A program made the translations under genes and the position numbers. The notes beneath the pieces are model-generated. The model was given only the letters and a program-made list of their open reading frames with translations, had not been told where the DNA came from and ran no database searches. DNA of 60,121 nucleotides from Phycisphaerae bacterium (GTDB lineage: Bacteria > Planctomycetota > Phycisphaerae > Sedimentisphaerales > Anaerohalosphaeraceae), in contig JACZKQ010000182.1 of assembly GCA_014859965.1 (NCBI GenBank), positions 1-60,121 of the forward strand, in the 5' to 3' direction. This document shows positions 1-60,121 of the stretch, piece after piece (the stretch's first letter is position 1; each line of letters starts with the position of its first letter).

Positions 1-193
1 GGGCGGCGGCGGGTTTTTCGGTTTGGCCGGTCCCGGCTTGGGCGGGTGGGGCCTTTTGTTCCACCTGCTTGTCCGCATTTTGTCGGGCCGTCTGGGCAGC
101 GGCTTTGTTCTTGCCGGCTTTTTCCGCCAGAAGTGTGTCACACTGCCACAGTATCACACACGCCAACGTTATCACGATTGCTTCTTTTTTCAT
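1..193 (-). CDS. Partial small secreted protein of unknown function
   Basis: The reading frame starts at ATG 193 behind an AAGGAG ribosome site and runs off the left edge. The first 21 residues look like a signal peptide: MKKEA, then a hydrophobic stretch (IVITLACVILW), then a likely cleavage site after LLA. The mature part is rich in Ala, Lys, Gln and Pro and looks unstructured. I do not recognise a family. It lies downstream of bioB on the same strand, about 80 bases away, so it may be a separate unit. The C-terminus is outside the window. Confidence 0.6.
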   Translation of the reverse strand, partial: MKKEAIVITLACVILWQCDTLLAEKAGKNKAAAQTARQNADKQVEQKAPPAQAGTGQTEKPAAA

Positions 194-273
194 GTTAAAC
201 TCCTTGAATTGATGGATGGCCACTTGATTATTCTATCGACCATTATGAGATTTATGTTTGCTATTGTCTGCCA

Positions 274-1251
274 TTAGAAGGTCTCCATGCCTAAGTCGTG
301 GAGCATTTGCAGATCGTCTTGAGCGGATCGGCCGGCCGTGGTGAGATAGTTGCCGGTGAGGATACTGGTGGCGCCGGCTTTGAATATCCATGACTGGAGG
401 TCTCGCAGATTCAGGGTTCGCCCGCCAGCGACTTTGAGGTTGGTCCGGGGAAGAATGAAGCGGTAGAGGGCAATGATAGTAAGGATTTCGCGAGGCGACA
501 GCGGCGGCGTGTCGCCTAAGGGCGTGCCGGGGATGGGGTGGAGGAAGTTCATGGGCACGGTGTCGACGCTTAGGTCGCGGAGCGACAGCGCCATGTCGAT
601 ACGGTCGGCTTCGGTTTCGCCGATGCCGAAGATGCCCCCGGCGCAGATGCCCAGGCCCGCGGACTGGGCGGCGCGGACGGCGGCCACACGGTCGGCGTAC
701 ATGTGGGTGGTGACAATGCGGCCGAAGTGGCGTTCAGAGGTTTCGAGATTGTGGTTGTAACGGGTCAGGCCGGCGGCGGCGAGGCGGCGGGCCTGGTCGG
801 CGTTGATGATGCCGAGGGCGGCACACATGCCAAGGCCCATTTCTCGCGTGATCTTAGCGATGAGCCTCTCAAGCCGCACCAGTTCCGCTTCGGTTACCGC
901 CCTGCCGCTGTAAACGATACCAAAGTGGGGGACGCCGTTTCTCTTTGCCTCGGCGGCCGCGGCGAGGATTTCGTCGTCGGTGAGGGTTTGCGGCGTCTTG
1001 TCTACGTGCGTATTATAACGGGCGGACTGCGCACAGAAGGCGCAATCCTGGTTGCAGCCGCCGAGCCGGCCGGGCACAATGGAACAGAGCCTGATTTTGT
1101 TGCCGAAATACTGTTGGCGAATCTGGTTGGACCAGTAGAGCAGATCATCAAAATCCTGGCCGGCGGCACTAACAAGCCGGTCGATCTGCCCCCGCTGGAG
1201 GTTTTCTCCGGCGAGGACTTGCTGAGCACATTCTGTGATGGTCTGATTCAT
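274..1251 (-). CDS. bioB: Biotin synthase
   Basis: Radical SAM enzyme that inserts sulfur into dethiobiotin, the last step of biotin synthesis. The CNQDCAFC motif near residue 66 is the C-x3-C-x2-C site for the 4Fe-4S cluster. Later cysteines in MCAALGI and GICAGGIFGIGE, and the arginine in AGGRTLNL, match the ligands of the second 2Fe-2S cluster. The length of 325 residues is normal for BioB. It starts 11 bases after the ACT-domain gene ends, so the two are probably cotranscribed. No other biotin gene (bioA, bioD, bioF) is in the window. Confidence 0.95.
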   Translation of the reverse strand: MNQTITECAQQVLAGENLQRGQIDRLVSAAGQDFDDLLYWSNQIRQQYFGNKIRLCSIVPGRLGGCNQDCAFCAQSARYNTHVDKTPQTLTDDEILAAAAEAKRNGVPHFGIVYSGRAVTEAELVRLERLIAKITREMGLGMCAALGIINADQARRLAAAGLTRYNHNLETSERHFGRIVTTHMYADRVAAVRAAQSAGLGICAGGIFGIGETEADRIDMALSLRDLSVDTVPMNFLHPIPGTPLGDTPPLSPREILTIIALYRFILPRTNLKVAGGRTLNLRDLQSWIFKAGATSILTGNYLTTAGRSAQDDLQMLHDLGMETF

Positions 1252-1262
1252 GTATACGCTCT

Positions 1263-1745
1263 TTACAATCCGACGATGGAATAGACAATGTCTTTTACAA
1301 TGCCTTCGGCGGCGAGACGGGTCAGTATCTGGTCGAGTTCGCTTGGGGATCCAGCGAGGAAGTAGGTCCAGTAGGCGTCCTTCTTGACCAGTTCGCAGGT
1401 GAGGAATGACTCCTCACCGGCGACATCGCGAGGCTTGAGTTCGCGGGCGGCGGCTACGATGGCGGACTTGCGGAGGAACTGCGACACGTACGGGTGTTCT
1501 TCCAGGGCGCTGACCTTGCTGAGGCGTTTGACTTTGCGGACCATGACATCCTTTTCGTCGGCGGTGCAGAAGAAGGTCAGTACGACGCTGCCGCCCAGGA
1601 GGGTGCGTTCCTCGGTGCCGTGCCCGACCACCGTATCGATGGAGATGCCTTCGTTGCTGAAGGCCGATGCAATGCTGGTCAGTGCGCCGGCGCGGTCGGC
1701 GACATGGGCACGAAAGACCCAGTGCTGTCTGTCTTTACCGTCCAT
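1263..1745 (-). CDS. ACT-domain protein, probable regulatory subunit
   Basis: A 160-residue protein built largely of ACT-type amino-acid-binding folds. The N-terminal half (HVADRAGALTSIASAFSN near residue 12) resembles the first ACT domain of acetohydroxyacid synthase small subunits, and the C-terminal half ends in a second beta-alpha-beta unit (SELDQILTRLAAEGIVKD). The start has an AAGGAG site nine bases upstream. No large acetolactate synthase subunit is adjacent, so an ilvN role is not supported; a free-standing small-molecule sensor is equally likely. It sits directly upstream of bioB. Confidence 0.7.
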   Translation of the reverse strand: MDGKDRQHWVFRAHVADRAGALTSIASAFSNEGISIDTVVGHGTEERTLLGGSVVLTFFCTADEKDVMVRKVKRLSKVSALEEHPYVSQFLRKSAIVAAARELKPRDVAGEESFLTCELVKKDAYWTYFLAGSPSELDQILTRLAAEGIVKDIVYSIVGL

Positions 1746-1854
1746 TATATTGGCTCCTTCGTCTTCTTCTTTGCGGCGGATGCGTGCAGATGTACGCGGA
1801 TACTGTCACTGATCATCTGCATCATCTGCGGATATTTCCAAGCACATCATTGCT

Positions 1855-2832
1855 TCACGGCGATGTCTTGTCGCGCGTCCGCTGTGCGTAGATACTGCAC
1901 AGCGCGACCGAGACCAGACGGGTTTCAACGGTGTCGGCGCGAGAGAGAATAATATACGGCACGCTGAAACCCATTGTGATGCTCGCCAGTGAGGCCTGAC
2001 CGTATTTGTTCATGGCGCTGATCGCCTTGTAAAGGATGTTGGCGGCGTCGAGACCGGGGCACACGAGGATATCGGCCCGGCCGGCGACATCGGCGGCATT
2101 AGGACAGTCGGGCATGCCCTTGACAGTGACGCTGCCGGGATCGATGGCGAGGTCGAAGGACAGAGGGCCGCAGACGACCGCGTCGGACCAGGGGCGGCCG
2201 GCCAGTTCCAAAGCCATTGCCGTGGAGGGAAGCGATGCAATCTGCTTTTCGTTGGCCGACAGAAGCGCGACGCGAGGGCAATCGATGTTCATGACGACGC
2301 GGGCGACATCGACGGCGTTTTCGATGATATGCGCCATGCGCTCGGGGGTGCAAACGGTGGTCACCCCGGCGTCGGTGAGGATTACGGGCGTGCCGCCGCG
2401 CACGGGGGCTGCATCAAAGAGGGTCACAAGGCTCACAGTGGGCCGCACGGCAAGAGGCAGCAGGGCGCGGTTGAGCACGGGAGTCGAAATGTTGCCCTTC
2501 AGGACGACGTCGACGGCGCCTGCCCTCATGAGGGCGACGGTTTCGGCGGCTATTTGTTCATCGGTATTGGCCGCGACAATATCACAGTCGCCCGCGGCGA
2601 CACCGCTCAGGGCCAGTGCCGCTGCAATCCGCTCCTTTCGGCCGATGAGAATGATGCGGTCCACGATGCCGTGGTCGCGGGCGGATTCCACCAGGGTGAG
2701 GTCCTCAACGCGATCCCCGCCGACGACAACAACCGTCGACGCGGCCAACCGGCCCGCAATATCAATCAAGTCGATCACGTTTTCGAGTTCATTCAGACGG
2801 TCTGGGTCGGGCATGGGGTGCGGCCTTTGCAT
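1855..2832 (-). CDS. Phosphate acetyl/butyryltransferase family enzyme
   Basis: Member of the Pta/Ptb family, which exchanges CoA and phosphate on short acyl groups. Typical elements are the early glycine-rich strand VVVVGGDRVEDL, VDVVLKGNISTPVLNRAL, the VCGPLSFDLAID region, and a C-terminal GQASLASITMGFSVPYII. At about 320 residues it fits the butyryltransferase-like or short Pta form. No butyrate or acetate kinase lies next to it, so the substrate is open. Two starts are possible, ATG 2832 and ATG 2814; neither has a strong ribosome site. Either one overlaps the 3' end of the HYExAFE gene, which suggests translational coupling. Confidence 0.82.
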   Translation of the reverse strand: MQRPHPMPDPDRLNELENVIDLIDIAGRLAASTVVVVGGDRVEDLTLVESARDHGIVDRIILIGRKERIAAALALSGVAAGDCDIVAANTDEQIAAETVALMRAGAVDVVLKGNISTPVLNRALLPLAVRPTVSLVTLFDAAPVRGGTPVILTDAGVTTVCTPERMAHIIENAVDVARVVMNIDCPRVALLSANEKQIASLPSTAMALELAGRPWSDAVVCGPLSFDLAIDPGSVTVKGMPDCPNAADVAGRADILVCPGLDAANILYKAISAMNKYGQASLASITMGFSVPYIILSRADTVETRLVSVALCSIYAQRTRDKTSP

Positions 2833-3401
2833 TCGGTTCTGGTGAGGAGTCCGCGGACGTCAACCGCCAGGCGGCGGAAATCGCCGGCCCCCAGCATGAC
2901 GGTCTGCCAGCGGGCGCTTCGCGTTCTCATGTGGCGGCAGTAGTCGTCAACGGCAACGGCACGGAAGAAGTAGCGGGCGTCGCCGAACTCATAGACCTCG
3001 AGCCCATCGGTTTCGACGATTGGAAGCTCCAAACGAAAGGCGAAAACAAAGACGGCCTGAGCCAACTCGCCGGGTTCGTCGAAGCGGCGCTGCCAGGCTA
3101 ACAGGCCCTGCACGTCCTCCATGGTGACCCAGCATTGCAGGGCAGGCCGGCCGCGAAGTGTCTTGCCCTTGAACTGTCGGCCCTTGACTTCGGCAATAAC
3201 GACAGCGGGGCAACCACCGCCGCGAACGCCGGAACCGAAAACGCCGGTACGGGCCGCGGGATAGACCAGAAAATCGAACGTCTTGATACGGTTGCGGGCA
3301 AGCTGACTGCGGCGGGCCTGGTCGATAGCGACGTGCTGGACGCCGTTCTCAGCCAGCCAGCTCTCGAAGGCCTGCTCGTAATCGTTAGTTTGGAGGATCA
3401 T
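2793..3401 (-). CDS. HYExAFE-type planctomycete protein
   Basis: A protein of about 202 residues that begins with NDYEQAFESWLAENG, a variant of the HYExAFE signature, followed by VAIDQARRSQ and KTFDFLVYP. I know this family as a planctomycete-specific protein of unknown function; the VIAEVKGRQF segment and the acidic residues around it are reminiscent of a PD-(D/E)xK nuclease fold, but this is inference. The first signature residue is Asn-Asp rather than His. The start could be ATG 3401 or ATG 3419; neither has a clear ribosome site. The stop lies within the next gene (phosphate acyltransferase). Confidence 0.75.
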   Translation of the reverse strand: MILQTNDYEQAFESWLAENGVQHVAIDQARRSQLARNRIKTFDFLVYPAARTGVFGSGVRGGGCPAVVIAEVKGRQFKGKTLRGRPALQCWVTMEDVQGLLAWQRRFDEPGELAQAVFVFAFRLELPIVETDGLEVYEFGDARYFFRAVAVDDYCRHMRTRSARWQTVMLGAGDFRRLAVDVRGLLTRTECKGRTPCPTQTV

Positions 3402-3551
3402 GGCATTTAGAGTAGGCATTTTCCAGGAGGTGTCAAGAACTATATATGCAGAGGGTCCAAACGGAAAAGGGTTGCGGATTGGGGGGAAAGAGGTTACAGT
3501 AGGCATGGTTCGTCGACGAGGATCACAATTCATTGTTCGGCAGGTGCGGAT

Positions 3552-3950
3552 ATGTACAGCTATGAAACAGTCATTCGGATGCAGCACACCGACGCGGCCG
3601 GGGTCATGTTTTTTGCCAGCGTGTTCGTGCTGGCCCACGACTGCTACGAGGCGTTTCTCGAGCAGCACGGTCTGAGTCTGGGAGCAATGCTCGACGAGGG
3701 AAGGTTCATCGCCCCAATCGTCCACGCCGAGGCCGACATCCGTAAACCAATGCGGCTCTCGGAAAAGATCACTATAGAAATGACCTTGGCAAAGACCGGC
3801 AAGAGTTCCTTCGAACTTGCGTATCACTTGCAGAACAAAACCGGCGAAACAACCGCCCATGTCACAACAATTCACGCAATGCTTGATAATGCAACCCGAA
3901 AAGCAGTGAGAACACCTGATTTCTTCGCTATGATGCTGAAGCAGATGTAA
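3552..3950 (+). CDS. menI: Hot-dog acyl-CoA thioesterase, probable DHNA-CoA hydrolase
   Basis: A 132-residue 4HBT-type thioesterase. MQHTDAAGVMFFASVFVLAHD near residue 10 is the family motif, with Asp in the position of the catalytic acid. In menaquinone synthesis a protein of this type releases 1,4-dihydroxy-2-naphthoate from its CoA ester between MenB and MenA. The gene is convergent with the men operon, with only five bases between the stop codons of this gene and menE. The context makes MenI the best guess, but sequence alone does not separate it from other 4HBT thioesterases. The start has AGGTG seven bases upstream. Confidence 0.7.
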   Translation: MYSYETVIRMQHTDAAGVMFFASVFVLAHDCYEAFLEQHGLSLGAMLDEGRFIAPIVHAEADIRKPMRLSEKITIEMTLAKTGKSSFELAYHLQNKTGETTAHVTTIHAMLDNATRKAVRTPDFFAMMLKQM

Positions 3951-3955
3951 TCTTT

Positions 3956-5254
3956 TTAGACGTAATCCGCAAGCTGCTTTCGGATCGGCTTGGGCGACAT
4001 TTCAACTGCACCGGGCCACGGGCGAAAGACAATGGGAATTTTGAACGGTTCGAGGTATTTTTTAAGTTCGATTCTGATTCGCCCGGTATCGATTTGTGCG
4101 TTATGTGCAGGCTTAATGAAAGCTGCGGGACGGTGGCCGAATTGCGGGTCTTTGATGGGCACGACAATGGCTTGTTCTATGTTCGGCAGGGACATGAGGG
4201 CGCGTTCGATTTCTTCGGGGTGGATGTTTTCGCCCCCGGAAATGAACATGAGGTCCTTTCGGCCGGTGACGCGGAGAGTGTTGTTTTCGTCGAGGGCGCC
4301 GATGTCGCCGGTGTGGAAGAAGCCTTCGGAGTCGCGGGCGGGGTCGATTGCGTCGGCGTGTATGTAGCCTTTGAAGAGGATTTGACCTTTGAGGCAGATT
4401 TCGCCGTCGGAGGCGGTTTTCAATTCGCGATGCGGCAGCAGCTTTGCGCCTTCGCGGGGCCGTCCGGGGGCGGACGTGGCGATTTGTGAGGCGGCCTCGG
4501 TCGAGCCGTAGGTGATGCAGACCGGCAGGTTCAGGTCGCAAGCGCGGTCGAGCAGAGTTGGCGGCATGGCGTCGCCGCCGAGGAGGACGGCTTTGAGTTT
4601 TTTGAGGCGTTCAACACATGCGGATTGGTCGAGCAGGCGGATGAGCTGCGCGGGCACAAGCGACAGGTGCGTTACGGCGGGGTGCATGAGGGCGTCGGCA
4701 AGGGGCTGGTTCGGCTGCGGGAAGAGGATTCGGCCGGCGGCGATGAGGGCGCGCATGATGAGGGAGAAGCCGCCGACGTGATACATCGGCAATGAAGGCA
4801 ACCATGCATCCCCCCTGCCGAACGGAATGTTCTCGTGGGAACCGAGGGCGCTGTAATAGTGATTGGCAATGGTGTGCAGGACGCCCTTGGGCTCGCCGGA
4901 GGTGCCGGAGGTGAAAATGATGCTGGCGTCGGCGTCCATGCTCAGGGCGAGTTCGTCGAATGTGATTGTGGGGAGATCAGCGGCACAGACAAAGTCGCTC
5001 ATCGGCAGCATGGGAGGTCTGGAATGCGTGGACGAGGCTAAGAAACGTTTGCATTTGACTGAATCGGCAGCAGCCTTGCGTTTTTCGGGCGGGTAGCGTG
5101 TGCTGATGGGGACGACGACGACGCCGAGTTTCCAGCAGGCCAGAGTAAATTTGACGAATTCAACCGAGGGTTCGGAGAGGATGGCGATGCGGTCGCCGGG
5201 GGCGATGCCGGCGGCGGTTAGTTTGGCAACGGTCTGATTCAGGCAGTCAAGCAT
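3956..5254 (-). CDS. menE: o-Succinylbenzoate-CoA ligase, N-terminally short
   Basis: Adenylate-forming ligase that activates o-succinylbenzoate with CoA. Visible core motifs are the phosphate loop IIFTSGTSGEPKGVLHT, YGSTEAAS, FHTGDIG and GRKDLMFISGGENIHPEE. At 432 residues it begins at what is normally about residue 35-40 of MenE (LNQTVAKLTAAGIAPGDRIA), so the usual first strand and helix are missing. The only possible extension is blocked: the menC stop TGA lies two codons upstream in the same frame (TGA CGT ATG). Last gene of the men operon. Function is probable since all catalytic motifs remain. Confidence 0.85.
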   Translation of the reverse strand: MLDCLNQTVAKLTAAGIAPGDRIAILSEPSVEFVKFTLACWKLGVVVVPISTRYPPEKRKAAADSVKCKRFLASSTHSRPPMLPMSDFVCAADLPTITFDELALSMDADASIIFTSGTSGEPKGVLHTIANHYYSALGSHENIPFGRGDAWLPSLPMYHVGGFSLIMRALIAAGRILFPQPNQPLADALMHPAVTHLSLVPAQLIRLLDQSACVERLKKLKAVLLGGDAMPPTLLDRACDLNLPVCITYGSTEAASQIATSAPGRPREGAKLLPHRELKTASDGEICLKGQILFKGYIHADAIDPARDSEGFFHTGDIGALDENNTLRVTGRKDLMFISGGENIHPEEIERALMSLPNIEQAIVVPIKDPQFGHRPAAFIKPAHNAQIDTGRIRIELKKYLEPFKIPIVFRPWPGAVEMSPKPIRKQLADYV

Positions 5255-5257
5255 ACG

Positions 5258-6328
5258 TCAGACTTTCTGCAGCAAGCGGTCTCTGAGCTTTGGCTGAACG
5301 GCCCTGAGGGCGTCGATATCGACATGGCCCTCGGAGACCTGCCAGCCCCGGGCAAGCAGCGGTTCGCGAAACCACTTAAGCGTGTCGAGGCCTAACGGGG
5401 TATCGACGCGGCCGAGAAGGTCGGCGAAGAGGGCGTAGGCGCGGAGGGAGAGGTCGCTTTCGAAGGCGGAGCTTATGACGGGAGTAATGCCCTTCTGAAG
5501 GGCGGAGGCGATGAATTCGCCGGTCCAGGCGAGGCCGCCGAGGAGTGAGGGTTTTAGTACGAAGGCGGAGGCCCCCTGCCACTGTGCGGCGCGTTCGATG
5601 CCGAGTTCGACGAGCGTTTCGTCGAGCGCGACGGGCATGTCGGTTCGGTCGTGGAAGGCGGGATATTGTGTCGTGTCGGCGAGGGGTTCTTCGATGTAGG
5701 CGATGCCTTCGCGGCCGACTTCATTGCAGAAAGTTACGGCGTCGTCGAGTGACCAGAGGCGGTTGGCGTCGAGCCGGATTTCGGCCCGGGCGGCGATTTG
5801 TTCACGAAGCCGCTGCATCGTTGTGATGTCGTCGACGAGCGGCCGCCGGGCGACCTTGACTTTGATCGATCTGTAACCGGCGGCGAGCAGCGATTCGACT
5901 TCGTCGTACACGTCGTCGGCGTCGGCCATGACAAGGGCGCTCACGGGGATCGTGACCCCCTGGCGGACCTGGGAAGTCCTTCGCTGGGCAAGAAGGTCGA
6001 ACATGGCCATCTCCAGGGCCGTCCGCGCACTGGAAGACATTTCTTCCGCCGCCTCCGTGATGTGCCAGGTGGTGCAGCGTTTGCCCATGCGCCTGATGTA
6101 GTCCAGTTCGGAGGTCACGTGCCGCAGCGTTTCCTTGTGCAGGCCGGGCAGCGGGGCCGCTTCGCCGTGCGCAGTATGGCCCTCGTCATCGGTAAGCGAA
6201 ATAATCACGCCTTTACGTCGGGCGACCGTCCGGCTCGCAAGGGTAAGCGGGCGGAGAAGCGGAATGTCGTACCTTCTCAGCCTGACGCGTTCGATCGCCG
6301 TGAATTCTTCGATATTCACAGGAGCCAC
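5258..6328 (-). CDS. menC: o-Succinylbenzoate synthase
   Basis: Enolase-superfamily dehydratase that converts SHCHC to o-succinylbenzoate. The barrel motifs are in order: SIKVKVAR (catalytic lysine), RLDANRLWS, YIEEPL and ALDET (three metal ligands), VLKPSLLGG (second lysine), and SSAFESD. Length 356 residues is normal. The start is GTG 6328; it overlaps the end of menA by 13 bases. The stop is in frame with menE and only one codon from it. Because menH is absent from the window, SHCHC must be made by an enzyme encoded elsewhere or form spontaneously. Confidence 0.92.
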   Translation of the reverse strand: MAPVNIEEFTAIERVRLRRYDIPLLRPLTLASRTVARRKGVIISLTDDEGHTAHGEAAPLPGLHKETLRHVTSELDYIRRMGKRCTTWHITEAAEEMSSSARTALEMAMFDLLAQRRTSQVRQGVTIPVSALVMADADDVYDEVESLLAAGYRSIKVKVARRPLVDDITTMQRLREQIAARAEIRLDANRLWSLDDAVTFCNEVGREGIAYIEEPLADTTQYPAFHDRTDMPVALDETLVELGIERAAQWQGASAFVLKPSLLGGLAWTGEFIASALQKGITPVISSAFESDLSLRAYALFADLLGRVDTPLGLDTLKWFREPLLARGWQVSEGHVDIDALRAVQPKLRDRLLQKV

Positions 6329-7197
6329 CCCACGGAAAAGAGGATGCTGTAGAGCAGGAGAATTTTGCCGGTTTGGGCGAGGACGTTGTTGAGTATCTCG
6401 GGGGCGGGCCGGGAGAGGACTGTGCGGATGGGGAAGATTGCGGCGGCCAGGGTTACGAGCGCGAGCAGGCAGCCGTAATTGGCGCCGCGCGTGAGGACGA
6501 TGTATATCGGCACGAGGCAGGCGCAGACAACGCAGGCGATGTATTCGGCGGCGCCGAAGCGGTACCCGAAACGAACCGCCAGCGTCTTCCTGCCCGCCGC
6601 GCGGTCGGTATCAATGTCGCGAAAATTGTTCACGGCCAGTATTGCCGCCGACAGCAGGCCCGGGGCAAGGCCGGCGATGAGCACATCCGAATGGATGCGC
6701 CCCGTCTGCAGATAGTAAGTCCCCCCTACCGCTACCGGGCCGAAGAATGGAAGAACAAAGACTTCCCCAAGGCCAAGGTAGGCCAGGGGAAACGGTCCGG
6801 CGGTGTAGAGCACGGCGCAGATCAGGGATGCGGCGCCAATGAGAAGGATCGGCAGCCCGCCGCGGAACACAAGATACAGCCCGGCAAGCGCTGCAAATGC
6901 AAACGTCCACAAGAATGCGGCCTTCATCTGCAATGGCGTGACAAGCCCCGCCTGAGTGGCACGTAAGGGACCGACGCGATCGGCAGTGTCAGTGCCATTG
7001 ACATAGTCGTAATAATCGTTGGCGAAGTTGGTTCCGATCTGAATCAGCACCGCAGCCAGCAGCGTCAGCATCAGTGTGGGCACGTGAAGGTACACCTCCT
7101 CGTAAGCCATCGCCGTACCCATCAAGACGGGCGCCACAGCGGCCGGGAGCGTCTTGGGGCGGGCCGCTGCCACCCAGATGCTGAATCTTGACTTCAT
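6316..7197 (-). CDS. menA: 1,4-Dihydroxy-2-naphthoate polyprenyltransferase
   Basis: Membrane UbiA-family enzyme that attaches the isoprenoid tail to DHNA. The two aspartate-rich Mg-diphosphate motifs are NFANDYYDYVNGTD near residue 60 and NNFRDIDTDRAAGRKT near 190. About eight to nine hydrophobic segments are visible, and 293 residues is normal. I chose ATG 7197, which has AGGAAG upstream and follows the menB stop by four bases; the longer frame to 7608 is only the shadow of menB. It overlaps menC by 13 bases. Confidence 0.92.
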   Translation of the reverse strand: MKSRFSIWVAAARPKTLPAAVAPVLMGTAMAYEEVYLHVPTLMLTLLAAVLIQIGTNFANDYYDYVNGTDTADRVGPLRATQAGLVTPLQMKAAFLWTFAFAALAGLYLVFRGGLPILLIGAASLICAVLYTAGPFPLAYLGLGEVFVLPFFGPVAVGGTYYLQTGRIHSDVLIAGLAPGLLSAAILAVNNFRDIDTDRAAGRKTLAVRFGYRFGAAEYIACVVCACLVPIYIVLTRGANYGCLLALVTLAAAIFPIRTVLSRPAPEILNNVLAQTGKILLLYSILFSVGWLL

Positions 7198-7201
7198 AAG
7201 A

Positions 7202-8017
7202 TCACTTCCTGAATTTCGAGAAGTCGGGCTTGCGTTTTTCGACGAAGGCGTTGCGCCCTTCCTGTGCCTCGGGCGTCTGGTAGAAGAGCATGGTGGCAAG
7301 GCCGGCGAGTTCCTGCAGACCGGTTTGGCCGTCGCAGTCGGCATTGAACGCGGCCTTGAGGCAGCGGATGGCGACGGGCGATTTGTCGAGAATTTCGCGG
7401 CACCATTTGACAGTCTCGGCTTCGAGTTGCTCGTACGGCACGACGGCGTTAACCATGCCCATCGCAAGGGCCTCCTGCGCAGAGTATTGGCGGCAGAGAT
7501 ACCAGATTTCGCGGGCCCGTTTCTGGCCGACCATACGGGCGAGATAGGCGGTGCCGAAGCCGCCATCGAAGGAGCCGACTTTCGGGCCGGTCTGGCCAAA
7601 TACGGCATTGTCGGCGGCGATAGTCAGATCGCACACGACGTGCAGGACATGGCCGCCGCCTATGGCGTAACCGGCGACCATTGCGATGACGGGCTTGGGG
7701 CAGCGGCGGATCTGGCGCTGGAATTCGAGGACGTCGAGGCTTTCTGCGCCGCCGGCGTCCTTGTAGCCGGCGTGGCCGCGGATCTTCTGATCGCCGCCCG
7801 AGCAGAAGGCCTTTTCGCCTTTGCCGGTGAGGATGACAACACCGACACCGCCATCGTGTTCGGCGTCACGGAGCGCATGGCACATCTCCTGGACGGTTTC
7901 GGGGCGAAAGGCGTTCCGGACCTCCGGGCGGTTAATGGTGATTTTGGCGATGCCGGGCATCTTGTCGTAGAGGATATCGCTGTATTCAGCAGCGGGTATC
8001 CAGTGGAACTGTTTCAT
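7202..8017 (-). CDS. menB: 1,4-Dihydroxy-2-naphthoyl-CoA synthase
   Basis: Crotonase-fold Dieckmann-type cyclase acting on succinylbenzoyl-CoA. The signatures are [28 protein letters not shown] and [16 protein letters not shown]. The Q-T-G in the last motif corresponds to the bicarbonate-binding type I MenB enzymes, so this one is probably bicarbonate dependent (family knowledge plus inference). I chose ATG 8017 because GAGGA lies eight bases upstream; a start at 8041 would overlap menD but has no such site. The 271 residues fit the family. Confidence 0.94.
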
Positions 8018-8037
8018 CGGATCGATTCCTCGGGCGG

Positions 8038-9831
8038 TCATTGTTTAGGGTCCACGGATGCATTGAGCATGTCGATTATTTCGGCTTTCATGGCACGGCG
8101 AATGCGGAGGTTTTCGCTTCGGTCAGTGGGAACCTCGATTACGCACGGACGCGGCTGTTCGGCTGCCCGGCGATAGGTTTGGACGAAATCGTCTTTTTCG
8201 GTGCAGCGGTGATACGCGATGGAGAAGGTCTCACAGGCGCCGCCAAACGAGAAGTCGTGGGGCGTTGCGAAGTAGTCCTCGAAAACGTCGGCATGAGCGG
8301 AGATTGGCAGGAAATGAAAAATGCCGCCGCCCCGATTATTGATCACCACGATGACGAGCGGCGCCTGCTGCCGCTGCAAGGTCGCCAGTGCATTGATGTC
8401 GTGGATGAAGGCGAGATCGCCGATTAGCAGTGTGGTCGGGCGGCCCGCGCCAACGGCGAAACCGGCGGCGCTTGAGATGACGCCGTCGATGCCGCTGATG
8501 CCGCGGTTAGCCGCGACCCGTATGTCCCGCCGGCCGGAGATACCATAGAGATCGACGTCGCGAATGGGCATGCTGCTGGAAACGAAAAGACAACTGCCGT
8601 CGGGTATCTGCTCGGAGATGCACCGGGCGACAAACGGCTCGTTGGCCGCTGGGTGCTCGGCAATATGTCGGCCGATGATGCGGTCGGCGTCAGCGGCACG
8701 GGCGGAGAAGAAGTCGGCGTAGCTGTCTGCTGTATTCTGCAAGCCGTGCGCCAGCACATCGCAGGCCGCTGAAATATCGGCCTGGACGTGCATGGTGACC
8801 GTATGTACGGGATCATATCGCTCAGCCGTCGGCTTAAGCACGATGTAGTGATCGGGACGGTTAACCTGAAAGAACTCGCCAAGGCGTTTGGAAATGGTTC
8901 GGCCGCCGATGTGGAGAACCGTCGAGGGACGCACAAACTGGTTGAAATCGGAAGAGAGCAGCTCCTGATCAAAGTGCCGGATAATGTGCGTAGCACAATG
9001 TGTCAGCCGGAGGCCCGAAGTCAGATCTGCGTATACGGGCCATTTCAGTCGGCCGATGAGCCGCAGAACGGCGGCCCGCTCGTTTTCGCCCTCGAGCCGC
9101 CCCACCACCACGAGACCCCTCGAGGTGTTCGCAAGAATTTGAGTGACACTCTCAATGGACTCGGGGCTCAGAGTGTTGTGCGGGTAAGTGTAGCTCGTAA
9201 AGGGTCTTGCGCTCTCTGTCCACGATGCCAGGCCGGCAGTATGTCTCGCTGGAATCTCGCAGCCGCACGGCTCCAGCGGTTCGCGATACCGACAGTTCAG
9301 ATGCACCGGTCCGGCATCTCCAAAACGGCTGCGGTAGACAGCTTGATCGACAGTAGTCAAAACCATCTGCGGGGGAACATCCGTTGCCGGTGTCGGCAGA
9401 TCGCAATACCAGCGAACAAAACCGCCAAAGAAACGGTCCTGGCGCATGGCTTGATTGGCCCCCGTATCGATAAGTTCGGGGGGCCGGTCGGCAGTCAAAA
9501 GGATCATGGGAACGTGATCGACAGAGGCCTCCGTTACGGCCGGGTAGAGATTGGCGGCGGCCGTGCCGGAGGTAGTAATTACCGCAGCCGGTTTGCCCGC
9601 AGCCCGGGCATAGCCGAGGGCGTAGAAGGCCGCGCCGCGCTCATCATAGTGAATGCAATGCCGAGCCTTTTTGTTACGGGCGACGGCGACGACCAGCGGC
9701 GTGGACCGTGAACCCGGTGAAATGCAGAAATGATCGACACCGCAGCGAATAAGTTCTTCGACGATCAACTCGGCCCAGAAGGTATTCACATTGTCCTTTT
9801 CACTCGTCATACTGTCATAATGTCCGTCCAC
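8038..9831 (-). CDS. menD: SEPHCHC synthase (thiamine diphosphate dependent)
   Basis: Condenses 2-oxoglutarate with isochorismate, the first committed menaquinone step. Visible are [14 protein letters not shown] near residue 38, [26 protein letters not shown], and the C-terminal thiamine diphosphate site starting GDLAFIHD and ending [12 protein letters not shown]. The protein is about 590-597 residues, the usual size. Starts are GTG 9831 or ATG 9810; no strong ribosome site favours either. Nine bases or so separate it from menF, and 20 from menB. Confidence 0.95.
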
Positions 9832-9840
9832 ACGGTGGGT

Positions 9841-11274
9841 TCATAAGCGGGCTGCTGCATTCAAAAAGAGGCTCAGTTTGCTTTCGGTTTCATCCCATTC
9901 GCCGTCAGGATCCGAGCTGCGCACGATGCCGGCCCCTGCGAAAAGAGTCATTCGGTCATAGAACAAGCGGGCTGACCGAATCGCAACCGCAAACTCCGAG
10001 CCGTCTGCGGCGATCCAGCCAACGGGACCGGCGTACCACCCGCGGGTAAAAGGCTCGCGCTGTCGGATCTGGTCCAGGGCGGCACTGCGCGGATGCCCAT
10101 TGACGGCGGCGGTGGGGTGCAGAGCAGCGATGATGTCAGCGGCGGCGACGTTGGCCCGAAGCCGACCCGCAAAGCGGCTGCAGAAGTGCTGAACGTAGCC
10201 GAGCGACACGATATCCCGCTCGTCGATCACGCGGACATCATCGCAAAGGCGACCCAGACCCCCATGAACACCATCGAATACATAGGCGTGTTCTTCGCGA
10301 TCCTTGGCGGAGTCCGACAGTATTCCGCGATGGCGGCGGCGTTCGACGTCCGTGCTTCCGCTCAAAACGGTGCCTGCGACAGCCTCGCTGTAGATCTCGC
10401 CACCGCAGCGGCTGTAGAGACATTCGGGGCTTGCGCCGATAAAGGCGTCATGCCGCCGCAACTGAAAACAGAAAATGTAAGCGCCCGCACTGTGATGTGC
10501 GATGCTGTTCAGCAGATCCGAGGGATCGACCGGTGCGGACATGGTCAGGACCGCCTGGCGTGAGAGGACAATTTTGTCCAGCACCCCGCCCGCGAGATCA
10601 CCCATTGCACCGCCAACCATGCAAGTCCAGGCGGCACGGTCAGGCAGATCGCTCCGGTTCAGGATACGCGTAGGTTCGGTCAGATCATCGTCCATCTCGC
10701 CGTTAAAGACCACCTCTTGCAGAATGCGCTGAATTTGCTGCTCTAGCGTTTCAACGGTGTCATCACTCCTGCAGGCAAGATTGACCGCGAAGGTCATATC
10801 GCCGTCTTCGCGCCGCACCTCCATTTGCGGCATGATAAAGCGGTATCGCCCGAATCCGGGCCAGTAACGAGGGCCGCGATCGAAGCAAGAACCCCCTTCC
10901 GCAACATGGCCAGGGTGTGCCTCTTCCTCGCAGTCGAAGGCAATTCCGCCATAATAGCGAACTCGCCCGTCGGCAACAGCAACACGGCGGTCGATTTCGG
11001 CGAGAACTTCTGAGACCGTTTGACAGCCATCGTCCATAAGCACATCGGCGGCTCCTGAACCGGCGGCCTCAAAGTCACCGCGGCGATTGGCCCAATACAC
11101 CTTGACATCTGCGTTCTGGGCGGCAAGCCAGTCGGCCGGCACAAGACCATCCACGTCGACCGCTACGCGCAGCAGTGGCGGCGCCGCGCAAGTCCAGGAC
11201 TTCGCGGCCTGCCTGAGCGTGGCAATAAGCCGGTCGCTCAGAATGTCTTTGCAGCATGGATTACCTGGCTTCAT
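9841..11274 (-). CDS. menF: Isochorismate synthase
   Basis: Chorismate-binding family enzyme feeding isochorismate to MenD. The C-terminal catalytic half shows LDKIVLSRQ (catalytic lysine), GASPECLYSR, EAVAGTVLSG, HPTAAVNGHPRSAAL, GWYAGPVGWI and GAGIVRSSDPDGEWDETE. The N-terminal 190 residues are divergent, as is common. Of the two ATGs, 11274 is chosen: a promoter-like pair at 11304-11332 puts the transcript start near 11297, so a start at 11313 would not be transcribed. First gene of the six-gene men operon. Confidence 0.92.
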   Translation of the reverse strand: MKPGNPCCKDILSDRLIATLRQAAKSWTCAAPPLLRVAVDVDGLVPADWLAAQNADVKVYWANRRGDFEAAGSGAADVLMDDGCQTVSEVLAEIDRRVAVADGRVRYYGGIAFDCEEEAHPGHVAEGGSCFDRGPRYWPGFGRYRFIMPQMEVRREDGDMTFAVNLACRSDDTVETLEQQIQRILQEVVFNGEMDDDLTEPTRILNRSDLPDRAAWTCMVGGAMGDLAGGVLDKIVLSRQAVLTMSAPVDPSDLLNSIAHHSAGAYIFCFQLRRHDAFIGASPECLYSRCGGEIYSEAVAGTVLSGSTDVERRRHRGILSDSAKDREEHAYVFDGVHGGLGRLCDDVRVIDERDIVSLGYVQHFCSRFAGRLRANVAAADIIAALHPTAAVNGHPRSAALDQIRQREPFTRGWYAGPVGWIAADGSEFAVAIRSARLFYDRMTLFAGAGIVRSSDPDGEWDETESKLSLFLNAAARL

Positions 11275-11303
11275 AGACACCGCTCTCTTCTTCGGAGGGC
11301 CGA

Positions 11304-11332
11304 AGCATAACAATTAATCCTTGAATTATCAA
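11304..11332 (-). promoter_or_regulatory. Predicted sigma-70 promoter of the men operon
   Basis: Reading the minus strand, TTGATA (11332-11327) and TATGCT (11309-11304) are separated by 17 bases. Transcription would begin near 11297, giving a leader of about 23 bases before menF ATG 11274. Confidence 0.55.
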
Positions 11333-11493
11333 GCATTTATGTGCATGATCTCCGCTTGTCCGCATATCGGACAGGTGACTGCCGTGGCAGGCAGGGTGCT
11401 GCCGGAGTTTAACGAATTCTGATGGGCCAAAGTCATATCAGCCGAAGATAAAACTGATATGCTTGTGAAGCGCCAGGCTGCGGAAGGAACCGA

Positions 11494-12555
11494 ATGAAGA
11501 ATGCAGACACCACCAGAGCACTACCGCTTGGTTTCGCCAAGGCCGCCGGACGGTTAGCCGCGGCCGCCGTGCTCTACATGGTCTTGCTGTGGTACTTCTT
11601 CCAACCAACGCCGTCAGGTCTTCCGCGGGCGCAATATCTTATCGGCTTCAACTGGATCGTCGGAGCAATGGGCTGCTTCGTGCTGAGCCGCAGATGGATT
11701 GCAGCCTTTGCCGGCTCCTTTTTCGCGGGGGCTGTTTACGGCTTCGGCCCTTTTGCCCTTGGCTTCGCCGCATACCACGCGTCGGCCGGGGCGCCCCTGG
11801 CGATGGTACCCTGGCTGTTCTGTCCGGCGGCTTTCTGGCGCAAATGGTGGCCCGCGACAAGTCAGCGTCTTGCCCGCATAAGCCGTCTGACGCCGGGGAT
11901 TGTGACGGCTGTGCTGTGTGCCCTGCCGTTCGCCGGCATCATTACGTTCTTCTGGCTGACGAGTCGGCCATGGTTCGGGCCGGTGTTTCCGCTGCCGGTC
12001 GGCCTCAGGCTGGACGCTGCACATCTTGAAGGACTTGTTTTACCGCTAACCATGCGCCCGCATGATTTCATTTTCAGTTTCTATCATGTGCCGGTCGCGG
12101 CGTTGGTGATGGGGCTGTGCATATATTTCGCGTCGGGGCGGATGGGCGCCATGATTGTCGTCGTTGGTGCGATCGCCCTTGCCTTCGCGGGTCCTGTAGC
12201 CCAGGTGAGCCCCGTCGTGTGGGCTGTAATCCCGATGCTCTTCGGGGCCATCGTCATCGGGCTCGGCATGGAAGGCCTCGCCTGGGCGGGACCGAGCGAC
12301 GGGCGGTGGCTGCTCTTCTGCGCCGCCGCGACAGCCATCATAACTGCAGGCTGCACATACCTGGGCTTTACCGAAGGAGCAATATATCACCGCACCGCCC
12401 TGCTGCACGCAGGCGGCCTGCTTTCGGTCGGCGTGATCTACGCGCTGACCCGGGCCCATCTCCGCCTGCACCCGCTGCGATGGATGCTGCTGAGCGCGGC
12501 GCTTGCCCTGGACATACTGACCAGCGGCAAACAGATCGCCGACATGCTCCTGTGA
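11494..12555 (+). CDS. Polytopic membrane protein of unknown function
   Basis: A 353-residue protein with about nine to ten hydrophobic helices spread over its length (for example AAAAVLYMVLLWYFF near residue 25 and GIVTAVLCALPFAGIITFFW near 143). The loops are short and there is no soluble domain. I recognise no family motif. It is divergent from menF, with a 219-base gap that holds a small inverted repeat (11355-11375, TGTCCG and CGGACA arms). A ribosome site GGAAGGA precedes ATG 11494. A function in the quinone pathway is possible only by position. Confidence 0.7.
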   Translation: MKNADTTRALPLGFAKAAGRLAAAAVLYMVLLWYFFQPTPSGLPRAQYLIGFNWIVGAMGCFVLSRRWIAAFAGSFFAGAVYGFGPFALGFAAYHASAGAPLAMVPWLFCPAAFWRKWWPATSQRLARISRLTPGIVTAVLCALPFAGIITFFWLTSRPWFGPVFPLPVGLRLDAAHLEGLVLPLTMRPHDFIFSFYHVPVAALVMGLCIYFASGRMGAMIVVVGAIALAFAGPVAQVSPVVWAVIPMLFGAIVIGLGMEGLAWAGPSDGRWLLFCAAATAIITAGCTYLGFTEGAIYHRTALLHAGGLLSVGVIYALTRAHLRLHPLRWMLLSAALALDILTSGKQIADMLL

Positions 12556-12583
12556 AGCACGCAAACGCCGGCGGCCTGCGCCC

Positions 12584-13747
12584 CTATATCGTGACGGTCA
12601 TTTTTTCAATAACAGGGTGCCTGAAACTCACCGCCGTCCTGGCGTCCGCGACGCGGCTGACGGTGTAGCCGTTGGTGTAATGAACGTGTCCCTGCGCATC
12701 GATGTCATAGCCTGCCGCGTGCCTGGCGACCGTCTCGATGCGCCCGTCAGGAGTCAGCCGGATCAGTTCCCATGAGCCGGGGACCAGCGACAACTTATCC
12801 TCCGAGCCGCCCCTCCGGCGGATTTTGGCCAGATCTATGGTCTCGCCCAGCACCCGGACGTATTTGTTATGCGCTGCCGGCCGCACTTGGGGACCCATCG
12901 GCCGCAGCGGATTTCTGCTGAACAGTTCCGCAAACATGTTAAGGAAGTTGACTATCGCCACCAGCAGTCGAACCGGAAACGCAGCGACGTGGAGGGCCGT
13001 CCGCCACAGCGGCACGTATCCAAACGATTTGTACGGCCGACGGATGCAGTAAATATTCCCTTCGGCGTCGTCCCGGGGCAGGAGGTAATCGTAACGGTCA
13101 TCCGCCAGAATATCCGCCATCTGATCGTTTTCCGTGTCCAGCGAGCAAATGGCCGACGGACCGTAAGCAATCATGAACCCCTCTTCATCCCGCGCGATAC
13201 CCGCCGATTGAAAAAGCACCCGGTTCGTGTCGGTTCTGCTGAAAACCGGATTGATATCCATGGAATCCCCCGCGGTGAGCCTGCGTTTGCAGCCGCCGCG
13301 CTCGTCCAGAAGTTGAATACCCGCCTTGCCGTCTTCATCGATAACACCCATCACAAACTCTGTCCGCGCTTGTGAAAAGCCCATGCCCGCCTCTTTAAAT
13401 CCGTTTCGATGAAACAGACGCAGTTCTTCGTCCTCGGCGATATCGTACTTGAACAGCCCGGTGATCACATTGTTCGTGACGGTATAATACAGGGTGTTTG
13501 CGTCGACGGCGATGACATCCCGAAATCGAAAGGCCGCCGCGGACGGCGACGAACTCTGGCTTCCCCAGACGACCGAGCGATTCCAGCAGGAGCCGTCCTC
13601 GCAGTTGCTGTTCTTCCAGCCGCTGTGCGCCCTGTGCTGCTCGGCGCTGTCGATCTTTTCCCGGACGAAGCGGCTCTCGATTTCGCGCGATGTGCCGTCT
13701 GACCCGCGCAGGTGCAGTCGGCCGTCGGATATGAATGCGTGTATCAT
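12584..13747 (-). CDS. Unknown protein with beta-propeller-like repeats
   Basis: A 387-residue protein starting at ATG 13747 (MIHAFISDGRLHLRGSDG). Short strands with repeated aspartate and aromatic patterns, such as VIAVDANTLYYTV, NPVFSRTDTNRVLFQSAG and GPSAICSLDTEND, look like TolB/WD40-type propeller blades. No signal peptide is seen; one hydrophobic helix lies mid-protein (AFPVRLLVAIVNFLNMFAELF region near residue 265). I do not recognise a family. The frame can be read up to 13816, but that extension is low complexity and has no ribosome site. It is convergent with the membrane protein gene. Confidence 0.65.
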   Translation of the reverse strand: MIHAFISDGRLHLRGSDGTSREIESRFVREKIDSAEQHRAHSGWKNSNCEDGSCWNRSVVWGSQSSSPSAAAFRFRDVIAVDANTLYYTVTNNVITGLFKYDIAEDEELRLFHRNGFKEAGMGFSQARTEFVMGVIDEDGKAGIQLLDERGGCKRRLTAGDSMDINPVFSRTDTNRVLFQSAGIARDEEGFMIAYGPSAICSLDTENDQMADILADDRYDYLLPRDDAEGNIYCIRRPYKSFGYVPLWRTALHVAAFPVRLLVAIVNFLNMFAELFSRNPLRPMGPQVRPAAHNKYVRVLGETIDLAKIRRRGGSEDKLSLVPGSWELIRLTPDGRIETVARHAAGYDIDAQGHVHYTNGYTVSRVADARTAVSFRHPVIEKMTVTI

Positions 13748-13997
13748 GCCTGCCCTTCCCGAAAAGGTCGAGTACGGCGGAAAAGGACGCCCTGCGGACG
13801 ACGCGTTCTCTGCCAATCAGGCCAATTCTGCCTCTAAGGAGGCACAAGGTCAAGCAAATTGCGGCCGCAAGCCGGGCAAAACCCGCCTATTATTGTCAAA
13901 GATGCGTGCATGGTCTTGCCGATGTATTACAACATATGCCGGGGCCATCGCGAGGGCAGGCCCGGCAAAGCGAGGGGAAAACCGGCGTGGGAGAAAC

Positions 13998-14867
13998 ATG
14001 GGCGAACATAAGCTGCAGATTATCAAGAGACCGAGACTGGATCGTCCACGCATGCTGATGGGGTTTACCGGCTGGATGGACAGCGGCGACGTGTCTACCG
14101 GTACGGTGAACTGGCTGACGGCCTATCTGGCGGCTGACAAATTCGCATATATCGAACCGGAGGGATTTTACATCTACAACTTTCCCGGGACGATGGAGAT
14201 GAGCAGCCTGTTTCGGCCCCATACCCGAATCGTCAGCGGGCGTATACGAAACTACATCATGCCGGAGAATATCTTTTACGCCAGCCGCGCCAATGATCTT
14301 ATTCTGTTCAGCGGCAGAGAACCGAATATGAACTGGCAGGGTTTTTCGGACCTGGTTTTCGCCGTCTGTTCCGAAATGGATGTCGGTGAGATATACTTTA
14401 TCGGCAGCGTCGCGGGGCTCGTTCCGCATACGCGCGAACCGCGGATTCTATGCAGCGTTTCTGATGACGACCACAAGGTGCGGCTCGCCGGCCACGGGGT
14501 CAAGTTCACCGATTATGAAGGGCCGGCCAGTTTTGTCACCCATTTGACCCTGGAGGCCGCCAAGCGAAACGTAAGCATGTCCAGCTTCATTGCGTCGGTG
14601 CCGGCGTACATCCAGGGGGAAAACCCCAAATGCATCGAAGCCATGCTCAAGATGCTCAAGGTTGTCCTCGATCTGGATATCGAACTGGAGGCCATGCGGC
14701 AGTTGAGCGACGAGTTCGAGAAGCGCCTGACCAACGCGGCCAGGGAAATGCCCGAACTGGCCGAAACCATTGAGAAACTCGAAACCGATTACGACAAAGA
14801 AACCTTCGACGTCCAGATGGGAGATCTCAAAGACTGGCTCCATCAGAAGGGCATCCGCCTGGACTGA
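13998..14867 (+). CDS. PAC2 family protein
   Basis: A 289-residue homologue of the PAC2 family, named for a eukaryotic proteasome assembly chaperone; the bacterial role is not settled. Core features are RMLMGFTGWMDSGDVSTG near residue 18, IYFIGSVAGLVPHTREPR near 128 and the later YIQGENPKCIEAML segment. The last 70 residues (ELEAMRQLSDEFEKRL onward) are predicted coiled coil. ATG 13998 has GGAG five bases upstream and matches where the family begins; the longer frame to 13494 is a shadow of the opposite gene. Confidence 0.85.
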   Translation: MGEHKLQIIKRPRLDRPRMLMGFTGWMDSGDVSTGTVNWLTAYLAADKFAYIEPEGFYIYNFPGTMEMSSLFRPHTRIVSGRIRNYIMPENIFYASRANDLILFSGREPNMNWQGFSDLVFAVCSEMDVGEIYFIGSVAGLVPHTREPRILCSVSDDDHKVRLAGHGVKFTDYEGPASFVTHLTLEAAKRNVSMSSFIASVPAYIQGENPKCIEAMLKMLKVVLDLDIELEAMRQLSDEFEKRLTNAAREMPELAETIEKLETDYDKETFDVQMGDLKDWLHQKGIRLD

Positions 14868-14906
14868 GCGGCTTCACGCAATCGGTAACCCGACGCGCAG
14901 TGAGCG

Positions 14907-15692
14907 TCATTTGCCCTTCGGCGTCTCCAAACCCAGTTCAGCCATGACCTTCTGCATGTCTTCCCAAACAGAGCGGCGGTTGTCCGGAGAGTAATTGCGC
15001 AGGAGGTAGGCGGGATGATACGTGGGCATCAGTTTCGCAGGGGCGGCCTCGGGCGAAAAGTAGTAGTCGTGGAACCTGCCGCGCAATCTGCCGATGGGCA
15101 GGTTGTTGTTCAGCAGCGTTCTGGCGGCATGAGCACCTAGTGCAACAATCACCCGCGGGCGGATCAGTTCCAGTTGCCGCTGAAGAAACGGGAGGCAATG
15201 CACGATCTCGTCCGGAGACGGGTCGCGGTTGTCCGGGGGACGGCATTTGACAATATTACAGATGAACACATCCTCTCGCCGCAGCCCCATAGCGGAGATC
15301 ATGTTGCTGAGCAACTGTCCCGCCCTGCCTACGAACGGCCGTCCCTGGGCATCCTCATCGGCGCCTGGGGCCTCACCAACAAAAACGAGATCGGCATTGG
15401 GATTGCCCTCGCCGGGCACCGCGTGAGTGCGCGATTTGCCGATCCCGCACCGGCAACAGGCGCAAACCTCTTTGGCAATCGCCTCCAGACCTTCGACGAC
15501 CGAACGATCCGACTCGCTCTCGGCGTGTCCGCCGGAGAATGCTTCACCAGCGACTTTCTCGCCGCGAACGGCAAAGTCCCCCGCAAAGAACGCGTCCATA
15601 TCCAGATGCTGTCGCACGACTTTTGAAATGTCCCGGGTGTTGTCCATCATGTTGAACAATGTAAAAACCAACGCGGCTTCTGGCAATGACAA
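14907..15692 (-). CDS. udg: Family 4 uracil-DNA glycosylase
   Basis: Removes uracil from DNA. The family 4 hallmarks are GEAPGADEDAQGRPFVGRAG (active site), CNIVKCRPPDNRDP and MPTYHPAYLLRN. Cysteines in CACCRCGIG and the pair in CNIVKC fit the 4Fe-4S cluster of this family. The N-terminal 65 residues are extra and poorly conserved. The start is uncertain: TTG 15692 has GAGG five bases upstream, while an ATG pair follows about 15 codons later without a good site. It lies 39 bases behind the large PEP/pyruvate-binding gene and is probably cotranscribed. Confidence 0.92.
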   Translation of the reverse strand: MSLPEAALVFTLFNMMDNTRDISKVVRQHLDMDAFFAGDFAVRGEKVAGEAFSGGHAESESDRSVVEGLEAIAKEVCACCRCGIGKSRTHAVPGEGNPNADLVFVGEAPGADEDAQGRPFVGRAGQLLSNMISAMGLRREDVFICNIVKCRPPDNRDPSPDEIVHCLPFLQRQLELIRPRVIVALGAHAARTLLNNNLPIGRLRGRFHDYYFSPEAAPAKLMPTYHPAYLLRNYSPDNRRSVWEDMQKVMAELGLETPKGK

Positions 15693-15731
15693 AATGCCTC
15701 AGCCGACGCAAAAATGCCCGTGACCTTAGCC

Positions 15732-18314
15732 TCAGCGAGACTCAGCCACAAAGCAGACCGTCTTTTGTTGGGTAATGTCGGCCACTATCTTCAGGCGGCG
15801 GCCTGTCGTGTCCACTACGCGGACAATCGCCTCGTACCGGTCCGCGTCTGAAACGAGTGAGGTAAGCAAGTTGGGCATGTCGCCAAGTACTTCAGGGCGA
15901 AATGCCGCACCTTGCCTGTCCAAAAAGAGGGCCACATAAAAAATCTCCACCTCGACGAGGTCCTGAAAGAAGTGGCTGCCGTAGGATAGCTCAGGCAGCA
16001 GATTTCCCTCCGGATACGATAACTCGCACAATACAGCGATATTGTTGATCTCAGAGAACCGCACGGGGATGCCCAGTGACGGCGTGGTTGTTCCCCAGCG
16101 TCCGGGACCGACCAGAAGCGTCTGTTCCTGATGATCGCGCTGTATCTGACGATTGAGCTTGCCGATCAGGCGGGCAATATTGTATTTTTCCTGCAATGGC
16201 AACGCGATGTAGCCGGCCGGGTCCACATAGATGACGCGGTGAATAACCTGTTCTATGTTGCCGCCCATGAAACTGCCTTCCGCCTCGAAGTAGATGCGGG
16301 ACGCGTCCAGATTCGGGATACGCACCTTACCGCCCATGCCCCGCGTCTGCAGCGGCCGACACTGGAGCAGATTGACTCGCCCGGCGCCGCCCGGCGGCAA
16401 ATTCAGCGTAAACTCGATGTCGACGGGGTACTCATAGTACGCTTGGAGCGTATTGAGCATGCGCCGCATGGACGTCACAAAGTCCGTCGTCTGGAGAAGA
16501 TTGTCAAAGCTAAGCACCCATACAGGATCAGAACGCATGTCCTGCCCCGGCAGCGCCTCGGCGTCACAACGGGTCGCAAACAGTTCTGTCTGGAGCTGCT
16601 CATCCTTGCCGAGGACCTGCCGGGTCGAGATCGTTTCCAGCGCATTGGTCTCGATGTTCAGCACGTCCATGTAATGCTGGGAGTACTGCCGGATATTGTC
16701 GCGCGAAGAATGCGGCTGAACAAGCGGCGCATCGAGAGCCACGAGTCGGGGATAGTCGTTCTCGACGCGATCCACCGCCCGCGTACCGAGTCCCAGGACC
16801 ATCCGCAACATGCCGGCGGCGGGGTCAAACTGAGGATTCCACACAAAGGTATTGTACGACACGCCGACACCCGCAGCATCCGGAAAGAAGCGATGCTCGT
16901 GGTACCGGCCGCTGACACGTTGAACGAGAAGGGCCATCTGTTCATCCTGCTGATCCAGCCCGCGCTGCAGGCGGTAAATCAAGGCATCCTCGCCCATCGC
17001 ACTGGCGTAAATGCGTCGGACCGCTTCCACAAACTGGTCACACCGCTCGTCTGAGGAGCCTTGGTTTACCAGAAAGATGCTTTCATATTTACCGGCAAAG
17101 GCATTGCCGAAACCATCCTCCAGGAGACTGCTGGAGCGGATAATAATGGGGGACTGGCCGAAATACTCGATCATTTCGAGAAACTGCTCACGGATCTCAT
17201 TGGGAAACCGGCCCTTGAGCAAGCCTTCGGAAAGCTCGGCTGCCTTCTCGAAATAACCTTCTTTGGTTTTCTGCTGCATGCGCAGCTTCCAGAGCCCGTT
17301 TTGCACGATATAGTTATGGAAGACGTCTGAGCCGATATAGAATGAATCGTGATTCTCGAGGCGCTGAGACCAGTCGAAGGACTGATCCTGGTACAGTATT
17401 TGTCTCGCCAGGAGCATGCCGATGGCTTTGCCGCCGATAAAGCCGGTGCCGATCATCCGGGCCTTAATGTCAAGCACGTCGCGCAGGGAAAAATGCGTGC
17501 TGATGAGGTCCAGCACCCGCTGGTCTTTGCCGAGCATAATGCCGGCAATCCGCTCAAGCGCCTCCGATTGTCGCGCAGAGTCGGGCGTACCGGCAAGCAG
17601 TTCTTCCGCTTCCAAAAACAGCTGATCCCACTGGTCCAATTTCCGGCGAACCCGCGTACGCCCCTTATTTGATATATAGGTGAAGAGCCTGGCGGCGTCG
17701 ACGCTGTTGCCGATGGGTTCGAATCGCGTCCCGGCGTCCCGGTGCGGCAGGAACATGGTGGGCGAGTAACGGTTCCACACCTTCAGCGGATGGACATACA
17801 CATTGCCTTCGAGCCGATAGACGTCCAGCAGCAGTTGCGTGGTTTCGCGAATGCGTGCAATCGTATCGAAGGAATGATGGTCCCGCAGAATAGCGAAATA
17901 AGCAATCGTATCCAGTTCGTAGAGGTAGGGACACGTCACCCGGAAAAAATCGGCGACCATGAGATCCGTCACCCAGGCGGCGAGAAGGTCCGAAAGGCTG
18001 TCAAAAACATAAAACACCCGCCTGCCGAATTCTGACACTGTGTTGTAGACCGACGACGAAAATGTTTCAAAGCCGACATTGATATCCAGTTCGACAATAG
18101 CCAGGCCGTCCTGGGGCTCAAGGAGCGCTTCGTGCATGGCAAAGTGCATGTAAACAACCTGTCGCCCCTCGGCAATGGCGCGCTGAACGTAGGGAATCAC
18201 AAACTGGCGATAATCGTTGACTGTGTCCACCTGCCAAACCACGTTATCGCCGTAGCGAAGACGTAATAACAGGTCATCAAGATGATCGAGACCGGTGCTT
18301 GGAAATTTGTCCAT
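15732..18314 (-). CDS. PEP/pyruvate-binding protein with degenerate RecA/KaiC-like N-terminus
   Basis: An 860-residue protein. The N-terminal 230 residues begin STGLDHLDDLLLRLRYGD and contain RQVVYMHFA and RRVFYVFDSLSDLLAAW, the pattern of KaiC/RadA folds, but the Walker A loop is replaced by WQVDTVNDYRQ, so it should not bind ATP normally. From about residue 280 it resembles the ATP-grasp domain of PEP synthase/PPDK (GTGFIGGKAIGMLLAR, SPIIIRSSSLLEDGFGNAFAG, VNLLQCRPLQTRG). The phosphohistidine domain and the PEP-binding barrel are absent, so it is not a complete PEP synthase. Substrate unknown. Confidence 0.75.
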   Translation of the reverse strand: MDKFPSTGLDHLDDLLLRLRYGDNVVWQVDTVNDYRQFVIPYVQRAIAEGRQVVYMHFAMHEALLEPQDGLAIVELDINVGFETFSSSVYNTVSEFGRRVFYVFDSLSDLLAAWVTDLMVADFFRVTCPYLYELDTIAYFAILRDHHSFDTIARIRETTQLLLDVYRLEGNVYVHPLKVWNRYSPTMFLPHRDAGTRFEPIGNSVDAARLFTYISNKGRTRVRRKLDQWDQLFLEAEELLAGTPDSARQSEALERIAGIMLGKDQRVLDLISTHFSLRDVLDIKARMIGTGFIGGKAIGMLLARQILYQDQSFDWSQRLENHDSFYIGSDVFHNYIVQNGLWKLRMQQKTKEGYFEKAAELSEGLLKGRFPNEIREQFLEMIEYFGQSPIIIRSSSLLEDGFGNAFAGKYESIFLVNQGSSDERCDQFVEAVRRIYASAMGEDALIYRLQRGLDQQDEQMALLVQRVSGRYHEHRFFPDAAGVGVSYNTFVWNPQFDPAAGMLRMVLGLGTRAVDRVENDYPRLVALDAPLVQPHSSRDNIRQYSQHYMDVLNIETNALETISTRQVLGKDEQLQTELFATRCDAEALPGQDMRSDPVWVLSFDNLLQTTDFVTSMRRMLNTLQAYYEYPVDIEFTLNLPPGGAGRVNLLQCRPLQTRGMGGKVRIPNLDASRIYFEAEGSFMGGNIEQVIHRVIYVDPAGYIALPLQEKYNIARLIGKLNRQIQRDHQEQTLLVGPGRWGTTTPSLGIPVRFSEINNIAVLCELSYPEGNLLPELSYGSHFFQDLVEVEIFYVALFLDRQGAAFRPEVLGDMPNLLTSLVSDADRYEAIVRVVDTTGRRLKIVADITQQKTVCFVAESR

Positions 18315-18423
18315 TATTGCCTCACGCCAAAGGGGCTTGCAGGGCCGCTGGTAAACCGCCCTTGTGCCTTTACATCTTATAGTGCCGTTTCACGCGACGA
18401 GTGTTCACTTTAAAAACATCCAA

Positions 18424-18455
18424 AAAAGAAGCCCCTGCTGCAGGGGCTTCTTTTC
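18424..18455 (-). terminator. Intrinsic terminator of gdhA
   Basis: A nearly perfect palindrome: arms GAAGCCCCTG and CAGGGGCTTC with a three-base loop, flanked by A4-6 on one side and T4 on the other. It lies 40 bases past the gdhA stop. The symmetry means it could also stop transcription in the other direction. Confidence 0.85.
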
Positions 18456-18492
18456 TGTCAGTCACTGTTATATCGGCAACCGTTGTACTTGA

Positions 18493-19833
<1,341 letters not shown>

Positions 19834-19934
19834 TTACATATCTCCCTGATTCTGATTCCTCTCGGCAAAAATCCCGTCATTAATATACAGAATGCTTGCC
19901 ACACCTTGCTTAGCTGCAAATCACAACTGTTTCC

Positions 19935-19963
19935 TTTTGTAACGCGTGAAAACGTAGTATAAT
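19935..19963 (+). promoter_or_regulatory. Predicted promoter of the lysR gene
   Basis: TATAAT at 19958-19963 is a perfect -10 element. The -35 is weak (TTTTGT, 17 bases upstream). The transcript would start near 19970, about 54 bases before the lysR ATG. It lies in the shared lysR/gdhA gap, where a LysR operator would be expected. Confidence 0.55.
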
Positions 19964-20023
19964 GCTTCGAACAGTCCGGATGGAAACTGTTTATTCTAAT
20001 ATGTACTATCAGGACAGCTTATA

Positions 20024-20908
20024 ATGCAGATAGATACGATGCGGCTTTTCTGCGATCTGGCGGATATGCAGAACTTTTCTCGGGCGGCGGAAAAACATGG
20101 CATCAGCCAGTCAGCCGTCTCACAGCAGATTGCGCAAATTGAGATGGCGCACCGATGCCAGATGATCAATCGCAAGAAGCGTCCTTTGACCCTGACCGCC
20201 ACAGGCGAGCTATTCTATCGGGCATGCAAAGATATTCTTGAACGCTATGAAAGGCTTAACAGCGAGCTGGCTGCGATTACGCGCTCCAGTGCTCGAATCA
20301 AACTGGCGGCGATCTTCAGTATCGGGATGTACACGCTCCAGCCATACGTTAAGAAGTTTATGGAGATGTACCCAAAGGTGAATCTGTCAATCGACTACTG
20401 CAGCGCCGGGCAGATATATGACGATATTCTCAAAGGCTCCATCGATATCGGACTGGTCGCCGTGCCTCGCATGGACAAAAACCTCGATGTGTTTCCGCTT
20501 GAAAACGAGTACCTCTTGCTGGTCTGCAGCCCTGACCATCCGTTGGCCGGGCGATCAGGGGTCGACATCCACGATCTCCAGGGCTTTGATTTTATCGCCT
20601 TCGACAAGGACGTACCCAGTCGTGCTCTCATCAACGGCATACTCGCCCGCTACGGCATCACAGTGCGGGTAGTAATGGAGTTTGACAATACCGAAACCAT
20701 CAAACGGGCCATTGAAATCAGGTCCGGCATCAGTATCCTGCCTGAGCCGGCGATTCGACCGGAGTTGGCCGCCGGCACACTGAAGGCCATACCAATCCTC
20801 AATGAGAACTTCTACCGGCCGACCGGCGTAATCGTCCGCAAAGACAAGGTCTTGACGCAGGCTGGCCGATATCTTTTGGAACTCTTACACAAGGACCGTG
20901 GGCGATAA
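20024..20908 (+). CDS. LysR-type transcriptional regulator
   Basis: A 294-residue LysR regulator. The N-terminal helix-turn-helix is classical: MRLFCDLADMQNFSRAAEKH and ISQSAVSQQIAQIE. The effector domain follows from about residue 90 (IKLAAIFSIGMYTLQPYVKKF, with GLVAVPRMDKNLDVFPLENE). It is divergent from gdhA, suggesting it senses a nitrogen or carbon metabolite and controls gdhA, although the ligand cannot be read from the sequence. AGGAC lies upstream of ATG 20024. The stop is one base before the start of the next gene, so it heads an operon of four. Confidence 0.9.
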   Translation: MQIDTMRLFCDLADMQNFSRAAEKHGISQSAVSQQIAQIEMAHRCQMINRKKRPLTLTATGELFYRACKDILERYERLNSELAAITRSSARIKLAAIFSIGMYTLQPYVKKFMEMYPKVNLSIDYCSAGQIYDDILKGSIDIGLVAVPRMDKNLDVFPLENEYLLLVCSPDHPLAGRSGVDIHDLQGFDFIAFDKDVPSRALINGILARYGITVRVVMEFDNTETIKRAIEIRSGISILPEPAIRPELAAGTLKAIPILNENFYRPTGVIVRKDKVLTQAGRYLLELLHKDRGR

Positions 20909-20909
20909 C

Positions 20910-21512
20910 ATGGCGATAAAAACCGTAATTTTCGACTTGGACGGTACAATCACCATGCCCTTTCTGGATTTCGACGCCATTCGGCAGGAAATGGGCTTGT
21001 TAGCCGATTCCGGTTCGATTCTCGACCTGATGGAACAGATGGCCCCGGCCGAAAGGATCCTCGCCGAGGAGGTGCTGCTCAGACATGAGACCAGTGCCGT
21101 GACCCACTCTGTGCTGAACGAGGGGGCCTCTGCTACGTTAGCCGCTCTGCGTCAGGCGGGCATTAACATCGGCGTACTCACACGCAACAAACGCATCAAT
21201 GTCGAGGGCGTCGCCCGCAAGCATAACCTGCGGTTTGATGCGATCGTGGACCGTGAGGACGGGCCGGCAAAGCCGCACGCTTTTGGAGTGCTCGCCCTAT
21301 GCGACCACTTTGGGACATTGCCGACCCAGACCTTAATGGTGGGTGATTTCCTCGACGACCTTTTGAGCGCAAGAGCCGCCAATGCCGTGGCTGTCCTGCT
21401 GAAAAACTCACCCAAAGCACAGAATTACGCGAAATATGCCGATTATGTGATAACCTCGCTTGACGAGGTGCTCGGTATCATCGACAATATCGGGCATAAT
21501 GCGAAAGGATAA
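20910..21512 (+). CDS. HAD-family hydrolase, phosphoglycolate phosphatase-like
   Basis: A 200-residue HAD phosphatase. Motif I is FDLDGTIT near residue 10, motif II the threonine in GVLTRN, motif III the lysine of AKPHAFG, and motif IV GDFLDDLLSARAA. The cap is a small helical insertion, as in phosphoglycolate phosphatases. Substrate is unknown. ATG 20910 directly follows the lysR stop; the annotated frame could also open 12 bases earlier inside lysR. Confidence 0.85.
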   Translation: MAIKTVIFDLDGTITMPFLDFDAIRQEMGLLADSGSILDLMEQMAPAERILAEEVLLRHETSAVTHSVLNEGASATLAALRQAGINIGVLTRNKRINVEGVARKHNLRFDAIVDREDGPAKPHAFGVLALCDHFGTLPTQTLMVGDFLDDLLSARAANAVAVLLKNSPKAQNYAKYADYVITSLDEVLGIIDNIGHNAKG

Positions 21513-21516
21513 ACTC

Positions 21517-22350
21517 ATGTTCAGGTTTTTGTTGGTATTTGCCGTTGCGGCCATTGTGTCGCCTTGCCTGGCGGACAACGCGCCGTCCGTACAAACCGAG
21601 TGCCCGGCCCCATTTGCTGAAGTTGCCGCTCAGGCGTCAAACAAGCCGGTCGATCAGTTGACGCTCGACGAAATCCTTGCGATGCTGCGCCGGCGCACCA
21701 GCGAAATCAGGTCCTACAAGGCGAATATCAAATATCTCTTTATCCAGGACCCCGAGCTTCTTGATTCTCGCACGGTACGCAAGGGTGTCATTTATTACCA
21801 GAAAACCGACGGCCGGTCGCACCTGCGAGTGAATTTCGATACGATCCAGCAGGATGATACTCCCCTCCGGCAGCGCATGGAGCAGTTTGTGTTTGACGGC
21901 ATTTCGCTGACCAAGATCGATTACGAACTCAAGACCGTGGATGTGTATCAGCAGGCCGAACAGGACAACCCGCAGGATGTTTTTGAGTACATCAGCCACA
22001 ATTTTCCCATTGTGGGGTTTTCGCCAACTGAAACCCTTCGCAAGCAGTTCGACATCAGCATCATTGAGCAGCCCGCCGATCGCACCAAGCCGGTCCGCCT
22101 TCATTTGAAGGTCAAACCTGACTCAATGTATAAAGACGACTACCGGGACATCGATTTCTCCATTGACAGCCGCACGTGGCTGCCGCTTCGCGTGGTCGCA
22201 CAATCCAAAGAAGAAGATGTATATGACATTCATTTTTTGGATGCCGCCGTGAACAAAAAATTTGAAAACCGGGTTTTTGTGGTTGAAACCCCCAAAAGTT
22301 TCAGTAAGAATATACACCCGCTCCAGAAGGATCGTGAAGGAGAGAAGTAA
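21517..22350 (+). CDS. LolA-like periplasmic protein
   Basis: A 277-residue exported protein. Residues 1-18 form a signal peptide (MFRFLLVFAVAAIVSPCLA). The rest is beta-rich and has the order of a LolA/LolB-type half-barrel: RTSEIRSYKANIKYLF, GVIYYQKTDGRSHLRVNF, FVFDGISLTKID, and IDFSIDSRTWLPLRVVA. LolA carries lipoproteins across the periplasm; the match here is by fold pattern, so a general lipid-binding role is all I claim. AAAGGA precedes the ATG, and the HAD stop overlaps that site. The stop overlaps the flavodoxin start in TAATG. Confidence 0.7.
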   Translation: MFRFLLVFAVAAIVSPCLADNAPSVQTECPAPFAEVAAQASNKPVDQLTLDEILAMLRRRTSEIRSYKANIKYLFIQDPELLDSRTVRKGVIYYQKTDGRSHLRVNFDTIQQDDTPLRQRMEQFVFDGISLTKIDYELKTVDVYQQAEQDNPQDVFEYISHNFPIVGFSPTETLRKQFDISIIEQPADRTKPVRLHLKVKPDSMYKDDYRDIDFSIDSRTWLPLRVVAQSKEEDVYDIHFLDAAVNKKFENRVFVVETPKSFSKNIHPLQKDREGEK

Positions 22351-22826
22351 TGGCAACAGGATTGGTAATCTATTACTCCAGAAGCGGCAACACCAAGCAT
22401 ATGGCGAAAGTCATCGCCGATGCAATGAATGCCGCCGACCTCCCTACCAAGTGCAAAAGCGTCGACGATGTCTCCCTGGATGACTTGCAGGCCGCCGACG
22501 CCATTGTCGTGGGTTCCCCCACATACTACGGACGCATGGCAGGCGCTCTGGCTTCCTTTTTCGATGAGTCGGTGGCGCGTCATGGCAAGCTGGACGGTAA
22601 AGTAGGCGCAGCCTTCAGCAGTTCCTCAAACGTCGGCGGCGGCAACGAAACCACCATCCTGAGCATTATCGAAACACTGCTGATTCACGGCATGCTGGTG
22701 CAGGGTGACCCGCAGGGGGACCACTATGGGCCGGTATCGATCGGCAAGCCCGACGAACGCGTGCTGCGACAGTGTGAAAGACGGGGACGCCGCGTTGCCG
22801 AACTGGCAAGGAGGCTTTTTCCCTGA
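22350..22826 (+). CDS. Flavodoxin-like FMN protein
   Basis: A 158-residue flavodoxin-fold protein related to the WrbA/NAD(P)H:quinone reductase group. The FMN phosphate loop is IYYSRSGNTKHMAK near residue 8, followed by ADAIVVGSPTYYGRMAGAL and the GAAFSSSSNVGGGNETT loop. It probably carries electrons or reduces quinones. The ATG overlaps the previous stop by one base and has AAGGAGAG six bases ahead, so it is the last gene of the lysR operon. Confidence 0.88.
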   Translation: MATGLVIYYSRSGNTKHMAKVIADAMNAADLPTKCKSVDDVSLDDLQAADAIVVGSPTYYGRMAGALASFFDESVARHGKLDGKVGAAFSSSSNVGGGNETTILSIIETLLIHGMLVQGDPQGDHYGPVSIGKPDERVLRQCERRGRRVAELARRLFP

Positions 22827-22873
22827 ACAAGCCAGGGCGACGCGCAATTGTTTGTGCAGAAAGCATTATTCTA

Positions 22874-22902
22874 TTGACAAGTTTTTTGGCGCACATTAAA
22901 GT
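22874..22902 (+). promoter_or_regulatory. Predicted strong promoter of the histone H1-like gene
   Basis: A consensus TTGACA at 22874-22879 and TAAAGT at 22897-22902 are 17 bases apart. This is the best sigma-70-type promoter in the window and fits high expression of a small chromatin protein. Confidence 0.7.
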
Positions 22903-22955
22903 TTTAGTCCAATTAAAAAATCGATGTTAACACTCTTTTGTGGAGGACACTTTTA

Positions 22956-23129
22956 ATGCAGGAATACGAAGACCTCAAATCAATGGTAGCTGAAATTGAA
23001 GCGGACATCAACAAAGCTGAAGGCGGCAACAAGGCCGCCGGAACGCGGGTGCGAAAGCAAATGCAGCAAATCAAGCAGGCAGCGCAGATTGTCCGCAACC
23101 GTGTGCTTGAAATTAGAACGACCGACTGA
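22956..23129 (+). CDS. Histone H1-like DNA-binding protein
   Basis: A 57-residue protein with the pattern of the chlamydial Hc1 N-terminal region as found in Planctomycetes: EYEDLKSMVAEIEADINKAE, then GGNKAAGTRVRKQMQQIKQA. It forms two amphipathic helices with a basic turn and lacks the lysine-rich tail of chlamydial Hc1. It probably binds DNA and shapes the nucleoid; the function is inferred. It has its own promoter, a GGAGG-type ribosome site and a terminator, so it is a single-gene unit. Confidence 0.82.
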   Translation: MQEYEDLKSMVAEIEADINKAEGGNKAAGTRVRKQMQQIKQAAQIVRNRVLEIRTTD

Positions 23130-23139
23130 CTTTCAGCCG

Positions 23140-23206
23140 CACACCAGTTTGCCTGTGGACCGGCGATGCTCGCAGTCATGCCGGCAACTGGTGTGTTGTT
23201 GTTTTG
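23140..23206 (+). terminator. Intrinsic terminator after the histone H1-like gene
   Basis: Arms CACACCAGTTTGCC (from 23140) and GGCAACTGGTGTG (to 23195) pair with one bulged T and enclose a loop of about 29 bases. A T-rich run (TTGTTGTTTT) follows. Confidence 0.65.
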
Positions 23207-23224
23207 GTTAAGATAAGGAGACTC

Positions 23225-23698
23225 ATGCCTCCGACGTTGTTGTTTGATCTGTCAAAGATGGACCTCACTGCCGTTGAGTTCAATCGCGAAGACATCGCCG
23301 AAGTGAATCCCCAGTCCTTCGAGATGTCGCAGCTTGACGGCATTATCTGGCACGATCTGAGCAAGCTTTTATGTCTGGGTTACAAGGATGTTACGGACAA
23401 GGAGTTCTGGGTGCGCGGACACATCCCGGGCAGACCGATCATGCCGGGCGTAATTATGATCGAAGCGGCCGCGCAATTGTCCAGTTTCTTCATGAAGCAT
23501 ATCTATGGGCTCGAAGGTTTCATCGGCTTTTCCGGCATTGACGACACCAAGTTTCGTGAACCTGTGGTTCCCGGTGACCGCCTCTACCTGCTCGCCCATA
23601 TCTGCAGGATCCGAAGCCGACAATTCAGCGCCAAAGTTCAGGGCGTGGTAAACGGGGTCATGGCATTCGACACCATGATCTCCGGCATGAAGGTCTGA
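23225..23698 (+). CDS. FabZ-like hydroxyacyl-ACP dehydratase
   Basis: A 157-residue hot-dog protein related to (3R)-hydroxyacyl-ACP dehydratases. The active-site segment is RGHIPGRPIMPGVIMIEAA near residue 65, with the catalytic His in FabZ position and a downstream Glu. The N-terminal 40 residues (LLFDLSKMDLTAVEFNREDI) are unlike E. coli FabZ. It may act in fatty-acid synthesis or an accessory lipid pathway. AAGGAGA precedes the ATG. The UvrC-like gene follows 11 bases later. Confidence 0.85.
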   Translation: MPPTLLFDLSKMDLTAVEFNREDIAEVNPQSFEMSQLDGIIWHDLSKLLCLGYKDVTDKEFWVRGHIPGRPIMPGVIMIEAAAQLSSFFMKHIYGLEGFIGFSGIDDTKFREPVVPGDRLYLLAHICRIRSRQFSAKVQGVVNGVMAFDTMISGMKV

Positions 23699-23709
23699 AA
23701 AGGGAGAAC

Positions 23710-24897
23710 ATGCTGCAAGACCTTTTCGACGGCTGTCTGCACATCGATCCGATCGAGCAGACGACCGACGCGGTGGTCCAGGCGCCTCCGCCCGTGCCCA
23801 CGTGCAAGGGGATCGTCGCTTTCGCCGACGCTGATGATCGATGCATATCTATGCTCACGGCCGCCAATATACGCCGTACGGTGGTTGCTCGGCTGTTCCC
23901 TGCACATGCAGAGCAATCCGGCAAACGCAGCACCATCGCACCGCTGGTGCGGATGATTTATTACCAGTGCTGCTACAATGACTTCGCCGCCGCACTGAAA
24001 TATCTTCATACCGCTCGTGTTCTTTGGCCCGACGAGTGGCGATCCATGATGTCGCTGCCCCAATTGTGGTTCGTCAAAATTGATTTATCAGCGACTTGGC
24101 CGAACTTCTCGCTTACCGAAAAAATGAACACCGCCGCCGCACGGAAGATGTTCGGTCCTTTCCCAACGCGCAAGGCCGCCCATCGGTACATCACGGCGCT
24201 TCGAACGGCTTTTGCCCTTTGTCACCGGCCGGACCTGGTCGATTCTCCCCGGAAAGCGGCCGCGTGTCCTTATCTTCAAATGGGCACATGTCCGGCCCCT
24301 TGCGTGGGAAACATCGCCCGGGACACGTATCATCAGCAAATTGAACAGGCCGTCGCCGCCGCAGGCGGAAGATATGGAGATTACGCCGAACCGATGCGGC
24401 AAGAGATGATGAGCTGTGCCGCCGACCGGCAATTCGAGCGGGCCGCTCTCCTGAAGAAGCGCATCGAGGCCCTGGGCGTTCTCACCGACAACGATTACGC
24501 GTGGACGCGTGACCTTTCTGCTCTTGCCATCCTGCACATCGACCGCTGGGCCAGGGTCGCGCCGGACGGCGGCAAGCGAAGGATTCAGAGCTACGCCGGC
24601 TATTTGGTTGTCGACGGGCAAATTCACTGTTTCGAGCCCTTCACTACGAATGCAATCGCCGAGTTTTTAAATGCTGCCGGCGGGGTGCTCCGGGCCTCCG
24701 GCAATACCGGCGCACCCAATGCGACCGGGGAAAACCTCGCTCTTGCCGCCTCGTTTCTGTACCGCAACAACCCGCCGGGCATCTGGATCGACTGCTCCGC
24801 CGAGGAGTCCGCCCATAAAACGCCCCCGCCAGAAGACGTCGCCGCCCGAATACAGGAAAAATTCACCCCCGTCAAGACTGCCGGCGAGGGGAATTAG
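23710..24897 (+). CDS. UvrC-related protein lacking the nuclease centres
   Basis: A 395-residue relative of the N-terminal half of UvrC. It keeps the region after the GIY-YIG domain (FGPFPTRKAAHRYIT near residue 153), the cysteine cluster CPYLQMGTCPAPCVG and a UVR-type helix pair (MSCAADRQFERAALLKKRIE) that binds UvrB. The GIY-YIG start is eroded: GIY is GIV and the YVGK motif is SMLT, though NIRR remains. The RNase H-like and HhH parts of UvrC are absent. It may modulate repair or have a new role. AAGGGAG precedes the ATG. Confidence 0.75.
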   Translation: MLQDLFDGCLHIDPIEQTTDAVVQAPPPVPTCKGIVAFADADDRCISMLTAANIRRTVVARLFPAHAEQSGKRSTIAPLVRMIYYQCCYNDFAAALKYLHTARVLWPDEWRSMMSLPQLWFVKIDLSATWPNFSLTEKMNTAAARKMFGPFPTRKAAHRYITALRTAFALCHRPDLVDSPRKAAACPYLQMGTCPAPCVGNIARDTYHQQIEQAVAAAGGRYGDYAEPMRQEMMSCAADRQFERAALLKKRIEALGVLTDNDYAWTRDLSALAILHIDRWARVAPDGGKRRIQSYAGYLVVDGQIHCFEPFTTNAIAEFLNAAGGVLRASGNTGAPNATGENLALAASFLYRNNPPGIWIDCSAEESAHKTPPPEDVAARIQEKFTPVKTAGEGN

Positions 24898-24977
24898 GCG
24901 GATGCGGGCGCGCATTTTGCGTGACAGGTATATGGTACAGAGGGTAACACTTGCCGGCCTGCTCAGTACAAACAGAG

Positions 24978-25006
24978 AGCCAGGCGGGCATTGCACCCAC
25001 CTGGCT
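24978..25006. terminator. Stem-loop between convergent genes, likely bidirectional terminator
   Basis: Arms AGCCAGGCGGG and CCCACCTGGCT pair over 10 of 11 positions with a 7-base loop. It sits between the converging uvrC-like and chemoreceptor genes. T-runs on both sides are weak, so termination efficiency is uncertain. Confidence 0.5.
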
Positions 25007-25038
25007 TGTTCAAGAACACGGCAAATTATTTCATCAGC

Positions 25039-27003
25039 TTAGCTGTTGAATTCGTCCCATTCTTCTTTGTTCAAAGGAATGGCCTGCCTCTCGGCCTTCG
25101 GCGTCCCCTGCTTTTTCGAAGCGCGACCCGCAGCGATTTGATGAAACGCATGGTCCGACGTCGACAGTCGTGCAGGACGGCCGGATTTGGCCCGGATCCC
25201 CGGCGAGTGATTACGCTGCGCGCCGTGGCCGCCCACCAGGGCAGAAAGCTCCAGTACGATATCGTTCAACTGCTCGGCCTGGGCGGTCAGTTCCTCGCTG
25301 GCCGAGGCGGATTCCTCGGCATTTGCGGCATTGGCCTGGGTCACTTTGTCCATCTGGCCGACCGCCTGATTGACCTGATCGATGCCTTGGGCCTGTTCCT
25401 GGCTGGCCGCGGCAATCTCGCCGACGAGATCAGTTGTCTTGGAAATGCTGTCAACGATCTCATTGAGAACCTTGGTCACCCCTTCAGCGATCTCAACTCC
25501 GTTCCTGGCGTTCTTGACCGAACCTTCGATCATTTCGCTGGTGTTCTTGGCCGCCTCGGCACTTCGCATGGCCAGGTTGCGCACCTCTTCGGCGACCACG
25601 GCAAAGCCTTTGCCCGCCTCTCCCGCACGCGCAGCCTCAACCGCTGCATTCAGGGCCAGGAGGTTGGTCTGGAAGGCGATCTCGTCGATGACCTTGATGA
25701 TCTTGGCTGTTTCATCGCTGGACTTCTGGATTTCCTGTATCGCCCGGTTCATCGTTCCCATGGCCTCCCGGCCGGCGTTTGCGCTGTTGCGCGCTTCAGA
25801 GGCCAGGGTGTTTGCGTGCTGGGCATTGTCGGCATTCTGCTTGGTCATGGATGCCATTTCTTCCAGGCTGCTGGACGTCTCCTCCAGTCCGGCGGCCTGC
25901 TCGGTTGCTCCCTCGGCCAGGGACTGCGATGCCGACGACACCTGACCTGCAGCGCTGGACACCTGCTCGGCGCCCTCGCCCAGACCGGCAATGATTCGGT
26001 TCACCGGCTTGACAATGCTGCGTGTAATCACAACCGCCAGGCCGATTCCGATGATCACACCTGCGATTACGAGGCCTGCCAGAAGCGTGTTGGTACGGGC
26101 GGTGGTGGTCTTCATCGACTGGTCGAGCAGGGTCTTCAACTGGTTCATCTGTTCAACGAGCGTGCCGGCTGCCGCGGCCATTTCACTGCCGACTTTTCGC
26201 TCCGAAAGTAGCCCCTGGTAGAACTGTTGGCCTGCAACTTCATACTGCCGCACCGAAGCGGCGATACTTGTGGCGGCCCGCTCCAGTTCGTTTTCTCCCT
26301 TGACCAGATCGGACCAGTCATTGATTCCGTGTTTGGTCTTAGTGAGTTGATCCTGATAGCTCTTCCATTGTGCATCATTATTCGTTCTCGACAGATACAC
26401 TGCATAAATGCGCTGAAGGAGGAAATTTTGAACCACTTGTTCGTTCAGGCTCTTCTCAATGCCCGACCATTTTGCCAACGCCTGCCCGTCCTGAGCAGCA
26501 CGTGCCTTTTCCATGGCCGGATTGATCACCTTCTCTCCCGCAGTGTTGATGGTGGACGTAATCTCCCAACCGATCTTGGACCAATCCTCGAAGGCGTCGT
26601 CCTTGGCCTTCTGCGCCCGAGTTCCCTCCTCGAACAACGCTTTGTATTTTGGGCACTGTCCTATGAGATTGTCGGCCAGAGTTCGCTGTTGAGCGGACAA
26701 ACCCTTGTCATCCCTCAAGGCCCCGATTTGACGGGTCAATTCGTTATAGGAATCCGCCCATTTTTCCGCGGCGTTCTTGCTTTCGCCCTCAGTGACGGTG
26801 AAGCCTCGGATGAGAAAGTCCCTGCGAAATTTGGCGCATTCATCCAGGGTACCCAATGCCTGACTGCCGGCATCGTTCAGACGCGCGATGTGAGTTACGC
26901 TGCTAAGACCCTGCCACCCCGAAATACCCAATACCGCCGCAATCAGCACCACGCTGCCAAATCCTATGGCCATTTTCATCGATAATGTAAGATTCTTCAA
27001 CAT
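25039..27003 (-). CDS. Methyl-accepting chemotaxis protein
   Basis: A 654-residue transmembrane chemoreceptor. TM1 is near residues 10-30 ([19 protein letters not shown]), followed by a helical sensor domain of about 260 residues, TM2 ([20 protein letters not shown]) and a long signalling helix hairpin. The tip is [20 protein letters not shown], followed by [12 protein letters not shown]. Only a remnant of HAMP ([11 protein letters not shown]) is present. The C-terminus is an 80-residue disordered tail ending KEEWDEFNS, possibly a docking peptide. ATG 27003 has AAGGAGA. CheW lies upstream. Confidence 0.93.
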
Positions 27004-27059
27004 TGCAATCTCCTTCAGTTGCCACAACTTGGTTTTCAATATGCTTGTTTGCGCCGGGC

Positions 27060-27566
27060 TTATACCACAGACCCGAGGTCCTCAATGCACTCACTGGACA
27101 ACACACGATTGATATCCAACAGGATCTTGACCGAACTGCCGATCTTGCCCATCCCGAGAATAATATCCGTATTCATGTTGGATCCGAACTGAGGGGCATC
27201 TTCGATCTGCTCTTCCTGAATATCCAGCACCTCTGAGACTCGATCAACCATGATCCCTGTGTTGAATTGCTGCTTTCCGTTGTCTATTTCCACTACGATA
27301 ATACAGGTCTGTTCCGTCACCTCCTGCTCAGCCATCCCAAACATGAGCCGCAGATCGACCACGGGGATGACCTGACCACGAAGGTTGATGACGCCCTTGA
27401 CGTAGGCCGGAGTTTGGGGAACGGCCGTAATTCCCATGTGCCCGATAATCTCACGCACTTTAAGGATTTCGAGACCGAACTCCTCATGGCCAAGGGCAAA
27501 GGTGAGGTATTTCCCCTCCTTGCCGTCCTTATCGATCTGGTTCCTGATACTCACCATACCTGACAT
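27060..27566 (-). CDS. cheW: CheW chemotaxis adaptor
   Basis: A 168-residue CheW that links receptors to the CheA kinase. Typical segments are [20 protein letters not shown] near residue 20, [20 protein letters not shown] near 56 and [18 protein letters not shown] near 108. ATG 27566 has AAGGAAG eight bases ahead; the longer frame to 27617 has none. It is 56 bases upstream of the chemoreceptor and forms a two-gene unit. No cheA, cheY, cheB or cheR is nearby, so the pair must plug into a system encoded elsewhere. Confidence 0.94.
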
Positions 27567-28005
27567 AATTCTCTTCCTTACGAAGGTTAATGGGTTAGCT
27601 GTCGGTATTCGGTACATACCGCCGCCAGTAGGATTACGTCACACAGTCTGCGTGCCACTGGCTGATATCCGCCACGTGGTAGCTTGGTATCGGACCGTCC
27701 GTACTCATGTATGAGGCAGGACCGCTATGCAGAAAAAAAACGTTATCAAGAGGATGCGACATTGCTCACAACGGTGGCGGATTTGAGCACGGTAAAAATG
27801 GGCAATATCAAATTGACTTTACTTTTGCACCGCCTTCGAAAATCTTGTCGCCTGCAAGCAAACGTCCGATTTAGTGCGAAATGACAGAGGGAATGACGTG
27901 CGCTAATTCAAGATCTGCCTGCCATTAAGCCGAAGAACCAAACGAAAAGATCAATTCGACCTAATGCATGGCTTTTCCATCCGCCCGAAGAGGGAGGTAC
28001 TGCAA
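27567..28005. other. Intergenic region between cheW and the XRE-cupin gene
   Basis: This 439-base gap separates divergent genes and must hold both promoters. Its base composition is more AT-rich than the genes around it. I see no RNA gene, repeat or convincing small ORF. A minus-strand TAAAGTCA (27821-27814) followed ten bases later by GCCCATTT faintly resembles a flagellar sigma-28 site, but the spacing and second box are poor. Confidence 0.4.
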
Positions 28006-28593
28006 ATGAACAGTGATTATGATTTCAATGTGATAAAGGCCCTTCGGAAACGATCCGGATTGACGCTGCAGCAGCTTGCTCAGGCCTCTGAGTTGACCTA
28101 CCCTACGGTCGAAATGGTGGAAACCAATAAGACCGTTCCCTCCCTTAAAACCCTTGATGCCTTAGCAGGCGCATTGGGGATCTCGACCAGCAATCTCCTG
28201 TCCCTTGCCGAACGGCGACTGGTGCAGCGACGAAAAGCCTGCCCCATTGCAGGTGATCCAAACCAGAAAGGTCTTGAGGGACTTGACCTGTGCAGAGTGG
28301 CACTCTATGACAAGGCCAAGATGTTTCACGTCCGGGCCGTCACCAACAGGCCTGTCCACGTAATGGACCTGCATGAAGACTGCCACGAGTTTTGTTACGT
28401 GCTCAGCGGCATCGTTGAACTTAGAGTCGCGGACATGACCTTCCTGCTGGAGCCCCATGACACCATCCTGTTCGACGGCATGCTGGACCACACCTATTCG
28501 GCCATAGAAGACGGAGAATACCTCACTGTTCACATTCCCAAAAACGCCCGCATTCTGGAATCGCTTCTATGGGAACATGGGCAAGAGCAGTAG
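28006..28593 (+). CDS. XRE-family regulator with cupin sensor domain
   Basis: A 195-residue regulator. Residues 5-65 form a Cro/C1-type helix-turn-helix (IKALRKRSGLTLQQLAQAS, then YPTVEMVETNKTVPSLKTLD). Residues 100-185 are a cupin barrel with metal-type ligands (HEDCHEFCYVLSGIVELRV, later DHTYSAIEDGEY). Such proteins usually sense a small metabolite. ATG 28006 has GAGGT upstream. It stands alone between cheW and the phosphatase; its targets are unknown. Confidence 0.88.
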   Translation: MNSDYDFNVIKALRKRSGLTLQQLAQASELTYPTVEMVETNKTVPSLKTLDALAGALGISTSNLLSLAERRLVQRRKACPIAGDPNQKGLEGLDLCRVALYDKAKMFHVRAVTNRPVHVMDLHEDCHEFCYVLSGIVELRVADMTFLLEPHDTILFDGMLDHTYSAIEDGEYLTVHIPKNARILESLLWEHGQEQ

Positions 28594-28712
28594 ATTGCCG
28601 GCCAGGCTCATCGGACGCCTTGAAATCCGCGGCCGCTAAGGTCATAATAGGTCTGCAGCCCGCCTTTGTTCGGCCGGCAACTGTTTTTGATTAGAGCACA
28701 GGAGATCCTGTT

Positions 28713-30635
28713 ATGAAGTCGTGCGTATTCTCTTTCCTTTCATTCCTCATTGTATTGATGCCTGATTTCGCTGCCCGCGGAGATCGGCCTTTTGCTGGCC
28801 CCCGCGGCGAGACGTTGGACACATATTGTGCTGAAGACATATGGGAAAAAGACAACAACGCTTTCCTGGCCCAGTCGGTCAAGGTTCCGCGGGACCAGGT
28901 CGTGGGTTTTGCTCTGTACACCCATGACAGCGGCGTGCTGAAGATGTCGGCACAGCTTTATCCGCTCAAGCCCGACGAGCCCCGTATTGTGCGCCTTGAA
29001 CTCAAAACAGGAGGGCAATGGCGGCAGGCGGCCGAGGCGCCCGTGGTGTATCCCGGTTGGTCGGCCCATTTTCGTATCGAGGGCTGGGATGGCAGCAAGG
29101 ATGTGCCCTACCGTGTACGCCATGGCGCCAAAGCCATGTTCGAAGGCCTCATCCGCAAGGATCCTGTCGACAAAGAGGTCATTGTCGTGGGGTCGCTTTC
29201 CTGCAATTCCAACAACGATCGCAGCGATCGGGACGACATCGTGCGGAAGCTGAAACAGCAGGACCCCGACCTGCTCTTCTTCGCGGGCGACCAGAGCTAC
29301 GATCACACCCAGCACACCGCTGCGTGGCTTCTTTGGGGCAAACAGTTTCGCGAGATCATCAAGGACCGCCCGGTCGTGTCCATCCCCGACGACCATGACA
29401 TAGGACAAGGCAACGTCTGGGGCGAGGGCGGCATCGTCGCCGATTCCACGGCCGGTGACAGCGGCGGTTATTTTTACCCGGCGGATTACATCCGCATGGT
29501 CGACCGCTGCCAGACGTGGCACCTGCCCGACGCCTGGGACCCCCGGCCCATCGAGCAGGACATTACCGTTTACTATACGCGGCTCCGAGTCGGCGGCGTG
29601 GACTTCGCAGTGCTTGAGGACCGCAAATTCAAGAGCGGCCCCAAGGGCAAAATACCGCAAATGGGCCCGCGGCCGGACCATATTCGCGAGCCCGGCTACG
29701 ATCCCGCAAAGATCGACCTGCCAGGCCTGAAGCTGCTCGGTGACAGGCAAATGGCCTTTCTGCACGAGTGGGGACAGGATTGGACCGGCGCGCAAATGAA
29801 GGCCGTTCTGTCACAAACTGCGTTATGCGGAGCTGTCCACCTTCACCAATCGAAGCAGAACCGACTGCTTGCCGACCTGGACTGCAACGGCTGGCCGCAG
29901 ACCGGTCGCAACCAGGCACTGAAGGCATTTCGGAGGGCGTTTGCCTGTCATCTCTGCGGCGATCAGCACCTGGCGGTTGTCGTCAAACACGGCATTGATG
30001 CATTTCGTGACGGCCCCTATGCGTGCACCAGCCCGGCCACCATCAACAGCTATTATGGCCGCTGGTGGTGGCCCGAAGATGAGCGTCCCGGTGATAATCC
30101 CATCAGCGACAGCCCCCTGCCGTGGACGGGCGACTACCGTGACGGGCTGTACAACCGCATCACGATGTTCGCCTACGCCAACCCCGAACTCGACAGCACG
30201 CAGCAAATGGCCAAACATCGACGCGAACCTCAGACAAATCTCGGCGACGGCTATGCACTGGTGCGATTTGACAAGAAGCGGCGGACCATCACATTCGAAT
30301 GCTGGCCGCGATACGCCGACCTGAGCAAAGGCGACGTTCAGCAGTATCCGGGCTGGCCGGTGACGTTCAAAATGGAGGAAAACGACGGCCGAAAGGTCTT
30401 CGGCCACCTTGCGGAGATCGTCAGCGACACCGCCGACGCGGTCGTTCAGGTGATCAATGAGGCAGACGGCGACATCCTGTACACACTGCGGATCCAAGGC
30501 AAGCGTTTCCGGCCGCAGGTCTACGCTCCCGGCAGCTATACGGTGAAGGTCGGCCGTGAGAAGCCCGACGCATGGTCGGCATCCGGTATCAAGCCCGACG
30601 CGGACGCCAACCCCTTAATGGTGAGTCTCAAGTAG
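28713..30635 (+). CDS. Secreted PhoD-like metallophosphatase
   Basis: A 640-residue exported protein with a signal peptide (residues 1-20, ending FAARG). The catalytic core has FFAGDQSYDH near residue 190, SIPDDHDIGQ near 225 and HLCGDQHLA near 415, the metal-binding motifs of PhoD/alkaline-phosphatase-D enzymes. The N-terminal 150 residues are a beta-sandwich-like extension and the C-terminal 120 residues another beta-rich domain. It probably hydrolyses phosphodiesters or monoesters outside the cytoplasm. AGGAGAT precedes the ATG. Confidence 0.88.
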   Translation: MKSCVFSFLSFLIVLMPDFAARGDRPFAGPRGETLDTYCAEDIWEKDNNAFLAQSVKVPRDQVVGFALYTHDSGVLKMSAQLYPLKPDEPRIVRLELKTGGQWRQAAEAPVVYPGWSAHFRIEGWDGSKDVPYRVRHGAKAMFEGLIRKDPVDKEVIVVGSLSCNSNNDRSDRDDIVRKLKQQDPDLLFFAGDQSYDHTQHTAAWLLWGKQFREIIKDRPVVSIPDDHDIGQGNVWGEGGIVADSTAGDSGGYFYPADYIRMVDRCQTWHLPDAWDPRPIEQDITVYYTRLRVGGVDFAVLEDRKFKSGPKGKIPQMGPRPDHIREPGYDPAKIDLPGLKLLGDRQMAFLHEWGQDWTGAQMKAVLSQTALCGAVHLHQSKQNRLLADLDCNGWPQTGRNQALKAFRRAFACHLCGDQHLAVVVKHGIDAFRDGPYACTSPATINSYYGRWWWPEDERPGDNPISDSPLPWTGDYRDGLYNRITMFAYANPELDSTQQMAKHRREPQTNLGDGYALVRFDKKRRTITFECWPRYADLSKGDVQQYPGWPVTFKMEENDGRKVFGHLAEIVSDTADAVVQVINEADGDILYTLRIQGKRFRPQVYAPGSYTVKVGREKPDAWSASGIKPDADANPLMVSLK

Positions 30636-30719
30636 CGCTCAGAGGTAGCGCGGGTATCAGGGTCGCCATGGAAACAGGCGGTCGCAAATACTTTCGGTTG
30701 TCATCAAGAACGGCCTGTG

Positions 30720-31202
30720 CTACGGAATCTCCGGCCTTGCAATGTCAATCACCTCAAAATGAAACTCGCCGCGAGGGATCGTAACGGACGCCTTGTCTCC
30801 CACCGAGAGCCCCAGAATGGCATCTCCTACCGGGGAGTGAATGGATATGCTGCCAGTATCAACGTCAGCATCATTAGGGCCCAGTAGTTGATAGACCACC
30901 TTCTTTTGGGTACGCAAGTCCAATAAGGTAACAACGGTGCCAAAAACGGCCCGATCGCATTGGACTTTTGTACAATCAACGATCTCTGACCGGTTGATCT
31001 TTGCCCTCAGTTCACCAAGCCGTCCTTCGATAAAGCCTAATTCCTGGCGACCGTAAATGTATTCACCGTTTTCTTTGAGGTCGCCCTGTTCACGAGCTTC
31101 AGCGACCCTTTTCTTGACTAAACTCTGTTCTTGCTCAAGCTCACTCAGTTCCTCATTGAGCTTATTGAAGCCGGTTTGCGAGACTGGCACAAGGTCAAGC
31201 AT
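30720..31202 (-). CDS. greA: Transcription elongation factor GreA
   Basis: A 160-residue GreA, which rescues stalled RNA polymerase by stimulating transcript cleavage. The coiled coil carries the acidic tip AREQGDLKENGEYIYGRQE near residue 37, with D and E in the catalytic positions. The C-terminal FKBP-like domain follows (YQLLGPNDADVDTGSISIHS, ILGLSVGDKASV). ATG 31202 has GGGAGAT; the frame upstream of it is not used. It lies downstream of tRNA-Glu on the same strand. Confidence 0.95.
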   Translation of the reverse strand: MLDLVPVSQTGFNKLNEELSELEQEQSLVKKRVAEAREQGDLKENGEYIYGRQELGFIEGRLGELRAKINRSEIVDCTKVQCDRAVFGTVVTLLDLRTQKKVVYQLLGPNDADVDTGSISIHSPVGDAILGLSVGDKASVTIPRGEFHFEVIDIARPEIP

Positions 31203-31442
31203 AGTGTATCTCCCTGTTTCAAAAATGTGGTGCTGTGCTGTTGATGGAGTGATCCGCTGCGTAGCGTCCATTTCGCCGCCGGAGCTATACTAATTCAGCA
31301 TCAGGTATTGTCGCTGAACCTGCTCTACGGACATTGAACACTTCGAGTACCAGATCCTCCAAATCCCCTTTGCGAGCAGTAAAAAAGAATTAGCATGCTG
31401 CCAATCCCTGTTTTATAGGTAAGCAATCATTAACGCTTATAA

Positions 31443-31517
31443 TAGCCCCAAGGGGATTCGAACCCCTGTTGCCGGGTTGAAAACCCGGTGTCCTAGGCCT
31501 GCCTAGACGATGGGGCC
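31443..31517 (-). tRNA. tRNA-Glu (anticodon TTC)
   Basis: Reading the minus strand, the acceptor arms are GGCCCCA and TGGGGCT, the anticodon stem-loop is CCGGG-TTTTCAA-CCCGG with anticodon TTC, and the T arm is AGGGG-TTCGAAT-CCCCT. The first acceptor pair is G-U. The D arm is slightly long. CCA is not encoded. It begins nine bases after the ferredoxin stop. Confidence 0.95.
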
Positions 31518-31526
31518 ACGGAGAAA

Positions 31527-31700
31527 TTACTCCATACTGAGCGCTTCAACCGGGCATTCATCAACGCAAACGCCGCAGTCGACGCACTTATCGGGTTCCA
31601 CCTTCGCAGTGTCCCCGTTCATTACAATCGCCTCGCTCGGGCATGCCTCAATGCAGGCCTCGCAAGCGGTGCACTTTTCGCTATCTACTTTCGCCGGCAT
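31527..31700 (-). CDS. Small 2[4Fe-4S] ferredoxin
   Basis: A 57-residue bacterial-type ferredoxin, an electron carrier of the cytoplasm. Both cluster motifs are complete: CTACEACIEACP near residue 10 and CVDCGVCVDECP near 39. The start at ATG 31700 has AAAGGAAG upstream and is preceded by a promoter at 31746-31774. The very short distance to tRNA-Glu suggests that both are made as one transcript and then processed. Confidence 0.93.
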   Translation of the reverse strand: MPAKVDSEKCTACEACIEACPSEAIVMNGDTAKVEPDKCVDCGVCVDECPVEALSME

Positions 31701-31745
31701 TACTTCTTCCTTTCTTAACAGTACAGTGTTCGCCAAAAGAGCGGG

Positions 31746-31774
31746 AGCATACAAAGTCTCCCGGGTGATTACAA
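31746..31774 (-). promoter_or_regulatory. Predicted promoter of ferredoxin and tRNA-Glu
   Basis: On the minus strand TTGTAA (31774-31769) and TATGCT (31751-31746) are 17 bases apart, about 46 bases before the ferredoxin ATG. It uses the same -10 hexamer as the predicted menF promoter. Confidence 0.5.
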
Positions 31775-31841
31775 GCGTTTTTTCAAAAAAAACGACAATA
31801 TCTTCTCTCCCCCGCGCCCGCACGCTTTCACTACCCGGTGA

Positions 31842-34169
31842 TCAGCCGCCGGATACCGTGCCTCCGAGTGCAATCGCCATTTCCCGAACAAGGGCTTGCG
31901 AGTCGTAATTCGCCGACCAGTCGAGCACCTGACCAAAAAGGCCGTCCTCCGACTTGCTGAGCAAATAAACCGCCATCAAACGCACAGGCCATCGTTCATC
32001 ATTGAGATTACTCGACATGACCCGCGTAAGTTCGTAATCTAATTTTCCTGCAAGCGTCAAAGCCTTCATCGCCTCAATTCGGACCTTCCAGTTCTCATCT
32101 GCAAGGCTCCGCTTGACGGCATCCAGCAGGACGGGCCGGTCGAGGCGAATATAGCGATACAGCGGGCCCGCCGAAGTCATATGGTCCTGTTCGACAAGGA
32201 GCCCGGCAAACAGTTCCGCGGCCCGTATTTTTTGCCCTTCCTGGCCCCGCGCCAGCGCGTCCAGCCGCTGCATTACGTAGTCGCGGGTCAGCACCACCCC
32301 CTGCCGTTTGACCACCGTGCGAACCGGCGAAACGCCACTGAGTGCGTTGCGTACCTCACCCGAGGCCTCGACAACAGGGTCCAGGTACACGGTAAATTCT
32401 ATCTCGACGGATGCCTGCGGATAGGACAGCAGAAGTGTGCGAAGTCTGCCCGTCATGAGGTCCAGCGGAATAGGCGCGTGCTCGCCCGCTGCAACAGGCA
32501 TGCTGGGCACGACACGCGTGTCGATAAGCCGCTCAATGCGCTCCTTGACATCCCCTCTGACATCGGCGTCCACGCGAATGCCGCCGCGAAGGATCGCGTC
32601 GTCGGCGATAACCAGCGGACGTCCCGACGTGTTGGTGATCACCAGCGTTGACTCCATGTCGCTGCCGTACGAAAATTCCGAGCCGCCAAAATTGAGCTTG
32701 GCGGAAAAAATATCTGCTGCCGGCCGGAAAGGCCCTACAACGCGTTCTCCGAACTCCTTCTCCAATTCTCGGCGAACAACCTGGGGCGATGCCGCCGGTA
32801 TGTACTCTGAGCCATTGGCCTCCAAGAGGGCACGGGCCTTGCCCGCGGCAAGCGAGCCCGGATCCAACGCAACAGCCTCCTTGAGCGCAGCGATCGCCGT
32901 ATCGGTATTCTTCTGCGACAGTTCAATCATGCCCCGCGTTAATGCCGCGATCTGATTGTCTGGTGTATCCTTGACGAAGTCCTCAGCCAGATCGTATTGC
33001 TCTGTCATGGCCACGACATATCCGAACAGCGCCTGTGCGTCGTGCAGATCCGGTTCGGCAGTAAGGGCCCGGTTGGCCCATGCCAGCGCCTGCTCGGCGC
33101 TGGGGTTTGCGAAGGCATAAAACCATCCAAGTTGAAGAGCCGTAACCTGCTCGGCAACCGCCCCGGAACCCAGCATTCGCGCGGCGTCTCTTCCGGCTGC
33201 ATCAAGCATCCGCTGGCCGACTTCCGCGTTACCCGTAGCCTTGGCCGCGGCCCCTGCCAGTCCTTCCATCCGCAAATCAAACCGCCCGCTCTTGCGAACC
33301 TTAGCGGCAATTTCCAGACATCTGGCGCGCGACATAGGGGTATTGTAACAGGCGATGGCCCAAGGCAGATAAATGGATGCAGGCAATGGCCGATCCGGAT
33401 TCAAATGATTGAACAAGTCGGCGGTGTACTCATACCCCAGGGCCGCCACATCATAGATGCCCACACGTTCGCAATACTGAGCAAAAGCGAACGCCTTATC
33501 GATATCTACGGGGTTAACGTCCATCGCAAGTCGCAAATTGTGTGCATACGCCGCCGCGGAGAGCCCCCGGCCTTCCTTCTGCAGCAGTTCATCAAAACGC
33601 AAGAAAGCCCGTTGATTGTATTTGTTATAATACCAGGCCTGTTCGTAATTCTTTGCAGCCTCGCCCGTATTTGCCGTCTCTGCAACCAGTTCAGCATATT
33701 CGCTGATCAGTTCAGAAGCCAGAACCGGATTAGACTCGCGCGCCATCTCAAACAATCGCAGGAGGAGTTGCTGGCGGGCTTCTCGTGACTGGGTTGTCGA
33801 CAGAAAATACCGCACCGCTTTCCGCAAAACCGCAAAATCGGATCGCTTGTCGATATACCTGCCGAATACACGGATCATCGCCTCCCGTTCCTCCGGATCG
33901 CCTCGCTCGGCCGCGCGCGTCAGCAGGTCGGCATACAGGTAATTAGGACGGGCATCCAGATGTACGGCCGCCTCCAAGAACACCTTCGCTACCACTTTGG
34001 TCCGTTCGTCCGCTGTCGCGGCCGCGTGACGCGCTGTTTTATGGAATGTGCCAGCCACCAGAGGCGAGAATAAGGGCTCCTGAGCCGCCTTCTTTTGCCC
34101 GAAACCAACCCCATTGCCAACCGCCAATGCGGTCAGAAACACAATAAAAAGGGATTTTCCGCTTGCCAT
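31842..34169 (-). CDS. Exported helical-repeat protein (TPR and HEAT-like)
   Basis: A 775-residue protein with a signal peptide (residues 1-24, LFIVFLTALAVGNGVGFG). Residues 60-470 consist of paired helices of TPR character, for example EQALAWANRALTAEPDLHDA and DTAIAALKEAVALDPGSLAA. A beta-rich module follows (SDMESTLVITNTSGRPLVIA), then HEAT-like pairs near the end (DENWKVRIEAMKALTLAG, DERWPVRLMAVYLLSKS). I know no named family. It looks like a scaffold of the periplasm or cell surface. GGAGA precedes ATG 34169. Confidence 0.7.
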   Translation of the reverse strand: MASGKSLFIVFLTALAVGNGVGFGQKKAAQEPLFSPLVAGTFHKTARHAAATADERTKVVAKVFLEAAVHLDARPNYLYADLLTRAAERGDPEEREAMIRVFGRYIDKRSDFAVLRKAVRYFLSTTQSREARQQLLLRLFEMARESNPVLASELISEYAELVAETANTGEAAKNYEQAWYYNKYNQRAFLRFDELLQKEGRGLSAAAYAHNLRLAMDVNPVDIDKAFAFAQYCERVGIYDVAALGYEYTADLFNHLNPDRPLPASIYLPWAIACYNTPMSRARCLEIAAKVRKSGRFDLRMEGLAGAAAKATGNAEVGQRMLDAAGRDAARMLGSGAVAEQVTALQLGWFYAFANPSAEQALAWANRALTAEPDLHDAQALFGYVVAMTEQYDLAEDFVKDTPDNQIAALTRGMIELSQKNTDTAIAALKEAVALDPGSLAAGKARALLEANGSEYIPAASPQVVRRELEKEFGERVVGPFRPAADIFSAKLNFGGSEFSYGSDMESTLVITNTSGRPLVIADDAILRGGIRVDADVRGDVKERIERLIDTRVVPSMPVAAGEHAPIPLDLMTGRLRTLLLSYPQASVEIEFTVYLDPVVEASGEVRNALSGVSPVRTVVKRQGVVLTRDYVMQRLDALARGQEGQKIRAAELFAGLLVEQDHMTSAGPLYRYIRLDRPVLLDAVKRSLADENWKVRIEAMKALTLAGKLDYELTRVMSSNLNDERWPVRLMAVYLLSKSEDGLFGQVLDWSANYDSQALVREMAIALGGTVSGG

Positions 34170-34225
34170 TCAGGTCTCCAAACAAAACGCTCACATCACA
34201 TCCGAGGATCCGGGCCGGACTCGGT

Positions 34226-34687
34226 TTACCGACAATGATAACTGAAACTCAGCACCTTGGGTTCAGCGAGCCGTCGGTATTCAGACACGTCCATTTTCAG
34301 AGCTTGTTCGTGCGTGCCCGCCTGGAACACAATATACTCATCCTCTTGGAGCGAGGCGTCCATGATTGTCTCCAAACCATACAGTGCACCGAAGGGCGGC
34401 TCCGCACCCAAAGCACAATCTGGAAACAATTTGGCCAGTTCGCTCTCTTCTGCCAGTTCAACCCGAGCCACGCCTAACTGTACCCGCAACGCATCCAAAT
34501 CAATCTTGCAGCAGGCCGGCAGCACGCACAGGTAATACGTCGAATCCGCACGCACCACCACCGGCTTGGCGACAAACATTCCCGGTACGTGTTCCTCGGC
34601 CGCCATCTGCTGCGCCGTGAATGTCGGACGGTGTTGCGTTACCTCGTATTGCGCCGATTCTTCTTCTAAAAAGTCCACCACTTTCAC
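34226..34687 (-). CDS. YbaK/ProX-type aminoacyl-tRNA deacylase
   Basis: A 153-residue member of the YbaK/ProRS-editing family, which clears mischarged tRNAs. The family lysine lies in AKPVVVRADSTYYLCVLPA near residue 41, and FPDCALGAEPPFG near 88 is the conserved glycine-rich loop. The start is GTG 34687 with an almost perfect TAAGGAGG site seven bases upstream. The specific amino acid cannot be predicted. Confidence 0.85.
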   Translation of the reverse strand: MKVVDFLEEESAQYEVTQHRPTFTAQQMAAEEHVPGMFVAKPVVVRADSTYYLCVLPACCKIDLDALRVQLGVARVELAEESELAKLFPDCALGAEPPFGALYGLETIMDASLQEDEYIVFQAGTHEQALKMDVSEYRRLAEPKVLSFSYHCR

Positions 34688-34851
34688 GATACACCTCCTT
34701 AATTAGGACGATATCGGTCTCGTGTCGGCGCCGACGGTTATATCGGCACCGGAACGGCAGGTCAAACAGCACCAAAAAAATAGGTCTATTGTCTCTTGCC
34801 GCCCCCTTTATTACGTCTACCCTGTGATACGCCTGATAACGGCCTAAAGTT

Positions 34852-36402
34852 TTACTTCTTTCGCCCCGGCAGAATCAGCGACAACATTTCGTTGTTCAGC
34901 AATTTTGAGGCGACCAGGTAGACAAGGGCCGATAACGGCACAACCACCGCCAGTCTTATAAGGTCAGACAATGTTGTGGGCGGCAGGTTCCGCATAATCG
35001 CCAGCGCCCCCGCCGCCGCCAATCCCATCGCCGTCGTTCCCGCAACGGTCTTGAACACGATGGGCCCCAGGCCCTGAAGCAGAGAATCCCCATAGCGCTT
35101 GCTAAGCATCCGGACAAGTATGATGACTTGAAGGTATGAACACAGGGCCGTTGACAATGCAAGGCCGCCCGTGCCCAGAAACCACAGCAGTATCAGGTTC
35201 AGAACTACATTTACCGCGACCGCAACCGCTGCCGTCAATGCGGGCGCCTTGGAATCCTGGGTCGCGTAGAAGGCGCGCGTGGCGATGTGCTGGGCGAAGT
35301 AGCCGTACAGGCCGATCGAATAAAACGAGAGCGTCCATGCCGTCAATGCCGTATCCTCCGCCAGAAACTCGCCATGCTGAAATACCGCCGCTACCAGAGG
35401 TCGGGCAACCAGAATAGTGCCGACCGTCGCCGGCAGCGCCACAAACACAGAGGCGCCGAATCCACGAGAAACCGTTTTACAGAGTCCGTCAAAATCCTTC
35501 TTGGCGGCATCCACGCTCATGACTGGAAAAATCGCCGTCGCCAGTGAAATGCCCAAAACACCCAGTGGAAACTGGTACAGCCGCTGCGCATAGTATAGAT
35601 GCGACACTGAGCCCCATCCCAACGGCTGGCCCTGGTCATTCGAGAACGCCAGGGCAACCAGATCATCGGCCAGCGTATTGATCTGCGTGACGGTCAGACC
35701 CAACAGCATCGGACCCATCATCAGCAGGACCTTTTTGAACCCCTCCGAACGAATATCCCACGCCGGCCGAAACGCGACACCGTGGGCGCGCAGCGCCGGC
35801 ACATGGAGCAGAACCTGAGCGGCCCCCGCCAACAGGACCACCGCCGCCACATAAAGAACCTGTTTTTGAGGCGGGATACGCAGCAGCGTGCCGGTAATCA
35901 CGACACCGGCGATGATTATCAGGTTAAGCAGCAGCGGCGCCGCCGCGGGTGCGGCGAAGTGCCGATGCACGTTAAGAATGCCGCCTAAGATCGCCACAAG
36001 ACAGATCAGCACCATGTAGGGCAGCATGATGCCGCACAACACCAGTCCCGTTTGCGTGCCGAGGTTTAAATCCGCCAGGCCGTAGATGCTCCAAACCACC
36101 ACTTCGCCCACCAGAACCAGCGCCGTCAGAAATACGCACAGGACTGTCAGGATCGTGTTGGCCAGTCTTTCGGCGGCCGCGGGATCTCTGTGCAGCAGCT
36201 CACTGTAGACGGGGATAAACGACGCGGACGCGGCGCCTTCCCCGAAAAGCCTGCGAGACAGATTGGGAATTTTGAAACCCATTGTCCATGCCGTCATCAG
36301 CCAGGCCGCTCCAAAATAGTACGCAAAGGCCATATCACGCACCATCCCCAGCACACGGCTCAGCACCGTCCAAAAAGCGATCTGTCGAAACCCTCGTATC
36401 AT
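34852..36402 (-). CDS. murJ: Lipid II flippase MurJ
   Basis: A 516-residue membrane protein of the MurJ/MviN family, which moves lipid-linked peptidoglycan precursor across the inner membrane. The N-terminus IAFWTVLSRVLGMVRDMAFA and the following FKIPNLSRRLFGEGAASASF are diagnostic; about 14 hydrophobic helices follow. Its presence implies peptidoglycan synthesis, now known for Planctomycetes. No other cell-wall gene is adjacent. The 34688-34851 gap upstream of the deacylase gene shows no clear terminator. Confidence 0.93.
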   Translation of the reverse strand: MIRGFRQIAFWTVLSRVLGMVRDMAFAYYFGAAWLMTAWTMGFKIPNLSRRLFGEGAASASFIPVYSELLHRDPAAAERLANTILTVLCVFLTALVLVGEVVVWSIYGLADLNLGTQTGLVLCGIMLPYMVLICLVAILGGILNVHRHFAAPAAAPLLLNLIIIAGVVITGTLLRIPPQKQVLYVAAVVLLAGAAQVLLHVPALRAHGVAFRPAWDIRSEGFKKVLLMMGPMLLGLTVTQINTLADDLVALAFSNDQGQPLGWGSVSHLYYAQRLYQFPLGVLGISLATAIFPVMSVDAAKKDFDGLCKTVSRGFGASVFVALPATVGTILVARPLVAAVFQHGEFLAEDTALTAWTLSFYSIGLYGYFAQHIATRAFYATQDSKAPALTAAVAVAVNVVLNLILLWFLGTGGLALSTALCSYLQVIILVRMLSKRYGDSLLQGLGPIVFKTVAGTTAMGLAAAGALAIMRNLPPTTLSDLIRLAVVVPLSALVYLVASKLLNNEMLSLILPGRKK

Positions 36403-36480
36403 GCAGTTGCCGCCTTATATCTCCTTCGGTGACCGACGCGCATCACCGCCCTTCAACCGGGGAACAACTCAATTGTCAGC

Positions 36481-37281
36481 TCAGCAGGCGTCCTGCATCG
36501 CCACGGCGACGACGCACGCGAAGATCTTTACGGCGCCGGCCGCCCTGAGCGTTTTTGCGCACTCGTTGAGCGTCGCATGACTGGTCGTAATATCATCGAC
36601 GAGGCAGAGCCGCTTTCCTGAATAATTGTGGCCCCTCCGCACAGCGAACGCCCCGGCCACGTTCTTTCGCCGCTTGGCCGGTGTGAGGCTCCATTGCCGC
36701 TGCGTGTAGCGAACGCGGACCAGATCCGCGGTGACCGCTGCCGGATGGCCCAGGCCTTTTGCAATCAGCTTCGACTGATTGTAGCCGCGCTCCACGCGCC
36801 GCCGCCAATGCAGCGGCACGGGTACAAACAAGTCAATCTCATCCTGAAAGGGGCTTCCTTTCAGCGCGGCGCTCGCCAGGAAGCACAGGTGGGTCGCCAA
36901 TTCCGTGCGGTCCTGGAATTTGAACGCCAGAATCAAATCCCGCAGTACATCTTCGTAGACGCCGCCACGCGCGATCCCATCGAAGTGGATCTTACTAATG
37001 TCGCATCCGGCGCACCGCCCGTCGATGAGGGCATATCGGCTCGCCTCCCGGCCGCAGCCCGGACAATAGTCCCCCGCCGTACACGAGAGCAGTTCATTCC
37101 AGCAATCGCGGCACAACCGCTTGTCAGTCTCGGCAATGGCGGTCCGGCAGCAGTCGCACACTGCCGGCCAAAGCAGATGATTGAGCCCCTCCTGCGCCAG
37201 CCGCCCCCAGTGCGCCGCTGTCCGCCCTGCCGCTCTGATCGCCGGCATACATATACGGCTTTCTTCTCTGCTGGGCCGCAT
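36481..37281 (-). CDS. comF: ComF family phosphoribosyltransferase-like protein
   Basis: A 266-residue ComF protein, linked in other bacteria to DNA uptake. The zinc-finger region has CDCCRTAI, CRDCW and CPGCG plus CAGC, and the PRTase domain ends with RLCLVDDITTSHATLNECA, the phosphoribosyl-diphosphate loop. YNQSKLIAKGL and TPAKRRKNVAGAF are typical. The start ATG 37281 overlaps the stop of a 37-codon ORF in TGATG, which decides the start; the frame continues to 37440 but is not needed. A later ATG at 37248 is an alternative. Confidence 0.88.
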   Translation of the reverse strand: MRPSREESRICMPAIRAAGRTAAHWGRLAQEGLNHLLWPAVCDCCRTAIAETDKRLCRDCWNELLSCTAGDYCPGCGREASRYALIDGRCAGCDISKIHFDGIARGGVYEDVLRDLILAFKFQDRTELATHLCFLASAALKGSPFQDEIDLFVPVPLHWRRRVERGYNQSKLIAKGLGHPAAVTADLVRVRYTQRQWSLTPAKRRKNVAGAFAVRRGHNYSGKRLCLVDDITTSHATLNECAKTLRAAGAVKIFACVVAVAMQDAC

Positions 37282-37394
37282 CAGGCTTTGGGATCCTTCG
37301 TCTTCGCTGCCGCCTTGCCCTGCCGCACGAAGGCTTTCATTGCAGCGCCACCGCTGGCGATGAAATCGCGCCGCGTCAACCGATTCGCCGCCAT
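37281..37394 (-). CDS. Micro-ORF with twin-arginine-like start, coupled to comF
   Basis: A 37-residue ORF with a good GGGAGAAGG site. The peptide begins MAANRLTRRDFIASGGAAMK, similar to the start of Tat substrates (TRRDF), but the following segment (AFVRQGKAAAKTKD) is too polar for a working Tat signal. The stop TGA shares its last base with the comF ATG. It could be a leader for coupling, a decayed gene or a real small protein. Confidence 0.5.
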   Translation of the reverse strand: MAANRLTRRDFIASGGAAMKAFVRQGKAAAKTKDPKA

Positions 37395-37442
37395 GGCCTT
37401 CTCCCGACATAATCCGAAAAACTGTATGCCTGCGCAGCACTG

Positions 37443-38210
37443 CTAAAGTGAACGATCGTCATCCGGGGGCCGCTCGCTCTGCGCTTCCGGGCCGCTCTCC
37501 GGGGATTCGTCCGCCTCTTCCATCTCATCCTCGACGATCTCTTCCGTGGTGACCGAAGTGGTTTCCAGGATGCTGTTGATCCGGCGTTTCAGCAAAGGCA
37601 GAAGCGGCACGTGCTCTATGCGGCGGAGGACCCGCCTGCCCGTGGCGTCATAGATCACCAGATCGCCCGCCAGGCAAACGATCAACTCGAAGAAATCCGG
37701 ATAGCTCGTGCGAATGCGTTTGGCGCCGCGGGCCAATGAATCGTCCATGCGCCCGAACTGATAATGCTCGAATTCGTTATGCGTTATCCGCCATTTGCAG
37801 TTGACCCGCGTATAGACCCACATGATGGCGTACAGCACCAGGAGGGGAATACTGACCACCAGGCCCAGATTGGCCGAATACTGCGGATCGAGCTTGCAGA
37901 AGAAATGGTAGATATCCGCAAAAAGAGTAACGCCTTTTTCGCCAAGCCAGAGAATCATCAGCCACACCGCCGCCAGCACAATCAGCCAGAAAATCGTATA
38001 GTTGCGGTTAATATCCAGCCCCATCGTGATGAGCACCAGCAGGAGCGTCATGCCCCATATCCACGCGAGCGCCTCATGGGATATCCACTGGTAATGGGCG
38101 GACGGCCACAGCAGAAATCCCATCATGATCAGCGGCCACGTGAAGATGAACTTCGGATAGGTGTAGAACGTCACTTCGTGCCGCACCTTTGGAGCCTTCT
38201 TTTTCGCCAT
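37443..38210 (-). CDS. Membrane protein with PH-like domain
   Basis: A 255-residue protein. Hydrophobic segments near residues 22-40, 50-70, 75-95 and 120-140 form about four membrane helices. The soluble part that follows (CKWRITHNEFEHYQFGRMDD, then LVIYDATGRRVLRRIEHVPL) resembles the bacterial PH-like module found after such helices. The C-terminus is a very acidic disordered tail. Unknown function. ATG 38210 has GGGAGG upstream. It starts 13 bases after the next upstream gene and belongs with it. Confidence 0.65.
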   Translation of the reverse strand: MAKKKAPKVRHEVTFYTYPKFIFTWPLIMMGFLLWPSAHYQWISHEALAWIWGMTLLLVLITMGLDINRNYTIFWLIVLAAVWLMILWLGEKGVTLFADIYHFFCKLDPQYSANLGLVVSIPLLVLYAIMWVYTRVNCKWRITHNEFEHYQFGRMDDSLARGAKRIRTSYPDFFELIVCLAGDLVIYDATGRRVLRRIEHVPLLPLLKRRINSILETTSVTTEEIVEDEMEEADESPESGPEAQSERPPDDDRSL

Positions 38211-38223
38211 TACGGAACCTCCC

Positions 38224-39768
38224 TCAGTCATACTGGGCCATTTCGTCGATCATTTCCACATAACACAAAAGTTGAAGCCGCGTCAATTCATAGTGCTGCC
38301 TCAGCATACAGATGCGCCGCGAATACCTCGCCCGCCGGGCAATGTGGCGCTCGGCGGTCTCCACCGCCCGCTGCGGGCAGACATTGACCAGCGTCCGCAG
38401 ATCGTGCTTATTCAGATAACATACGGTCCGCACAGCCCGTTTCGAAGCCGCGTCCCCCACAACATCGGGCAGGCAGTTCCTTATGAACTGGTCCGCGGCC
38501 CCCAGGCAGTGCCGGGCATCGGTTATCTTCTTCTCGACGAGCGCGCGCGGGAAAACACAACACGGAATTATCGATTCCAGGTGCGCGATATCGCTCAGCG
38601 GGTCATTATCCAGAAGGCCCGCCGCAAATTCAATATCATAATCCAGCCGCAGATGCATAGCGTTCACAAAATCGCGGCCAAACATCCGGTAGATGTGCAC
38701 GTGAGCCACGTCTCTACTCTCGGAGAAAATCGACAGGAACATTTTTCGACGGACCTCCTGCAATTCCGCCAGCGCCTGGGGCCCCCGCCGATTGAACGCC
38801 TGCATCACGAGCCGGTCGCTCCGGGCGTCCTTCCAAAGGAAGTCCTGCGCATCGAAATAGTCCGGCATGTCCTTGCCCACGTACCGCTCGTTCATCAGTC
38901 CGACCATTCCGCCCACACTGGTGCCGATCTTTTTCATCGTCAGGCTATGCCACAGCGGATCAGGGTGACCGGAGAGCGCCTCGCGGAAGCGAACGAGCAG
39001 TGGAATTCCCACCTCCCGCCGGATCCCCCGGATCGTCCGGTGACCGGCGAACTGCTTGCCGAGCACGTTGTCGTTGGCGGTAAAAAACGCCCCGTCATAC
39101 CAGTCCTCCAGAAGCGATAGATCAAAACCCGTGACCGCCTGTTCGAGCTTCTGCGGCAGGGACTCCCGCATCGCATACGCCGCCGAACAGACGAAGCCCT
39201 CCTTCGTTGTCTCCATGCACTCAGACAACGGCCGGAACTGCTCGACGTGATTCAGGAATTCGTCGACGCTATCGTTATCGATGCCGAAATGCCGCTTTAT
39301 CGCCGGCGGCCAAGCCTCCACCATTGCCCTCAATTGCCGGCGACTGCCGGAAATTTGCTCAGCTTCGCTGGACGTATGATCGCCGTAGATCGCCGCCTCA
39401 TATTTGAAAACCCTCTCCCACAGGACCTCAAGGTGGCGGGTCATCTGCGACTTCTTCTTGTCCTCCATCAGATTCATCGCGTTGGCGTCGGCTGCCAGCA
39501 GTTTTTCGGATGAAAAAAGATTCGAAATGCCGATCAGCATGTTTCCGACGCCGAACGTCGAAAGAGCAATACCACCCGGAAGCAGCGCCACATTAAGCTT
39601 GCTGAGATTCACATGGGAACCCAGCGCCATATCTGCAACGATCGCCCCGCCCGCCAAAACGGTCGCCAGCGAAGTGTACTTCATGCCCTTTCTCTTGAGC
39701 CACTTACCCGCCAGGAAGATGATTTGCCCCAGTCCGATGACTCGTTTGTAATCCTGTAGCATCGCCAT
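38224..39768 (-). CDS. Large protein of unknown function with N-terminal membrane segments
   Basis: A 514-residue protein I do not recognise. Residues 30-85 contain two hydrophobic stretches (SLATVLAGGAIVADMAL and VALLPGGIALSTFGVGNML), and the rest is soluble and mainly helical. Cysteines in ESIIPCCVFP and many aromatics suggest a compact fold. It overlaps no gene and is followed after 13 bases by the PH-like membrane protein, so the two may work together at the membrane. No clear ribosome site precedes ATG 39768; an ATG two codons later is also possible. Confidence 0.65.
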   Translation of the reverse strand: MAMLQDYKRVIGLGQIIFLAGKWLKRKGMKYTSLATVLAGGAIVADMALGSHVNLSKLNVALLPGGIALSTFGVGNMLIGISNLFSSEKLLAADANAMNLMEDKKKSQMTRHLEVLWERVFKYEAAIYGDHTSSEAEQISGSRRQLRAMVEAWPPAIKRHFGIDNDSVDEFLNHVEQFRPLSECMETTKEGFVCSAAYAMRESLPQKLEQAVTGFDLSLLEDWYDGAFFTANDNVLGKQFAGHRTIRGIRREVGIPLLVRFREALSGHPDPLWHSLTMKKIGTSVGGMVGLMNERYVGKDMPDYFDAQDFLWKDARSDRLVMQAFNRRGPQALAELQEVRRKMFLSIFSESRDVAHVHIYRMFGRDFVNAMHLRLDYDIEFAAGLLDNDPLSDIAHLESIIPCCVFPRALVEKKITDARHCLGAADQFIRNCLPDVVGDAASKRAVRTVCYLNKHDLRTLVNVCPQRAVETAERHIARRARYSRRICMLRQHYELTRLQLLCYVEMIDEMAQYD

Positions 39769-39956
39769 GCAATAAGTCTAATCCCGGAATGTCCATAATA
39801 CAAGCGCATTCTTACTTTTATTCAGACGTCAGACGGGGCTGTATGTTGCACAGAAAGAGAAGATTGTTCCTGATGTGAACGAAACAATGCGGACGACGGT
39901 TAATCCTGCCGCTGGGCGGCCTCGCGCAGTGCCTGCGTGTCCATCGGCCGCCCTCG

Positions 39957-40712
39957 CTATTTGAGGTCATACGCGCGGTTGTCAGCCGACAGGAAGCCGG
40001 TCCCATCGGCGATCTGCTCAATGCCGGCCGGATCGGTTTCTGTGAACAATACGGCCGCCGATGAGGCACTGCCGTCTGCCCAACCCACGTTGGTCCTTCC
40101 AAGATGCCGATACGCCTGCGTCCCCGCATAACGCTCCGCAAAACCATCGCGCGCCGTGGCCCATGGCGACCGCATGAATTTGTTGGCTCCGGATGCAATC
40201 CCGCCGTCGCCGAATACCGCGCAGCCGGCAGGCATTCGGATATCGCTGTCGCGGGCCGACGGCACAAACGCCGCACCGCTTCCGAAGCCGCCGATATGGC
40301 TCGTGTTGTAGTTATATCCCGTGTACGGGTCGTTGAGCCAGTTATTTCCCCCCCGAAACGACGGGCATTGGTGAATTCTCTCGTTGGTCTCTCCCTGCCA
40401 CAAAACGCCCGGCGTCACGTATTCGGTCCCGGCATCCCAATCCTTTGTCGAGGTAAAGTCCCACGCGTAGGATACGCTCAGCGGATGACCCATCTTAGAC
40501 AGGTAAGCAATGGGAAAATCACCGTCGTTATCCTGCGTGTATATCCGGGCGGCAATCATGAACTGCCGCAGATTGCTTCTGCACGCCACTGTCCGGCTCT
40601 GCTCTTTGGCCCGCGCAAGCGCCGGCAGCAGTATGCCCGTCAGCATCCCGATGATCGCAATGACTGCGAGCAGTTCGATCAGGGCAAAGGCTTTTACAGT
40701 CTGCGGCCTCAT
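39957..40712 (-). CDS. Pseudopilin-like protein with H-X9-DG C-terminus
   Basis: A 251-residue type IV pilin-like protein. The N-terminus KAFALIELLAVIAIIGMLTG is a prepilin signal with the Glu-5 position preserved; Ala replaces the usual Gly before the cleaved bond. The body has the planctomycete pattern RSNLRQFMIAARIYTQDN, and HLGRTNVGWADG matches H-X9-DG. Such proteins are numerous in Planctomycetes and of uncertain role. ATG 40712 has GGAGGTG upstream and overlaps the previous stop in ATGA, so it is coupled to the dockerin-type gene and falls in the cobalamin riboswitch operon. Confidence 0.87.
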   Translation of the reverse strand: MRPQTVKAFALIELLAVIAIIGMLTGILLPALARAKEQSRTVACRSNLRQFMIAARIYTQDNDGDFPIAYLSKMGHPLSVSYAWDFTSTKDWDAGTEYVTPGVLWQGETNERIHQCPSFRGGNNWLNDPYTGYNYNTSHIGGFGSGAAFVPSARDSDIRMPAGCAVFGDGGIASGANKFMRSPWATARDGFAERYAGTQAYRHLGRTNVGWADGSASSAAVLFTETDPAGIEQIADGTGFLSADNRAYDLK

Positions 40713-41635
40713 GGGCACCTCCATGTGCACGCAAGCCAGTTCTCCGCCAGGACCGCCAGATCGGCCATATCCACTCGGCAGTCCTCATTTACGTCGCCGG
40801 GCGGGTAGGGATGCTTGTAGTCGCCGCAACTGCTCACATCGGCGACGGCATCTATCTCGGTCGTCCCCATCGAGGCGGGATCATCTTCGATCCGCACATA
40901 TTGTATCCAGTCGAGTCCGAGCACACCTATGTCGAATCCCGTTCCGCCGGCCGAGCCGTCATAGGCGTCGATCATCTGGGCGACGTTCATACCGTCGACC
41001 TTCAGCAGCGGATTGACCGGGCGCGTCGGGTCAAGTTCCTCGGCCCAGGCGTCCGCGACCGAGTCCCACCGGTACCCCGCCGTCGGGGCGAAAGTGTCGG
41101 CATAGGGCCCGCTCGAAAATGTGTGCCACACGACGCCATCCTGGCTCACTGATACAATTCCCGGCTCGCCGTAGGTGGCCTGCGTAACTACCGTATCTTC
41201 CGGGTTGCCGTTTCGCCAGGCGGGCCCGCTCTGGATCGCCTGCATGGCATTGCCGAAAACAATGAAGTCGACGCCGTGCGGGTTATGGCGGTCGTTGGCC
41301 ACGGCATGGCTGAACTTCAATGTAAGCGAGCCGCCGCGGCCGATACTGACAACCTCAAAACTGCGAAATGCCGGGCCGATAGGCACGATCGGCACCTGGG
41401 TGCTCAAAGGAACATACCATCCGTCACCGGTGGTATTCAGCGTCGGGCGGCCCAGTGCCGCCGTCGGATCGTTGAACAACGCGCCCGATATGAAATCCTG
41501 CGGCACGCCGCTGCCTTGGACATACTCAACCACCTCGACAGCGAAATCGTTCGGATCGTATTCGTACGCCGCCGCCCTGCAGGCCAGCAGCACACAACCG
41601 GCCGCCATGACACGTTTTATTCTGCCTGTCGCCAT
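40709..41635 (-). CDS. Secreted surface protein with dockerin-like C-terminus
   Basis: A 308-residue exported protein. Residues 1-23 form a signal peptide (ending CRAAA). The main body (AFRSFEVVSIGRGGSLTLKF, HGVDFIVFGNA, EPGIVSVSQDGVVWHTF, FDIGVLGLDWIQYVRIED) is a beta-sandwich-like domain seen in planctomycete cell-surface proteins. The last 35 residues (PPGDVNEDCRVDMADLAVLA, then ENWL) carry one dockerin/EF-hand-like calcium motif. ATG 41635 has AAGGGGA. It is the second gene of the riboswitch operon, 61 bases after the DUF4430-like gene. Confidence 0.83.
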   Translation of the reverse strand: MATGRIKRVMAAGCVLLACRAAAYEYDPNDFAVEVVEYVQGSGVPQDFISGALFNDPTAALGRPTLNTTGDGWYVPLSTQVPIVPIGPAFRSFEVVSIGRGGSLTLKFSHAVANDRHNPHGVDFIVFGNAMQAIQSGPAWRNGNPEDTVVTQATYGEPGIVSVSQDGVVWHTFSSGPYADTFAPTAGYRWDSVADAWAEELDPTRPVNPLLKVDGMNVAQMIDAYDGSAGGTGFDIGVLGLDWIQYVRIEDDPASMGTTEIDAVADVSSCGDYKHPYPPGDVNEDCRVDMADLAVLAENWLACTWRCP

Positions 41636-41696
41636 CACATCCCCTTCTGCCTTGCCGGTGCGGACTCACTGCGCACCGACATCTCCAAGGATTCCG

Positions 41697-42185
41697 TCAA
41701 TTTCCGAGCCGCCGCCGAAGGAAGAACGCGCCCGTTCCGATGAGCACCAGCGTCGCCGGTTCGGGAATGGCCGCGCTGCCGTAAACCCAGCCATCATATG
41801 CACCGTCGACAACAATCCGGTCCGAAGCCCCAAACATGGGACTTTCCCAAACCTGCCCGGCGTCCCTGGTCCAGTAGTGCCACCAGTCCTCGCCGCCGCC
41901 CCATCCTTCGTTGCTGTGGCCATCCCAGGCGATGCCGTCAACGTACTCGCCAAATCCATAGTCCTGCACAACGAGGGTCAGCGGCGTCTCTTCAGCAAGC
42001 CGCTGAATCAACGCCAAACCACTGATCGACTCCTCCGCAAATCTGACCATGAAATCGACACTGAAGCCATCCTTCCATTCAATGTATATCCCCGCCGAAT
42101 TGCTGCCTGATCCGACCTCGATGGGCATCGCCTGCACTGCGCAAACACCCGCCAAAACACCCATCACCGCACACCACTTCTTCAT
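41697..42185 (-). CDS. Transcobalamin-like (DUF4430) PEP-CTERM protein
   Basis: A 162-residue exported protein. A signal peptide (residues 1-19) is followed by about 115 residues resembling the C-terminal domain of transcobalamin/intrinsic factor, DUF4430: ISGLALIQRLAEETPLTLVV, then FGEYVDGIAWDG, WWHYWTRDAGQVWES and a final IVVDGAYDGWVYG. The C-terminus is a PEP-CTERM anchor: AIPEPATLVLIGTGAFFLRR. In the animal proteins this domain caps bound cobalamin. First gene after a cobalamin riboswitch, so a B12-binding surface role is a strong inference. AAGGA lies eight bases before ATG 42185. Confidence 0.75.
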   Translation of the reverse strand: MKKWCAVMGVLAGVCAVQAMPIEVGSGSNSAGIYIEWKDGFSVDFMVRFAEESISGLALIQRLAEETPLTLVVQDYGFGEYVDGIAWDGHSNEGWGGGEDWWHYWTRDAGQVWESPMFGASDRIVVDGAYDGWVYGSAAIPEPATLVLIGTGAFFLRRRLGN

Positions 42186-42442
42186 GCACATCCTTCACCA
42201 TCCTTCCGTTAAACAGTTGCAAACAATCACCCTTCAACCTCAATCCATAAGCGGCGGCCGATCGCCGCGCTGCGGCAGATCTGACCTTGACAGCCGCGAC
42301 GATCGACACTTTCGGCCGCTGCCCTGCACGGGCTCGAATGGATATGGAACAATAAGCCGTACCGAAAGCACAGCATTCAACATGTTACCCGCGAACGCGT
42401 TTGCCGCCCTGTCCCCTGCAGCACATCCCACGCCAGGACAAT

Positions 42443-42480
42443 AAAAAAACCGCCGCTCCCACGAAGGAAACGGCGGTTTA
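42443..42480 (-). terminator. Intrinsic terminator in the riboswitch leader
   Basis: On the minus strand, arms AAACCGCCG (42479-42471) and CGGCGGTTT (42455-42447) form a 9-bp stem followed by a T7 run (42449-42443). It is about 110 bases after the cobalamin aptamer and about 260 before the first gene. It probably serves as the expression platform: transcription would stop here when B12 is bound. Confidence 0.75.
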
Positions 42481-42589
42481 ATACCCTGACACATCCCGAG
42501 CACGGGTCGACGCCGGCAAGCAGCCGACGGACCTCACGCGCCCGAGGCGCATCCTGTTCCAGATCGCGAGAACATGACAATGCTGTTGC

Positions 42590-42800
42590 GACGACAGGCA
42601 GGTTTTCTGACTTGCACCCTACCTCAAGACCCCTTCCCATTCGCATGCGCGAACAGTGGGACGAAATGTCTTGAGGACTTGCGATCCGGCGACAGTTTCT
42701 TCGCCTTTCGCATCGGACGCTCACAGAGGCGCGACCGCCACGGATTTTCACCGTGTTCCCGTTTGACTATCCATAGGACCAAAAGTCCTCGGACCTGACG
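42590..42800 (-). ncRNA. Cobalamin riboswitch
   Basis: On the minus strand the leader holds the conserved core GGGAACACGGTGAAAATCCG near 42760-42740, then a GCGAAAGGCGAAGAAACTGT-like junction, then CCCACTGTTCGCGCATGCGA and GGGAAGGGG, and finally the B12 box AAGTCAGAAAACCTGCCTG at 42613-42595. CAGGTC near 42796 can pair with the 3' GACCTG-type end. Order and spacing match the known cobalamin aptamer. It is the only one in the window and controls the DUF4430-like, dockerin-like and pseudopilin genes. Confidence 0.93.
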
Positions 42801-42837
42801 TCTATATGCAATTTCAAAGAGCTAACCTAACGGCCGC

Positions 42838-42866
42838 TTTATACATCCGGCCGCGGACGGCAGCAA
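42838..42866 (-). promoter_or_regulatory. Predicted promoter of the riboswitch operon
   Basis: TTGCTG (42866-42861) and TATAAA (42843-42838) on the minus strand are 17 bases apart. Transcription would start near 42831, about 30 bases ahead of the aptamer. Confidence 0.55.
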
Positions 42867-43162
42867 GCGGAAAATAAAAAAAATCGCCCGAGCGGCTGCA
42901 TGGTCCGTCATACCGCTCGCAGCGTTCAGAGTGCCTCGTCCGCATCCTCGTCGGCCGCGGCACTCGGCGAACGCAAGGCACAGGCTGCTGTGACAAACGG
43001 GCAGCAGGCAATGTATTCTGCACCGCCGACGCCGATTACCGCCTAAGCCGGTTACAGGGCAAGGCTCAAAACCAGGCCGAGGCTGCAGAGCCATTTTTCT
43101 TGAACCCCAGGCTCATCTGTGCTATACAAAATGCCGAAAATTACAACGCGAAAGGAAATTTC

Positions 43163-44104
43163 ATGAAGCTTGCCACCTATGCCTACGGAACCGCCATTAC
43201 CTGCGGAATCGTGACCGAAAAGGGGATTATTGACATCCGCTCCTCCTGCACGGGGAAAGTCAGGCCGCACAGCATCAAAGAGATTCTCATTCGCGGCGAC
43301 GCCTGCCTTGACATGGTCCGGGAACTCGAACACACCGCTCAGAACGTCATCGACCCGGCGGACGTGCGATTTCTGCCGCCGGTCCCCCGCCCCGGTAAAC
43401 TCGTGGCGCTGGCCGGCAACTACACCAAGCACATTATCGAAGGCGGCGCCAAGCTCGGATTGAGCGACTCCCCGCGAACCACCACCGTGCCCCGCCCCTT
43501 CCTGATGCCGTCGACCGCCGCGGCCGCAACCCAGACCGAGATCCCCTGGCCCAAATACAGCGATGAGGTCGATTACGAAATCGAGCTGGCGGTCATGATC
43601 GCAAAGCCGGCCAAATGCGTGTGCCCCGAAGACGCCCTGCAATACGCCGCCGGCTACTGCATCGCCAACGACGTCTCCGCACGGAGCGTCACCTTCCGCG
43701 ACAATCGCACGCCGCGCCCCTGGGATGAGTTTTTTGACTGGCTCAACGGCAAGTGGTCCGACGGCTTTTTGCCCCTCGGCCCGTGGCTGACAACCGCCGA
43801 TGAAATTCCAAACCCCAACAGCCTGGACATGGAGTTGACCGTCAACGGCCGTGTCCGACAGAAGGCGAGCACCTCGCAGATGATCTTCTCCGTCGCCGAA
43901 ATCATCTCTTTCGTCAGCCACCTCATGACGCTCGAACCCGGAGACGTGATCGCCACGGGGACCCCCCACGGAGTGGGTATGGCGACCGGTGAATTCCTCC
44001 GGCCCGGCGACCGTATCGAGTGCAGGATCGAAGGCCTCGGCATGCTGGTCAACACTCTCGGCCCAAAACCCGAGCAGCTCTACCGCCCTCTCGTCGTATC
44101 GTGA
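43163..44104 (+). CDS. Fumarylacetoacetase-family hydrolase/isomerase
   Basis: A 313-residue FAH-superfamily enzyme, acting on 2-oxo/enol diacids. The catalytic domain begins LVALAGNYTKH; metal ligands lie in SDEVDYEIELAVMI (E-x-E) and in the downstream YCIANDVSARS, with GPWLTTADEIPNPNSL and ATGTPHGVGMATGEFLRPGD near the end. The exact substrate is not predictable; homologues are acylpyruvases or homoprotocatechuate isomerases. ATG 43163 has GAAAGGA upstream. It diverges from the riboswitch operon. Confidence 0.88.
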   Translation: MKLATYAYGTAITCGIVTEKGIIDIRSSCTGKVRPHSIKEILIRGDACLDMVRELEHTAQNVIDPADVRFLPPVPRPGKLVALAGNYTKHIIEGGAKLGLSDSPRTTTVPRPFLMPSTAAAATQTEIPWPKYSDEVDYEIELAVMIAKPAKCVCPEDALQYAAGYCIANDVSARSVTFRDNRTPRPWDEFFDWLNGKWSDGFLPLGPWLTTADEIPNPNSLDMELTVNGRVRQKASTSQMIFSVAEIISFVSHLMTLEPGDVIATGTPHGVGMATGEFLRPGDRIECRIEGLGMLVNTLGPKPEQLYRPLVVS

Positions 44105-44123
44105 CGGCTGCGCGCGGCGCAGC

Positions 44124-44150
44124 AAAAAAGGCGGCCGCAAACCGACCGCC
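44124..44150 (-). terminator. Intrinsic terminator of rpoD
   Basis: On the minus strand GGCGGTC and GGCCGCC form a seven-pair stem (one G-U) with a seven-base loop, followed by T6. It is 27 bases past the rpoD stop. Confidence 0.75.
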
Positions 44151-44176
44151 CGTAGTTGTTCATGCCGCCGTGAAGG

Positions 44177-46066
44177 TTACGCCGACTTGTGGTCGAGAAA
44201 ACCTTCCAGCTTCCGGGAACGCACCGGATGCTGCAGCTTCCGAATCGCCTTGGCCTCCACCTGTCGCACACGCTCTCGCGTAACCTTGAAGATCCGGCCC
44301 ACTTCTTCCAGTGTATACGTGTAGCCGTCGCCGATGCCGTAGCGCAGCTTGATGATTTCACGCTCGCGGTACGTCAGAGTCTTGAGCACGTGATCGATAC
44401 GGTCCTTCAGCATCTCCTGCGTCGCCGACTGCACCGGCGAATCGATACTCTCGTCCTCGATGAAGTCGCCGAAGTAGCTGTCTTCGCTTTCGCCGATGGG
44501 CCGGTCCAGGCTGAACGGATGCTTGGATATCTTCAGCACGCGCCGCGCTTCGGCGACACTCATGTCCGCTTCCGCGGCGATCTCCTCGATCGTCGGCTCG
44601 CGTCCCAATTGCTGCAGCAGGTTCTTGCTCACCGTCCGCAGTCTGCTCATCGTTTCGATCATGTGAACCGGGATGCGGATCGTCCTCGCGTGATCGGCGA
44701 TGGCACGCGTGATCGCCTGCCGAATCCACCATGTCGCATAAGTACTGAACTTGTAACCCCGGCGATATTCGTATTTGTCGACTGCCCGCATCAGCCCCGT
44801 ATTGCCCTCCTGGATGATATCCAGAAAGCTCAATCCCCGGTTGCGGTACTTCTTGGCGATCGACACCACCAGCCGCAGGTTACCGCCCGACAGGTCCCGT
44901 TTGGCCTGCTCGTACTCCGAATACACCGACTCGATCGCCCGCAGCCGTTTGTCGAGCTGCCGCGGCGTCTCAAGCACCAGTTCCTGCAGGCCGTCAATTT
45001 CCATTTTCATCGCCGCGATGTCTTCTTCCGTGTATTCCCGCGACGGACCCGCCGCGATAATCGCCTCAAGCTGGTGCATCTTCTGCCGAATTCCCTGAAG
45101 TTTTTTCATCATCGGCTGAATGCGGCTGGTCCGAAGACTCAATTCCTCCAGAAGCGTCGCCGCCTTGCGGCGGTTGCGGTGGATCTGTTTGATTTCTTTC
45201 TTTGCGTCGTTGATGCGCTGCGCCCCCATCGCCCGCTGGAACATCGCCATATTCTGGTCCAGCAGCTTCACCGCCGTCTCCAGGTTCTGAGGCATACGGT
45301 TCTTCACCACCGAACGGACAAGGTTCTCCGTCGTGCTCATCTTCATCGTCCGGTCAAACGGCAGAATCCCGTCGCTGACCTGCTGGAGAATCTCCACGCC
45401 GTTGCGGGCGCAGTAATCGTTTTCCAGCACTCTCCGGCGAAATGCCAGCCGCGTCAGTTCGATCTTCTTGGCAAGGCTGATTTCCTCATCGCGCGACAGA
45501 AGCGGGATCTCGCCCATCTGCGTAAGATACATCCGAACCGGGTCGTCGATCCGCCGTCCTTCGCTTTCGCTCAGTTGCTGTTCGAGGAAAACGTCCTCCT
45601 CCAGTTCCTCTGCTTCGTCCGCTTCCTCGGCTTCTTCTTCCTCTTCGAAGTCCGGCTCTTCTTTTTTCTGCGCCTCTGCCTCGTCCACGAGCTGAATGCC
45701 CATCTCGTCAAGCGTCATCAGCAGGCTGTCAAGGCGATTCGGCGTAATCGCCTCGTCCGGCAGTTCGTCATTCATTTCTTCGTAGGTGAGATAGCCCTTC
45801 TTCTTGCCTTTTTCGATCAGGGCTTTGACCATGCCTTCGGCCAGGCGCGCCCGCACCGACGGGTCCGCCGGGTTGACGGACCCGACCTGCTCGCCGTCAT
45901 CGTCCGTCTCCGGCGTTACAGCGGACGCATCGTCCATCTTTGCGTCGATACCCGCATCTTCCTCACCGAGCGCCGCGTCCGTATCCTCCGGATCGTCGAT
46001 ATCCGCCGTGACTGATTTCCGCTGCGACTTCTTAACCGTACTCTTTTGTTTCTTTCTGGTCACCAT
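44177..46066 (-). CDS. rpoD: Primary sigma factor RpoD
   Basis: A 629-residue housekeeping sigma factor. Region 1.1 near residues 70-125 follows an acidic and lysine-rich start; region 1.2 is [19 protein letters not shown]; region 2 contains [40 protein letters not shown] and [20 protein letters not shown]; region 3 begins [14 protein letters not shown]; region 4.2 ends [20 protein letters not shown]. The stretch around 160-175 is a run of glutamates. It follows dnaG by 104 bases, the classic macromolecular synthesis operon without rpsU. Confidence 0.97.
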
Positions 46067-46170
46067 ATACCGATCTCGAACAAACCAAGCCTCAACGCCT
46101 CTGCATCTCGCCGGCGATGCATCGCGTCCTCACGTTTTCGCCTGCGGCAACCCTGCCGCAGACACATCCT

Positions 46171-47991
46171 TCATCGCCTCACCAGACCCGGGCTCCGCTG
46201 GCCCTTATTCCCGCTCGCCATCAATGCGATCATCCGTTCCAGCCTCATTGTATCGTCATCGTTCAGTTGCCGCTTGAGCACATCCTTTTCCATCTGAACA
46301 CGGCGACTTCTCAGGAGCTCGACCGACTCTTCAAGCCGCTCGGCGAAACGCCCCTTCGACGCACCGCTTTGCTCCAGCTCAACCGCCAGGCCCGCGGCCT
46401 CCTGCGACTCCACACGCGCAAGAACATCCGCAATTCCCGGTCTGCCCCCATCCGCGCAGGCACCAACGATCGCCTGGCCGATTTCCCGGAGCGTCCCGCC
46501 GTCGAAGTCTTCCACCCCGATACGATCCCGCACGCTCTCCCACAAGTCCGGCGAACAGAGCAGCACTTCAAGCACTTCCTGTTGCACCGCCTGTGGTCCC
46601 GGAGCCCCGGCCGAAGCCGACACTTTCTGATTCGGCACCTTCACGCCGCCGCGGCCCATCCGCCCGCTCAGCCGCGCCAGCAGCCGCAGGGTTTCATCTT
46701 CGCCGAGACCCACAATTTGAGATAGTTTGCCTCCGATCAGCCCCGCGGCGATCGGATCGGTCCGTCCCGCCGCCATCGCTGTCGCCACGGTCCGCAGGTA
46801 CTCTTCCGTAATCCGCTGCCGATCCGCAATCGTATCGCTGCCCGCCAGACCGTCTTGAAGCCGCTGCCATTTGTATGCCATCACGTCCGTGCCGTTTTCA
46901 ACGAGACGCTCGAACGCCTCACCCCCTTCGCTCAGGATATAATCACACGGATCCTTGCCCTCCGTCACAAATGCCAGCTTGATATCGATCCGCTGCGACA
47001 AACAGACTTCCAGCGCGCGATTGGCGGCTTCCATGCCGGCAACGTCGCTGTCAAAGACCAGCACGATGCGTTTGGCATAACGCCTCAGGACCCGTGCGTG
47101 CCCCTCGGTAAAGCTCGTCCCGAGGGCCGCAACCACATTCTGGCGCCCGGCCTGGTGCGCCATGATCACATCCGTGTATCCTTCGACCACCACCGCTGTA
47201 CCCCCGCCGGCGATTTGTTGTCGCGCCTTGTCCAAACCGTACAGCGCGTTGCTCTTGTCGAAGAGAACCGTCGCCGGGGAATTCATGTACTTCGCCGGGT
47301 CATCGCCTAACGTTCGACCGCCGAAACCGATCACGCGTCCCGTAACGTCACATATCGGAAACATCAGCCGGTTGCGAAACTTGTCGTACAGGCCGCCCTC
47401 GTCGCGCGATACCGCAAGACCCGATTGAAGCAACATCGCATCGGGGATATTCCTCGCCCGCGCCGCCTTGAGCAGATTGTCCCACCCTTCCGGGGCAAGC
47501 CCCAGCCCCCACGCCGCCATCGACACCTCGCTGAGCCCCCGTGAGGCTACATACGTACGCGCAGCAGCACCCGTCTGTTCATCCAAAAGCGACTTGACGA
47601 AGAACTTCTGAGCCCATGCATTAACCCGCGCGACCACCGCCGGATCGCCATGAGGGCCATCGTCCGGGCCCTCAGCACGGCTCCGCCGCGGCGCCGACGG
47701 CAACGCGATGCCCGCACGCTCGGCCAGACGCGTCACCGCCTGTACGAACGTCAACTGCTCGCGCATCTGGACGAACTTGATGACGTCACCCCCCGCTCCG
47801 CATGCAAAGCACTTAAAAATCTGCTTGCCGGGATTCACGAACATGCTGGGCCGGTGATCGGTGTGAAACGGACAAAGGCCCGCAAACTCCTTGCCTTTCC
47901 GTTCAAGGCTCAGGTGCTCTGAAATGACGTCTACGATATCGTTCGCCTGCTGGACCCGATTTATGGTACCGTGATCGAAACTAATGGACAC
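46171..47991 (-). CDS. dnaG: DNA primase
   Basis: A 606-residue primase that lays RNA primers at the replication fork. The zinc-binding site is CPFHTDHRPS...FKCFACGAGG near residues 40-65, the RNA polymerase core contains FRNRLMFPICDVTGRVIGFG, and the TOPRIM motif is VVVEGYTDVIMAHQAG and IVLVFDSDVAG. The C-terminal helicase-binding domain is present (about 150 residues). The start is GTG 47991 with GGAG upstream; a 19-codon leader ORF overlaps it. Cotranscribed with rpoD. Confidence 0.96.
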   Translation of the reverse strand: MSISFDHGTINRVQQANDIVDVISEHLSLERKGKEFAGLCPFHTDHRPSMFVNPGKQIFKCFACGAGGDVIKFVQMREQLTFVQAVTRLAERAGIALPSAPRRSRAEGPDDGPHGDPAVVARVNAWAQKFFVKSLLDEQTGAAARTYVASRGLSEVSMAAWGLGLAPEGWDNLLKAARARNIPDAMLLQSGLAVSRDEGGLYDKFRNRLMFPICDVTGRVIGFGGRTLGDDPAKYMNSPATVLFDKSNALYGLDKARQQIAGGGTAVVVEGYTDVIMAHQAGRQNVVAALGTSFTEGHARVLRRYAKRIVLVFDSDVAGMEAANRALEVCLSQRIDIKLAFVTEGKDPCDYILSEGGEAFERLVENGTDVMAYKWQRLQDGLAGSDTIADRQRITEEYLRTVATAMAAGRTDPIAAGLIGGKLSQIVGLGEDETLRLLARLSGRMGRGGVKVPNQKVSASAGAPGPQAVQQEVLEVLLCSPDLWESVRDRIGVEDFDGGTLREIGQAIVGACADGGRPGIADVLARVESQEAAGLAVELEQSGASKGRFAERLEESVELLRSRRVQMEKDVLKRQLNDDDTMRLERMIALMASGNKGQRSPGLVRR

Positions 47992-48040
47992 TCCCGCTCC
48001 GTCTTTTCACTAATTCAATACAAAAGCCGCACATCATCAT
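47981..48040 (-). CDS. Leader micro-ORF overlapping the dnaG start
   Basis: A 19-codon ORF (MMMCGFCIELVKRRSGSVH) with a perfect AAGGAGG site and three consecutive ATGs; the second has the best spacing (seven bases). Its stop TAG lies eight bases inside dnaG, past the dnaG GTG, so ribosomes that finish it end at the dnaG start. This looks like translational coupling. Whether the peptide itself matters is unknown. Confidence 0.5.
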   Translation of the reverse strand: MMMCGFCIELVKRRSGSVH

Positions 48041-48139
48041 TCGCCCTCCTTGACATATGGCGTCGTTCACAAAGAAATACCACCCTTAAAGTCCGCGTAA
48101 GCAGCATCCGCCGGTGGAAGGAATACAGGTAGATATTAA

Positions 48140-48167
48140 AGTATAGGACAAAGTGGCGAAAAGTCAA
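48140..48167 (-). promoter_or_regulatory. Predicted promoter of dnaG-rpoD
   Basis: On the minus strand TTGACT (48167-48162) and TATACT (48145-48140) are separated by 16 bases. The transcript would start near 48133, giving a leader of about 140 bases that contains the micro-ORF. Confidence 0.65.
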
Positions 48168-48236
48168 GTCGTACTTGAAAAAGCAGCTTTCATCACTGAA
48201 AAACGTGCTTTGCGGTCTTCGTGGACATTTGGTGAA

Positions 48237-48932
48237 TTAAGAAAGCCCTCGCTCGCACAACAAGCGAAGCTCCGCGATTTCGATGGCATCCAGCCGCGCG
48301 ACCACCATCTCAGCATACGGCCGCAGATGTGCCGCAGCATAGGTATTCGTCACAGCCACCCGGTGCATTCCCGCCGCGGCCGCCGCCTGGAGCCCCCAAT
48401 GCGAGTCCTCCACAACGACGCATCTTGCCGCCTCAATCTTCGCCCCCGTCCCGTTATTCAATCGTGACAGCGCCAGCAAATAACCCTGCGGGTCCGGTTT
48501 ACCCTTTGTCACATCGTCCGCCGTCACCATCGGTCCGAACGCATCGGCCAGTTCCGTGCCCCTTAACATCTGGACGATATCCTTGCGTGTCGCCCCCGAG
48601 CATACCGCTGTGGGTATTCCGGCTTCGGCGAGCCGCCGCACAAATTCCACCACCCCATCGATGATCGCCGTCTCTTCGTTGACAAGTCGGTCGAAAATCT
48701 CCGTCTTTTCGGCGACAATAGCCGCCATCGTTGCCTCATCCCACCCCATACCGTAGTCGGCGTTGACAATGTGAACATTCTCATAGTCCGTATACCCGAG
48801 GTATTTTTCCCAGTGAACATCCTTGGGGATATCCAGCCCCCGCCCCTTCACCACCCGGTGCATCGCCTTGTAGTGCAGCAGTTCACTGTCGGCTACGACA
48901 CCATCAAAATCGAATATCACCGCCTGGACCAT
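48237..48932 (-). CDS. HAD-family phosphatase/phosphomutase-like protein
   Basis: A 231-residue HAD protein close to beta-phosphoglucomutases and pseudouridine/sugar phosphatases. Motifs are FDFDGVVAD near residue 8, AVCSGATRKD near 110, the lysine in TKGKPDPQGYLLAL and VVEDSHWGLQAA. The cap (KGRGLDIPKDVHWEKYLGY) is a four-helix type. The substrate is unknown. It lies 17 bases after the acyl-CoA dehydrogenase gene and is probably the last gene of the etfBA operon. Confidence 0.85.
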   Translation of the reverse strand: MVQAVIFDFDGVVADSELLHYKAMHRVVKGRGLDIPKDVHWEKYLGYTDYENVHIVNADYGMGWDEATMAAIVAEKTEIFDRLVNEETAIIDGVVEFVRRLAEAGIPTAVCSGATRKDIVQMLRGTELADAFGPMVTADDVTKGKPDPQGYLLALSRLNNGTGAKIEAARCVVVEDSHWGLQAAAAAGMHRVAVTNTYAAAHLRPYAEMVVARLDAIEIAELRLLCERGLS

Positions 48933-48949
48933 ACGGACCGCCTTTTGCC

Positions 48950-50755
48950 CTATGCCTGTTCCGGAACCGGGCCCACCAGGGCGCCGTAATCGCTGAACGA
49001 GGTCTTGTCGCCGCTGCAGATGCGTTCTACAAGCGATGTAATCTTCGGGGCGTTCGTCGTAACAAACCGGCGCGCTACCACTGCCTTGCGCTGCGTCATG
49101 GAGACCGTCTGCACCTCGCCGTTAGTTTTCTCGCCGGCAACCGCCACGTCCATCGCAACCTGACTCGACGCCTGCCCGCAGAACAGATACCCGATGATCA
49201 GGTCCATCGCAATATCCACCAGCGGCCGCCCGTACAAGTCCATGTAGTCGATGCCCTGCTCTTTGGCGAACGCGGCCGCCTTGAGCAATTGTTCTGTCCC
49301 CGTCGCCAACAGGTCCAGAACATCCTTCATTTCCGCCGCATACGCCATTTCGGCAAGCTCGGCGATATACTTTTCGAACGTTCCGCCGCACACGCCGCGG
49401 ACGGCCGCAACCACCTGCAACTGGCTTGTGCCTTCATAGATCGTCGTGATGCGCGCATCACGCGACAGCCGCTCGCACGCGTAGTCCCGCATATAGCCGC
49501 TGCCGCCCAGCACCTGAATCGCGTCGTATGTCACACTGTTGCACATCTCCGAGCAGAGATACTTGCTCATCGGCGTCAGCATCGCAGCCTGCCGCTTGAT
49601 CTTCCGCAGCAGGTTCTTTGCCTCTTTGGCCTTCTCCTTGTCCGCCTCCGGATTTTCAGCGATCTTCATCAGACCGATTTCAATATCCACCACGCGGCTT
49701 GTTTCATACAGCAGCGCCCGGCCCGCCTCGATGGCGATCTTCATATCGATCAGCAGGTCCCGCACCGCCGGCAGTTTTTCGATCGGTCCGCCGAACTGCT
49801 GACGGCTCGCCGCATAATCCCGCGCGATGCGATACGCCGCCTCCGCAATGCCCATCGACTGACCCGCAATCCCAATCCGCGCACCGTTCATCAGGCTCAT
49901 CACGTAGGTGACCAGGCCGCGCTGCCGCTCGCCGATGATTTCACACGGCGTATGGTCGAAAAACAGCTCGCAGGTCGGCGACCCATGAATCCCTAACTTG
50001 TCCTCCAGTCGCCGCACGTGGACTGTCGGCCCGCGGTCGCACACGAACAGGCTCAACCCCAGCCCCCCGCTGCGGTCCTGCTCGCTCCGCGCCAGCACCA
50101 GCAGCACCTCGCCGCAGCCGTTCGTAATAAACCGCTTCACCCCGTGCAGCCGCCAGTTGCCGTCGCCGTCCTGGTACGCCCGCAATTTGCACGCCTGCAA
50201 GTCACTGCCCGCGTCCGGCTCCGTCAGCACCATCGCCCCGGTCACCTTGCCCGCCGCAAAATCGTGCAGATACTTCTGCTTGATCTCCTCTGAGGCAAAC
50301 GCGTTGATTGTCTCGGCGATTCCCTGCAGCCCGAAAATATTCATCAGCGAGGCATCCGCCCTGCTGACGATCTCGATGGCGATGGAGTAGACTATATTCG
50401 GGAAATTCAGCCCGCCGAATCGATGCGGCAGGGTAAAACCCATCACCTCGGCCCGGGCGAGCGCACGGAGCGATTCGGCGATGCCCGTTGCGTAACTCAC
50501 CGTCCCGTCCGCGTTCAGCGTATTGCCCTGGCGGTCGATATCCTCGCTGCGCGGGGCAATGAAGTCGCCGCTCAACTGCCCTACTGCCTCCAGCACCAGT
50601 TCATAGTTGCGAATCGCCTCTTCCGCCGTTGCCGGCGCATGCTCGCTTTGGCCGGCGAACCGGTATCCTTCCTCCGCGTATTCCGCGATGGCGCCCACGT
50701 CCATGTGCCTGAACAAAAACTGTATATCCTCATTATCCCTGAAAAAATTCGCCAT
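48950..50755 (-). CDS. Acyl-CoA dehydrogenase, long form
   Basis: A 601-residue flavoenzyme that oxidises acyl-CoA to enoyl-CoA. VLTEPDAGSDLQACKLRAY near residue 175 and GVKRFITNG are the FAD/substrate loops; MGIAEAAYRIARDYAASRQQFG and VLGGSGYMRDYACERLSRD follow; IYEGTSQLQ holds the catalytic glutamate. The first 60 residues and the last 150 are extensions found in the long bacterial class. It is directly downstream of etfB and etfA, whose product carries its electrons. Confidence 0.93.
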   Translation of the reverse strand: MANFFRDNEDIQFLFRHMDVGAIAEYAEEGYRFAGQSEHAPATAEEAIRNYELVLEAVGQLSGDFIAPRSEDIDRQGNTLNADGTVSYATGIAESLRALARAEVMGFTLPHRFGGLNFPNIVYSIAIEIVSRADASLMNIFGLQGIAETINAFASEEIKQKYLHDFAAGKVTGAMVLTEPDAGSDLQACKLRAYQDGDGNWRLHGVKRFITNGCGEVLLVLARSEQDRSGGLGLSLFVCDRGPTVHVRRLEDKLGIHGSPTCELFFDHTPCEIIGERQRGLVTYVMSLMNGARIGIAGQSMGIAEAAYRIARDYAASRQQFGGPIEKLPAVRDLLIDMKIAIEAGRALLYETSRVVDIEIGLMKIAENPEADKEKAKEAKNLLRKIKRQAAMLTPMSKYLCSEMCNSVTYDAIQVLGGSGYMRDYACERLSRDARITTIYEGTSQLQVVAAVRGVCGGTFEKYIAELAEMAYAAEMKDVLDLLATGTEQLLKAAAFAKEQGIDYMDLYGRPLVDIAMDLIIGYLFCGQASSQVAMDVAVAGEKTNGEVQTVSMTQRKAVVARRFVTTNAPKITSLVERICSGDKTSFSDYGALVGPVPEQA

Positions 50756-50850
50756 AACAGAAGCCCTCTGTCCTCAGCTTTGAATACAAGTTTACACTCT
50801 TCCGTAACACACCGGCAAGCAACGCCGCGCTCCGCGCCGTCTTCGGGTTG

Positions 50851-51879
50851 TTACACCTTCTCTTTGATCGCCTTAATCATCATTGGAACCACCGCGTTCA
50901 GATCCCCCACGATCTTGTAGTGTGCCGCACTGAAAATGGGTGCATCCGGATCATTGTTGATCGCGATGATTTTCTTGCTTTCACTCATGCCCGCATGATG
51001 CTGAATCGCGCCGCTGATCCCAACGGCAACATACAGGCTCGGCCGCACCGTCGTGCCAGTCTGGCCGATCTGGTGGTCGCGATCGATGAAGCCCAGGTCT
51101 ACCGCCGCCCGCGTCGCTCCCGGGGCCGCCCCAAGGCTATGCGCCAAGTCGTAGATCAGCCGGAAATTCTCCTTACTGCCCACGCCCGCGCCGCCAGCGA
51201 CGATCACGCGAGACGCTTTGAGGTTGACCTTGCGGCCCTGCATTTCTTCACGCAGTATCTCAATCGGCAGATCCTCCGCTGAGAGACTGACGTTGTGCCG
51301 CACCACCTCGGCCTTGCGCTTCATGTCCGGCTCCGGCATCGGCATCACACCTTCGCGCACGGTCGCCATCTGCGGCCAGCGGTCGTAATTGATAATCGTG
51401 GCGATGATATTGCCGCCGAACGCAGGCCGTATCTGAAAGAGCAGATTCTTGTAGACGGACCCGGTCTTTTTCACCTCGTGATCGCCGATCTGCAGGTCGG
51501 TGCAGTCCGCCGTCAGCCCCGCCTTCAGGTTGCTCGCAATCCGCGGCGCCAGGTCCCGCCCTACCGGCGTCGCCCCGTAAAGAACGATCTGCGGCCGATG
51601 CTCATGAATCAGCTCGCCCATCGCCCGGGTGTACGAATTGGCCTGGTATTGTGCCAGCATCGCATCTTCGACCAGATAAACCTTATCCGCCCCATAGTGG
51701 CCCAGCGTCGCGCACAGGCCGGACACATTTTGGCCCATCAGCACCGCGCCCAGCTTCACGCCAAGTGCGTCAGCCAGTTCACGACCCTTGCTCAACAGCT
51801 CCAAAGGCGTGTCCGCAAGCGTCCCGGCGCGCTGTTCGGCAAATATCCAGACTTCTCCGGCGGTATTTACGTCGATCAT
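50851..51879 (-). CDS. etfA: Electron transfer flavoprotein alpha subunit
   Basis: A 342-residue EtfA that binds FAD. The N-terminal domain begins GEVWIFAEQRAG and the C-terminal FAD domain reads RVIVAGGAGVGSKENFRL, QTGTTVRPSLYVAVGISG, AIQHHAGM and IIAINNDPDAPIFSAAHY. It pairs with EtfB and the acyl-CoA dehydrogenase in the same operon. ATG 51879 has AAGGGA upstream. Whether the complex is of the bifurcating type cannot be decided by eye. Confidence 0.96.
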   Translation of the reverse strand: MIDVNTAGEVWIFAEQRAGTLADTPLELLSKGRELADALGVKLGAVLMGQNVSGLCATLGHYGADKVYLVEDAMLAQYQANSYTRAMGELIHEHRPQIVLYGATPVGRDLAPRIASNLKAGLTADCTDLQIGDHEVKKTGSVYKNLLFQIRPAFGGNIIATIINYDRWPQMATVREGVMPMPEPDMKRKAEVVRHNVSLSAEDLPIEILREEMQGRKVNLKASRVIVAGGAGVGSKENFRLIYDLAHSLGAAPGATRAAVDLGFIDRDHQIGQTGTTVRPSLYVAVGISGAIQHHAGMSESKKIIAINNDPDAPIFSAAHYKIVGDLNAVVPMMIKAIKEKV

Positions 51880-51963
51880 AACAAAATCCCTTATAGCCCC
51901 CGTCTTCTTTTAGTATGCATGCGAACACAATACGGCCATTGCAACCCCGGCTGCTGCCGCGGT

Positions 51964-52833
51964 TTAGCCGATCGTGTGATCGTCAATCAGTTCGTGAACC
52001 ATCGCGCTGATGCCCGCAGGCGCCGCCTCGACAACCTTGCTTTCCTTGGCTTCGAGAACCACGCTCTGAATCCGATGCACCTTGGTCGGCGAACCCTCCC
52101 GGCCGCACCACGAAAGATCCGCTCCGAGGTCGTCCAGCCCCCACTGCCGGATCAGCAGTCCCTTGTCCGTCAGCACTTTGCAGCGAAGCTCGCCGTCACC
52201 GCCCGATTCAAGCTCCGCCCGGGTGGCCGCGTCCTTGTACTTCATCAGCCGCTTGGCCGCCGCAACGCGAGGCTCGTTCGCCTCATCGATCACCGTTACC
52301 AGCACCGGCAGCGCTGTCCGGACCTCCTGCCAGCCATTGCCCATATTGCGGCGGGCGACCATCACGCGCCCTTTCAGCTCGATAACGCGTTCCAGATATG
52401 TCACCTGAGTAATACCCAACTTTTCCGCTATCTGCGGGCCCACCTGGGCGGTATCCCCGTCGATGGCCTGCCTTCCGCAAAGGATGATGTCATAATCGAG
52501 CTTGCTTACTGCGCAACTGAGAATGTAGCTGGTCGCCAAGGTATCGCTGGCCGCACACCGGCGGTCCGTAACCAGAATTGCCTCATCCGCCCCGCGGTAC
52601 AAGGCCTCCCGCAGAACCGTCGTGGCCGCCGGAAGACCCATCGTGATCACCGTAACGCGACCGCCGTAGCAATCCTTGATGTCCAGCGCCAACTCCAGTG
52701 CATTGAGGTCTTCCGGATTGAACACTGCCGGAAGCGCCGCCCGGTTCACCGTCCCGTCATCGTTCATCGCCCGACCCGTAATCCGTTTCGTATCAGGCAC
52801 TTGCTTAACCAATACCACACAATTATAAGACAC
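51964..52833 (-). CDS. etfB: Electron transfer flavoprotein beta subunit
   Basis: A 289-residue EtfB that binds a nucleotide or a second flavin. CVVLVKQVPDT at the start, NPEDLNALELALDIKD, VTVITMGLPAATTVLREALY and LCGRQAIDGDTAQVGPQIAE are diagnostic. I chose GTG 52833 because AAGGAG lies six bases upstream; the ATG at 52854 has no such site. First gene of the operon etfB-etfA-dehydrogenase-HAD. A soluble or quinone-linked partner must be encoded elsewhere. Confidence 0.95.
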   Translation of the reverse strand: MSYNCVVLVKQVPDTKRITGRAMNDDGTVNRAALPAVFNPEDLNALELALDIKDCYGGRVTVITMGLPAATTVLREALYRGADEAILVTDRRCAASDTLATSYILSCAVSKLDYDIILCGRQAIDGDTAQVGPQIAEKLGITQVTYLERVIELKGRVMVARRNMGNGWQEVRTALPVLVTVIDEANEPRVAAAKRLMKYKDAATRAELESGGDGELRCKVLTDKGLLIRQWGLDDLGADLSWCGREGSPTKVHRIQSVVLEAKESKVVEAAPAGISAMVHELIDDHTIG

Positions 52834-53232
52834 CGAAAGCTCCTTGCTTACCATTACTTACGTAAATATCAGCCGATGCGCCGGCATGCCTTGTCCGTCG
52901 GGGCCACCGACACAGATCGCAGAGAATCTAATACTATTTTCCATCTTTATCAAACGGATTGCTGAGTTCCCATCGCCGAACCCGTACCACAGGTGCGATA
53001 GTGTAATGGATGAAGACAGCAAGTCAACGAAAAAAACCGCACCCCACAGCCGCGGCCCCTTGTGCTTCAGGGCACAAACGGCATACACGCCCCATTACGT
53101 CGCTCCAGGGATCCAAGTTCACCAGGCGGGCTCTTCAGATATGCAGCGCCTTTTTCTTGTGCTTAAACAGCAGTCTCGATATACTCAAAGCCCAAACGCT
53201 CCGACAGGGCCGCTATCGACAGGAGATTGAAA
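52834..53232. other. Intergenic region between etfB and the PAS kinase
   Basis: This 399-base divergent gap contains no gene that I can support. It carries the kinase promoter at 53157-53185. No repeat or RNA structure stands out. The etfB promoter must also be here but is not obvious. Confidence 0.5.
53157..53185 (+). promoter_or_regulatory. Predicted promoter of the PAS histidine kinase
   Basis: TTGTGC (53157-53162) and TATACT (53180-53185), 17 bases apart, lie about 48 bases before ATG 53233. Confidence 0.55.
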
Positions 53233-55659
53233 ATGCCTGAAAATACATCCCGAGTCCTGATCGTCACCCGGTGTGACCGCGACCGAAAGCTCCTTTTCGA
53301 GGCGATCGCGCCGCCTAATCCGCGCGCCCATGTGCCATCTTGCTTGCCTGAGGACCTCAAGGCGCACCTCTCGACCCCTTTTAATGCGGTCGTCCTTGAC
53401 TGCACTGCTCTTGAAAATCCGGCTGATATTATCCGCAATCTCGCTCCAACCCCCGTGATTTGCATGGTGGACAGCAAACACAAGGAGGTCGCCCTCGATG
53501 CCCTGCGACAAGGCGTCGTTGACGTGATCGTCAAGGATGAATTCGGTCTCTATCTCGACATTGTACCCTTAAAAGTACAGGGCCTGCTCGCCGCCCGCCC
53601 ACGTCATCTCGCTGAAGCCGGCGCCGCAGGGACCCCTCCGCTGCCCGGCGAATACGAACAGCTCGCCCACAGCCTCTTCGAACATTCGCCCAACATGATC
53701 TTCATCAACGCCGGCGGACGCGTCGTTTACGCCAATCACAAGAGCGTCGAACTCATGGGCTACAGTCGCCAGGCATTTTATGCACCTGATTTCAACTTCC
53801 TCGATCTGATCGCGCCCGAATGCCTGGACATTGTGAGACTCAATTGGGGACGCCATCTTCGCGGTCAGGACGTCGATCCTTACGATTACACGCTCATCAC
53901 TAAAACCGGCCGGCGCATCGAAGCTGTCATGGCCAGCAAGCTCATACAATACCGGGGCCAACAGGCGATTCTCGGCATCATCACGGACATCAGCCACCGC
54001 AAACGAATCGAAGAACAACTCACGCGGGCCCGCACCCAGCTCGAACAGCGTATCAAGGACCGCACCGAAGAACTCGTCAAGACCAATGAATCGCTCCTCG
54101 TTGAGATCAAGGACCGCCAGCGCGCCGAACAGGCGCTGCGCCAAAGCGAAGAACGTTACCGCAGCATCTCTTCGCTCACCTCCGACTACGTGTACGCCTT
54201 GTCCTGCGAAGAGGGCTATGCCGTCGAATGGATCGCCGGCGCCTTCGAGAAGATCACAGGTTATCAGCCTGCAGAGATCACCACGCTCGACCACTGGTTG
54301 AAAATCGTTCATCCCGAAGACCTCCGTATCATGAAGGAACTGGCCGAAAAGTGTTTTTCCGGCAAGGCCGTCGAATGCGAATACCGCATCCGCACCCGCC
54401 AAGGCCAACAGCGCTGGCTCCAGGATCATGTGCACCCCGTCGTCGACGAACAGAGCGGCCGCGTCACGACCCTTCTGGGCGCCGTTCGTGACATCACCGA
54501 ACGCAAGCAGGCCCTGGATGCGCTCAAGGAAAGCGAGTTGAAATTCAAGACCATCTTCGACAATGCCGGAGGGGCCATCTTTATCGCAGACACCGAAACC
54601 GGTATCATCCTCGAGTGCAATGCGGAAGCCGAAAAACTTACCGGCCTGCCTCGCAGCACGTTGATCGGCCTCCATCAGACGCAGATTCATCCCCCCGAAG
54701 AAGCCGAAAAGTACGCGGCCAAATTTCGCGACCATATAGCCAAAGACCACTTGCTTGATTTCGAATCCGAAATTCGGCATAGCGACGGTCGCAGAATCCC
54801 CGTCTGGATATCTTCACAATGCCTCTCCTTCACTGACCACAGAGTTTTGATGGGGCTCTTTCTGGACACCAGCGCCAAACGGCGCGCCGAAGAGCAGCGG
54901 GTCCGACTCGCCGACATTCTCGAAGAAAAAAACCGTGAACTCGAGAGCATTATTCACGTCGCCAGCCACGATTTCCGAACGCCTCTGATCACCATCGCCG
55001 GTTTCGCCGGTGAACTGCAGCGCAGTGCGCGCCAGCTCGAAGACCTCCTTGCCTCTAAAGCATTGCCCGACAGTTTCGCCAAGCCGGCAAGCACCATCGT
55101 CTCGCAGGACATTCCCGAAGCCGTCGGGCTCATTACCGCCAGCACCGTTAAGCTGAACGGACTCCTCGACGGCCTCACCCGACTTGCCCGGCTCGACCAT
55201 CCGGCCATGGAAATGTCCTGCATCGACATGAACGCCATGCTTGAGGAAATCCTCAAAACGCTGACCTGTCAGACCCGGCATCGCCAGGTCCAGGTGCGCA
55301 TCGAACCGCTGCCCAACTGCTGGGGCGACGAACAGCAGATCAACCAGGTCTTCTCAAACCTGCTCGGCAACGCCCTCAGCTATCTGGACCCCTCGCGCCC
55401 CGGGCTTGTCACCGCTACCGGCCGATGCACCGAAGACCACACGATCTACTGCATAGAAGATAACGGCATCGGCATCGATGCGCATAACCTGCCGCACATA
55501 TTCAAAATGTACTACCGCGTGGACCCGGGTAAAACCGAAGGCCAGGGGCTCGGCCTGGCAATCGTGCGCCGCATTCTCAGCAGACACAATGGCAAGGTCT
55601 GGGCCGAATCCGAAGAAAAACGCGGAAGCCGCTTCTTCGTCGCCCTCCCGAATCCCTGA
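53233..55659 (+). CDS. Multi-PAS sensor histidine kinase with receiver-like N-terminus
   Basis: An 808-residue soluble kinase. Residues 5-115 resemble a receiver domain (VLIVTRCDRDRKLLFEAI, AVVLDCTALEN, VVDVIVKDE) but lack the usual acidic pair after the first strand. Three PAS modules follow (starting near 140, 305 and 435), separated by a coiled coil (RIKDRTEELVKTNESLLVEI). The phosphoacceptor is His579 in ASHDFRTP, and the ATPase part has NLLGNALSYLDPSRPG, IEDNGIGID and EGQGLGLAIVRR. No membrane helix. ATG 53233 has AGGAGA. The response regulator downstream is the probable partner. Confidence 0.92.
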   Translation: MPENTSRVLIVTRCDRDRKLLFEAIAPPNPRAHVPSCLPEDLKAHLSTPFNAVVLDCTALENPADIIRNLAPTPVICMVDSKHKEVALDALRQGVVDVIVKDEFGLYLDIVPLKVQGLLAARPRHLAEAGAAGTPPLPGEYEQLAHSLFEHSPNMIFINAGGRVVYANHKSVELMGYSRQAFYAPDFNFLDLIAPECLDIVRLNWGRHLRGQDVDPYDYTLITKTGRRIEAVMASKLIQYRGQQAILGIITDISHRKRIEEQLTRARTQLEQRIKDRTEELVKTNESLLVEIKDRQRAEQALRQSEERYRSISSLTSDYVYALSCEEGYAVEWIAGAFEKITGYQPAEITTLDHWLKIVHPEDLRIMKELAEKCFSGKAVECEYRIRTRQGQQRWLQDHVHPVVDEQSGRVTTLLGAVRDITERKQALDALKESELKFKTIFDNAGGAIFIADTETGIILECNAEAEKLTGLPRSTLIGLHQTQIHPPEEAEKYAAKFRDHIAKDHLLDFESEIRHSDGRRIPVWISSQCLSFTDHRVLMGLFLDTSAKRRAEEQRVRLADILEEKNRELESIIHVASHDFRTPLITIAGFAGELQRSARQLEDLLASKALPDSFAKPASTIVSQDIPEAVGLITASTVKLNGLLDGLTRLARLDHPAMEMSCIDMNAMLEEILKTLTCQTRHRQVQVRIEPLPNCWGDEQQINQVFSNLLGNALSYLDPSRPGLVTATGRCTEDHTIYCIEDNGIGIDAHNLPHIFKMYYRVDPGKTEGQGLGLAIVRRILSRHNGKVWAESEEKRGSRFFVALPNP

Positions 55660-55690
55660 GACTTTGGGTCCGGCGTCTTACCGATTTTCG

Positions 55691-55718
55691 TTGACATCCT
55701 GCTTAAATACGATAAACT
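55691..55718 (+). promoter_or_regulatory. Predicted promoter of the response regulator
   Basis: Consensus TTGACA (55691-55696) and TAAACT (55713-55718), 16 bases apart, about 70 bases before ATG 55787. It allows expression separate from the upstream kinase. Confidence 0.6.
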
Positions 55719-55786
55719 CCCGCGGCGTGGCAGCATGGACGCCATAGGTGGACAAAACCGGATTCTCGAAGGTAGGAGGCTGCATC

Positions 55787-56434
55787 ATGAGCATCAAAGT
55801 ACTGCTGGTAGATGACCACGAAATCATGCGGGAAGGACTCGTCGCCCTGCTCCGACGCCACCCCGAGTATGAAACGGCCGGCCAGGCCTCCGACGGACGC
55901 GCCGCCGTGGAAATGGTCCGCGAACTGGTCCCCGAGCTTGTTATCATGGACATTGAAATGCCTAATCTCAACGGCATTGAGGCCACACGCCAGATGATGG
56001 AGATTAACCCCAACGTAAAGATCATGGCCTTGTCGACCCATTCCCGGAGGTCAATCGTCGTCAAAATGCTTCAGGCCGGCGCCGCGGGCTATATGCTCAA
56101 GGAGTCCGCTTTCACGGAGCTCATGGAAGGCTTGAAGGCCATGACTGAAGGCAGAACATATCTCTGCAGCAAGATCGCCAAAATCGTCTTCAGCGACTAC
56201 GTAAAAATGCTCACCAACCCGAGGTGGGCCGGTGGCGACGGCCTGACGTCACGCGAACGCGAGGTCCTGCAACTCGTCGCCGAAGGTCATACGACCAAGG
56301 AAATCGCCAACGTGCTTCACCTCAGCGCAAAGACGATTGATTCCCACCGCGAACACATTATGGAGAAGCTCGGCATCCACAATATCGCCGGACTGACGAA
56401 ATACGCCGTACGCGAAGGACTCACCAGCCCGTGA
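55787..56434 (+). CDS. NarL/LuxR-type response regulator
   Basis: A 215-residue regulator. The receiver domain has the acidic pair VLLVDDHEIMREGLV, phospho-aspartate in LVIMDIEMPNLNGIEA, and the switch residues in MALSTHSRR and GYMLKESA. The LuxR-type helix-turn-helix follows (LTSREREVLQLVAEGHTTKE and LSAKTIDSHREHIMEKL). The start ATG 55787 has AGGAGG eight bases ahead. It lies between two PAS kinases; either or both may signal to it. Confidence 0.95.
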   Translation: MSIKVLLVDDHEIMREGLVALLRRHPEYETAGQASDGRAAVEMVRELVPELVIMDIEMPNLNGIEATRQMMEINPNVKIMALSTHSRRSIVVKMLQAGAAGYMLKESAFTELMEGLKAMTEGRTYLCSKIAKIVFSDYVKMLTNPRWAGGDGLTSREREVLQLVAEGHTTKEIANVLHLSAKTIDSHREHIMEKLGIHNIAGLTKYAVREGLTSP

Positions 56435-56487
56435 CAGGCTGAGCAGACCCCCAAAATTCCCCGCTTCACATTTCCGCCAACTCCATC

Positions 56488-56531
56488 AGCCCAGGCGAGT
56501 ATGCGTCTGTTTCACACCCGGGCTCCGTTTT
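56488..56531 (+). terminator. Probable terminator after the response regulator
   Basis: Arms AGCCCAGG (56488-56495) and CCCGGGCT (56517-56524) pair at seven of eight positions and are followed by GTTTT. The stem is short, so this is tentative. Confidence 0.4.
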
Positions 56532-56781
56532 CTATCACTCTTTACGTGGGTAATTTTCCTCACAGAATTCGGTATTCTCCCGTTGAATGCCGCCCTCATC
56601 TATGACCGATATATAGCATGCCCTGAGGGTAACCGAACCTGGTGACGCGGGAATTGAGAGAAAACGAAGTGCCGCGACAGATGTGCCGATGTGCTCACAT
56701 CCATTGCAAACATCGTATCTCAATCATCGGGTTTTAAGATTGCTACAATCCTCCTTACAATGGTTTTGCAGTTTGCGTTTT

Positions 56782-56819
56782 GCAATCCGAGGTCGCCTGC
56801 CCAGGTTACCTCGGATTGC
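56782..56819. repeat. Perfect 12-bp inverted repeat
   Basis: Arms GCAATCCGAGGT (56782-56793) and ACCTCGGATTGC (56808-56819) are exact inverse copies around a 14-base loop. No T-run follows on either side, so it is not an intrinsic terminator. As RNA it would be a strong hairpin in the leader of the kinase gene; as DNA it could be an operator. Confidence 0.8.
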
Positions 56820-56977
56820 GCCATTGGTTTGTCGGCAGGACTCACCGACAATATGTATTGTGTCATCCTGAACTTGCCGCCCGCGACGGTACGTTCCTAT
56901 TTTTTGTGCAACAGGATAATCGCGAAATGGCACCGACGCCCGGGAAGAAAACACGCGATTTCACCAGCACGGAATGC

Positions 56978-57526
56978 ATGACGATAATTATCGCCGACCA
57001 TGACCCCTGCGCCTCACAGCGTATCCAACAGCTTCTCCGGGGTACAGAGCAGTACAAGATGCTCGATATCCGAACCGTGGCGAATTGCGCCGCACTGCAC
57101 CAGATCGCCGATAAGACAACCCCGCACGCTATCCTGCTCAATCCAAAATTCGGCGACGCCCGCAATGAGGATGCGCTCGACACAACGCGCCGGTTGTTTC
57201 CCGATGCTGCCGTCCTTCTACTGACGACCGCGCCCGATCCCGATTTGGCTGCCCGCGTGCTCGCTGCCGATGGCGACGCCATCCTGACACTCAATGACGC
57301 CCTCCCGCACGTCCTGCTGCCTGCGCTGCAGCAGGCGCTCGCCGCAAGACAAGCCCGCCGCTGCTGCCGTCACCTTGCCGACGAGGTCAAGTCGCTCCAG
57401 GAGAACCTCGCCCGAAACCAGGCCGCCCCCTTACCGACGAAACAGACCGGCGGACCCGCCTCGAAGACCTTTTCCAAGCGAGCCGTGCCGACTATCTGGC
57501 TATCTTCGATTCAGCGCCCGCCATGA
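56978..57526 (+). CDS. Receiver-like fragment of a split histidine kinase
   Basis: The N-terminal piece of a hybrid kinase. It begins MTIIIADHDPCASQRIQQLL like a receiver domain, but the phospho-aspartate position is Asn (AILLNPKFGDA), so it cannot be phosphorylated there. A coiled coil follows (DEVKSLQENLARNQAA). After the C5 run at 57426-57430 the frame is lost and the last 30 or so residues are out-of-frame sequence. ATG 56927 with AGGAT upstream is an alternative start. See the fragment that follows. Confidence 0.65.
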   Translation: MTIIIADHDPCASQRIQQLLRGTEQYKMLDIRTVANCAALHQIADKTTPHAILLNPKFGDARNEDALDTTRRLFPDAAVLLLTTAPDPDLAARVLAADGDAILTLNDALPHVLLPALQQALAARQARRCCRHLADEVKSLQENLARNQAAPLPTKQTGGPASKTFSKRAVPTIWLSSIQRPP

Positions 57527-58707
57527 TATGGTATGTCGACCAAAGCGGAACCATCCTCCGCGCAAACAAACCCGCCGCCGAGTTTATCGGCATGCCGGTC
57601 AGCAGCCTCATCGGCAAGGACTACTACCAGCTTTTCTCGGCACATCACCACGTCACCGCGGCCGAGGATCACGCCATCATAAAGTCCGGCCGGCCGCGAT
57701 ACGGGACGATTACCCGCATTGAAACGCCCGACGGCCGGATGAAATGGCTTCGCCTCGACAGGATTCCGTGGATTGACCGCGCCGACCACGTCACGGGGAT
57801 CACCATCTTCGCCAGCGACATTACCGAAGCCAGAGAAGCCGAAGACCAGCTCAAAACCGCAAAGGCCGAAATCGAGCAGATAAACGCCCAACTGCGCACC
57901 GCCGCCCAGCAGGCCCGGACCTACGCCGACGAAGCCATAGCCGCAAATCGCATCAAGAGCCGGTTCCTCGCCAACGTGACCCACGAACTGCGAACTCCGA
58001 TGAACGCCATCATTGGCTATGGCGACCTCCTCGCTGAAGAACAACTCTCCGGTGAACAGAAGCAGTATCTGGCCATTATCCAGAGGTCCGCCGAAAACCT
58101 GCTGGCTCTTATTGACGACGTGCTCGATTTCTCAAAAATTGAAGCCGGAAAGCTTGATGTAAACATACGCCCCTGCGACCCCCGGCAGCTCCTGACCGAA
58201 ATCCACGAACTCATGAGACACACCGCCCAACGCAAAGGCCTCACCCTCGATCTCGATATCGCCGAACTGCCGGCCGCGCTCTGCACCGACGCCGGCCGCC
58301 TCCGTCAATGCCTCATGAATCTCGTCGGCAACGCCCTGAAATTCACCAGCACCGGCTCCGTGCACATCAGCACCGCCGTGTTTGGCCCCTGTAACGAACC
58401 CCTCCTGCGAATCGACGTCCGCGACACCGGAATCGGAATCGCCGCCGACAAGCAGCAGTATATCTTCGAATCCTTTGCCCAGGCGGCCGCCAACAGCACC
58501 GGCGGCACAGGCCTCGGGCTGACCATCACAAGACGCCTGATGGACCTCCTCGGCGGAACCGTCGAACTTGTAAGCGAGATCGGCAAAGGGAGCACCTTTT
58601 CCCTCATCCTGCCCATAACCCGGCAACCGGCCTCCGCGGAGGCTATCCCGTCTCACGCCGGCCCCGCCGAAAAAGCGTCTTCTTCACAGTCTATCGAGCC
58701 TTCCTGA
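57523..58707 (+). CDS. PAS-histidine kinase fragment, split by frameshift
   Basis: The C-terminal piece: PAS domain, coiled coil and full kinase. MIWYVDQSGTILRANKPAAE is PAS; the phosphoacceptor is His154 in VTHELRTPMNAIIGYG; the ATPase boxes are NLVGNALKFTSTGS, DVRDTGIGIAADKQ and TGGTGLGLTITRRLMDLLGG. Before the ATG the same frame continues into LEDLFQASRADYLAIFDSAP, a natural PAS lead-in, so the true protein starts upstream in the receiver-like fragment. The ATG also overlaps that fragment's stop in ATGA, so separate coupled translation remains possible. The stop overlaps the convergent DUF4838 gene by 17 bases. Confidence 0.85.
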   Translation: MIWYVDQSGTILRANKPAAEFIGMPVSSLIGKDYYQLFSAHHHVTAAEDHAIIKSGRPRYGTITRIETPDGRMKWLRLDRIPWIDRADHVTGITIFASDITEAREAEDQLKTAKAEIEQINAQLRTAAQQARTYADEAIAANRIKSRFLANVTHELRTPMNAIIGYGDLLAEEQLSGEQKQYLAIIQRSAENLLALIDDVLDFSKIEAGKLDVNIRPCDPRQLLTEIHELMRHTAQRKGLTLDLDIAELPAALCTDAGRLRQCLMNLVGNALKFTSTGSVHISTAVFGPCNEPLLRIDVRDTGIGIAADKQQYIFESFAQAAANSTGGTGLGLTITRRLMDLLGGTVELVSEIGKGSTFSLILPITRQPASAEAIPSHAGPAEKASSSQSIEPS

Positions 58708-60121
58708 CAGCCTCCTCAATCAAGCCGTAACCCTCGGCCCATTCGGACAGCCGCGTAACATTGTTGCGCCGCGCGACTTCGACAAACGCCTCATAGACCG
58801 CATCCGCAGAATCGCCCACCGGCCAATCCACTGCCGCCGCCCGCGCCTGCTCGCGCAGCGGCTTCCAATGCTGCAAATACGCATACATCACCGGAAGCTG
58901 CACCATCTTCACCCGCTCCAGGATCGCCGGGTCTTCGCCTGCCGCCGCTTCGGCCGCCTTCAGATGCCGCCACCCCTCCGCCAGCGCCGCCGCCGTCAAG
59001 AAGCTCGGCTGCTCATTCCCGAAGGGCAAACACGCCAGATAGTACCCGCTCGCCTCCACCGAATCGTGCATCACATCCAAATAGCGCCCCACGTGCTCTG
59101 CCGCCGCTCCGTAATACCCCACGAGAAACTCCCTCGCAAGCGCCTTGCCGCCCGCCTTCGGATTCCACAACAGCTTCGCCAGCACCCACGCCCGCAGTTC
59201 CGCCATCTCCGCACCGACGCTCGTATACGCCCCCTGCTCGAAAATCCCCCTCACGCCGTGCTCGGCAAAGAACGTCACGTTCGGCCCTAACACCCGCAGA
59301 TTCGGGTGCGGCCGAAAGTAATGACAAAAGTTCGTCGTGTAGTCCCAGATGTAAAGCCGGTTGCATATCTTCGACCACCCCACGATATCGTCGCGAAACG
59401 ACTTGTTCCGCTCGTCCGCCAAGGGCTTGCTGAACGAACACTCGATACTGCACAGCCGCACGATCACATTCGCCCGCGGCTTGACCATCTTCGGCGGCTT
59501 CCGCGTATACTGGTAGGCTAAGGTATCGATCGCCACATTCGGAAACTCCCCCTCGATCTCCGCCGCCACCGCGTTCACGAACCGAAGCATCGTCCCCGCC
59601 GGCGAGCCCTCCTCCGCGTCCACAGCCGCACACTTGGCGCACGTGCAGAACCCGTACCAGTCGTTCTGCGACACCGAGGCAATCGTCGCCGCAGGATTGG
59701 CCCGGAGCCGCTCCCTGAGGTTCTTCACCAGCTCCGCCCGCATCGCCTCATTCGTCAGGCACAACTGCGTATGCTCGTGTTTGCGCACCCCGCCGATCTC
59801 GCTGAACCACTCCGGATGCGCATCGAAGTACTTCGCCGGCGGAATCAGCGGATAGAACGTATGCACGAACCCCTCGTAAACGTGCCGCCCGCCCCGCGCA
59901 GCGTCCAGCCGATGCGTATTGCCGTTGCACTTATTCCGCACCGACCAGTACCCCTCAAACGCATCCGTCCAGAACACCTCCCGATACTCCAACATCGGCA
60001 CATAACGAATATCCACCCCCTCCACAACAAGCGTCGGCCGCTTCGGAATCGCACTCACCGTCGATGACCACCACCGACACCCCACCACGTCCTCCAGAAA
60101 CGTATACACCGCATACAAAGT
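58691..60121 (-). CDS. DUF4838 protein, 5' end outside the window
   Basis: The C-terminal 476 residues of a DUF4838-family protein, found with glycan-degradation genes in Planctomycetes, Verrucomicrobia and Bacteroidetes. The entry reads TLYAVYTFLEDVVGCRWW, matching the end of the N-terminal glucuronidase-like domain. The DUF4838 signature is FCTCAKCAAVDAEEGSPAG near residue 165, with downstream YIWDYTTNFCHYFRPHPNL. The C-terminal 150 residues are helical. The first part of the gene, including any signal peptide, lies beyond 60121. Enzyme activity is unproven for the family. Confidence 0.85.
   Translation of the reverse strand, partial: TLYAVYTFLEDVVGCRWWSSTVSAIPKRPTLVVEGVDIRYVPMLEYREVFWTDAFEGYWSVRNKCNGNTHRLDAARGGRHVYEGFVHTFYPLIPPAKYFDAHPEWFSEIGGVRKHEHTQLCLTNEAMRAELVKNLRERLRANPAATIASVSQNDWYGFCTCAKCAAVDAEEGSPAGTMLRFVNAVAAEIEGEFPNVAIDTLAYQYTRKPPKMVKPRANVIVRLCSIECSFSKPLADERNKSFRDDIVGWSKICNRLYIWDYTTNFCHYFRPHPNLRVLGPNVTFFAEHGVRGIFEQGAYTSVGAEMAELRAWVLAKLLWNPKAGGKALAREFLVGYYGAAAEHVGRYLDVMHDSVEASGYYLACLPFGNEQPSFLTAAALAEGWRHLKAAEAAAGEDPAILERVKMVQLPVMYAYLQHWKPLREQARAAAVDWPVGDSADAVYEAFVEVARRNNVTRLSEWAEGYGLIEEAVRKAR

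Follow-up and report, generated by a model that had tools for sequence, protein, structure and literature searches.

The cobalamin riboswitch in the 60,121-nucleotide stretch of planctomycete DNA analysed here (the window) leads into three genes that we interpret, with a probability of about 80%, as a B12-repressed surface capture cassette whose cobamides are passed to an ABC importer; that the proteins bind B12, in which direction they are regulated and where they are located is inferred. In the mechanism that we propose, the leader RNA would escape termination when intracellular cobalamin is low, and the three exported proteins would then be made. Protein 1 (transcobalamin beta-domain fold), anchored by a PEP-CTERM tail, and protein 2 (BtuH domain), probably held via a dockerin-like tail, would each bind extracytoplasmic cobamide, raise its local concentration and pass it to the genome's single BtuF-BtuC-BtuD-type importer, with protein 3 taken as a carrier or scaffold joining the binding proteins to a pseudopilus. 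The hand-off and the role of protein 3 are inferences, and surface location is inferred from the tails only. The original prediction had likewise proposed a B12-repressed system for extracellular B12 capture; the fold matches and the conserved gene neighbourhood reported below support this, although it was incomplete, having missed that protein 2 is of BtuH type, and binding and repression remain inferred. Of the refuting conditions named in that prediction, the two open to computation (no DUF4430 or structural match, and no conserved neighbourhood in relatives) did not materialise. No description of the cassette was found in open-access papers, subscription papers being outside the scope of the search.

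Riboswitch and leader RNA

The aptamer predicted upstream of the operon was identified by covariance model, RF00174 matching over its full length (model positions 1-189) at 42580-42813 on the minus strand with 67.2 bits against a gathering cut-off of 31.5 (cmscan, E 1.9e-14). No second cobalamin riboswitch was detected in the host genome, and this one lies upstream of the three-gene cassette; a regular expression for the riboswitch recognised just 10 of the 20 loci already known and served for orientation only. Directly 3' of the aptamer (42555-42574, minus strand) a hairpin TGTTC-TCGCGATCTG-GAACA, presumably kissing-loop L13-like, was recognised by eye, and it recurs in most of the relatives' spacers shown, again as judged by eye and without a covariation or pairing test. 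A promoter had also been proposed ahead of the aptamer, but the promoter scan of the minus strand gave no candidate there.

The intrinsic terminator of the expression platform (42440-42479, minus strand) comprises a hairpin at 42479-42447 followed by a T run. Shuffled sequences alone would be expected to yield approximately three terminator-like sites in the region, so that a single site constitutes weak evidence. The terminator claimed in the original prediction gains its support from conservation: 34 of 38 loci, the window's included, have one of similar sequence at a similar distance, versus 0.2 expected in shuffles, and in nearly all matches it follows the aptamer by 57-129 nt. A possible antiterminator was also sought among segments complementary to the terminator arm; the best candidates occur in varying places within or after the aptamer, and because their positions vary no antiterminator is claimed. 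As judged from sequence, the leader qualifies as one that could stop the transcript, in that the conserved terminator is present, with switching by the riboswitch inferred.

Three exported proteins

Protein 1 (41697-42191, minus strand; 164 residues from the ATG at 42191, or 162 from that at 42185) carries a signal peptide, a transcobalamin beta-domain-like fold and a PEP-CTERM tail. Pfam and NCBIfam assigned no function to either protein 1 or protein 2, and the proposed likeness of protein 1 to DUF4430, the C-terminal domain of transcobalamin, could not be recovered from sequence: the Pfam profile PF14478 gave no match at E<=1 for protein 1 or 28 homologues and only noise, with nothing above cut-off, in 59 genomes, a protein 1 profile returned nothing useful from PDB sequences, and neither DUF4430 nor transcobalamin was matched at the level of sequence. 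By fold, the same likeness was strongly supported (Z 12.3-14.2). Comparison of the AlphaFold model (pLDDT 85.9) with 2pmv gave Z 14.2 (2.3 Å, 105 aligned residues), with further scores of 13.8 (2bb6), 13.8 (4kki), 13.3 (5np4) and 12.3 (3u7z), versus 7.4 for the best unrelated fold; the top 18 Foldseek matches are beta domains of the transcobalamin, haptocorrin and intrinsic-factor type together with the Ruminococcus protein 3u7z. The matching core (residues 24-139; 41775-42122, minus strand) has the topology hairpin, helix, hairpin, hairpin, ubiquitin-like, in agreement with the published description of the transcobalamin beta-domain fold (PMC11107200), and the transcobalamin beta domain binds cobalamin in isolation (PMC5599065). 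On the evidence of the predicted model, protein 1 has a transcobalamin/intrinsic-factor beta-domain-like fold; its binding of cobalamin is inferred. The PEP-CTERM anchor assigned to its C-terminus is borne out at residues 141-161 (41709-41771, minus strand) by PF07589 (22.9 bits, cut-off 20.7) and TIGR02595 (18.8 bits, above cut-off), and the sequence there meets the expected pattern of PEP, hydrophobic stretch and basic end.

Protein 2 (40709-41635, minus strand; 308 residues) is exported and BtuH-like, and its C-terminus resembles a dockerin. Its structural model (pLDDT 90.5) matches 8blw_B (BtuG1 388-660) with Z 13.3 and 29% identity, and 7biz_A (BtuH2 315-592) with Z 13.1 and 28% identity over 153 residues, placing a BtuH-type domain at residues 24-270 (40826-41566, minus strand). 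Searched against 177,635 PDB sequences, a wide family profile of protein 2 matched 8blw_B (BtuG1 391-522, E 1.7e-4); homology to BtuH among PDB sequences was reached only with this profile, and was missed by phmmer with protein 2 alone and by two other profiles, one of them DUF4465-linked. Asn129 (codon at 41249-41251, minus strand), invariant in 36 homologues, aligns with BtuH2 Asn399, which contacts the B12 phosphate (PMC8941943). BtuH2 Gln333 appears opposite Asp in the homologues (BtuH2 His476, Tyr510, Trp511 and Trp577 were not mapped), and the calcium-binding loop DINGNGLPDD of BtuH2 is shortened to SQDG in protein 2, which departs from BtuH2 in this feature. Protein 2 is a BtuH homologue by fold, profile and phosphate-contacting Asn, with B12 binding inferred, and this assignment, unnoticed in the original prediction, strengthens the capture reading. 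BtuL, considered as a possible homologue since operons of this sort also encode it as a surface protein that has yet to be characterised, was displaced by the BtuH match, which renders that reading unnecessary. The dockerin-like end, a single repeat at residues 279-301 (40733-40801, minus strand), falls below the Pfam cut-off for the sequence alone (PF00404, 15.3 against 22.9 bits), but the family profile of protein 2 does match dockerins.

Protein 3 (39957-40712, minus strand; 251 residues) is, as predicted, a type IV pseudopilin coupled to protein 2, whose stop its start overlaps (ATGA at 40712-40709). The prepilin N-terminus TIGR02532 (17.2 bits, NCBIfam cut-off 16.3) and DUF1559 (PF07596, 24.1 bits) are above their cut-offs, PF07963 (17 bits, cut-off 21.2) is not, and an alignment across phyla contains invariant residues, among them the prepilin Glu at +5. 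Protein 3 is a distinct pseudopilin subfamily tied to the cassette.

Conservation, host context and alternative explanations

In the window's genome and its relatives within the order, 43 riboswitches were mapped; a BtuH-like gene follows 33 of them, and the pseudopilin 29. In 16 loci the first slot is occupied by a member of the protein 1 family, in 10 by a DUF4465 protein carrying a signal sequence, and in none by both; DUF4465 proteins bind B12 (PMC13398666). Behind B12 riboswitches the cassette recurs, often in fused form, in Verrucomicrobiota/Kiritimatiellae/Lentisphaerae and in part in Desulfobacterota, extending the conservation of the neighbourhood to other phyla, and no TonB receptor was found among ten large genes beside distant cassettes. 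The absence of a known B12 transporter, remarked upon in the original prediction, holds at the window locus but not in relatives: BtuF follows the cassette in six genomes (L092, L102, L103, L107, L108, L132), in five of which BtuD and BtuC are also present.

The host genome encodes nine B12-binding domains, a single-family search of its draft of 199 contigs did not find CobS, and the bacterium is apparently incapable of completing vitamin B12 synthesis. Its one BtuFCD-type importer cassette lies on a different contig from the riboswitch operon, with no riboswitch found nearby, and is 28-40% identical to importers in riboswitch operons; that this class III importer carries B12 is inferred from that identity only.

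That ordinary, unrelated surface proteins should stand behind the riboswitch by chance is scarcely credible. Planctomycetes commonly have PEP-CTERM, dockerin-like and pseudopilin proteins, and the dockerin-like tail alone lies behind most of the 23 matches in the host genome, but the frequency with which the BtuH-like gene follows the riboswitch, and the recurrence of this linkage in other phyla, argue otherwise, and conservation and fold largely refute such a grouping. We consider it very unlikely that the proteins bind some other riboswitch-linked ligand, such as cobalt, a free corrinoid precursor or a molecule resembling heme, in place of complete cobamides: each fold has its match among proteins solved with cobalamin, and DUF4465, the alternative first protein, is a cobalamin binder. 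Against this may be set the lack of binding data and the title, "putative metal-binding protein", of the R. gnavus entry 3u7z among the structures that protein 1 matches. The protein 1-type and BtuH-like domains might share one B12 site instead of having two independent sites, and their fusion in approximately 20 proteins from Planctomycetota, Verrucomicrobiota/Kiritimatiellae/Lentisphaerae and Desulfobacterota would be compatible with this, but also fits hand-off. Relatives of both domains, BtuH2 (PMC8941943) and the transcobalamin beta domain (PMC5599065), contact the nucleotide-loop side of cobalamin, which weighs against a shared site and because of which the sites of the two domains may overlap; we regard sharing as unlikely.

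A further proposal goes beyond capture, in that the pseudopilin would drive B12-loaded proteins through the outer membrane in place of TonB-dependent BtuB. Such a TonB-independent route, in which two unrelated extracellular B12-binding folds, one of them also that of animal intrinsic factor, would work with a dedicated pseudopilin to supply BtuF in bacteria without BtuB, is possible, if improbable. It draws on the failure to find the TonB-receptor plug domain PF07715 in the host (single-family search of the draft) or in five cassette-carrying relatives (G035, G036, G039, G043, G012), on the order capture proteins, pseudopilin, BtuF, BtuD, BtuC, without BtuB, in L132, L103, L107 and L108, and on the invariant residues and ATGA coupling of this pseudopilin subfamily. 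Nevertheless, plug domains are present in 39 of 59 genomes, including many with the cassette; the Desulfosarcina, Deltaproteobacteria and Armatimonadota cassettes have no pseudopilin in the loci read; the cassette includes neither a secretin nor an assembly ATPase; and planctomycetes probably have many pseudopilins of this kind. Surface capture with transfer to an ABC importer is retained as the preferred reading.

Relationship to known B12 systems

Most of what is understood about surface capture of B12 comes from gut Bacteroides, in which the vitamin crosses the outer membrane by TonB-dependent BtuB. In environmental PVC bacteria, and partly in Desulfobacterota, the riboswitch cassette pairs a BtuH relative with a stand-alone transcobalamin-type domain, whose fold is that of the B12 carriers of human blood and stomach. 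This points to a bacterial setting for the transcobalamin beta domain, provides a likely function for families annotated merely as PEP-CTERM, dockerin or DUF1559, and makes it testable how a diderm in which no TonB receptor is detectable takes up a 1.3 kDa vitamin.

Protein 1 shares its fold and order of strands and helix with transcobalamin, haptocorrin and intrinsic factor (5NP4, 2BB6, 2PMV; Z 12.8-14.2; PMC5599065), but, unlike these, is bacterial, lies behind a riboswitch, has no alpha domain, ends in a PEP-CTERM tail and is only 9-15% identical. BtuJ/DUF4465 (PMC12751083, PMC13398666), which in relatives takes the first position after this riboswitch, differs from protein 1 in fold, and a single-family search of the draft host genome found no DUF4465 protein. 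Protein 2 resembles BtuH2 and the H-domain of BtuG1 from Bacteroides thetaiotaomicron (7BIZ, 8BLW; PMC8941943, PMC10404256) in fold (Z 13.1-13.3), in sequence (28-29% identity over approximately 155 residues, with a profile-level match), in the phosphate-contacting Asn and in control by a cobalamin riboswitch; in contrast, it lacks PKD and propeller domains, has the shortened calcium loop and the dockerin-like end, and its locus contains neither BtuB nor BtuG. Judged by the plug domain alone, which was not found in the host, the pairing of BtuB with BtuG expected of a Bacteroides-type btu surface system is lacking. In Bacteroides btu locus 2 (BtuJ2-BtuH2-BtuL-BtuG2-BtuB2-BtuFCD), a series of surface B12 binders under riboswitch control likewise supplies BtuFCD, but that locus employs lipoproteins and TonB-dependent BtuB where the cassette described here has PEP-CTERM and dockerin-like proteins together with a pseudopilin.

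Riboswitch and leader RNA

The original prediction placed a promoter, a cobalamin aptamer and an intrinsic terminator ahead of the cassette. Both RNA elements were recovered on the minus strand, the aptamer as a full-length match (42813-42580; 67.2 bits, E 1.9e-14) and the terminator 3' of it, ahead of the three genes (42479-42447); the promoter was not upheld, since a promoter scan found no sigma-70-like promoter on this strand. A terminator of similar sequence occurs in 34 of 38 loci overall, against 0.2 expected from shuffled sequence, and nearly all relatives possessing one place it 57-129 nt past the aptamer. By inspection, a hairpin of the type TGTTC-TCGCGA-GGAACA, presumably the L13 kissing loop (no pairing test was made), is visible immediately 3' of the aptamer in most relatives. 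No cobalamin riboswitch other than the window aptamer was found in the host genome (5.28 Mb, 99% complete).

Structural relatives of the cassette proteins

Protein 1 (41697-42191, minus), encoded by the first gene behind the terminator, had been likened to DUF4430 and credited with a PEP-CTERM end. The tail is its sole match in Pfam, which bears out the PEP-CTERM claim; DUF4430 proves right by fold but not as a Pfam family. An AlphaFold model built from 29 sequences (pLDDT 85.9) was set against the PDB with Foldseek, and then in a second structural comparison giving Z scores. Foldseek rows 1-18 are transcobalamin, haptocorrin, intrinsic factor and the Ruminococcus protein 3u7z; the transcobalamin-type rows and 3u7z score Z 12.3-14.2 over 94-105 residues (1.8-2.4 A), against Z 7.4 for the next fold, that of a ubiquitin-like modifier, so that the predicted resemblance to transcobalamin is borne out structurally. 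Its elements follow the order reported for the transcobalamin beta domain (PMC11107200), which in its isolated human form has been crystallised with bound cobalamin (PMC5599065).

The closest structural matches to the model of protein 2 (40709-41635, minus; second gene; pLDDT 90.5) are BtuG1, through its H-domain (8blw_B; Z 13.3, 29% identity), and BtuH2 (7biz_A; Z 13.1, 28% identity), followed by PAPP-A, discoidin and CBM32-like domains at Z 9.6 and below. With a profile from 30 domains of the family, BtuG1 was the only significant match among 177,635 PDB sequences (E 1.7e-4); since BtuG1 aligns in turn with BtuH2 (published numbering, chain index + 100), BtuH2 Asn399, a residue in polar contact with the phosphate of B12 (PMC8941943), can be placed at Asn129 of protein 2, a position unchanged across 36 sequences. 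The calcium loop of BtuH2 is shorter in protein 2. Previously described BtuH homologues come from gut Bacteroidetes and three Firmicutes (PMC8941943). Protein 2 ends in a single dockerin-like tail (40733-40801, minus) that is widespread in the host genome: it accounts for most of the 23 matches to protein 2 there, which suggests a general sorting or anchoring signal.

Protein 3 (39957-40712, minus) is, as predicted, a type IV pseudopilin (DUF1559 type), whose start lies inside the stop of the protein 2 gene (ATGA). Because cassette copies across phyla have invariant residues in common, including Cys44, Cys116 and an FRH/DG-type C-terminus, it is, judged by sequence, a distinct pseudopilin subfamily and not a random neighbour.

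Gene order in relatives and other phyla

The survey of relatives proposed with the original prediction covered 59 genomes, the host's own included, of which 54 hold at least one cobalamin riboswitch, and found the cassette kept behind these elements. Among 43 mapped riboswitches, the window's included, 33 precede a BtuH-like gene, 29 a pseudopilin and 35 at least one cassette gene; most of the remainder lead to cob genes, anaerobic ribonucleotide reductase with MetE, or a radical SAM gene. The reductase and MetE, classical B12-independent isozymes, follow cobalamin riboswitches at loci L106 and L109, and at L110 and L118 two riboswitches stand back to back and divergent, one ahead of cob genes and the other of a radical SAM/SPASM gene whose role is unknown.

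In the first slot, 16 loci have a member of the protein 1 family and 10 a DUF4465 protein, and none has both; we attribute a second DUF4465 label in L092 to the shared PEP-CTERM tail, as Pfam finds no DUF4465 there. B12 binding has been shown for eight divergent DUF4465 members (PMC13398666). BtuF lies downstream in the same gene run in six genomes (L092, L102, L103, L107, L108, L132), with BtuD and BtuC also present in five; the last gene of L103 is cut by the contig end. The closest relative (L132) has a riboswitch-like motif followed in turn by proteins 1, 2 and 3, BtuF, BtuD and BtuC. After the window's cassette comes a 514-residue protein (38224-39768, minus) without Pfam or NCBIfam match; its gene and the next (37443-38231) have counterparts at the same position in genome G019 (L100).

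Scanning 84,980 species genomes turned up 80 loci, the distant ones extending to Kiritimatiellae, Lentisphaerae, Verrucomicrobia, Armatimonadota, Desulfosarcina cetonica and other Deltaproteobacteria; Infernal confirmed riboswitches in 9 of 14 distant loci tested. Protein 1 and BtuH domains are fused in about 20 proteins (among them L090:10812-12104, minus; L093:1731-3101, plus; L184:5242-7371; L180:5296-7173). One D. cetonica locus (L182:1641-6810) carries several genes resembling those for protein 1 and BtuH, some of which look incomplete. Within it (L182:3149-3565) a c-di-GMP-I riboswitch adjoins a cobalamin riboswitch ahead of BtuH-like and protein 1-like genes, and a second such pair, in opposite order, occurs in another deltaproteobacterium (L199:4139-4588); joint control by B12 and c-di-GMP is possible at both.

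A putative route for cobamide capture

Single-family searches of the draft host genome, in which absence is no proof, found neither CobS nor a TonB plug domain; the latter is present in 39 of the 59 genomes. Without CobS, completion of cobamides by the host looks unlikely. The genome encodes nine B12-binding domains and one class III importer cassette (BtuF-BtuC-BtuD-like, contig 73), 28-40% identical to the importers in riboswitch operons. Taken with the two absences, this gene content makes the host look like a cobamide importer without detectable BtuB.

At low B12 the leader would be read through, as inferred from the riboswitch class and conserved terminator, and proteins 1 and 2 would be exported, and kept outside by their PEP-CTERM and dockerin-like tails, where they would bind cobamides before handing them to BtuF. 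The two proteins might instead grip cobalamin jointly as a two-sided clamp; however, relatives of both contact the same, nucleotide-loop side of cobalamin, and on this ground hand-off to BtuF is favoured, albeit with low confidence. The pseudopilin is the sole candidate within the cassette for B12 passage across the outer membrane, the route itself remaining open. No description of the combination, of its riboswitch control across PVC bacteria or of the pseudopilin was found in the open-access literature; the parts of the cassette have known relatives, and surface capture of B12 is an already known theme.
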